A stretch of DNA of 37,232 nt. Source: Acetobacterium sp. (GTDB taxonomy: Bacteria > Bacillota > Clostridia > Eubacteriales > Eubacteriaceae). Made by a program: the position numbers and the translations under genes. The notes beneath the pieces are model-generated. The model was not told the DNA's origin. It saw only the letters and a program-made list of their open reading frames with translations, and made no database searches. This document shows, one piece after another, positions 1-37,232 of this stretch; within the stretch, counting starts at the first letter, position 1; every line of letters begins with the position of its first letter. The DNA lies in the NCBI GenBank assembly GCA_028692885.1, contig JAQUWM010000020.1, positions 1 to 37,232 on the forward strand, in the 5' to 3' direction.

Positions 1-435
1 ATCGCTGATCAGGGTTCGAAAATTCCGCAACCCCGTATCCGGATCAACCGTCGACAAACTGACATTCTCATCTTCCAGCTCCTTAGCCCGGTTCTGCAAA
101 GCCCGATTTCTGCCGGTCATCAAGCTGACCACATAGGTGTACAGCGGCAGCAGCACAATCCAGAAATAAGAGGAGGCCATCAGAGCCTCACCGTTACTCA
201 ACACCTGAAAAATCGTATAGGAGATATAGAAAAAAATCACGATTCCATTGGTGACCAGACCCAGGGTTATATTACTAAAATAAGTAATCAGAATCACCAG
301 AAAGGTAATGTTCAGCATCACCAGGTTCTGAATGTAGTGCTCCGTATCCTGGGCGGTAAAGGTAATCGTGACGAAAGTCAATACCAGAAAGAAAACAATC
401 CCCAGATCGGATAAAATCTGATCTCTATTTTTCAT
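1..435 (-). CDS. Membrane GGDEF-domain protein, C-terminus beyond window (YdaK/PssE-like)
   Basis: The first 145 codons of a gene whose C-terminal part lies outside the window. I read about four membrane helices in residues 8-110, a short charged coiled-coil linker (about 113-125), then the beginning of a GGDEF domain: the segment VDPDTGLRNFRTLISD matches the usual D-x-LTGLxN-R entry of diguanylate cyclases. Its ATG overlaps the TGA of the upstream BcsB-like gene (ATGA), so it is the fifth gene of the polysaccharide operon and probably translationally coupled. In Bacillus YdaK and Listeria PssE the equivalent protein is a degenerate GGDEF c-di-GMP receptor that activates the synthase. Whether this copy is an active cyclase or only a receptor cannot be judged, because the GGDEF signature and I-site are outside the window. 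Domain call is firm; role is inferred from context. Confidence 0.8.
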   Translation of the reverse strand, partial: MKNRDQILSDLGIVFFLVLTFVTITFTAQDTEHYIQNLVMLNITFLVILITYFSNITLGLVTNGIVIFFYISYTIFQVLSNGEALMASSYFWIVLLPLYTYVVSLMTGRNRALQNRAKELEDENVSLSTVDPDTGLRNFRTLISD

Positions 436-2543
436 TTTCGCCATCCTCCCTTCTTGAGTTCAATCCCATTCTTACGGATAACCATGACCAGCCCCACTGC
501 CAGCAGAATCAAAACCATGATACTGACGACCAGAAAAATCTGGGCGTCCTGACTGACGGCAATTTGCTGAGCCACTGCAATAGTAGGATTTTTTGCTGCT
601 TTAAAGCGATACGTCAATACCTTGCCATTGGTATCTGCCAAAACTGCGTCACCTGACAATCTGCTGAGGTTTTTCATTTCGCCCAGATTATTACCAATTG
701 CTGCCAGTCCACTTTGCTCAGGTGCCACCACCATCAGACTGGCGCGACCCAATTTATTGTACAGCGAATTGAGGAGTTGCACCGAACCAAGGGTTTGACC
801 ATAGGTTGAGTCAATGGCTAGCTTTTCATTGGACTGAAAACTGCTGCCATCTTCAGAAAGCTGGAAATACAGCTTATCATTATTGTTCTTAATAAAACTG
901 TTACTGTTCTCGGTTCCCACCGCAATAATATTGGCGGATAACGCCGCCTGATTCATTTCCTCGGGATAAAGGACGGTGAGCTCGCCAGTATTTCCTTTGG
1001 TAAAGCGTCCCATTACCCGGAACATTTTGGCCAGTAGCTTGGCTGTTTCCCCATCCAACTGATTTGGTACCACCAGGCTGACAGCATTATAACTATAATC
1101 GGTCACAAAGGGAGCCGGATAGTTTTCAAATATCAGATCCTGACTGGCTACTGAGTTAATTTTTAACATCGTACTGGGGGTGAGGTAAGCCCAGGGCATA
1201 TCCCCTTGCCGCAAACTGCACCAGAGATCTTTGATTTCCAGATCAAAGGTCACCTTCACCTGGAAGGCGCCGCCGATATCAATATCCGTGGGAATCGCGA
1301 TGGTGGCCTCATCAGCTCCGGCCTTATGCTGGGCGAGCTTTCTACTGCCGACAGGAATATCATTGATATAGACGGTCATCAGTGACCGGTCAAAGTCCAG
1401 ATTTTCCGAATACCGGTAATTCAGATAAACTTCGCTGGCATTGGTCAAACTTCGATTGGAGGGATAGTTGATGGTAAATTCTTTGACCTGATGAAAAGGC
1501 CCTTTGTAATTAGTTCCTTCGGTACCGGCAAAGCTGATATAGGTTTCGGCCTCGTACACTTTGGTTTTGATGTCTTCGGTTTTTCCCAGCCGCTTTACGG
1601 TGGACTGCAATTGGTTCATCAAGGCCGGGTTTCCCAGCATCCGGCCGGCATTAATCAGAGCAAGATCATTTTTGGCGGTGATGATCAGGGTATTGGTTCC
1701 AGCCCCTTCGTTGATCAGAACCAAAAGGGCATCCTCGTCATTAAGCCCGTTCTGGTCTGCCTGACTACGATAATTATTCGGCAGCTGATCATACCTGGCG
1801 ATGACGATCCTATTCTGGAGCTGATTTCCGGCTGGATCATTGAATGTCAAAATCGGAAAATACCCATCGGTGTAAATGGTCTGATTAGATATCCCGGAGA
1901 TTCCCAACAGCGTGGCATTTAATTCGGCCGGATTGTCGGCATCTGAAATAATAAATCCCGATTCCCCATATCTCAGGGCATCCACTTCAAAAAAACGATT
2001 ATAAAAGGATTCGATACTGGTGGTAAAGGCGTTTTTGTCGAACTTTACAGCAATGTTTGATTCTTTAAAAATATCCAGCCAGTTGGCCTCACTGACGTCA
2101 TCGACACAGGGCAGGGCATCCTGGGTTCGCATATAGCCGTCGATTCTGATATTGTTGTAGCCCTGCTGCAGCGACTCCAGCGGCACATAGATATCAATGC
2201 CATGACGGTTGCCGGAGTTGTCGGCCGGACGCAGCGAATAAAAATAAGTCTCATTAATCGCCACCGTCAGACTGGACAATTGCGTATCTGCCAATTGCGT
2301 GGCTCGATATTCCAAATGCAGTAGCACCGATTCCACGTCCCAATCGCTGGCAATCCAAAAGGTTTGTTCCGCCGTTGAAAAAAGCCCTTTCATGGAATGA
2401 TCAGAAAAATTGGTCACAAAGCTCTGGGGCCCTGTTCGCCCTTCCGATTGAGGCACCCCGCCATAGTTCGCCGCACTGACGGGCTGAATCAGCAGCGCCA
2501 GCAGCGAACTCAGCAAAATTATTGTGATCGTTAATCGTTTCAT
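432..2543 (-). CDS. BcsB-like cellulose-synthase regulatory/periplasmic subunit family protein (YdaN-like)
   Basis: A 703-residue exported protein: a signal peptide at residues 1-24 (KR then a long hydrophobic run ending PVSAA), a large extracellular beta-rich region, and one C-terminal membrane helix at about 669-689 followed by a basic tail. This is the architecture of BcsB, which guides the growing glucan out of the synthase and is anchored by one C-terminal helix. The family match is by overall layout and by local patterns such as YFPILTFNDPA. It starts with an ATG preceded by AAAAAGGAGAAGAAA. It lies 22 bases after the GT2 synthase gene and overlaps the GGDEF gene by ATGA. In Gram-positives such YdaN/PssB-type proteins partner a GT2 synthase and a c-di-GMP receptor. 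The polymer cannot be named from sequence. Confidence 0.75.
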   Translation of the reverse strand: MKRLTITIILLSSLLALLIQPVSAANYGGVPQSEGRTGPQSFVTNFSDHSMKGLFSTAEQTFWIASDWDVESVLLHLEYRATQLADTQLSSLTVAINETYFYSLRPADNSGNRHGIDIYVPLESLQQGYNNIRIDGYMRTQDALPCVDDVSEANWLDIFKESNIAVKFDKNAFTTSIESFYNRFFEVDALRYGESGFIISDADNPAELNATLLGISGISNQTIYTDGYFPILTFNDPAGNQLQNRIVIARYDQLPNNYRSQADQNGLNDEDALLVLINEGAGTNTLIITAKNDLALINAGRMLGNPALMNQLQSTVKRLGKTEDIKTKVYEAETYISFAGTEGTNYKGPFHQVKEFTINYPSNRSLTNASEVYLNYRYSENLDFDRSLMTVYINDIPVGSRKLAQHKAGADEATIAIPTDIDIGGAFQVKVTFDLEIKDLWCSLRQGDMPWAYLTPSTMLKINSVASQDLIFENYPAPFVTDYSYNAVSLVVPNQLDGETAKLLAKMFRVMGRFTKGNTGELTVLYPEEMNQAALSANIIAVGTENSNSFIKNNNDKLYFQLSEDGSSFQSNEKLAIDSTYGQTLGSVQLLNSLYNKLGRASLMVVAPEQSGLAAIGNNLGEMKNLSRLSGDAVLADTNGKVLTYRFKAAKNPTIAVAQQIAVSQDAQIFLVVSIMVLILLAVGLVMVIRKNGIELKKGGWRK

Positions 2544-2565
2544 TTTCTTCTCCTTTTTGGTCTTA

Positions 2566-3822
2566 TTAGCCCTGGAAGCGCTCGGTTTTATACCATTTGC
2601 TATCCTGTTTTTTAATGCGGTCTTTTAAGTATTGAAAAACACCGTATACTGTTACGATGATCCACATTTGGCAATAGGTGACATACATCAAGGCAATAAT
2701 AAAAAAATTGCTAACCGTCATCTCCCCTTTTTCGGTGGTCAGCGCAATAAACACACCCAAAATAAACATTACAAAGGCCGTAAACCAGAGCAGATTGCTA
2801 AATCCCTGGATCGACGTGGATACCAGCCCGGCCATATTCATCACGAAAATAACGTCCGATACCACCAGCGCCGTCAGGAGTAAAAAATATGTCGATAAAA
2901 AATAAAAAATATCAAAGCGGATTTTCCTGGCATCCTTATCAACTAGATAACCGATGTTTTTAATCAACACATAAACATTGCCCTTGACCCAGCGGGTTCT
3001 CTGTCTGAACCAAACCGCCCAAGTTTGGGGTTCCTGTTCCCAGGTCACCGCCTTGGGCTGGAACTTTATTTTATAGCCCATTAAATAAATCCGGAAGCTG
3101 ATTTCGGTATCTTCTGCCACCGCCTTTTCATCCCATCCGCCAATGGCTTCGATAATCGTCCGCCGCAGAATGAAGTTGGTTCCTGGAATGGTGCACAACT
3201 TCATCAGCTGCCACCGGCCAGCTTGAGCCATCCATTGAAACGATAGGGTTTCGATATTGATAAAGCGGGTCAGCAGATTGACCTCCTTATTTCGGGTTCG
3301 GAATTTTCCAATCACAGCCCCCAGCGAATCATCCGCTTTCAGTTCGGCGGCCAGATAGCGCAGCGCCTTGTGTTCCGGGGTATTATCGGCATCGTAAATG
3401 GCAATAAACTCGCCTTTGGCCTGCTGATAGCCAATATTCAGGGCATTAGACTTGCCCTTGCCGCCGCTGATATTATCGGTATTAATAACAGTCAGATTGC
3501 GGCTGGGATTAGTGTCCTGGATTTCTTTGAGCAGCTCGGCACTGTTGTCCGATGAGTTATCATTAATCACGATAATTTCGTAGCGATCCCAGGGATAGTC
3601 AAAGGCTAGCAGCGCCGCCACAGTTTTGACGATAACCACTCCTTCGTTATGGGCTGGAACCATGATCGAAACAAAGGGATACTCGCCAATAATTTCCGGT
3701 GGCTGCTCTTTTTCGACCTTCAGATAATATACATATCCGGCGACAATCAAGACAATGTTAACAAATAAGAGACTCCAGATTAAAAAGATGTTAACAAGCA
3801 TTATATAATCAAACCCATTCAT
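2566..3822 (-). CDS. Processive family 2 glycosyltransferase (BcsA/YdaM-like polysaccharide synthase)
   Basis: A 418-residue membrane glycosyltransferase. One N-terminal helix (about 8-32) is followed by a GT-A domain with the nucleotide-binding start VSIMVPAHNE, a D144-A-D146 metal site, a TED-type catalytic acid region (AEDTEIS) and the Q274-x-x-R277-W278 motif that marks processive synthases. Three or four C-terminal helices follow. There is no PilZ domain, so c-di-GMP control would have to come through a partner, as with YdaK or PssE. RBS AGGAGG sits about 9 bases before the ATG, which overlaps the TGA of the DUF2334 gene. It would polymerise and export a beta-linked glycan from UDP-sugars; the sugar is not predictable. 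The neighbouring BcsB-like and GGDEF genes support this role. Confidence 0.88.
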   Translation of the reverse strand: MNGFDYIMLVNIFLIWSLLFVNIVLIVAGYVYYLKVEKEQPPEIIGEYPFVSIMVPAHNEGVVIVKTVAALLAFDYPWDRYEIIVINDNSSDNSAELLKEIQDTNPSRNLTVINTDNISGGKGKSNALNIGYQQAKGEFIAIYDADNTPEHKALRYLAAELKADDSLGAVIGKFRTRNKEVNLLTRFINIETLSFQWMAQAGRWQLMKLCTIPGTNFILRRTIIEAIGGWDEKAVAEDTEISFRIYLMGYKIKFQPKAVTWEQEPQTWAVWFRQRTRWVKGNVYVLIKNIGYLVDKDARKIRFDIFYFLSTYFLLLTALVVSDVIFVMNMAGLVSTSIQGFSNLLWFTAFVMFILGVFIALTTEKGEMTVSNFFIIALMYVTYCQMWIIVTVYGVFQYLKDRIKKQDSKWYKTERFQG

Positions 3823-5435
3823 GGCGTTTTTCCCTCCTGATCCTGACGTTTTATGACTGGCTCATTATTTTCATCATTATTATTGACTACTTTTCTAAAC
3901 TTGTTTAGATATACTCGCCGGCTGAAAACTACAATCATGATAAAGATCACTATGATAATCCCCACCACCGTCAACAGAAAGATGTTTCCGGCAGTGAAGA
4001 TTTTTTCGAGACTATATTCCGGCGGTTTTTGATAGCGATAATCGGCTTCGATGGGTTCTTCGTCGTAACTCAACGAAACCGGAAGACCATTGACCCGAAT
4101 TCCCGAAGCACTGCTGGCAATGGTATTCTGTCCGATTGTCCAATAATTATCGAGTCGCTTATAATCCGTCAGCGAAAGCCACTTATGATTAATGATCCCC
4201 AGCTGGGCGACCAGCATCGCTTCATTTTCCGGCAGGGGCATGATAATAGTGGTGTTAATGGGATAATTGCCAAAATTCCGATTTGGGCTGCTGGTATTTG
4301 CAATCGTTTCAAGGTTGATCCCTAAACTAGCCGAACTCAGCGCCCAGGTTTCTTTTCTTCCCGACGCAGTGATGCCATCATCCGGCAGAATAATCCCCGT
4401 TGAAAAAAGATTTAAGGGATTAACCTTGCTGACCTCATCAAAAAATAGGCTCTCTCCGCTTGCTAGACCGAGGGGATAGACCCCATTTTCGACCATTTTG
4501 GTGATTACCACATACATTTTTTCAGATAGTACGGTCGTGCTGTCAGATACAGTAGCAGGGCTGGGACGGTGGACGATAATCGTTCCATTTCTTGACTGCA
4601 CATAACGTAATACCTGATAAAACCGGGACATCGCTGGAAAGTTGATATTATCATCGATCGGAATAACCCCTAGGGCAAAGGGGATACCATTTGCGTAAAA
4701 CGCATCGCTGGTTTTGATAACCATATTCAAATCAGAAAAGGGATAAATATCAGGGATTAACAGGGTCATATCGGCTGATGTTGCCAGCCCAAACCAGTCT
4801 TTCAGGATTTCGCCCAGACCCAGGGTAAACCCCGGGTCGCCAATCAAGGTCGGCACATAGGTCAGCCGATTGATCGTTTTTGAAAACGGATAGTCTGATG
4901 TCCCTACCCCAATGGTTGTTTCTCCTGAACCAGGCAATTCATTAATCACCCGTAAATCATCAACCCAGATGCTATTGATAGCTAAGCCATTCAAATTAAC
5001 GGATACCGTCCGCCCCATCTGACGGCTGATCGGAAAACTGTCCAGAGCGGGAATCAGTCCCGAGACATCAAACCCGATATAAAACAGTGCCCCGGAATAA
5101 TTCTGACAGTCATGAATAAAATCCGGATTAGTGATGGGATTTTCGGTATTTTTTAAGATAATCAGTTTTTGATAGCCAGACATCTGTCCCACGCTATAAT
5201 CATCGATGGAAACTATTTCCGCCGTCCGGGACAGGGCGCTCAGCAGGGTTTCCACCGTGTTGAGATTATTACGGTAAACTGTGTCCACTGCCAACTGGTC
5301 GTAGATCAGCAGCACATCTTTTGTATTTATAGTCATGCTGATGTTCTCCTGATTGACCGTTTCCTCTCCGTAAATAGCCGGCATCGGCAAAACCATTAAA
5401 GCCAGCGCGATGAGAATTAGAATGCTCTGCTTCAT
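3819..5435 (-). CDS. DUF2334 domain protein, membrane-anchored (YdaL-like)
   Basis: A 538-residue protein with a signal peptide (about 1-23), a large outer domain and a C-terminal membrane helix (about 480-505) with a basic, asparagine-rich cytoplasmic tail. The middle carries the pattern SDAFYANGIPFALGVIP, typical of DUF2334, a family related to NodB-type polysaccharide deacetylases. The preceding part (about 35-200) resembles a Rossmann-like domain. Its start overlaps the stop of the membrane-protein gene (ATGA) and its stop overlaps the GT2 start, so the block is translationally coupled. In the B. subtilis yda operon the DUF2334 gene has the same position before the synthase. A glycan-modifying role (deacetylation) is plausible, but I cannot confirm the metal-binding residues. 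Confidence 0.7.
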   Translation of the reverse strand: MKQSILILIALALMVLPMPAIYGEETVNQENISMTINTKDVLLIYDQLAVDTVYRNNLNTVETLLSALSRTAEIVSIDDYSVGQMSGYQKLIILKNTENPITNPDFIHDCQNYSGALFYIGFDVSGLIPALDSFPISRQMGRTVSVNLNGLAINSIWVDDLRVINELPGSGETTIGVGTSDYPFSKTINRLTYVPTLIGDPGFTLGLGEILKDWFGLATSADMTLLIPDIYPFSDLNMVIKTSDAFYANGIPFALGVIPIDDNINFPAMSRFYQVLRYVQSRNGTIIVHRPSPATVSDSTTVLSEKMYVVITKMVENGVYPLGLASGESLFFDEVSKVNPLNLFSTGIILPDDGITASGRKETWALSSASLGINLETIANTSSPNRNFGNYPINTTIIMPLPENEAMLVAQLGIINHKWLSLTDYKRLDNYWTIGQNTIASSASGIRVNGLPVSLSYDEEPIEADYRYQKPPEYSLEKIFTAGNIFLLTVVGIIIVIFIMIVVFSRRVYLNKFRKVVNNNDENNEPVIKRQDQEGKTP

Positions 5436-7039
5436 AGTCGATAACCTCGCTGTTCCCGATTCTTTTTCTTTTCCTTATCCTTGTTCCGATTCAAAAACGC
5501 CTCTTTTCGAGCCTCCCAATTAACCTTTCGCAATTGTTTTGCGATCCAATGAATAAACTTTCCCAGAATGATAAATGAAATCAGATCGAAGGTCAGCGAA
5601 AAAATAAATAAATGACCCAGCGTATCGGTATCCCCGGAGGTAATAATAGCGACGTACAATTCCCAGAGCCCGATGAACAACCAGGTCATCAGTCCCACAA
5701 ATCGCAGGGTATTGCGTTCGTTTTTTTCGATGATGCCATTTCGGAAAAACCGGACATAAACGCCAATGAGCACCGCCATCCAGATGATGATAAAGCCAAA
5801 ATTTCCCGGCAGGTAATTGGCTTTGAGATAACTCCACAGGGTAAAAAAGTTGGTTTGTGCTCCCGCCGGATAGCCCTGGGTTATTTCGTAATTGCCCAAC
5901 CAGGCTGGCCGGATATTGAAACTGCTGTCCACCGAGCGATTGAGCATTTCATACAATTGACCCGGATTGGCCAGATAATAAATCGCCACTCCGGTGGGGT
6001 TTACCTTACTGAAAAAAGCCGTCGCCAACTCCGGGCTATTCATGGTTTCCGGAGAAATCGCCTGATAATAAGATGTTCCGGTCAAAACGGCATATTGAGG
6101 ATTGATCGAAAACGCTTTCAGAGCCTGCTCGGGATTATTGGCCGTCATCAGCACCCCCCGGGTCATGCTGTGATAAGCACTTAACTTTGTCAATCCATGG
6201 GGCATCATAAAATATGCCGCCAGCGAAGATAACATCAACAGGATCCCGCAAACAGCACAAATTCGTTGATAGCATTTTTTTTCATCCACATATCTGAGAT
6301 TAACCCCCAAAATACCCAGAAAAAGTCCCAGCAGAGCATATTGCTGGTTTAAAAGGCAAAGCAACAGAGCGCTTAAAAAAAAGCAGCCGATCAAGAGGTA
6401 GTCGTTGAGCTTTTTCTGCCCCATCAAGATAAGCGAGGTACCCAGAATGATTACCAGAAAAAAACTCAGCGCCTGAGGATAAAATGAATTGATCCAGGCA
6501 GTATATCCTGTATCCCCAAAAATAAGCACCCCCAGCCCCACAATGACATAGGTCCATATGGCACGCTTGCCGTAGGTAACCGTTTCAAATAAAAAGTACA
6601 TCGCAATCAGATAAAACACCGAAATGACAGCGCCGTAAAAGCGCAGATCAAATAGCCAATCCCAGGTAAAGGCCTGATCAAGCCGCTTGGCCGCATCGAG
6701 AAAAGGTGTCTGGGAGGTGATCTGAGCGTTACCGCTATCGTTGTAATATTCCATAATCCCCCAGTCTTTTTGAAAAAAGGCTATCGCTTCTTTGGGGGTG
6801 AGCTCGCCAAGATTATAGAGATTACTGCCGGAAATAATGGCGGCGGTGCTGCCATCATCGCCCATCCCAATGACCGGGGTTAAAAACAGGACTACTAAAA
6901 GCAGGCCAAATAAAACAAGCACCCCCAGGGTTGATGGTTTTAATAAATAATCAAAAGACCAAGCCCGAATTTTGGGAATGCTGTGATTTAGTTTTTTATC
7001 TGGTTGAAGGCGATTAGTATCTCTGTTTCTTTTCATCAT
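5432..7039 (-). CDS. Polytopic membrane protein of the polysaccharide operon, unknown activity (possibly GT-C/WsfD-like)
   Basis: A 535-residue integral membrane protein and first gene of the operon. A basic N-terminus precedes a membrane helix at about 33-55, an extracellular segment (about 60-125), some eight further helices between 135 and 290, a second outer loop of roughly 120 residues (about 300-420) rich in Tyr, Asn and Pro, and two or three final helices with a Lys/Arg-rich tail. Two large outer loops among many helices suit GT-C glycosyltransferases, and similar proteins have been named WsfD-type hexose transferases; that name is from memory and unverified. It is not the GH8 hydrolase found at this position in B. 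subtilis (YdaJ). RBS GAGGG stands 6 bases before the first of two ATGs; the downstream gene overlaps its stop. Confidence 0.6.
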   Translation of the reverse strand: MMKRNRDTNRLQPDKKLNHSIPKIRAWSFDYLLKPSTLGVLVLFGLLLVVLFLTPVIGMGDDGSTAAIISGSNLYNLGELTPKEAIAFFQKDWGIMEYYNDSGNAQITSQTPFLDAAKRLDQAFTWDWLFDLRFYGAVISVFYLIAMYFLFETVTYGKRAIWTYVIVGLGVLIFGDTGYTAWINSFYPQALSFFLVIILGTSLILMGQKKLNDYLLIGCFFLSALLLCLLNQQYALLGLFLGILGVNLRYVDEKKCYQRICAVCGILLMLSSLAAYFMMPHGLTKLSAYHSMTRGVLMTANNPEQALKAFSINPQYAVLTGTSYYQAISPETMNSPELATAFFSKVNPTGVAIYYLANPGQLYEMLNRSVDSSFNIRPAWLGNYEITQGYPAGAQTNFFTLWSYLKANYLPGNFGFIIIWMAVLIGVYVRFFRNGIIEKNERNTLRFVGLMTWLFIGLWELYVAIITSGDTDTLGHLFIFSLTFDLISFIILGKFIHWIAKQLRKVNWEARKEAFLNRNKDKEKKKNREQRGYRL

Positions 7040-7168
7040 GCGCTACCCTCTTAAAAATCTAAATTCTATTGACCTGTCCAGAATTATCTGTTGTCACCGA
7101 TTTTTCATTTTTTCAATACCGCTTTTGACTGCTTCATATTTACAACGTAATGCCCATAATTTTCGATT

Positions 7169-7177
7169 AGTATATCA
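7169..7177 (-). promoter_or_regulatory. Extended -10 promoter of the polysaccharide operon
   Basis: Read on the minus strand this is TGATATACT, an extended -10 element (TG-n-TATACT) about 130 bases before the first gene of the operon. No good -35 hexamer lies 16-18 bases upstream, which an extended -10 can tolerate. This is the best candidate in the gap but is based on consensus alone. Confidence 0.4.
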
Positions 7178-7353
7178 TCAATTCTTACCCGATTACTACT
7201 TTTTTAATCAGCTTTTTTGATTTGAACGCGATACAAACGCTCTGAGTAAGCCTAGTGATCGCAGTATTTATTTTCAATGCTGTCAAATAAACCATAATCA
7301 CCAAACAATACTTAGCCTGACGGTGATTCACACCACGATTCGCTAAATCTTCA

Positions 7354-7382
7354 TTGCTTTTGAATCATCGATAAATTATAAT
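7354..7382 (+). promoter_or_regulatory. Sigma-A-type promoter of the CoA-disulfide reductase gene
   Basis: TTGCTT (7354-7359), a 17-base spacer, then TATAAT (7377-7382). Transcription would start near 7389 and leave a leader of about 70 bases before the RBS AAAGGAG at 7448-7454. Spacing and hexamers fit the consensus well. Confidence 0.6.
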
Positions 7383-7460
7383 GTAGTTAATGTTATTTCA
7401 GGTAAGAACTTTTTATTTTTGAATGCTGCTGACAATCTGATTTAAATAAAGGAGAACATG

Positions 7461-9101
7461 ATGAAAATTATAGTCATAGGGGCGGTTGCCGGAGGCACGT
7501 CGGCCGCAGCAAAGGCGCGGCGAAATGATGATTCAGCAGAGATTACGATCTATGAAAAAGATCAGGACATTTCTTATTCTGGCTGTGGTCTGCCTTATTT
7601 TATTGGCGGAAAGGTCGCATCAATTGAGGAATTGACCCCCCGAAATCCCGAGTTTTTTAAGTCCAAATATAATATTGACATTCATATCCGCCATGAGGTA
7701 TTAAAAATCGACATCCCTACTAAAACCCTGGTGGTTAAAAATCTCGAAACCGGAACTATTTTAAACGACCGCTATGATAAACTCATCATCAGCACTGGCG
7801 CCCAGGCTTTTGTTCCGCCAATTAAGGGGATTGACCTTGATAATGTCTTTTTTCTTAGAAATGTTCAAAACACCTTAAAAATAAAAGCCTTTATCGACAA
7901 TCATCACCCTAAAACTGCCGTTATTGTCGGTACTGGTTTTATCGGCTTTGAAGTGATGGAAAATCTGATCGAATTGGGAATCAAGGTAACCCTGGTTGAA
8001 CGAGCCGGTAAGCTGACCCCTAATCTTGATGAGGATATGTCTTTATATCTGGAAAAACTGCTGCATAAAAAAGAAATTCCGATCCTGAAAAATGCCAATG
8101 TGGTGGCGGCCACCAGCCAGGGGGTGATCCTCGAAAACGGCGCCCTGATTCCCGGCGAAATGATCATCGTAGCCACTGGCGTTAAGCCAAATGTAGCCCT
8201 TGCCCGGGAGGCCGGCTTACTGCTGGGTGTTACCGGTGCGATCCGGGTTGATGAACGAATGATGACCATCGATCCCGATATTTATGCCTGTGGCGACTGT
8301 ATTGAAACCTGGTCAATGGTCACTAAAAAGCCTCACTATCGCCCTTTAGGTACAACTGCCAATAAAACCGGTCGCATCTGCGGTAATAATATTACCGGTG
8401 GTCATATTATTTACCCCGGCAACCTGAGTACCGGTATTTTTAAGATCTTTGATATCAGTATCGGCAGTACTGGTTTGTCTGAAGCCGAAGCCCGCAGCCA
8501 GGGATATGATATCGAAATTGCTCATAATATCAAACTCAATCAGCCGGATTATTATGGCGGCCGGGAAATGCTGATCAAAGCCATTGCAGATCGAGCCACT
8601 CAAAAACTGCTGGGAGTGCAGATCATCGGCTATGAAGGGGTTGATAAGCGGCTGGATATCTTCGTCACCCTGATTACCTATGGTGCCACCGTGGACGAAA
8701 TCTTTAATCTTGATTTGGCTTATGCACCACCGTTCTCAACTACTAAGGATGCGGTTCACTATACTGGCATGATCCTCGATAACGCCCTGAATAAGGGACG
8801 TAAACTGATCACTGCCGAGGATTTGAAAAAAAAACTGAATGATGGCGAAATCGATCAGATCATCGATACCCGGGTAACTGAACAATATACTGCTGGACAT
8901 CTGCCGGAGGCGCAAAACATCGCTCATCAAGATCTGCGCAGCAAATTAGCGCTACTGGATCAGACCCGGCCGGTGATTACCTATTGCAATAAGGGCGTCA
9001 CTGGCAATGCCACCCAGAATATCTTACTTAATCACGACTTTAAAAACGTATATAATCTCTCTGGAGGCTTTCAGTTTTATGATACCACCCAAGAAGATTA
9101 A
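7461..9101 (+). CDS. CoA-disulfide/persulfide reductase with C-terminal rhodanese domain
   Basis: A flavoprotein of the pyridine-nucleotide disulfide oxidoreductase family, single-cysteine subgroup. The N-terminal FAD fold starts IVIGAVAGGTSAAAKARR; the redox Cys42 lies in SYSGCGLPYFIGG, the CoADR/NADH oxidase hallmark. A second Rossmann motif (VIVGTGFIGFEVMENL) binds NAD(P)H and YACGDC is the FAD-ribityl motif. The last 90 or so residues are a rhodanese domain with Cys509 in TYCNKGVTG. At 546 residues it matches CoADR-rhodanese fusions, known for reducing CoA disulfide, CoA persulfide or polysulfide. Two ATGs are adjacent; the RBS AAAGGAG is 3 bases from the first (7458) and 6 from the second, so I start at 7461. 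An ArsR-type regulator follows 17 bases later. Confidence 0.85.
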   Translation: MKIIVIGAVAGGTSAAAKARRNDDSAEITIYEKDQDISYSGCGLPYFIGGKVASIEELTPRNPEFFKSKYNIDIHIRHEVLKIDIPTKTLVVKNLETGTILNDRYDKLIISTGAQAFVPPIKGIDLDNVFFLRNVQNTLKIKAFIDNHHPKTAVIVGTGFIGFEVMENLIELGIKVTLVERAGKLTPNLDEDMSLYLEKLLHKKEIPILKNANVVAATSQGVILENGALIPGEMIIVATGVKPNVALAREAGLLLGVTGAIRVDERMMTIDPDIYACGDCIETWSMVTKKPHYRPLGTTANKTGRICGNNITGGHIIYPGNLSTGIFKIFDISIGSTGLSEAEARSQGYDIEIAHNIKLNQPDYYGGREMLIKAIADRATQKLLGVQIIGYEGVDKRLDIFVTLITYGATVDEIFNLDLAYAPPFSTTKDAVHYTGMILDNALNKGRKLITAEDLKKKLNDGEIDQIIDTRVTEQYTAGHLPEAQNIAHQDLRSKLALLDQTRPVITYCNKGVTGNATQNILLNHDFKNVYNLSGGFQFYDTTQED

Positions 9102-9118
9102 CAGAAAAGAGGACCTCT

Positions 9119-9415
9119 ATGAATGCTGATGATGTTTCAGTAAAAATTTTCAAGGCGTTGGGACATCCAGTTCGCTTACAAATCGTAAAATTTCTTTTAA
9201 TTGAGCCCCAATGTGTCTGCATCCTGAATCAATTATTTGATTACAGCCAGGCCAACCTCTCCCAGCACCTGAAAATACTGCGCGAGGCTGGGGTTTTGCA
9301 GAATCAAAAAATCGGGGTGGAAATGCACTATTCGGTAAAATTAAAGGGCATTGAAAAACTCCTTGAGGCGATGGATTTAACCGCCGCCGAGTATTTCAGC
9401 ACCCTGGAATTCTAA
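9119..9415 (+). CDS. ArsR-family winged-helix repressor with a CVC thiol motif
   Basis: A 98-residue ArsR/SmtB-type repressor. The N-terminal helix ALGHPVRLQIVKFL, the recognition region YSQANLSQHLKILREAGVL and the wing region (MHYSVKL) are typical. Cys32-Val-Cys34 sits at the position where ArsR carries its arsenite-binding CVC (ELCVCDL). Here it could sense a metalloid or, given the neighbour, reactive sulfur species as in thiol-switch ArsR proteins; this choice is inference. It is 17 bases downstream of the CoADR-rhodanese gene, has RBS AGAGG 6 bases before the ATG, and probably forms an autoregulated operon with it. It ends 11 bases from the convergent galE stop. Confidence 0.85.
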   Translation: MNADDVSVKIFKALGHPVRLQIVKFLLIEPQCVCILNQLFDYSQANLSQHLKILREAGVLQNQKIGVEMHYSVKLKGIEKLLEAMDLTAAEYFSTLEF

Positions 9416-9426
9416 TCTGGCAAATA

Positions 9427-10416
9427 TTAAATTTGATAGCCCTGGGGATGGTTTTGATGCCATTTCCAGGCTGTTTTTATGATATTATCTAAATCTGAAT
9501 GGGCTGCTGTCCAACCCAATTCCTGCTGCGCTTTTTGGGCTGAGGCAATCAGTTCGGCTGGATCTCCAACTCTTCTGTCCACAACTTCCACCTTAAACAC
9601 TTTACCGGTCAGCGTTTTTGTTTTGGCAATCACATCTTTTACTGAAAAACCTTTGCCATCGCCTAAATTATAAACATTGCTTTCACATCCAGCCAGCAGT
9701 TTTTCCATCCCTAAGATGTGAGCAGAGGCAATATCCATAACATGGATATAATCGCGGATACAGCTGCCGTCCGGGGTCGGATAGTCTTCACCGAAGATAC
9801 TAATCTTATCGCGCTGCCCCAGGGCTGTTTTTAAAATCAGCGGAATCAAATGGCTTTCAGGACTGTGGTCCTCGCCGATTTCGCCACTGGGATGGGCTCC
9901 GGCGGCATTGAAATAGCGGAAGATCATCGATTTCAAGCCATAGGCCGTATCCATCCACTTCAGCATTTTTTCGACCGCCAGTTTTGTCTCCCCATAGGTA
10001 TTCGTGGGATTTTTGGTACTGTCCTCAGTAATCGGACTTTCCTCTGGTTGCCCATAAACGGCTGCCGTCGATGAAAAAACAAAATTTCTGACCCCATGCT
10101 CCACCATCATTTCGAGCAGACAAAGGGTGCCGTAAACGTTATTGTGATAATACTTGATGGGTTGCTCCATCGACTCTCCAACCAGCGAATCAGCACAGAA
10201 ATGCATGACACAATCAATCTGGTGCGCCTGAAAGATCTGGCTAAGAAAGGTCTGGTTGCGAATATCCCCTTTTTCGATAACCGCCTCTGGGGGAATCGCT
10301 CCTGGGTGTCCGGTCGAGAAGTTGTCCAAAACTACCACCTCATAGGCCTTGTCCACCAGTGCGCTTACCACATGTGATCCAATATATCCGGCTCCACCGC
10401 ATACTAATATTTTCAT
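9427..10416 (-). CDS. galE: UDP-glucose 4-epimerase
   Basis: A 329-residue extended short-chain dehydrogenase. It has the NAD-binding GGAGYIGSH at residues 7-15, the STAAVYG strand with its Ser/Thr, and the catalytic Y141-x-x-x-K145 in TYGETK. FRYFNAAGA and the C-terminal NLGDGKGFSV are strongly GalE. It interconverts UDP-glucose and UDP-galactose, supplying galactosyl units for surface glycans, possibly including the polymer of the nearby operon. The gene stands alone between the convergent ArsR gene and the ppdK terminator. A TATAAT at 10464-10469 (minus) may be its -10, though the -35 is poor. RBS AGAGGAACAGG precedes the ATG. Confidence 0.93.
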   Translation of the reverse strand: MKILVCGGAGYIGSHVVSALVDKAYEVVVLDNFSTGHPGAIPPEAVIEKGDIRNQTFLSQIFQAHQIDCVMHFCADSLVGESMEQPIKYYHNNVYGTLCLLEMMVEHGVRNFVFSSTAAVYGQPEESPITEDSTKNPTNTYGETKLAVEKMLKWMDTAYGLKSMIFRYFNAAGAHPSGEIGEDHSPESHLIPLILKTALGQRDKISIFGEDYPTPDGSCIRDYIHVMDIASAHILGMEKLLAGCESNVYNLGDGKGFSVKDVIAKTKTLTGKVFKVEVVDRRVGDPAELIASAQKAQQELGWTAAHSDLDNIIKTAWKWHQNHPQGYQI

Positions 10417-10479
10417 CCTGTTCCTCTATTTTCATTATTTATAATTAAATTTCTGACTTCTTTATTATAGAACTTTTTT

Positions 10480-10507
10480 AAAAAAAAGGAAACCCCGAAG
10501 GGCTTCC
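10480..10507 (-). terminator. Intrinsic terminator of the ccpN-ppsR-ppdK operon
   Basis: On the minus strand an 8-bp stem GGAAGCCC / GGGTTTCC (one G-T pair) with a TTCG tetraloop is followed directly by eight T residues. It lies 26 bases past the ppdK stop, in the correct orientation. This is a textbook Rho-independent terminator. Confidence 0.93.
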
Positions 10508-10533
10508 AGACGATTTTTTGTTTATCAATTCAT

Positions 10534-13158
10534 TTATTTATTACTTAACGCTGCCTGCGCTGCGGCCAACCGGGCGATTGGCACCCGGAAGGGTGAGCAG
10601 GAAACATAACTTAATCCAACACTATGGAAGAAGAAAATCGATTTGGGATCACCGCCATGTTCGCCGCAAACTCCAATTTTAAGGTCTGGCTTAGTTTTTC
10701 GGCCCAGGGTCACACCCATTTCAACCAACTTACCAACACCTTCAACATCAATGCTCTGGAATGGATCATTAGGCAGAATGCCTTTATCTTTATAGTCACT
10801 GATAAACTTACCGGCATCATCCCGGGAGAAACCATACGTCATCTGAGTCAGATCATTGGTTCCAAAGGAGAAGAATTCGGCTGTTTTAGCAATCTGGTCG
10901 GCAATCAGGGTTGCCCGGGGAATTTCTATCATGGTTCCCACCAGATAGTCGATATCTGATTTTTTCTCAGCTTTAATCACTTCAGCAGTATTTCTTACAA
11001 TTTTATCCAGGTAGGTCAATTCTTCATTAATCCCAATCAGCGGGATCATGATTTCCGGGATCACATTGAAGCCATATTTTTCTTTGACTTCAATCGCTGC
11101 TTCCATAATGGCTCGGGTCTGCATTTCGGCAATTTCGGGATAGGTAATCGCCAGACGACAGCCACGATGGCCTAACATCGGATTAAACTCTTCCAATCCC
11201 TGAATGATGGTCGTCATTTCTTCGACATCAAATCCCATATCTGTAGCTAGTGCTTCAATGTCTTTAGTTTCTTTGGGTAGGAATTCATGAAGTGGCGGAT
11301 CAAGTAAACGAACGGTAACCGGCCGGCCTTCCATGGCTTTGTAGATGCCAATAAAGTCTTCTTTTTGCATCGGTAGAATTTCAGCCAGGGCTTTTTTGCG
11401 CTGCTCTTTTGATTCCGAAAGGATCATCCGGCGAACGCTTGGCAACCGTTGCTCATCAAAGAACATGTGCTCGGTACGGCAAAGGCCGATCCCTTCCGCC
11501 CCAAAACCGACAGCGACGGAAGCATCTTTGGGGGTATCGGCATTGGTTCGGACTTTCAGGGTTCTGAATTCATCCGACCAGGCCATGATCTGCCCGAAAT
11601 GTCCTGACAGCTCCGGTGTAACGGTTTTGATACTGCCTTTGTAAACACTGCCAGTGCTTCCATTTAAAGAGATATAATCGCCTTCTTTAAAAACTTGATT
11701 GTCGACAGTAAATTGTTTAGCCGCCTCATCGACCTTGATCGATTCGCATCCAGCCACACAGCATTTTCCCATGCCTCGAGCGACAACCGCCGCATGAGAA
11801 GTCATGCCACCGCGGGCTGTTAAAATCCCGTTGGCTGCATACATACCTTCAATATCTTCAGGGGATGTTTCTTTTCTAACTAAGATTGTTTCTTCGCCAT
11901 TGGCAACTGCGGCGCAGACCGCTTCAGCGGTAAAATATATTTTTCCGGTCGCTGCTCCCGGTGAGGCTGGCAGACCGGTCGCCAGAAGTTCAGCGGCTTT
12001 TAAAGCAGCTGCTTCAAAGGTTGGATGAAGCAATTGATCCAAAGCAAGGGGATCTAATCGCAATAGTGCTTCTTCTTTGGTAATCAGGCCTTCTTCAACC
12101 ATTTCCACTGCAGCACAGATCGCGGCAGCAGCTGTTCGCTTGCCGGTTCGAGTTTGCAGCATAAAGAGTTTACTTTTTTCGATCGTAAACTCGATATCCT
12201 GCATGTCTTTATAATGATTTTCCAGCAAATCCGCCGTTTCGTGGAATTGTTTATACACTTCCGGCATGATATCTTTTAGTTCATTAATATCCTTGGGCGT
12301 TCGAATTCCGGCCACAACATCTTCACCCTGGGCGTTGATCAAAAATTCACCAAATAATTTTTTCTGTCCGGTTGCCGGATTTCGAGTAAAGGCCACCCCG
12401 GTTCCACAATCATTGCCCATGTTACCATAAACCATTGATTGCACATTGACAGCGGTGCCGATATCATGAGGGATATCATTCATATTTCGATAGCTGATGG
12501 CGCGATTATTATTCCACGATCTGAATACCGCTTCGATCGCCATTAACAGCTGCTCTTTGGGATCCAGTGGGAAGTCTTTTGCAGTTTCATCTTTAACAAT
12601 TTTTTTATAGGCTGCTACAATTTCTTTGAGATCTTTGGCAGTTAATTCAGTATCGTCTTTGTAGCCATTTTTTTCTTTGGCGGTTTCCAGAACATGATCA
12701 AACTTTTCTTTCCCGATTTCCTGAACAACATCCCCAAACATTTGGATAAAGCGGCGGTAACTGTCAAAGGCAAATCGTTCGTTGCCTGTTGCTTTGGCAA
12801 TACCGGCCACGGTTTCATCATTGAGTCCGAGATTCAAGATGGTATCCATCATCCCCGGCATGGAAAACTTAGCACCAGAACGAACCGATACCAGTAACGG
12901 ATTGTCGGCATTGCCAAACTCTTTTTCACATTCCTTTTCTAAGATCTTCATATAGTCATTGATCTGGCCGATAATTTCGTCAGAAAGCTTTGTATCCTGG
13001 TTGTAATATTCAGTACAGGCCTCGGTAGTAACGGTAAACCCTCCCGGCACTGGCAAACCGATGTTTGTCATTTCGGCAAGGTTCGCACCCTTTCCCCCTA
13101 GCAGCTCCTTCATGTTTGCATTACCTTCTTTAAACAAATAAACCCATTTTTTTGACAT
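10534..13158 (-). CDS. ppdK: Pyruvate, phosphate dikinase
   Basis: Catalyses pyruvate + ATP + Pi to and from PEP + AMP + PPi. At 874 residues it has the standard bacterial PPDK length. The N-terminal ATP-grasp domain starts at LLGGKGANLAEM; the central swivelling domain holds the phosphorylated His455 in GGMTSHAAV, with Thr453 as the target of the regulatory kinase; the C-terminal PEP/pyruvate barrel ends with Cys831 in GVCGEHGGDP. RBS AGGAGG precedes the ATG. The start lies 5 bases after the ppsR stop, so it is the third gene of ccpN-ppsR-ppdK and is followed by a strong terminator. In an acetogen-like host it would make PEP for gluconeogenesis. Confidence 0.97.
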   Translation of the reverse strand: MSKKWVYLFKEGNANMKELLGGKGANLAEMTNIGLPVPGGFTVTTEACTEYYNQDTKLSDEIIGQINDYMKILEKECEKEFGNADNPLLVSVRSGAKFSMPGMMDTILNLGLNDETVAGIAKATGNERFAFDSYRRFIQMFGDVVQEIGKEKFDHVLETAKEKNGYKDDTELTAKDLKEIVAAYKKIVKDETAKDFPLDPKEQLLMAIEAVFRSWNNNRAISYRNMNDIPHDIGTAVNVQSMVYGNMGNDCGTGVAFTRNPATGQKKLFGEFLINAQGEDVVAGIRTPKDINELKDIMPEVYKQFHETADLLENHYKDMQDIEFTIEKSKLFMLQTRTGKRTAAAAICAAVEMVEEGLITKEEALLRLDPLALDQLLHPTFEAAALKAAELLATGLPASPGAATGKIYFTAEAVCAAVANGEETILVRKETSPEDIEGMYAANGILTARGGMTSHAAVVARGMGKCCVAGCESIKVDEAAKQFTVDNQVFKEGDYISLNGSTGSVYKGSIKTVTPELSGHFGQIMAWSDEFRTLKVRTNADTPKDASVAVGFGAEGIGLCRTEHMFFDEQRLPSVRRMILSESKEQRKKALAEILPMQKEDFIGIYKAMEGRPVTVRLLDPPLHEFLPKETKDIEALATDMGFDVEEMTTIIQGLEEFNPMLGHRGCRLAITYPEIAEMQTRAIMEAAIEVKEKYGFNVIPEIMIPLIGINEELTYLDKIVRNTAEVIKAEKKSDIDYLVGTMIEIPRATLIADQIAKTAEFFSFGTNDLTQMTYGFSRDDAGKFISDYKDKGILPNDPFQSIDVEGVGKLVEMGVTLGRKTKPDLKIGVCGEHGGDPKSIFFFHSVGLSYVSCSPFRVPIARLAAAQAALSNK

Positions 13159-13163
13159 TTCCT

Positions 13164-13967
13164 CTACCTCCTCATTATATTTGCAAGTATTATCGCTGCA
13201 ATTTCTTCAATTGCTTTAGATGTGACGTCAATGACAGTACATCCCAATTTATCGAAAAGCTGTTGCGCTGTTTCTAACTCCAACATGACTCTTTCGTAAC
13301 TTCCATAGCTTGATGTTCCGGTGAGCCCCATGGCTCGAATTCGTTCCGATCGGATATTGACCAGATGGTTTGGATCCAATATCAGCCCAAATATTTTTTT
13401 GCTTGAAATTTCAAATAATTCTTTTGGCGGTTTAACCTCTGGCATCAATGGAATATTGGCTACCTTATAATTATTGTTGGCCAAATAGATACTGATCGGT
13501 GTTTTTGATGTTCTTGACACACCAATCAGAATAATATCGGCCTGATCCAGGTCGGATGTATTTTTGCCATCATCATATTTCACCGCAAACTCAATTGCTT
13601 CTATTTTTTTAAGGTAATAGTCATCGAGTTCCCGACTGGAGCTCAGATTGCGAGCCGGTTCTGCTCCGGTTATACTCCTCAGCGTTTCAACCAGAGAGCC
13701 CATGACATCGTAGATGGGAATACCCTTAACTTTGGCTTCTGTTTCCATATAATGCTTTAATTCGATTGATGCAAAACGATAGACCACCAATCCATTTTCC
13801 TGTTTTGCTAAATCCAACAGGTAATCAATACTTAGTTTATCATCCACAAAAGGATGAAACCGTACTTCCCGAATGGCGTTTTCAAATACGCTTGTTCCGG
13901 CTTTGACCAGCAGTTCACCAATCTCAGTCGGTGTATCTGAAACGACAAAAATGACAATGCTCTTCAA
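13164..13967 (-). CDS. ppsR: PPDK regulatory protein (bifunctional kinase / phosphorylase, DUF299)
   Basis: A 267-residue member of the PPDK/PEP-synthase regulatory protein family. It would inactivate PPDK by ADP-dependent phosphorylation of the Thr beside the catalytic His and reactivate it by Pi-dependent dephosphorylation. The start IFVVSDTPTEIGELLV replaces the usual VSDSTGETA with a variant. The P-loop-like motif IGVSRTSKTPISIYLAN (about 146-162) and the C-terminal IRSERIRAMG are diagnostic. It sits between the CcpN-type repressor (12-base gap) and its target enzyme (5-base gap), which leaves little doubt that PPDK rather than PEP synthase is the substrate. The B. subtilis homologue YqfL is likewise beside ccpN. 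Confidence 0.93.
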   Translation of the reverse strand: MKSIVIFVVSDTPTEIGELLVKAGTSVFENAIREVRFHPFVDDKLSIDYLLDLAKQENGLVVYRFASIELKHYMETEAKVKGIPIYDVMGSLVETLRSITGAEPARNLSSSRELDDYYLKKIEAIEFAVKYDDGKNTSDLDQADIILIGVSRTSKTPISIYLANNNYKVANIPLMPEVKPPKELFEISSKKIFGLILDPNHLVNIRSERIRAMGLTGTSSYGSYERVMLELETAQQLFDKLGCTVIDVTSKAIEEIAAIILANIMRR

Positions 13968-13979
13968 TTTACAACCTCT

Positions 13980-14618
13980 TTATTCTGCACTTCTCCCCAT
14001 GTTAACCACGTAGCGGGTAATATTTGTTCGTGACACCTTACCAATTAAGACTAACCGCTGAACACCCTTTTCATCAATCTCTTTTGTAACAATCGGCAGC
14101 GACTCTACCTCGTAGGTCATGGTTTTATAGGCGGCATCATAAACCGATTCATTTGGTTCCAGATAAGTAATATTAGGCATCCGCGTCATAATCATCGGAA
14201 TCGGTAGCGTTTCTACCTCTTTTCTTCCGATCATGGCTTTGATAAAGTCCTTTCGGGATACGATCCCAGATAGATATTTTCCGTCGACTACATACAAGGT
14301 TCCGGCATTTTTGGTAAACATCGTAATGATCCCATCATAGATGGATGTTGTTTCTTCGACAACCGTTGGCTCCGTTTGAATATCCATGATACTGATGGTT
14401 TTGATATAGCTTCCCAAAATATTCAACAAGGAACGACCGGTATAATAATAGCCAACCTTTCGCTTGGCTTCTAAAATACCCATCATCGTCAGAATTTTAA
14501 GATCGGGACGTATTGTCGCCCGATTAATATTGAGTAACTCGGCAATTTCATTACTCTTTACAGGTTGTTTGTCTTTCACTATCGCTATTATTTCATTTTG
14601 CCTGCTTGATAACTCCAT
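13980..14618 (-). CDS. ccpN: CcpN-type transcriptional repressor (HTH plus two CBS domains)
   Basis: A 212-residue regulator: an N-terminal winged HTH (about 3-60, ending in a KVGYYYTG wing) and a pair of CBS domains (about 75-135 and 142-205), e.g. YVVDGKYLSGIVSRKDFIKAM. This is the layout of B. subtilis CcpN, which represses gluconeogenic genes and senses adenylate nucleotides. A TTG at 14624 is in frame, but AAAGGGG abuts it and lies 6 bases before the ATG at 14618, so I choose the ATG. It leads ccpN-ppsR-ppdK, and its own promoter contains a match to the CcpN site. Autoregulation, and control of PPDK by this protein, are inferred. Confidence 0.88.
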   Translation of the reverse strand: MELSSRQNEIIAIVKDKQPVKSNEIAELLNINRATIRPDLKILTMMGILEAKRKVGYYYTGRSLLNILGSYIKTISIMDIQTEPTVVEETTSIYDGIITMFTKNAGTLYVVDGKYLSGIVSRKDFIKAMIGRKEVETLPIPMIMTRMPNITYLEPNESVYDAAYKTMTYEVESLPIVTKEIDEKGVQRLVLIGKVSRTNITRYVVNMGRSAE

Positions 14619-14648
14619 GTTCAACCCCTTTAGCTATTTATTTTATTA

Positions 14649-14676
14649 AGTATAACACAAATAACACTATTGTAAA
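14649..14676 (-). promoter_or_regulatory. Promoter of ccpN-ppsR-ppdK with an overlapping CcpN-type box
   Basis: On the minus strand TTTACA (14671-14676), a 16-base spacer, then TATACT (14649-14654). The sequence TGTGTTATACT (14649-14659) matches at all 11 positions the B. subtilis CcpN consensus as I remember it, TRTGHYATAYW, and covers the -10. A repressor bound there would block the operon that encodes it. Confidence 0.65.
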
Positions 14677-14697
14677 CATATAAAATATATTTTTAGG

Positions 14698-14725
14698 CTA
14701 TAATGATAACTTTTTATCATTATAG
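14698..14725. repeat. Perfect 12-bp inverted repeat between comEA and ccpN
   Basis: CTATAATGATAA, a 4-base loop (CTTT), then the exact reverse complement. No T-run follows on either strand, so it is not a standard terminator. It lies about 22 bases upstream of the ccpN -35 and 17 bases after the comEA stop. A second dyad, GATAAC (14705-14710) with GTTATC (14725-14730), overlaps it. An operator or a transcript-stabilising stem are both possible. Confidence 0.7.
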
Positions 14726-14741
14726 TTATCTGTAACCTCTT

Positions 14742-15323
14742 TTAAATGGTTATTGAGTCCGCTAGACCTTCAAATATTTTATCACCAATCCGCGTGACAT
14801 TCTTCAATTCTTCCAGTTCTTTGAATCCACCATTCTTGTCCCGGTAATCAATGATCCCTTGAGCAATGACATCCCCAATTCCCGGTAGACTTTTCAACTC
14901 TTCCAGACTGGCGGTGTTGATATTGATTTTAGTATTTTCACTGGCAACCGTTGTTTCTGGAACTTCTCCGATGGCGGGAATATGAATCTTTTCTTCATCC
15001 TGTAGTTTTCTGGCTAGATTCAGTGCCTCGATCTCAGCTGATTCAGTTAAACCACCGACCAATTCAATGGCCTCCACCAGTCGCGAACCCTGCTTTAACT
15101 TAACGACGCCAGGTTTTATCACTGCGCCAGTAATATGTACCATTATTTCTTCATTGTTATCCAATCCACTTTCTTCAGCAACATCTTTATTTAAAGCTGT
15201 TGTATCAGCAATTGTCATTTTGGTAGCAGTGGTCACTTTAAATTGATACCAACCCCAAAAAACGCCCAAAAAAACAAGCACGATAAGAATGTAGAGGATT
15301 TTATTTCGATCAAACCTATCCAT
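14742..15323 (-). CDS. comEA: ComEA-type DNA-binding competence protein
   Basis: A 193-residue protein anchored by one N-terminal helix (about 9-26). A SLBB domain follows (about 55-110, VHITGAVIKPGVVKLKQGSR), then a C-terminal double helix-hairpin-helix DNA-binding domain (about 131-193, ININTASLEELKSLPGIG and NVTRIGDKIFEGL). ComEA receives incoming double-stranded DNA at the cell surface during transformation or type IV pilus-linked uptake. The usual partners comEB/comEC are not adjacent. Instead the gene starts just after the stop of the PHP phosphatase, and its RBS GGGAG lies inside the end of that gene, so the two are probably co-transcribed. Confidence 0.9.
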   Translation of the reverse strand: MDRFDRNKILYILIVLVFLGVFWGWYQFKVTTATKMTIADTTALNKDVAEESGLDNNEEIMVHITGAVIKPGVVKLKQGSRLVEAIELVGGLTESAEIEALNLARKLQDEEKIHIPAIGEVPETTVASENTKININTASLEELKSLPGIGDVIAQGIIDYRDKNGGFKELEELKNVTRIGDKIFEGLADSITI

Positions 15324-15324
15324 C

Positions 15325-16176
15325 TTACACTCCCAGAAGCTGTGCTTTCCATCGGCCTTTTTTTAATATCCAATATTCCTGATAGCCACATTGTTCTAAA
15401 TATGCTTCTGCCTGGTTATATTCGTAGACAATTCCCTCAACTGAATGGCTGTCACTACCAATTGTAATGGGAATATTTCGCTTTTTCATTTCTGGTATCA
15501 TCCAATCAGAGGGGTAACGTCCGACTCCAGGAACCCGCATATTGGCACCAGTATTAATTTCGATCCGCGTCTTTGTTGCAGCGATCCCATCAAGACAGGA
15601 TCGCACCGTTTCCTGATACCAGCGATCATTTTGATCAAAAAAATAATTATTCTGGTTGTATTTTTTGATTAAATCAATATGCCCCAGGATATCCGGTTTA
15701 TAGCTCTGCACCATCTTTTCAAGGCTCTGGTAATAATCTTTAATGAAGGCCTGCTGGTCACCCTGATAGTATTTTTCAATGCCCAGCTCAAAATCATGTT
15801 GCGATTCATCAATATAGAAAACCTTATCCCCGCTTGTTTTTCCCAGTGTATGAATTGACATAATGGCATAATCCAGCTGGGGTATCACCGTTTTAGCCAG
15901 ATCACTGATATCCTGTCGATCGATAAAAAAATCAATTTCCATGCCACAGTAAAGTTCAATCTGTGATGCATATTTTTCTTTCAGATTTTTGATATCGTTC
16001 AAATAATGCTCTAAACGTTCTTCTTTCATGGTCCAATCATTGGGAAATGGCAACGGAAAATGACTTGACAGACCGATGCTAGTAAGGCCTTTCGCAATTC
16101 CGGCGGCAACCATTTCTTCAAGGGTATCTCTGCCATCGCAATAATCTGAATGGATATGATAATTTGCCTGTAACAT
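15325..16176 (-). CDS. hisK: PHP-family histidinol-phosphatase
   Basis: A 283-residue PHP-domain metal phosphoesterase. The first metal motif is YHIHSDYCDGRDTLEEM at residues 6-22. A second (GLSSHFPLPF), the metal-ligand Glu in CGMEIDFF, an IMSIHTLG motif, LGHIDLIKKY and the C-terminal GSDSHSVEGI complete the set seen in HisK/HisJ-type histidinol-phosphatases. It would hydrolyse L-histidinol phosphate in histidine synthesis; no other his gene is near, so a related phosphoesterase role is possible. RBS GGAGG precedes the ATG. It ends one base before comEA. Confidence 0.82.
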   Translation of the reverse strand: MLQANYHIHSDYCDGRDTLEEMVAAGIAKGLTSIGLSSHFPLPFPNDWTMKEERLEHYLNDIKNLKEKYASQIELYCGMEIDFFIDRQDISDLAKTVIPQLDYAIMSIHTLGKTSGDKVFYIDESQHDFELGIEKYYQGDQQAFIKDYYQSLEKMVQSYKPDILGHIDLIKKYNQNNYFFDQNDRWYQETVRSCLDGIAATKTRIEINTGANMRVPGVGRYPSDWMIPEMKKRNIPITIGSDSHSVEGIVYEYNQAEAYLEQCGYQEYWILKKGRWKAQLLGV

Positions 16177-16235
16177 TTTGATCCCTCCAAAATTTCGGAT
16201 GTGCTGATTGTATCATGACAGCGATTTTTTAGCAA

Positions 16236-16266
16236 ATAAAAAAAATTGCCACAACGACAATTTTTT
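16236..16266 (-). terminator. Intrinsic terminator of the amino-acid ABC transporter operon
   Basis: On the minus strand AAAAATTG, a 9-base loop and CAATTTTT run straight into a T-rich tract of about 12 bases. It lies 11 bases past the ATPase stop, in the right orientation. The stem is AT-rich but the U-tract is strong. Confidence 0.75.
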
Positions 16267-16275
16267 ATGTGCTAC

Positions 16276-17040
16276 TTATAAAATTTTATTGAGAAAGCTT
16301 TTGGTTCGCTCTTCTTTAGGATTGAGAAGTACCTCTTCAGGGGTTCCTTCTTCACAGATTACACCACTATCCATAAAAATTACCCGATCGGCCACTTCCC
16401 GGGCAAAGCCAATCTCATGAGTAACAATGAGCATTGTCATCCCTTTTTCAGCCAGTTGCCGCATCGTTGCCAGGACTTCTCCAACCAGTTCAGGATCCAA
16501 CGCCGATGTTGGTTCATCAAACATCATAATCTTGGGATCCATGGCCAAAGCTCGGGCAATGGCGACCCGCTGTTGCTGACCACCAGATAAACGGGAGGGA
16601 TACTCGTCTTTCTTTTCAGATAGACCAACCATACTGAGCAGATCAAGAGCTCTGGTTTCGGCTATTTTTTTATCGGTTTTTTTCACAATCAGGGGCGCTA
16701 TAGTCACATTATCCATTACTGTCAGATGGGGAAACAGATTAAAGTTTTGAAAAACCATGCCCAACTCAGTACATAAAGATTGCACCGTTGCCGGATCAAT
16801 CTTCATCAGATCTTTATTATTGGCGCGTTTATCCGAAAGCACATCTTCAATGTATATTTCGCCGTCTGATATCCGTTCCAGTTGATTTAGACAACGCAGC
16901 ATGGTACTTTTTCCTGAGCCACTGGCACCGATTATACAGACTACTTCGCCTTGCTGAACCTCAAGATTAACACCCTTAAGGACTTCCAAATCGCCAAAAG
17001 ATTTTCGGACGTTCACTAATTTTACCATACTCATATTCAT
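16276..17040 (-). CDS. Polar amino-acid ABC transporter ATPase
   Basis: A 254-residue ATP-binding subunit of the PAAT (GlnQ/HisP) class. Walker A is GASGSGKST (about 38-46), the Q-loop [14 protein letters not shown] follows, the ABC signature is [15 protein letters not shown], Walker B is [12 protein letters not shown] and the switch His lies in [10 protein letters not shown]. It powers uptake of an amino acid with the permease (4-base gap upstream) and the lipoprotein encoded before it. Three in-frame ATGs occur in the first five codons; the AGGG spacing favours the second or third, a difference of at most 12 bases. GlnQ-like by sequence, but the substrate is undetermined. Confidence 0.93.
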
Positions 17041-17044
17041 TTCC

Positions 17045-17707
17045 CTATCTTTCGTAAATTCCCAGTTTCTTTTCCATCATATCAAATACTACCTGAATAA
17101 TGGTTGTTAAGAATAGATAAATGGCGGCGGCATAAATGTAGTAAATCCATGACCCGGTTGCGCTTGCCATTGTTTTTGTGGTTCTCAGTAAATCAAATAA
17201 CGCAATTGTAGATACCAGTGATGTATCCTTTAACAGCATGATCAGCTCGTTGCCTAATGGGGCAACCAGTCGTTTGTAAGTTTGGGGAATAATAATTTTT
17301 GTCATCGCCTGGCGATAGCTCATTCCCAAAGCCTTTGAAGCTTCCATTTGCCCGCCATCAATCGATTCAATCGCAGCTCGAATGATCTCGGCCAGATAAG
17401 CAGTGGCATTTAAAGAAAAGGCCACAAAGGCAGCAATCATCGGATTGACTGTAAAGGTAATGCCAGTTGCATCCAAATAAATAATTGGAATAGCATAAAA
17501 AATAATGAATAATTGCAGCAGCATCGGAGTGCCTCTGAAAAACCAGATATAAAACCAGGATAGCACGTTGGCTACCTTATTTTTCGAGAGTCGTCCCAGC
17601 GCAACCACTACGCCGAAAATGGCACCAAAAATAATTGCTACAATGGCAATCTCTAAGGTTACAATGGTTCCATCAAAAATTGCCCATAGTTGGGTTTCAT
17701 TTAACAC
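17045..17707 (-). CDS. Polar amino-acid ABC transporter permease
   Basis: A 220-residue permease of the HisM/GlnP family with about five membrane helices. It carries the EAA-type coupling loop ([25 protein letters not shown] at about 130-154, of which the E-A-x(3)-G core contacts the ATPase), preceded by [14 protein letters not shown]. An ATG 42 bases upstream is in frame, but GAAGGGAA sits 6 bases before the GTG at 17705-17707, and the residues before that GTG are polar and unlike the family; I choose the GTG. It is separated from the binding-protein gene by about 316 non-coding bases, an unusual distance for this operon type. Confidence 0.9.
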
Positions 17708-18023
17708 GTTGATCTTCCCTTCGTCATAAAAATTTGAACACTGACCCATGTCAGACTGCAGACAAAACCTTTTTCAACCATGTCTAGCATTACGCATCAC
17801 TGAAAAAGACATTAACAGCTTAATTACTTTGTCTACAACCCTCACGAACATTTGCTCACGATGCGCAAATACACACAGGGTGAATTTCTTTTTTAGAGAA
17901 CCGCGGGTTAAGCGTCGCGATAGTTTATCTCAATCACTTTCCGCCCGGTAAACAAATGAACAGGACTTGTCACAAAAACTGTACCAAGTCCTATTCCATT
18001 AATTTATTAAATTATTGACCATC
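17708..18023. other. Long structured intercistronic segment inside the ABC operon
   Basis: A 316-base stretch between the binding-protein and permease genes with no gene I can support. From the binding-protein side it holds the hairpin at 17962-17992, the dyad AACCCGCGGTT near 17900, a nested hairpin (ATTTGC / GCAAAT inside ACCCT / AGGGT) at about 17840-17882, and CTGAC-ccat-GTCAG at 17741-17754. It looks more GC-rich in patches and more structured than neighbouring gaps. It may be an inserted repeat or a differential-expression element. Confidence 0.5.
17962..17992 (-). terminator. Hairpin after the binding-protein gene (attenuator or stabiliser)
   Basis: Perfect 8-bp arms AGGACTTG / CAAGTCCT around a 15-base loop, 31 bases past the binding-protein stop. 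On the minus strand GTTCATTTGTTT follows, a poor U-tract. Partial termination or 3' protection here would let the binding protein outnumber the membrane subunits, as is common in such operons. Confidence 0.5.
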
Positions 18024-18884
18024 CTATTCAATGACAACGAGTTTGGTATCGATATCTTTTGTCATGTCTTCGCCAAACCATTTCATGGAAATTTCTGTCA
18101 TTTTACCGCTTTCCTGTAAAGATTTAATGGCTTCATTAAATTTTTCGGTTGTTGCTGTATCAGCTAAGCGAGCAGTTATCCCAATCGGTTCATTGGTTAA
18201 GACCTCTGAGCTGACCACATAGAGATCAGGATTTTGAGCAACATAGTACATTGCTACCCCAACGTCGGTAATGACGTTATCGATTTGTTTGCCCTGAAGT
18301 GCTGCAAACGCATCCAGCATGCCGTCAAATTTTTTGATTTCAACATTAACGCCTTCTTCAACCTTTAATTTTTCTGCGGCAATGTCAGCCGTCGTTTCAA
18401 TTTGGGCACCCAGGGTTTTTCCTTCAAGTTCTTTGAAAGTTTTAACTGGAGTTGCATCTTTTCTTGAAACAATGACAATCCCATTGGCAACGTATGGATC
18501 TGTCATACTAAAGCCTTCAAGACGTTCTGGTGTAATACTTGTGCTGGAAATGATAGCGTCATATTGTTTAGCATTTAAACCGTTGAAAATACCATCCCAG
18601 GCTACTGTCTTAAATTCCACTTTAACCCCTAATTCTGCTGCTAAGGCATTGGCAAAGTCAATATCAAAACCTACTAATTCATTTTGATCATCTCGGAATT
18701 CCATTGGCAGGTAGGTATCATCAACACCAACACTTAACACACCATCCGCTAAAGCATCTTCCACTACAGTATCTTCCACAACAGCATCTTCTGATTTTTT
18801 AGATCCTCCGGTGGAACAGCCTGTCAGAACAAGTGCCGATAACAGTAACACAACCAGTGATAGACCTAATAATTTTCTTTTCAT
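18024..18884 (-). CDS. Amino-acid ABC transporter substrate-binding lipoprotein
   Basis: A 286-residue extracellular binding protein of SBP family 3. The signal peptide ends in the lipobox LVLTGC with Cys23 as lipidation site; a low-complexity acidic/Ser linker (about 24-46) follows. The binding domain starts LSVGVDDTYLPMEFRD and continues with GFDIDFANALAAELG, WDGIFNGLNAKQYDAI, all typical of polar amino-acid binding proteins. It is the first gene of the operon, with RBS AGAAAGGAG and a strong promoter at 18918-18946. A hairpin 31 bases after the stop could set its excess over the permease. The ligand (Gln, cystine, basic amino acid or other) cannot be fixed from sequence. Confidence 0.93.
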   Translation of the reverse strand: MKRKLLGLSLVVLLLSALVLTGCSTGGSKKSEDAVVEDTVVEDALADGVLSVGVDDTYLPMEFRDDQNELVGFDIDFANALAAELGVKVEFKTVAWDGIFNGLNAKQYDAIISSTSITPERLEGFSMTDPYVANGIVIVSRKDATPVKTFKELEGKTLGAQIETTADIAAEKLKVEEGVNVEIKKFDGMLDAFAALQGKQIDNVITDVGVAMYYVAQNPDLYVVSSEVLTNEPIGITARLADTATTEKFNEAIKSLQESGKMTEISMKWFGEDMTKDIDTKLVVIE

Positions 18885-18917
18885 AGTCTTCTCCTTTCTA
18901 AATTCCTAATGTTGTTA

Positions 18918-18946
18918 ATTATATATTATTTTGTAAACATTAACAA
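18918..18946 (-). promoter_or_regulatory. Sigma-A-type promoter of the ABC transporter operon
   Basis: On the minus strand TTGTTA (18941-18946), a 17-base spacer and a consensus TATAAT (18918-18923), about 35 bases before the ATG. Good match in hexamers and spacing. Confidence 0.7.
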
Positions 18947-19001
18947 GTTTTTTTAAAACCGATGCATATTTAAACGACCTTAGAGGCATTTTATTCACAT
19001 C

Positions 19002-20168
19002 CTATGAAAAGGTATTGATGAAAATCCCAATAATATTGATGCCACCTAACCAGGTTCCAATACTGCTCCCCAGGTTGGCAAAAACGACTACCATCAACAC
19101 CTTGGTTACCTTGTTCCGCCAGAGGCCCTTGATGCTGCCGAGATCTTTAGGCAGGGATTCAAAATCTTCCACCTTTGGTTTCCGGAAATGGGCTTCGGTC
19201 ATGCCGGCAAACCATCCCGCAGCCAGCAACGGATGGAGGGTAGTAATGGGGGCCGCCACAAAAGCTGTCAGTACTGAGAGAATATGTCCTCCAGCCAACA
19301 GGGTTCCTAATGCTGCCAGTAGACCAGTCCAGAGTATCCAGGTTTTCGCTTGCTCCCAGCCGGAACTGGGGTTTACAATAAAGGTCACCACAATCAGCGC
19401 CAGCAGAATGATCGGTATCATCCAGCCGATCACCTTGCCGACATTGGATTTAGGGGGAACAACCTCGAGCTCGGCGATATTCTGTTCTTTAACTATTTCT
19501 TCCTTGATCCCCGGCACATGGGCAGCGCCAAGGACGGCGACAACCTTATTTCCTGGAGCATTTTTTATTTTATAAGCCAGATATTGATCCCGTTCATCAA
19601 CCAGATATTTTTTGACACCTTTAAAAGCTGAGCCCATTTCCGAAAGTGCTGCTGTCAGCATATCATCGGATTTGAGATTCTCCAGATCTTCTTCGGTAAT
19701 TTCTTCGTCATCTACCACACTGAGGATAATTGAAAAAAGCACCTTGACCTTTTCCCATAAACTGCAGCCCCGCCAGATCCGGTTGAAGGTAATCTGGATG
19801 CTGCGATCAGCCAATACCAGCTCCGCACCGTACTCTTTGGCACAGGCAATCCCTTCCATCATTTCCTGACCGGATTCGATCCCGAATTGTTCAGCCAACT
19901 TTCGCTGATAGTTAGACAGCAGAATATTAACAAACATAAAACCAGCCCGTTTGCTTTTGATAATCTGAACCAGGTCGGTGTTAGACCATTTGTCTTTCTG
20001 GTTAATTGCTTCAAACCGCTGTTGATCCAGTTCGATACAGATGGAATCCGGCTGCTCCGTTTTTATCGTTTCCCGCACTTCATTGACACTGTTTTTGGAA
20101 ACATGAGCCGTACCGATTAAAATAATTTCTTTGCCATGATAATCAAGCCGTGTAATATTTGACTCCAA
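19002..20168 (-). CDS. TraB/PrgY-family membrane protein
   Basis: A 388-residue protein of the TraB family. The N-terminal domain begins ILIGTAHVSKNSVNEVRETI and contains CIELDQQRFEAI (about 43-54) and GAAHVPGI (about 214-221), the conserved GxxH and E motifs shared with TraB, PrgY and Tiki-type proteases. The C-terminal part (about 245-388) has some four membrane helices. PrgY reduces the level of a peptide pheromone; a metal-dependent peptidase-like role is possible but unproven here. The start is probably TTG, with AAGGAAG 4 bases upstream. It lies between the LacI regulator and the ABC operon and has no obvious functional partner. Confidence 0.82.
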   Translation of the reverse strand: MESNITRLDYHGKEIILIGTAHVSKNSVNEVRETIKTEQPDSICIELDQQRFEAINQKDKWSNTDLVQIIKSKRAGFMFVNILLSNYQRKLAEQFGIESGQEMMEGIACAKEYGAELVLADRSIQITFNRIWRGCSLWEKVKVLFSIILSVVDDEEITEEDLENLKSDDMLTAALSEMGSAFKGVKKYLVDERDQYLAYKIKNAPGNKVVAVLGAAHVPGIKEEIVKEQNIAELEVVPPKSNVGKVIGWMIPIILLALIVVTFIVNPSSGWEQAKTWILWTGLLAALGTLLAGGHILSVLTAFVAAPITTLHPLLAAGWFAGMTEAHFRKPKVEDFESLPKDLGSIKGLWRNKVTKVLMVVVFANLGSSIGTWLGGINIIGIFINTFS

Positions 20169-20198
20169 TGAACTTCCTTTCTTTAAAGGCGTATGCCG

Positions 20199-20244
20199 AA
20201 AAAACTAGTCAACGCAACATGATGCAAATTTCAATCACGCTGAC
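20199..20244 (-). terminator. Possible terminator after the LacI-family gene
   Basis: On the minus strand GTCAGCG pairs with CGTTGAC (one G-T pair) around a long loop that can itself form TGAT / ATCA; TAG then TTTTTT follows. It lies 67 bases past the regulator stop and just before the TraB-family gene. The long loop makes this a moderate candidate. Confidence 0.4.
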
Positions 20245-20310
20245 CAGTTATCTTATGCCTCATTGCTGATATTAGTACAAGATCAACTTAGTTATTTAAT
20301 CGACCACTTT

Positions 20311-21324
20311 TTATTTATCGATTTTTGCAACCGAACCACGAATATGAACCTCATGGGGCACATAAACATTTTTCACGGTGCGATCGCCATCTTTTTCACA
20401 GAGTTTAATCAGCATCCGCATGGCAATGGCACCAATGTCATACATCGGCTGGGCAACCGTCGTAATCTGTGGTTTGGTCCATTCAGCAATCCAGAAATTA
20501 TTAAAACCACAAACACTGATATCCTCAGGAATTTTTTTACCCATCTCATCAGCGCAACGAATCGCCCCCAAAGCAGTCTGATCATTAAAACAGAAAACGC
20601 AGGTAAAATCAACCCCCGAATTAATGGCTTCCTTCATCATCGTGTAACCGCCTGAAAGGCTTAGCTTTTCTCTCAGAACGCGACTGTCATCAAATTCAAT
20701 ATTATTTTCTTCAAAAGCTTTGATAAAACCTTTTTTTCTCTCCTGATAAATGTAGCCTTCTTCCTGCTCATCAAAAAACAGCATGAATTTTTGATGACCC
20801 ATTTTTATCAGCTCCATGGCTAATTCATAAGCTGCCATTTCATTATTAATCAAAACTCCGCTAAGCACTCCGCTGTCATCGGGAATACAACCTAACACTA
20901 CCTCGCTCGGCGCATCAATCAGTTCCGCCTGCATTTCGTCACTGAGATCTTTGCCAACATAGATGATGCCGTCACATTGTTTTTCTACTAATACATTCAG
21001 GGATTTTTTTTCTTTTTCCGGATCAAAATCCGTATTACTCAAAATGATATTGTAATGGTAGATACCACAAACATCTTCAGCACCACGAACGATTTCGGTA
21101 TAATAGGGATTGGTAATATCAGGGATCATGATCCCCATGGTATTGGTTTTTTGAATTTTCAGACTTCTGGCAATGGCATTGGGTTTATAGCCGGTTTTTT
21201 TGATGGCCTCCAATACCCGTTCCTTTGTCTCTTCGTTAACTAACGGAATATTATTGACAACTCGGGATACCGTTGCAACAGAAACATTGGCTTCTCTGGC
21301 AACGTCTACGATTTTTACTCTCAT
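20311..21324 (-). CDS. LacI-family transcriptional regulator
   Basis: A 337-residue regulator. The N-terminal HTH reads VKIVDVAREANVSVATVSRVVNN (core VATVSR) with the hinge helix KPNAIARSLK. A periplasmic-binding-like sensor domain follows, starting IMIPDITNPYYTEIVRGAED, with CGFNNFWIAEWTKPQITTV near the end. An in-frame TTG lies 15 bases upstream, but AAAGG stands 7 bases before the ATG at 21322-21324, which I choose. It is 44 bases after the aminotransferase stop on the same strand, so it may belong to the fumA-fumB-aminotransferase operon and control it. The effector is unknown. Confidence 0.92.
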   Translation of the reverse strand: MRVKIVDVAREANVSVATVSRVVNNIPLVNEETKERVLEAIKKTGYKPNAIARSLKIQKTNTMGIMIPDITNPYYTEIVRGAEDVCGIYHYNIILSNTDFDPEKEKKSLNVLVEKQCDGIIYVGKDLSDEMQAELIDAPSEVVLGCIPDDSGVLSGVLINNEMAAYELAMELIKMGHQKFMLFFDEQEEGYIYQERKKGFIKAFEENNIEFDDSRVLREKLSLSGGYTMMKEAINSGVDFTCVFCFNDQTALGAIRCADEMGKKIPEDISVCGFNNFWIAEWTKPQITTVAQPMYDIGAIAMRMLIKLCEKDGDRTVKNVYVPHEVHIRGSVAKIDK

Positions 21325-21368
21325 CTCTTTACCTTTCAAATTTCATAAACAATAGCACCAGCTCGCTA

Positions 21369-22625
21369 TTAAGAGCCTTCTACCGCTTTAATGGCATCCA
21401 GGATTAGCTGCGGTGAACGGCGGCATTTTTCTTCTGACACGGCGCAGGGAGCAAAACGCAGCCCTTTTCGCAATGCCACAACAAATGTATTTTTTTCCAT
21501 TAAATGGGTGCTGACTTCTTTGGGTTTATCGCAGGGGATACTGATAAAAAATCCATCACAATAGGTCACCATTTCCAAGCCGATTTTTTGGGCTTCTTCG
21601 ACAAAGGCGGCCGCCCGGCGTCTTAAGATACTTTTATAGAAACTCTGTTCGGCCATCGCCTGGTTATATAATTCATCATTACTGAAAATTTTAGTGATCG
21701 TTTCCATCGCTCCCCGGGTGCCATTTGACCAGTTGCCACGGTTAGAATAGGTACAGGCATTGGCAAATTCAGTGGCGATTTCTTCGGTGGGGGCCACACA
21801 AAGAATAGCGCCGTTTCTCAGTCCGTACATGGTATAACCCTTTGAGCAGCTAAAGGCGTAGAGGGTCAGGACATTATCGGGCATTCCGGTCAGCATTTTC
21901 ATAAACTGACGGGCTTCATCCCCTTCTCCGGCAAAATCGATGTAGGCCAGATCGACCAGCAGAATAATTTTTGACTCAGGCTGAGCCTTGGCCGTTTCGG
22001 TTACAAAGGTCTTGATCGCTTCCCATTCTTCCAGCGAAATGGTATAGCCGGTGGGGTTATGGGCTGGTGTATTGAGAACGGTTAACACTCGTTGCTGTTT
22101 TTCCAGTAGTTCCAGCATGCTTTTTTTCCAGCCTGCTAAATTGAATCCGCCCTCTTCATTATAAAGCGGAAAGGTGCTAATCTTTCGGTGATTTTCATCG
22201 GCAATCGTGGCGTAGGCTGCCCAATACCAGTCGGTCAGCAAAATGGCATCGCCCAGCTGGGTATAGTTGCAAAAAGCATTTCGGATCGCCCCCGTTCCCC
22301 CTGGGGTTGCCACGGCTCGGATATAACCTTTCGGTTTGTAGTCTTTAAAACAGGCTTCCGTAATCTTATCTAAAAATTCTGGCTGACCGGCCAGACCGGA
22401 ATAATCGGCAATCAGATTATTGGGCAAATCTTTCAAGGTATTGTAGACTGATTTGAATGTTACCAATTCGCCATTATCATCCATCAGGGCTCCGATGGTT
22501 GAATTGATAACAGCTTCCGGTCCCAATTCTTTGGTACGTTTTGCTGCTTCTCCAGCAATTCTGAAGATTGGGTCGGTACCACCCTCTCTCAACGACGTTT
22601 CGATAACCATTTGCGCTTTTTTCAT
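21369..22625 (-). CDS. Class I/II PLP-dependent aminotransferase (aspartate-aminotransferase-like)
   Basis: A 418-residue fold-type I aminotransferase. NTPAHNPTGY carries the Asn that holds the pyridine ring oxygen region, the Asp/Tyr pair is in VDLAYIDF, and the Schiff-base Lys is in FSCSKGYTMYGLR. The C-terminal GLRFAPCAVSEEKCRR has the substrate-carboxylate Arg region. The upstream GTG at 22635 is itself part of the RBS (GGGAGG), so the ATG at 22623-22625 is the likely start. It follows the fumarase beta gene by 11 bases. An aspartate/oxaloacetate transamination would fit the neighbour, linking aspartate to fumarate through malate, but aromatic or other specificity is possible. Confidence 0.85.
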   Translation of the reverse strand: MKKAQMVIETSLREGGTDPIFRIAGEAAKRTKELGPEAVINSTIGALMDDNGELVTFKSVYNTLKDLPNNLIADYSGLAGQPEFLDKITEACFKDYKPKGYIRAVATPGGTGAIRNAFCNYTQLGDAILLTDWYWAAYATIADENHRKISTFPLYNEEGGFNLAGWKKSMLELLEKQQRVLTVLNTPAHNPTGYTISLEEWEAIKTFVTETAKAQPESKIILLVDLAYIDFAGEGDEARQFMKMLTGMPDNVLTLYAFSCSKGYTMYGLRNGAILCVAPTEEIATEFANACTYSNRGNWSNGTRGAMETITKIFSNDELYNQAMAEQSFYKSILRRRAAAFVEEAQKIGLEMVTYCDGFFISIPCDKPKEVSTHLMEKNTFVVALRKGLRFAPCAVSEEKCRRSPQLILDAIKAVEGS

Positions 22626-22636
22626 TTTTCCTCCCA

Positions 22637-23200
22637 CTAAATCGATAATTTTTTTGTGAATTTCTTTCTTTCAGTTTCGTATAAATTATTCCCCAGGGTG
22701 TCAATGACGACAATCGCCGGAAAATCTTCGACTTCAATTTTTCGGATCGCTTCGGTTCCCAGATCTTCATAGGCGATTATTTCAACCGATTTGATACAGT
22801 CCTGCAATAGTGCCCCGGCTCCACCGACACAGGCAAAATAGACCGCATCATTACTCATCATGCTATTGATAACCCGTTCGCTGCGGTTGCCCTTGCCAAT
22901 CATACCAGCCAGCCTGCGATCCAGAAGCTCCGGGGTATAGATATCCATTCGGCCGCTGGTGGTTGGTCCGGCTGAGCCAATAATTTCACCGGGTCTGGCG
23001 GGGCAGGGTCCGACATAATAAATTAATTCATCAGTAAAATCCATCGGTAAGTCCAGTCCTTTTTCCAGTGACTCCATCATGCGCTTATGCGCTGCATCTC
23101 GGGCTGTATAAATGATCCCCGAAATTCGCACATGGTCGCCAGATCTTAACTTTTTGCGTTCCTTTTTACTTAACGGTGTTTTAATCTCTACAACAGCCAT
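22637..23200 (-). CDS. fumB: Fumarate hydratase class I, beta subunit
   Basis: A 187-residue protein equal to the C-terminal domain of class I fumarases. RSGDHVRISGIIYTARDAAHKRM, YYVGPCPARPGEIIGSAGPTTS and the following GRMDIYTP are the conserved segments. The frame is open further upstream into the alpha gene, but those residues are unlike the family. GGGAG stands 7 bases before the ATG at 23200, one base after the alpha subunit stop, so I start there. With the alpha subunit it forms the oxygen-sensitive [4Fe-4S] enzyme hydrating fumarate to malate. A tartrate dehydratase is the main alternative among two-subunit relatives. The symbol is used generically for the beta subunit. Confidence 0.88.
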   Translation of the reverse strand: MAVVEIKTPLSKKERKKLRSGDHVRISGIIYTARDAAHKRMMESLEKGLDLPMDFTDELIYYVGPCPARPGEIIGSAGPTTSGRMDIYTPELLDRRLAGMIGKGNRSERVINSMMSNDAVYFACVGGAGALLQDCIKSVEIIAYEDLGTEAIRKIEVEDFPAIVVIDTLGNNLYETERKKFTKKLSI

Positions 23201-23201
23201 T

Positions 23202-24044
23202 TTATAACTCCCTTTCCACATGTCGATTGACGTAACAGGAGATATTAACTGCCACCGGCAACCCGGCGATATGGGTCGGAAAGACTTCCACATTGACGCC
23301 CAGAACGGTGTTGACTCCGCCAAGTCCCATCGGCCCGATGCCCAGCGCATTACTGGCTTCCAAAAGGTAATCTTCCAGAGCTTCAATATGTTCTAGTGGA
23401 TTATGTTTCCCCAACGGCCGGCTTAGGGCTTCCTTTGCCATAATTGCTGCTTTTTCCATCGTGCCGCCAACACCGACGCCGACCACGATCGGTGCGCAGG
23501 CATTGGGACTGCCGGTTTCCACCGTCTGGAGGACAAACTCTTTAACGCCCGCCATACCATCTGAAGGTTTTAGCATTTTCAGAGCACTGGTATTTTCACT
23601 GCCAAAGCCCTTAGGTAAGATCTTTATTTTTAATCGATCCCCCGGAACAACCTGATAATGAATCACCGCCGGGGTATTATTCCCGGTATTCGTTCGGATA
23701 AAAGGATCAGCAACCACCGATTTTCGCAGGTAGCCTTCCTCATATCCTTTGGCAACCCCCGCCTGGAGGGCCTCTTCAAGACTGCCCCCGGCGATGATCA
23801 GATCCTGCCCAAAAGACACAAACATTACCACCATACCCGTGTCCTGACAAATAGGGATATTTTTATTTTTAGCTACTTCAAAATTACAGAGCATGGTTTC
23901 CAGAATCTCTTTACCATTTTCCGATTCCTCTGACCCCTTTGCCCGACGCAGTCCTTCCACCATGTCTGCTGATAAAAAGGTATTGGCTTCAATACACATT
24001 TCTGCAACATGATCGATAATCTGCTGAATTCCAATTCTCTTCAC
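23202..24044 (-). CDS. fumA: Fumarate hydratase class I, alpha subunit
   Basis: A 280-residue protein equal to the N-terminal domain of class I fumarases, which binds the [4Fe-4S] cluster. Three cysteines fit the cluster ligands: one in PICQDTGMVVMF (about 69), one in GSPNACAPIVVGVGVGG (about 185) and one near the C-terminus in NISCYVNRHVE. It starts with GTG, with AAGGAG 6 bases upstream. It precedes the beta subunit by one base and follows the flippase-like gene by 27 bases. The reaction is reversible hydration of fumarate to L-malate. Confidence 0.9.
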   Translation of the reverse strand: MKRIGIQQIIDHVAEMCIEANTFLSADMVEGLRRAKGSEESENGKEILETMLCNFEVAKNKNIPICQDTGMVVMFVSFGQDLIIAGGSLEEALQAGVAKGYEEGYLRKSVVADPFIRTNTGNNTPAVIHYQVVPGDRLKIKILPKGFGSENTSALKMLKPSDGMAGVKEFVLQTVETGSPNACAPIVVGVGVGGTMEKAAIMAKEALSRPLGKHNPLEHIEALEDYLLEASNALGIGPMGLGGVNTVLGVNVEVFPTHIAGLPVAVNISCYVNRHVEREL

Positions 24045-24071
24045 TGCACTCTCCTTATTGTTAATCTTTTT

Positions 24072-25172
24072 CTATAAATTTTCAATTTGATCATCGCATT
24101 CTTCTTCAATTTGTTTCGCTTTTTCTTTTCCAACTCTGACGGAGTGAACGGAAAGATAGATTCCACCAAAGAGAATAACGAAATAAAAGGTAATCAGACG
24201 CCAGAGAATCATCGCCACCGCTGTATTGCCAGGTCCGTAAATCGGTCCAAATAAAAGCAAAAACCCTGCTTCGGCACCCCCGGCTGCTCCCGGCGTGGGT
24301 ACAAAGGCCACTGCCACATAAAGAATAGCCTGAAGCGAAATGATGGTGAGAGCATTGATCTCGTTCAAGCCCAATGAACGATACACACAATAATTGACTA
24401 AATAAAAGATCAGGATCTGTAAAATGGAAATAGCGAACATTTTTAAGGTCTGCATTTTATGATTCTTTAATGCCTCAATAGCGAGCTGGTATTCCTTGAT
24501 AAAGTGATTCACCTTTTCAACATATTTCTCGGCATTTTTTAAAATACGAAGCTTTAACAAAAGCCCTACACAAGCCATCATAATTCCTTTTGCTGCATTA
24601 GCATTAAAGGCTAAAATAAATATTAACACAACCCCGGCAATGTTCACAATTAAACCAATCCCAATCAGCCATTTGGCCGCATCCAGACTCTGGTGCAGTG
24701 TCGTAATACTGAGTATTGTAGCAATGATGGCCAAAAAGGTAACCGAAACTTGATACAGTGCATATTTTTGAACCAACACTGCCGTACCCGAACCAAATCC
24801 ATAATTATTTTTAGACATTTCATAAAGCTGAAGGGGTTGCCCCCCGGTAGCACTGGGCGTGATTAAATTATAATACTGACCGATCATCATTACGGTCCAG
24901 GCAAAATGAAAGGTTTCACTGGGATTATCCCGCCGCATCAGTTTTAACAGCAGATAGGCTTCCAATACCCAATAGCCAAACACACAACCAATCCCAAGAA
25001 GAAGACAATAACCATTAGCCTGTTTAATTGTTCTTAAAAAGGTTTCCGGATCAACTTGCGTTAAGATAACAATCGCTGTTGCACTGATTAGCAAAACAAA
25101 AAACAAATAGCTCGAGTATTTTTTCCAAAATTTTGATTTCCAAAACTTTTCTTTACTTCCTGCTTGATCCAT
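24072..25172 (-). CDS. Flippase-like membrane protein (LPG synthase TM region / UPF0104 family)
   Basis: A 366-residue integral membrane protein with about eight helices. GQYYNLITPSATGGQPLQLYEM (of which the S-x-x-G-G-Q-P-x-Q core is the family hallmark) and AFVPTPGAAGGAEAGFLLLFG near the end place it in the family of the membrane half of MprF and of YbhN/AglD-like proteins. The soluble lysyl-transferase domain of MprF is missing, so it is not itself a lysylphosphatidylglycerol synthase; a lipid or lipid-linked glycan flippase is plausible. A TTG 21 bases upstream is in frame, but I prefer the ATG at 25172, preceded by TAGGATGG. It may share a transcript with fumAB. Confidence 0.85.
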   Translation of the reverse strand: MDQAGSKEKFWKSKFWKKYSSYLFFVLLISATAIVILTQVDPETFLRTIKQANGYCLLLGIGCVFGYWVLEAYLLLKLMRRDNPSETFHFAWTVMMIGQYYNLITPSATGGQPLQLYEMSKNNYGFGSGTAVLVQKYALYQVSVTFLAIIATILSITTLHQSLDAAKWLIGIGLIVNIAGVVLIFILAFNANAAKGIMMACVGLLLKLRILKNAEKYVEKVNHFIKEYQLAIEALKNHKMQTLKMFAISILQILIFYLVNYCVYRSLGLNEINALTIISLQAILYVAVAFVPTPGAAGGAEAGFLLLFGPIYGPGNTAVAMILWRLITFYFVILFGGIYLSVHSVRVGKEKAKQIEEECDDQIENL

Positions 25173-25273
25173 TGTGTACCATCCTAATTTCAATTGAATT
25201 AATTATAACACACTGTTATGGTAAAGTAATGTCATTTTCAGCTATTTTCATGAAATTTTCATAAATTTTCAGA

Positions 25274-25738
25274 CTAAATCAATCCCTGAAAACCGTGCTG
25301 TCGCAGTGCTTCGTATAAGACAATGTTGACAGCATTGGAAAGGTTCAGGGAACGGGCCTTTTCATGATTTCTCATCGGGATACGAAACCGGTTATCGGGG
25401 TGGGCTTCATGGATTTCTGGCGGAATTCCGGCGGTTTCTTTTCCAAACATCAGAAATGCTTCCTGATCATATTCGATCTGGTGATAAAACTTAGTGGCTT
25501 TGGTTGTCAGAATATAAATTTTTGCCGCGGAATTCTTTTCCACAAACTGATCAAATGAATCGTAGACGCTGACATTAACAAGCTCCCAATAATCGAGACC
25601 AGCCCGTTTCAAGTGTTTTTCGTCCAATGAAAAACCCAGCGGTTTAATCAGATGAAGATTCGTCTCTGTCAATGCACAGGTTCTAGCAATGTTTCCGGTA
25701 TTCTGAGGAATTTCTGGTTGATATAGGACAATATTCAT
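25274..25738 (-). CDS. trmL: tRNA (cytidine/uridine-34 2'-O)-methyltransferase
   Basis: A 154-residue single-domain SPOUT methyltransferase. It begins NIVLYQPEIPQNTGNIARTC with the RNA-binding N-P-region, continues HLIKPLGFSLDEKHLKRAGLDYW, and forms the SAM-binding trefoil knot with FGKETAGIP and IPMRNHEKARSLNLSNAV. These are the signatures of TrmL (YibK/CspR), which methylates the wobble nucleotide of certain tRNA-Leu. RBS AAAGGG precedes the ATG. Its functional link to neighbours is not evident. Confidence 0.93.
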   Translation of the reverse strand: MNIVLYQPEIPQNTGNIARTCALTETNLHLIKPLGFSLDEKHLKRAGLDYWELVNVSVYDSFDQFVEKNSAAKIYILTTKATKFYHQIEYDQEAFLMFGKETAGIPPEIHEAHPDNRFRIPMRNHEKARSLNLSNAVNIVLYEALRQHGFQGLI

Positions 25739-25822
25739 ATTGTTTCCCTTTCATTTTGAGTTATTTTTTATTCATTTTATTATAATCGAAATCGAAAAAA
25801 AGCCCAATTTCTTTCTTTTTTA

Positions 25823-25850
25823 AGATCATCCCGGAAATCCGGGATGATCT
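25823..25850. repeat. Perfect 12-bp hairpin between trmL and the histidine kinase gene
   Basis: AGATCATCCCGG, loop AAAT, then the exact reverse complement. It is the most stable stem in the window. In the minus direction, that of the upstream kinase gene, TTAAAAAAG follows rather than a U-tract, so it is not a canonical terminator. Just before it lies a weaker dyad TTGTTA (25876-25881) / TAACAA (25893-25898). Confidence 0.75.
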
Positions 25851-25902
25851 CAACACCAACAAAGAAATTGAACTTTTGTTAATCGTCATTTGTAACAATC
25901 AT

Positions 25903-27198
25903 TTATTGCAGGGTATCCCCTTTGATATTATTTTTCTTTGAATCCGGTTTTTGATTACTTTTTGGCAAAACAATCGAAAAAGTACTGCCTTTATTTGGAA
26001 TCGAGTCAATTTTGATTTTGCCATTATGCTTTTTGACGATATAGTCAGCAATATTCAAGCCCAGCCCGACACCACCGGTTTCCCGGTTTCGGGCATCATC
26101 AACCCGGTAAAAGCGGCTAAAGACTTTTGCCTTTTCTTCTTCGGTAAGCCCAATTCCGGTATCTTTAACCTCGATAACCAGATGTCTTTTCCCCTGGACG
26201 AGACATAATTGCACCTTTCCACCAACCGGCGTATATTTAATGGCATTATCCACTAAAATTCGAACCGCCTGTTTAAGCCGTTCTTCATCCCCCCGATATT
26301 GGATCCCCAGTGAAATGTTCTCACTTAACTCAATTTCCTTTTCATTAGCCAGTTCGGTCATCAGATCGACCATTTGCTGACACATCGAAGACAAGTCAAA
26401 AACTTCCTTGTCAATCGCCAGCCGCTGATTTTCAGCCTGAGCCAGCAGCAATAACTCTGAAATGAGTTTTGCCATGGTTTCACCTTCACTGGCAATGTTG
26501 TTCAACCACTTCATATTATCCTTGATCTGTTCATCTTCTTTGAGCTTCAGCACCTCAACATTGGTTTGGATCACCGTCAGCGGGGTTCGCAGTTCATGGG
26601 AAGCATTGGCGATAAATTTCTTCTGATCTTCAAAGGTATCTTTGATCGGCTGCAGCGATTTTCCGGCCAGAAAATAGCTGATGGGAATCAGCACCGCAAT
26701 GGAACCTAAACCAATCAAAAACAAAAATGAAATCACATAGGCAATAATTGATCGTTCGGTCGAAATTTGCTGAAAGACCTGAAGGACATAGTCGTTTGAA
26801 TTATTGGAATATGGCAGGGTATATACCCGATACTCGATATTTTCTGAGACCAGCAAATCAAACTGCGGGGTTTCATTTTTCTTGATGGCCAGCTCATAAC
26901 CCAGCATGATCAAGCTGCGGTCTTCCACCTTCATCGATTTTACCACTCGGCTGCTGTCCCACATAATAAATTGATAACCAAATTTGTCGTGAACCGAGTC
27001 CCCGGAATTGATCGGTTGGGAACTTGTTTGTCCGTTGTTTGCTATGATTTCCTTGGCTACCGTTGTCAAATACATCTCTCCGGAAAGACCGAGGCTCCAG
27101 TTGACTAAAAAACCCAGAAGAAAGATAAATATAAACATGAAAATAACCAGGATCAGCGTATTGAAAAGGGTAATCTTGCGCTTGATTTCTTTAAACAT
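25903..27198 (-). CDS. Sensor histidine kinase, partner of the OmpR regulator at 27217-27885
   Basis: A 431-residue membrane kinase. Two membrane helices (about 12-35 and 155-178) flank an extracellular sensor of about 120 residues with no recognisable domain. HisKA carries the phosphorylated His201 in NASHELRTPLTVIQ. The ATPase domain has N-box VDNAIKYT, G1 VKDTGIGL and G2 GGVGLGLNIADYIV. No clear HAMP domain lies between helix 2 and HisKA; only about 20 residues separate them. RBS TTAAGGCCC or GGAGAG is near the ATG. It starts 18 bases after its response regulator. The signal is unknown. Confidence 0.93.
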   Translation of the reverse strand: MFKEIKRKITLFNTLILVIFMFIFIFLLGFLVNWSLGLSGEMYLTTVAKEIIANNGQTSSQPINSGDSVHDKFGYQFIMWDSSRVVKSMKVEDRSLIMLGYELAIKKNETPQFDLLVSENIEYRVYTLPYSNNSNDYVLQVFQQISTERSIIAYVISFLFLIGLGSIAVLIPISYFLAGKSLQPIKDTFEDQKKFIANASHELRTPLTVIQTNVEVLKLKEDEQIKDNMKWLNNIASEGETMAKLISELLLLAQAENQRLAIDKEVFDLSSMCQQMVDLMTELANEKEIELSENISLGIQYRGDEERLKQAVRILVDNAIKYTPVGGKVQLCLVQGKRHLVIEVKDTGIGLTEEEKAKVFSRFYRVDDARNRETGGVGLGLNIADYIVKKHNGKIKIDSIPNKGSTFSIVLPKSNQKPDSKKNNIKGDTLQ

Positions 27199-27216
27199 GG
27201 GCCTTAACTCTCCAAC

Positions 27217-27885
27217 CTATTTTTTCCCAAGCGTATAGCCTACCCCTCGGATGGTATCAATTTTAACTTGGGTATCGATAATTTTTTTACGCAGATTATG
27301 AACATAGATTTCAATATTGTTTTCATTGACTTCTTTATCAAAGCCCCACACCCGATCCAGAATCTGTTCCCTCGTAAAAACCTGATTAGGGCGCTTTAAC
27401 AGCATTTCCAGAATCTTCGCTTCCTTGACAGACAGCTTGAATTCCTTATTTTCGGTTTGTAAGATGTTCTTTTTGGTATTGAAGCTGACATCTTCAAAGA
27501 CAATTGTCTCGCCCTTAATGCCATGATCTGGACGGCGTCCCAGGGCGCGAATTCGGGCAAACAGTTCTTTAGCTGAAAACGGTTTGATCAAATAGTCATC
27601 GGCGCCCAAATCCAGTCCTTTCACCTTGTCATCAATGGTGCCCTTGGCTGTCAGCATCAGCACCGGGGTGTTAATTCCCTGGTCACGGATCTGCTGCAGA
27701 ATTTCAATCCCGCTTTTGATCGGCAGCATAATATCTAAAACAATGACATCATAAATAGGGTTCAGTGCAAATAACAGACCTTCCTCCCCATCGTTGGCAA
27801 TGTCACAATCGATGTTTTGTATTTTACATAATTCCTGGAGTGCATCGGTTATTTTTTTTTCGTCTTCTACAAATAATATACGCAT
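27217..27885 (-). CDS. OmpR-family response regulator
   Basis: A 222-residue regulator: receiver domain with acidic pocket E7-D8 and phosphoacceptor Asp51 in VIVLDIMLP, switch Thr in LMLTAKG and Lys in DDYLIKPFS, then a winged-helix domain ending GFDKEVNENNIEIYVHNLRKK and TIRGVGYTL. The frame is open 45 bases upstream, but AAGGAG stands 7 bases before the ATG at 27885, where the family similarity begins. It precedes its kinase in the same operon and is divergent from a second two-component pair 207 bases away. Confidence 0.94.
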   Translation of the reverse strand: MRILFVEDEKKITDALQELCKIQNIDCDIANDGEEGLLFALNPIYDVIVLDIMLPIKSGIEILQQIRDQGINTPVLMLTAKGTIDDKVKGLDLGADDYLIKPFSAKELFARIRALGRRPDHGIKGETIVFEDVSFNTKKNILQTENKEFKLSVKEAKILEMLLKRPNQVFTREQILDRVWGFDKEVNENNIEIYVHNLRKKIIDTQVKIDTIRGVGYTLGKK

Positions 27886-28006
27886 AAAGCGACTCCTTCC
27901 GTATTTTGAATTTTGATTATAAGCTAACATCTAATTATAGAGCTGAAATCTTAAAGCTATATAAAACAAGGAAAATATGATATTATTTTAAGGTAATCAA
28001 AAACTA

Positions 28007-28049
28007 CCGTACCGACCAATTGTTAATCTGTTATGACAATTGTCGCTAC
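28007..28049. repeat. Palindromic repeat, copy 1, upstream of the second response regulator
   Basis: Positions 28007-28032 are identical over 26 bases to 30252-30277. This copy forms an imperfect dyad: GTACCGACCAATTGT (28009-28023) against ACAATTGTCGCTAC (28036-28049), with the perfect core CAATTGT / ACAATTG. It lies in the divergent promoter region between the two two-component systems. Confidence 0.8.
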
Positions 28050-28092
28050 TGCTTTTATCTTTTTCATTTATCGATTGGTTATGGAGGTTCCC

Positions 28093-28770
28093 ATGAAAGA
28101 AATACTCATTATTGAAGATGATAAGAAAATATCCCGGATCATTGAACTGCAGCTTAAGCATGCCGGTTTTGAGACGGTTAAAGCTTTTACCGGTCGGGAA
28201 GGAATTAAAGCCTACCATCAAAATCCCGCCTTTGATCTGATTTTACTTGATCTTATGCTGCCGGAGGTCTCTGGCTATGATGTTCTTAAATATATCAAGG
28301 CGCAGAATCATCACCTGCCGATTATCCTGTTAACCGCCAGGGATGATACCCGTGATGTGGTAACCGGTTTTGAGCTAGGTGCCGATGATTATGTAACTAA
28401 GCCCTTTAATTTTGAAGAACTGCTGGCTCGGATCAAAGCTAATATCCGAAAAAATACACCGGAAGCAGCGCTGAACACGCATCTGGTTTTTAAGGACATT
28501 GAGATCGATCTGGATGCCTTCAGCGTTAAACGCCAATCCCAGAAAATCACCTTATCCCGGACTGAATTTGATCTGTTTTACTATCTCGTACTCAACCATG
28601 ATCTGGTTCAGTCCCGGGAACAAATACTCACCAAGGTATGGGGCTTTGATTATGACGGTGGCGATAATATTGTGGATGTTTATATCAAATACCTGCGCGA
28701 TAAAATCGACCGTGATTTTGCTGAGAAATTAATTCAGACCGTTCGGGGGCGGGGCTATGTGGTTCGATAA
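28093..28770 (+). CDS. OmpR-family response regulator (second system)
   Basis: A 225-residue regulator: receiver domain with E8-D9-D10, phosphoacceptor Asp53 in ILLDLMLPE, Thr in ILLTARDD and Lys in DDYVTKPFN; C-terminal winged helix ending GFDYDGGDNIVDVYIKYLRDK and TVRGRGYVV. An upstream in-frame ATG at 28033 would add a hydrophobic 20-residue extension unlike the family; GGAGG sits 5 bases before the ATG at 28093, so I start there. Its last 14 bases overlap the kinase gene, which suggests translational coupling. Confidence 0.94.
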   Translation: MKEILIIEDDKKISRIIELQLKHAGFETVKAFTGREGIKAYHQNPAFDLILLDLMLPEVSGYDVLKYIKAQNHHLPIILLTARDDTRDVVTGFELGADDYVTKPFNFEELLARIKANIRKNTPEAALNTHLVFKDIEIDLDAFSVKRQSQKITLSRTEFDLFYYLVLNHDLVQSREQILTKVWGFDYDGGDNIVDVYIKYLRDKIDRDFAEKLIQTVRGRGYVVR

Positions 28771-30235
28771 GCTGAATATCCCCGGTCGAAAAAAACCGCT
28801 GAAAATATATCATCGTATCGTTTTCTTTTTTATTCTGGCTCTCACCGCAGTTCTGACGCTGTCGTTTTTAATGGTGTTCTTTTTTTCGCAGCAACTGATT
28901 TTAAATGAAAGTAAATCCACGATGATCCGGTTTAATAATTACGTTATCAATACTCTGGATGAAAACATGCCCACCCTGCTCAGTTTACCGACCAATCAGC
29001 GACTGGAGTTCATCTCTGATAAACTGTACCCCTATGTCAAGGATAATTCCCTGATTGCCTATCAGCTTAACGATAACCAGGGCAATCTTTATCAGTCATC
29101 GGAAATTCTGACCGATTTGCTAGTTGCCGAAAATCTGGAACAATACAATTTTGATTTATTCGAGTTCAGCTTTAATGATGATAATGATCAGACGATCTCA
29201 GTAAACTCCCTGCGTTACAACCAGATCGAATACTATTACCTGGGCTCTTACTACGTTCTCGAGGACGGGGATATTATCTATCTCCAGATTATCAAAAATC
29301 TCAATGACAGTTACGTGTTTATGACAACCTTGTTTGCTCTGATGATTTCCATCAGTATTCTCGGCTTGGTTGCGATTATCCTGCTTGGTATTTACGGTAC
29401 TAAACAAACCCTTAAACCGTTGATCGAGATTTCGGAAACCGCTAAAAACATCACTGAAAATAACCTCAATGTGCGAATCGAAGAGACCGGTAATAAGGAT
29501 GAACTGGATCAACTGATCATCTCGCTGAACCAGATGATTAGAAAACTGGAGTCGGCTTTTAATAACCAGAAGCGATTTGTTTCTGATGCCTCCCATGAGC
29601 TGCGAATTCCCCTGACGGTCATTCAGGGCTATATCGATATTTTATCAGATTGGGGCAAAAACGACCCGCAGTTGCGGGATGAATCGATCGAGGCGATTCA
29701 AGATGAAATTCAGGGCATGAATATGATGGTCGAAGACTTATTATTGATTACGCGCATTGAAAACAATTATTTTGATGAAGATTTTATTATTATTGATGTT
29801 TCGGTGCTATTGGAAAAGATTTTTTATCAGTGTCAAATGATTGACCCGGATCATGATTACCTCATGGAATCCTGTGATCATGCCTTTGTCCGGGGCAATG
29901 AAGGTCTGTTGATTCAAGCCATCCGGGGTCTTCTCGACAATAGCCGCAAATATACTCCCCTTGGTGGAACCATCACCCTGAGCTGTCGGGTTTGCAATAA
30001 AAAAATGAATGAAATCTCGGTCAGCGATAGCGGCTGTGGGATTCCCCGATCCGAACTTGAAAAAATCAAAGCGCGCTTTTACCGCATCAGCAGCGATCGT
30101 TCCCGAGCAACTGGAGGTTCCGGTTTGGGTTTATCGATTATTGACAGCATCGTTAACATTCATCAGGGCAAACTGATAATTACCAGCGAACTCGGTCAGG
30201 GTACCAAAGCTTCGATCTTTCTTAAAAAAAATTAA
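28757..30235 (+). CDS. Sensor histidine kinase (second system)
   Basis: A 492-residue kinase: first membrane helix at about 22-46, an extracellular sensor of about 135 residues rich in Asn, Asp and Tyr, second helix at about 188-214, HAMP domain (about 215-268, KPLIEISETAKNITENNL), HisKA with His280 in DASHELRIPLTVIQ, and an ATPase domain with LLDNSRKYT, VSDSGCGIP and GGSGLGLSI. The residue after ELR in the H-box is Ile rather than the usual Thr, which could alter phosphatase activity. It overlaps its response regulator by 14 bases. No family-specific sensor domain is recognised. Confidence 0.94.
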   Translation: MWFDKLNIPGRKKPLKIYHRIVFFFILALTAVLTLSFLMVFFFSQQLILNESKSTMIRFNNYVINTLDENMPTLLSLPTNQRLEFISDKLYPYVKDNSLIAYQLNDNQGNLYQSSEILTDLLVAENLEQYNFDLFEFSFNDDNDQTISVNSLRYNQIEYYYLGSYYVLEDGDIIYLQIIKNLNDSYVFMTTLFALMISISILGLVAIILLGIYGTKQTLKPLIEISETAKNITENNLNVRIEETGNKDELDQLIISLNQMIRKLESAFNNQKRFVSDASHELRIPLTVIQGYIDILSDWGKNDPQLRDESIEAIQDEIQGMNMMVEDLLLITRIENNYFDEDFIIIDVSVLLEKIFYQCQMIDPDHDYLMESCDHAFVRGNEGLLIQAIRGLLDNSRKYTPLGGTITLSCRVCNKKMNEISVSDSGCGIPRSELEKIKARFYRISSDRSRATGGSGLGLSIIDSIVNIHQGKLIITSELGQGTKASIFLKKN

Positions 30236-30251
30236 CCGTGATCGACAAACC

Positions 30252-30320
30252 CCGTACCGACCAATTGTTAATCTGTTGGATGCTGCAAGGCAGACAACAT
30301 GATGTAACAATTGTTGGTAC
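30252..30320. repeat. Palindromic repeat, copy 2, downstream of the second kinase
   Basis: Positions 30252-30277 repeat the 26 bases at 28007-28032 exactly. Here the element is longer: GTACCGACCAATTGTTA (30254-30270) pairs, with two small mismatches or bulges, with TAACAATTGTTGGTAC (30305-30320) across a 34-base middle. It lies between the convergent kinase and argD stops, and no T-run follows directly. Confidence 0.8.
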
Positions 30321-30333
30321 TAGTTGATCCTAT

Positions 30334-30365
30334 ATTAACAGCAATCTGCAAATGTTAATTTTATC
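30334..30365 (+). terminator. Weak terminator candidate after the second kinase gene
   Basis: ATTAACA pairs with TGTTAAT around a 12-base loop that can itself form GCA / TGC, followed by TTTATC. The stem is AT-only apart from one pair and the T-run is short, so this is tentative. Confidence 0.3.
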
Positions 30366-30379
30366 ATACCGTTAGTACA

Positions 30380-31552
30380 TTAAAGGCATTCTGAGAAAAT
30401 CTGCACCGCCTGATCAATTTCTTCGTTGGTAACGACTAAAGGTGGGACAAAACGGATGGCATTGCTGCCGGCAGTGATTAGGAGCAAGCCTTTTTCCATC
30501 GCTTTGGCGACGATGGCACCCAGATCGGCATCAACCTGAACGCCGACAATCAGCCCCATTCCGCGAACCTCTTTAATGGTTGGATGGTCTTTTTTCAAGG
30601 CTTCCAGTTTGGTTTTCAGATAGTCCCCTTTTTCAACCACCGCTTCAAAAAATCCCGGTGCCGTCAAGGTTTCAATGACATATTTGGCCGTGGCAGTCAC
30701 AAATGGATTGCCCCCAAAGGTGGAAGCATGGGTACCTGGGGTAAAGACTTCGGCCACATGATCTTTGGCAATAATGCCGCCGATGGGGACCCCGCCCCCT
30801 AAGCCTTTAGCCATGGTCACCACATCCGGCACGACACCGTATTGCTGATAGGCAAAGAGTTTTCCCGAACGGCCAATCCCCGTTTGAACCTCGTCAAAAA
30901 TCAGCACGATGTTTTGTTCATCACAGATTTTGCGGACTTCTTTTAAATAGTCCGGATCAGCGGGATATATTCCCCCTTCACCCTGAATCGGTTCTAAAAT
31001 AATCCCACAGGTTTTAGGGCTGATCTGAGCTTTCAGCGCATCGATATCATTGTAGGGCACATGATAAATTTCCGGCATCAGGGGTTCCAGGTTTTCCTGA
31101 TATTTGGGCTGACCGGTAGCGGTAATCGCGGCATAGGTTCGGCCATGGAAAGACTGATTCATGGCAATGATTTCCACCGCTTCCTTATTTTTCTTGAGCT
31201 TGCCGTAAACCCGGCACAGTTTCAAGGCCGCTTCACAGGCTTCTGCCCCGCTGTTGCAAAAGAAAACCTTGTCCAGTCCGCTGGCTTTGGTCAGCATCTC
31301 GGCCAGTTCAATTCCCGGTTCAGACCAGTAAAGATTGGAAATATGCACCAGTTTTTCCATTTGCGCCTGCATCGCCGCCAACACCCCCGGATGGGAATGA
31401 CCGAGCGCATCAACAGCGATTCCAGCGACAAAATCCAGATATTCTTTGCCCTCATGATCAGTCAGGACACAGCCCTGACCCTTATCAAATACCAATGGAA
31501 AACGTTTATAGGTTTCCATGATCACATTGTTTCCTCGTGTTATTAAATCCAT
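30380..31552 (-). CDS. argD: Acetylornithine aminotransferase
   Basis: A 390-residue class III PLP aminotransferase of arginine synthesis: N-acetylglutamate semialdehyde + glutamate to N-acetylornithine + 2-oxoglutarate. FVAGIAVDALGHSHPGV is the N-terminal signature, FFCNSGAEACEAALKL binds the PLP phosphate, SFHGRTYAA stacks on the ring, LIFDEVQTGIGRSG holds the ring Asp, and the Schiff-base Lys lies in VTMAKGLGGGVPIGG. The ending TAGSNAIRFVPPLVV is typical of ArgD. RBS AGGAGG precedes the ATG. It lies 9 bases after argB as the last gene of argC-argJ-argB-argD. Confidence 0.96.
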   Translation of the reverse strand: MDLITRGNNVIMETYKRFPLVFDKGQGCVLTDHEGKEYLDFVAGIAVDALGHSHPGVLAAMQAQMEKLVHISNLYWSEPGIELAEMLTKASGLDKVFFCNSGAEACEAALKLCRVYGKLKKNKEAVEIIAMNQSFHGRTYAAITATGQPKYQENLEPLMPEIYHVPYNDIDALKAQISPKTCGIILEPIQGEGGIYPADPDYLKEVRKICDEQNIVLIFDEVQTGIGRSGKLFAYQQYGVVPDVVTMAKGLGGGVPIGGIIAKDHVAEVFTPGTHASTFGGNPFVTATAKYVIETLTAPGFFEAVVEKGDYLKTKLEALKKDHPTIKEVRGMGLIVGVQVDADLGAIVAKAMEKGLLLITAGSNAIRFVPPLVVTNEEIDQAVQIFSECL

Positions 31553-31561
31553 TTTGTCCTC

Positions 31562-32431
31562 CTAAATAATGGAACGACGAATCATCGTTCCCACCCCGGC
31601 GGCAGTGAACAGTTCCAGTAACATGGAGTGCTCCACCTTGCCATCTAAAATATGTACTGAATTGACCCCCTGGTTCAGAGCGTCGACGCTGTTTTCCACC
31701 TTGGGAATCATCCCGCCGGAGATAATTCCTTCTTCAATCAGCTTGGGCACATTTTCAGCAAAGAGCCGCCGAATAATCGAATCCGGATTGTCTGGGTCCA
31801 TATAGACTCCATCGGTATCGGTCAGATAGATCAATTTTTCAGCCTTCATTGCTTTAGCAATGGCATAGGCTACATGGTCCGCATTAATGTTATAGCTCTG
31901 ACCGGTTTTATCGGTGCCTATTGGGGCAATTACCGGCAGGTAGTCGTCTTTTAACAAGGTGTTTAAAAGACGGTTATCAACATGGATAATATCTCCGACA
32001 AAACCGATGTCCAGATTATTGACAAATTTCTTTTTAACCTTGATCATCCCCCCGTCCTTGCCGGAAAGCCCGACGGCGTTCATTTCACGGTTCTGGAGCA
32101 GCTGCACAATTTCTTTATTGATTTTTCCGGATAAGACCATTTCGGCAACTTCGACTACCTTCTCGTTGGTGATTCGCAGACCCTCGACAAATTCAGTGTG
32201 AATCTCCAGATCACTCAGCATCCCAGATATATCTTTACCACCGCCATGAACAATAATCAGACGGATGCCAACCAGCCGCATCAGCGAAATATCATCCATC
32301 ACCGATTGCTTTCTGGCCTCATCATACATAAAGCTGCCGCCATATTTAATGACCATGGTTTTCTTTTTAAACTGTTGGATATAGGGCAAGGCTTCAATTA
32401 GAATCTTGGCCTTTTCAATATATTTTTCCAT
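31562..32431 (-). CDS. argB: Acetylglutamate kinase, arginine-sensitive type
   Basis: A 289-residue amino-acid kinase phosphorylating N-acetylglutamate. VIKYGGSFM binds the phosphates, LIIVHGGGKDIS and GLRITNEKVVEVAEMVLSG form the substrate site, and GGMIPKVENSVDAL is the nucleotide-site motif. About 25 residues precede the first strand (KAKILIEALPYIQQF), corresponding to the N-terminal helix that interlinks dimers into the hexameric, arginine-inhibited form of the enzyme. That predicts end-product inhibition at this step, although the ArgJ gene indicates acetyl recycling. It is third in the arg operon, 19 bases after argJ. Confidence 0.96.
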   Translation of the reverse strand: MEKYIEKAKILIEALPYIQQFKKKTMVIKYGGSFMYDEARKQSVMDDISLMRLVGIRLIIVHGGGKDISGMLSDLEIHTEFVEGLRITNEKVVEVAEMVLSGKINKEIVQLLQNREMNAVGLSGKDGGMIKVKKKFVNNLDIGFVGDIIHVDNRLLNTLLKDDYLPVIAPIGTDKTGQSYNINADHVAYAIAKAMKAEKLIYLTDTDGVYMDPDNPDSIIRRLFAENVPKLIEEGIISGGMIPKVENSVDALNQGVNSVHILDGKVEHSMLLELFTAAGVGTMIRRSII

Positions 32432-32450
32432 TTATTACTCTTTTCTTTTT

Positions 32451-33674
32451 TTAACTTCGATAATCGCCATTGATCTTAACATAGTCATAGGACAGATCAC
32501 AACCCCAGGCTACTGCTTTTTCGTCGCCTTCTTCCATTTCAACCGAAATATAAATATCCGTTTCGGATAAAACTTTTTTCGCTTCATCTTCATCAAAAGC
32601 GATCGGGGCACCGTCATTTAGAAGAGTGATCATCCCAGCCTGACTGGAAAAAACCAGCGAAACCTTTAATGGATCAAAGTCGGCCCCGGAATAACCCAGG
32701 GCACAGAGCACTCGTCCCCAGTTGGCATCTTCGCCAAACAGCGCTGTTTTGACCAGACTGGAGGTGATCACCGATTTAGCCAGTTTGCGGGCATCATCCT
32801 TTGTTTTGGTGCCATGGACTTCCACTTCGACAAACTTGGAAGCACCTTCGCCGTCGCGAATGATTTTTTTAGCCAGAGTTTTATGAACATAGATAAAGGC
32901 TTCTTTAAAGATCTCATAATCCGGGGTGTTTTCCTGCAAGAGTTGATTGCCGGCCAACCCATTGGCAATCACCGTGACCATATCATTGGTGCTGGTATCG
33001 CCATCGACAGAGATCATGTTATAGGTATCCACCGTCGTTTCTTTCAGGAGTTTATCCAGCAGAGCCGGTTCAATCTTCACATCGGTGGTCACAAAGGATA
33101 ACATCGTGGCCATATTGGGATGAATCATCCCAGAGCCTTTGGCCATCCCTCCAATCTTCACCGACTTCCCAGAAATTTCCACTTCGATGGCGATGGTTTT
33201 TTGAATTGTATCGGTGGTCAGAATGGCATTGGCGGCAGTATCACCGTCTTTCTCAGTATTTCCCAGTTTTTCTCCCAGACTCTCAATACCAGACAAAATT
33301 TTCTCCACTGGCAAGATCACCCCGATAACCCCAGTTGAGGCAATCAGTATATCCTCGGGCTGTAAACCCAAAACCGCTGCTGCCTTAGTAGCTGTAGCTA
33401 CCACTGCTTCTTCCCCTTTTTGTCCGGTGCAGGCATTGGCGTTGCCGCTGTTGACCACTACCGCCTGCTTATAGGGATTATTCATAACTTTATTACACCA
33501 GAGAATCGGTGCCGCCTTGACAACGTTCGTTGTTGTCATAATGCTCGTTGCGCCTGGCACTTCCGATAAAATCATCGCCAGATCATTTTTTTCATTTTTT
33601 TTGAGGCCGCAATTGATCCCACCGGTTTTAAAACCTGTGGGTGTTGTTACTCCGCCGGTCTTTATTACTTTCAT
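32451..33674 (-). CDS. argJ: Bifunctional glutamate N-acetyltransferase / ornithine acetyltransferase
   Basis: A 407-residue Ntn-type enzyme that moves the acetyl group from acetylornithine to glutamate; many homologues also use acetyl-CoA. The self-cleavage site is the Ala-Thr bond in HPNMATMLSFVTTD, which yields two chains with Thr as nucleophile. VVNSGNANACTG, ASTGVIGVILP and SVDGDTSTNDM are family motifs, and the C-terminus WGCDLSYDYVKINGDYRS is standard. An ATG 15 bases upstream is in frame, but GAGGAG stands 7 bases before the ATG at 33674. It makes arginine synthesis here the cyclic type, so ArgE is not needed. Confidence 0.95.
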   Translation of the reverse strand: MKVIKTGGVTTPTGFKTGGINCGLKKNEKNDLAMILSEVPGATSIMTTTNVVKAAPILWCNKVMNNPYKQAVVVNSGNANACTGQKGEEAVVATATKAAAVLGLQPEDILIASTGVIGVILPVEKILSGIESLGEKLGNTEKDGDTAANAILTTDTIQKTIAIEVEISGKSVKIGGMAKGSGMIHPNMATMLSFVTTDVKIEPALLDKLLKETTVDTYNMISVDGDTSTNDMVTVIANGLAGNQLLQENTPDYEIFKEAFIYVHKTLAKKIIRDGEGASKFVEVEVHGTKTKDDARKLAKSVITSSLVKTALFGEDANWGRVLCALGYSGADFDPLKVSLVFSSQAGMITLLNDGAPIAFDEDEAKKVLSETDIYISVEMEEGDEKAVAWGCDLSYDYVKINGDYRS

Positions 33675-33716
33675 GTCTTTACTCCTCATATTATAATAAC
33701 TTATCCGAATTTTTGT

Positions 33717-34757
33717 TTAGATTGGGAAATCGGCAATAAAGTCGATGCCGATTTTTTCGGCCAGACCAAAACAGATATTCATATTTTGAACGGCCTGCCC
33801 GGCGGCACCTTTAATCAGGTTGTCAATAGCACCGACCACAATGACGTGGTTAGTGCGGGGATCAATAGTCAGCCCAATGTCGCAATAATTGGTTCCTTTC
33901 ACCCAGCGGGTTTCCGGCATCCGGTTTTCCAGGATTCTGACAAAATATTCATCGTGATAAAAGTCTCTGTAAATCGCCTTTACCTCTTCCAGGCTCAGGT
34001 CTACCGTTAACTTGGCATAGGATAAGGCCAGAATTCCGCGGTTCATCGGAACCAGATGGGGGGTGAACAGAATATTAAAGTTCTGCCCATTTAACAGCCG
34101 CAATTCCTGCTCAATTTCCGGAGTATGCCGATGGGACCCAATTTTGTAGGCCTTGATGGTTTCATTACATTCCGAGTACATCAGCTCGGTGATCGTTCCC
34201 CGACCAGCTCCAGTTACCCCCGATTTAGCATCGACGATAATACTGCCAGTATCAATGAGATTGTTTTTTATAAGCGGTGCCAGGCTTAAAATACTACAGG
34301 TTGTATAGCAGCCAGGATTCGAAATAAGCTGGGCTTTTTTTATCTCCTCCCGATGCAATTCGCATAATCCGTATACCGCTTCATTAAGTAATGGATGATT
34401 AAAATGTTCGGTTTTGTACCAGTCTTCATAGATCTCAATATCTTTAAGCCGAAAATCGGCACCCAGATCAATGACCTTTGTTTTCTTTAGCACATCGGCT
34501 GTAACCGTTTTGGATGCAATGCCATGAGGCAAAGCCAGAAATACTACATCCGACTTTTCTGCTAGCGCCTTGATGTCCGTTGCTTCGCAAACCAGATCGG
34601 TAATGCTTTCAAAATTTCCGTAAACATCACTGAATTTTTGTCCAGAAAAGCTTCTGGTTCCGATTGTCACCACTTCTACTTCCGGATGCCGCATTAAAAT
34701 TCGGATCAGTTCCTGTCCGGCATAACCAGTTCCTCCGATAACAGATGCTTTAATCAT
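33717..34757 (-). CDS. argC: N-acetyl-gamma-glutamyl-phosphate reductase
   Basis: A 346-residue NADPH-dependent reductase, first gene of argCJBD. The nucleotide-binding motif is GGTGYAGQELIRIL at about 9-22, the catalytic Cys lies in SNPGCYTT (about 147), and the catalytic His in GSHRHTPEI. VTGAGRG and the C-terminal GAIDNLIKGAAGQAVQNMN are diagnostic. The RBS is AAAGGAAAGGAAA. The leader of about 227 bases contains two modest hairpins, but I found no T-box. Confidence 0.96.
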   Translation of the reverse strand: MIKASVIGGTGYAGQELIRILMRHPEVEVVTIGTRSFSGQKFSDVYGNFESITDLVCEATDIKALAEKSDVVFLALPHGIASKTVTADVLKKTKVIDLGADFRLKDIEIYEDWYKTEHFNHPLLNEAVYGLCELHREEIKKAQLISNPGCYTTCSILSLAPLIKNNLIDTGSIIVDAKSGVTGAGRGTITELMYSECNETIKAYKIGSHRHTPEIEQELRLLNGQNFNILFTPHLVPMNRGILALSYAKLTVDLSLEEVKAIYRDFYHDEYFVRILENRMPETRWVKGTNYCDIGLTIDPRTNHVIVVGAIDNLIKGAAGQAVQNMNICFGLAEKIGIDFIADFPI

Positions 34758-34990
34758 TTTATTTTCCTTTCCTTTCTTAATGCCTTTATTTTAAGAATAG
34801 TAAGAGTTTAGGCAAACCGGATCGCACCATCGATTCCCACAAGAATCAGTTCGAAGTTTATCTACAATCTTAATATTCTATTTTTCTTCCCCTTAATAAT
34901 CCACCATCACAAGTTCTTTAAATATTTATTTTACCAAAATAAATGATGTCTGTCTGTTAGTTTATGAAATTTATTAATTCTTATTTCTAT

Positions 34991-35019
34991 ATTATACTCG
35001 ACTCACAATGTATAATCAA
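34991..35019 (-). promoter_or_regulatory. Sigma-A-type promoter of argCJBD
   Basis: On the minus strand TTGATT (35014-35019), 17 bases, TATAAT (34991-34996). Transcription would start near 34984, about 227 bases before argC. Hexamers and spacing fit well. Confidence 0.65.
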
Positions 35020-35070
35020 GCGTTTTTTATGCATAAATATGAATTAATTATAAAATTTTTCTTTTTATAC

Positions 35071-35099
35071 TTGCATTCCACATAAAATAATTGTATAAT
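35071..35099 (+). promoter_or_regulatory. Sigma-A-type promoter of argGH
   Basis: TTGCAT (35071-35076), 17 bases, TATAAT (35094-35099), about 57 bases before the TTG start of argG. The -10 is covered by an ArgR-type box. Confidence 0.7.
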
Positions 35100-35105
35100 A
35101 ATTCA
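35092..35105. promoter_or_regulatory. ArgR/AhrC operator (ARG box) over the argG -10
   Basis: TGTATAATAATTCA matches 13 of 14 positions of the ARG-box half-palindrome TGAATWWWWATTCA. It covers the -10 of argGH, so arginine-loaded ArgR bound here would block transcription. The argR gene itself is not in the window. Confidence 0.65.
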
Positions 35106-35155
35106 TATCATTAAGTTGATTATACAAACGAGATTATTATCAGGAGGATATAAAA

Positions 35156-36373
35156 TTGAAGAAAAAAGTAATTCTTGCCTATTCCGGTGGATTGGATACG
35201 ACCACCATTATACCATGGCTTAAAAATACCTACGACTACGATGTTATTGCTGTCTGTGTGGATGTGGGACAGGGCACCGAACTGGAAGGCCTTGAAGAAC
35301 GAGCCCTTGCTTCTGGAGCCAGCAAGTTATATATCGAAGACGTTACCGATGAGTTTGTCGAAGACTTTGTCTGGCCAGCCCTTAAAGCTGACGCTATTTA
35401 TGAAAAAAAATATTTGTTGGGTACTTCTCTGGCTCGTCCCTTAATTGCCAAGGTTTTGGTAAAATATGCAGAATTGGAAGGCGCCGAAGCCATCTGTCAC
35501 GGCGCTACTGGTAAAGGCAACGACCAGGTCCGTTTTGAGCTGACCATTGGCGCTTTAGCACCGCAATTGAAAATCATTGCCCCCTGGCGAATTTGGGATA
35601 TTAAATCCCGTGAAGATGCCATGGACTATTGTGTCATGCATGATATCAAGGTGCCGATGTCGATCAGCAACAGCTACAGCCGCGATAAAAACATCTTACA
35701 TATGAGCCATGAAGGTCTGGAGTTGGAAGATCCTTCTTTAGAACCACAATATAAAAAATTACTGCAAATGACAACACCATTGGAAGAAGCGCCTGATGAA
35801 GCAGAAATTGTCAGTCTTGACTTTGAAGAAGGTATTCCGGTCCGATTAAACGGTGTTGCAATGACTGGCCGCGAACTGCTTGAAAAACTCAATATTATTG
35901 GCGGACGTCACAGCATTGGCGTCGTGGATCTCATTGAAAACCGGGTGGTCGGGATGAAATCCCGCGGGATTTATGAAACCCCCGGCGGTTCAATCCTTTA
36001 TAATGCCCACGAAGAATTGGAACACATGTGTCTCGATCGTCAAACCTTTGGCTTTAAACAACAGGCTGCCGTTAAGTTTGCTGAACTAGCCTATAATGGC
36101 GAATGGTACACCCCCCTTCGTGAAGCGCTGACTGCTTTTGTGGATGAAACCCAAAAAACGGTTACCGGAAATGTTCGTATAAAACTTTATAAAGGCAATA
36201 TTATCCTGATTGGTGTAACCTCACCTTACTCACTTTACAATGCTGAAATTGCCAGCTTTACCACCGGCGATCTCTATGATCATAAAGACGCTGAAGGGTT
36301 TATCCATTTATTTGGCTTACCGCTTAAGGTTCGTGCTTTAATGCGACTCAGCCGAGAAGAAAAAGGGGAATAA
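35156..36373 (+). CDS. argG: Argininosuccinate synthase
   Basis: A 405-residue enzyme joining citrulline and aspartate with ATP. The N-terminal ATP pyrophosphatase loop is [10 protein letters not shown] at about 7-16, followed by [17 protein letters not shown] and [28 protein letters not shown] binds citrulline/aspartate, and the C-terminal part carries [15 protein letters not shown]. It starts with TTG: AGGAGG (35142-35147) stands 8 bases upstream and the protein begins [11 protein letters not shown] as expected. argH follows 6 bases later. Confidence 0.97.
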
Positions 36374-36379
36374 AATAAC

Positions 36380-37232
36380 ATGAAAAAAATGTGGGGAGGT
36401 CGGTTTTCTAAAAAAACCGACCTTTTAACTGATGATTTTAACTCGTCCATATCCTTTGATCAACGCCTGTATAAACAGGACATCACTGGAAGTATTGCCC
36501 ATGCTCGAATGCTTGGGAAACAGAATATTATTGATCCCCAAGAATCTGAACAGATTATCGAAGCTCTGGAAGCGATTCTTGTCGACATCGAAGCCGGAAA
36601 GATCGAATTTTCGGTGTCGATGGAAGATATTCATATGAATGTCGAAGCCATTTTGACCGAACGGATTGGTGATGTCGGCAAAAAACTGCACACCGGCCGC
36701 AGCCGCAACGATCAGGTTGCCACCGACATGCGACTCTATGTTAAAGAGATTGCCGATGACAGCAAATCACTGATCCAGAACCTGATCCTGACCCTGCTGT
36801 ACCTGGCCGAAGATCATACAAATACCATCATGCCTGGCTATACCCACCTGCAGCGAGCCCAACCGATCACCTTTAGTCATCACCTGATGGCTTATGTCGA
36901 AATGTTTAAGCGGGACATGATCAGAATGACTCAAGTCAAATCCATGGCCGATACCTTACCACTGGGTTCAGGCGCCTTAGCGACCACCACCTATCCACTC
37001 GATCGGGAAGCGGTTGCTCTTGAGCTGAATTTTTCGGCGGTATCGCTAAACAGTCTGGATGGGGTTTCCTACCGAGATTTCTGTCTTGATTTCCTCGAAG
37101 CTGCATCTGTCTTAATGATGCACCTCAGCCGCTTTTCTGAAGAGATTATCCTCTAGTGCAGCAGCGAGTTTAATTTTATCACCTTAGATGATGCCTTTAG
37201 CACTGGAAGCAGCATTATGCCCCAGAAAAAAA
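36380..37232 (+). CDS. argH: Argininosuccinate lyase, interrupted by an in-frame TAG and cut by the window end
   Basis: Splits argininosuccinate into arginine and fumarate. The start KKMWGGRFSKKTD, HMNVEAILTERIG, LHTGRSRNDQVATDMRLY and MPGYTHLQRAQP are all textbook ArgH. At codon 259 (37154-37156) there is a TAG where relatives, from memory, have a Trp in EEIILW. The frame then continues without shift through SSEFNFITLDDAF and the signature loop GSSIMPQKK to the window edge. The catalytic Ser of that loop (about 277-278) lies after the stop, so a 258-residue product would be inactive. Either the gene is freshly inactivated, the TAG is read through, or the base is an error. It is 6 bases after argG. 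The family call is certain; functional state is open. Confidence 0.88.
36397..36423 (+). promoter_or_regulatory. Terminator-like hairpin inside the 5' end of argH
   Basis: AGGTCGGTTTT (36397-36407), a 5-base loop, AAAACCGACCT (36413-36423), then TTT: an 11-bp perfect stem with a short U-run within codons 6-15. It resembles an intrinsic terminator or attenuator placed just after translation begins, where active ribosomes would disrupt it. Confidence 0.5.
37154..37156 (+). other. In-frame amber codon in argH
   Basis: TAG at codon 259. The 25 codons that follow to the window edge spell conserved ArgH sequence in the same frame. A single G-to-A change from TGG (Trp) would create it. Confidence 0.9.

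Follow-up and report, generated by a model that had tools for sequence, protein, structure and literature searches.

An in-frame TAG codon is read as pyrrolysine in MtmB, MtbB, and MttB. Organisms that decode pyrrolysine tend to avoid TAG as a terminal codon, which in bacteria is a trend and not an absolute rule. The window analyzed here (37,232 bases) is contig C122 of a draft Acetobacterium genome (assembly of 3.03 Mb in 202 contigs; completeness 87.24%, contamination 4.65%), and it carries an in-frame TAG in argH, the gene encoding argininosuccinate lyase. Three readings of this codon were weighed: an artefact of sequence or assembly, a real nonsense allele, and amber readthrough. Of these, only amber decoding would amount to something new in kind; if true, it would place pyrrolysine inside a core biosynthetic enzyme.

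The argH piece occupies 36380-37232 on the plus strand, comprises about the first 60% of the gene, and runs off the contig end. It matches TIGR00838 and PF00206, and its identity to 18 congeners is 80-96%. As described in the initial annotation, the frame is open from 36380 for 258 sense codons, meets TAG at codon 259 (37154-37156, plus strand), and continues without a shift for 25 matching codons through the GSSIMPQKK loop to the contig end. The 258-aa part scores above the NCBIfam TIGR00838 cut-off (337.6 bits vs. 279.5), and the last base of the TAG codon is 76 bases short of the contig end.

The initial annotation gave Trp as the residue at this site in relatives, and this was right. Codon 259 is TGG in all 29 relatives read, 18 of which are congeners. 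Matches to argH were present in 56 of the 61 genomes searched (own genome included), and among the argH matches listed, only that of the window has an internal stop. The 29 relatives read are those with loci, out of 55 other genomes with an argH match; the other 26 were outside this reading. A wider scan, in which residue 259 was located by gap-free counting from the GSSIMPQKK loop, gave W in 78, Y in one, and F in one of the best 80 of at least 591 confirmed stretches. With a near-invariant Trp at this site, the stop is no chance ORF boundary.

A second contig of the same assembly crosses the same codon. Searching the genome with the argH piece matched positions 11309-11515 of contig C90, which are 94% identical and free of stops; the other matches were the window itself and one distant homologue (25% identity). 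Conversely, the C90 tip matched only C90 itself and the window. This tip (L007/L058) overlaps the window at 37024-37232 (plus strand) with 197 of 209 bases identical. Eleven of the 12 differences are located in 37028-37084, and the one difference in the 148 bases of 37085-37232 is at 37155, where the window has A and C90 has G; codon 259 of C90 is TGG (Trp). The 3' half of argH on C90 is intact, with 244 open residues that pass the argH cut-off alone. The ArgH frame, which in full length would include the GSSIMPQKK loop, is broken in the window contig and open in the 244-aa C90 piece. The terminal codon of the C90 gene is TAG, in the same alignment column as the ends of 24 of the 29 relatives; five relatives end no more than three columns away, and the stop codons used by the relatives are TAA (22), TGA (4), and TAG (3). 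Downstream of argH, C90 aligns with several congeners.

The overlap between the two contigs has a sharp mosaic boundary, with 11 differences in 61 bases (37024-37084 compared to the L058 tip) beside 148 nearly identical bases. Recombination between strains or a chimeric tip would account for this boundary. The 11 upstream differences resemble real strain variation and not random error, and a second real haplotype is probably present here.

Apart from the start, four positions in the window argH differ from all 29 relatives: Y141, S188 (a position that varies), Y231, and the stop at codon 259. Tyr231 is encoded by TAC at 37070-37072 (plus strand), some 160 bases short of the contig end; Asp is found at this position in C90, in 29 of 29 relatives, and in all 80 of the best wider loci of at least 591. 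Tyr141 is also encoded by TAC (36800-36802, plus strand), and the relatives have Asp in 26 cases and Asn in three. Because Tyr141 lies outside the C90 overlap, with some 430 bases between it and the contig end, odd changes also occur away from the tip. Among the invariant first and second positions of codons, 1.05% in argH carry window-unique changes, and the other window genes range from 0 to 2.6%; the rate is therefore no proof of decay. Only the kind of change in argH is unusual (D to Y, W to stop). Relative to 10 relatives, argH has five changes at first and second positions: G to T in three cases, C to A in one, and G to A in one. This spectrum hints at oxidative-damage error, but five changes are too few to build on, and three of them (codons 182, 231, and 259) are still unique when the 18 congeners are compared.

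Contig tips of the assembly were compared in a sample comprising the window, C90, and 60 other contigs, each represented by its two terminal 250-base segments (124 tips, of which 16 were N-masked and 108 usable). Exact overlaps of 127 bases were found in eight pairs and of 126 bases in one pair, and from these the assembler's final word length was probably 127. Inexact tip overlaps also occur elsewhere in the sample (for example, 99.2% identity over 126 bases between C119 and C123 at their starts), and the window is not alone in having such an end. The segment 37156-37232 is 77 bases long, which had fitted the idea of a 77-base word, common to both alleles, as the contig's end point; the sampled tips did not bear this out, their exact overlaps being 127 or 126 bases and none 77. 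The first 200 bases of the window have no match in any other contig of the assembly. In congener G002, a contig break is also located near the argH start, and the pieces overlap (L016 and G002:C2:1-99).

We assign a probability of roughly 0.65 to the reading that the TAG comes from a sequence error, a chimera, or a low-coverage contig tip in the draft assembly. By this reading, argH would be split where two nearly identical sequences meet; the window contig would end as a short dead end carrying A at 37155, and C90, which holds the rest of argH, would supply the TGG. The window path would stop 77 bases past the A, before sharing a full 127-base word without it, which would give it the look of a dead-end branch. 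The A at 37155 would then be a sequence error or part of a chimeric or low-coverage tip, and not a real allele. A dead-end tip is suggested because the overlap between the window and C90 is inexact, unlike the exact joins of 127 and 126 bases. An artefact is further suggested because fewer than 80 bases separate the stop from the contig end and C90 reads TGG with an open 3' half, and because C90 also lacks D231Y, which is close to the same end. The searches for TAG-decoding machinery described below, which found none, and the TAG that ends the C90 argH point the same way. Most probably the organism has an intact argH, the window's end being an unreliable tip or one from a minority strain, and the TAG is not supported as a biological feature. 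The initial annotation had listed a one-base sequence or assembly difference as the plain alternative, and C90 supports it. On the other side, the cluster of 11 upstream differences looks like true strain variation, and Y141 is beyond the C90 overlap, both of which argue against a tip artefact.

Possible, at clearly lower odds, is a true nonsense allele. Two Acetobacterium strains would then co-occur, one with an inactivated argH (stop at 259, D231Y, and D141Y) and the other, represented by C90, with an intact gene. Two haplotypes are visible in the overlap of the window and C90, and the radical changes at 141, 231, and 259 fit early decay next to an argG gene with no changes in 361 invariant sites. 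However, two of these three changes are at the contig tip, identity to C90 is 147/148 over 37085-37232, a read error would also yield a single G-to-A change, and the other window genes span a range of change rates that includes the rate of argH. The two radical changes near the contig end fit a poor tip and also early decay of argH in one strain; we lean to the tip. Fresh inactivation with arginine auxotrophy had been one option in the initial annotation. A nonsense mutation in one co-occurring strain is the part that stands as possible, but auxotrophy of the organism cannot be inferred because the 3' half of argH is intact on C90.

The arginine genes beside argH also bear on inactivation. Argininosuccinate synthase (argG; 35156-36373, plus strand) is open and directly upstream of argH, and none of its 361 residues that are invariant among 10 relatives is changed. 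Each of argG, argB, argC, argJ, and argD passes a family cut-off. Within 30380-36373 of the window, the minus strand carries argD, argB, argJ, and argC and the plus strand carries argG, forming a largely complete-looking arginine cluster. These five genes give no sign of pathway loss, which argues against a strain in which argH is decaying.

Use of TAG as a terminal codon was evaluated in 31 ORFs that we chose from the 61 listed in the window. TAG ends nine of the 31, and in 75 of 81 comparisons of the TAG-ended ORFs, relatives stop no more than three codons from the same place. TAG works as a stop in this genome. The avoidance of terminal TAG toward which pyrrolysine decoders tend is not seen in these ORFs or in the C90 argH, which also ends in TAG.

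The search for amber-decoding machinery covered PylS, PylB, PylD, tRNA-Pyl, tRNA anticodons, and, of the methylamine methyltransferases, MtbB. The best PylS match (C-terminal, TIGR02367) in the window's own assembly was 25.5 bits against a cut-off of 178.15. Some PylS match was present in 51 of 61 genomes, and matches above the cut-off were limited to G016, G022, and G025. PylB, searched in the own genome only, reached 184.4 bits against a cut-off of 348.2. No PylD match was above the cut-off in 21 genomes, a set that did not include G016; 10 of 14 controls for this search matched, one of them above the cut-off. A tRNA-Pyl query from G016 matched G016 alone and none of the other 18 of the 19 genus genomes, including the window's own. 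MtbB (PF09505) was found in none of the 19 genus genomes; because this set includes G016, MtbB absence says little alone. Twenty-eight tRNAs in the own assembly matched RF00005 (150 of 172 first-look candidates were scored), and no CTA anticodon was present in the 27 read by ARAGORN; the 28th, cut by a contig end, had no call. With 87% of the genome present, absence of pyl genes from the assembly would not be proof of their absence from the organism.

Pyrrolysine genes do occur in the genus. G016 is the only one of 19 genus genomes with PylS above the cut-off and tRNA-Pyl; in locus L038, from its contig C74, PylS is located at 1501-2226 of the locus and tRNA-Pyl (CTA) is close by at 2452-2523. 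This congener has no MtbB match. G022 and G025, which belong to the same family (L039 and L040), have PylS above the cut-off and no tRNA-Pyl called within about 1.5 kb.

Production of full-length ArgH from the TAG codon by pyrrolysine insertion or other amber readthrough is very improbable: the trait exists in a congener and a pyl cluster could be missing from an incomplete genome, but the searches for pyl genes, tRNA-Pyl, MtbB, and a CTA anticodon gave nothing above threshold, TAG is an ordinary stop, and the near-invariant Trp is encoded by TGG in the sister contig. The initial annotation had put pyrrolysine recoding forward and named pylT, pylS, and pylBCD as genes to look for; with these results, the proposal finds no support. 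The specific version in which a minority Acetobacterium strain has a pyl cluster like that of one congener, missing from the assembly, and makes ArgH with pyrrolysine replacing this Trp is likewise very improbable.

The case also carries a caution for annotation. When an in-frame stop is found near a contig end, other contigs of the same assembly should be compared before recoding is claimed; here that comparison alone answers most of the question raised by the argH TAG.

Compared with known systems, the argH TAG resembles the pyrrolysine codons of MtmB, MtbB, and MttB in being in frame with conserved sequence on both sides. It differs in that no pyl genes or tRNA were found by the searches above, relatives have Trp at the site, and TAG otherwise serves as a stop. 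Compared with known ArgH proteins (TIGR00838, PF00206/PF14698), both pieces score above the argH cut-off, that of the window over profile positions 1-256 and that of C90 over 214-450 of 455, whereas in the window copy codon 259 is TAG and Tyr replaces the otherwise invariant Asp231. A further likeness is to strain variation or error at the ends of draft contigs, where two tips of the same assembly overlap inexactly with a single-base difference; nothing essential sets the window apart from such cases, and the difference here happens to create a stop codon.
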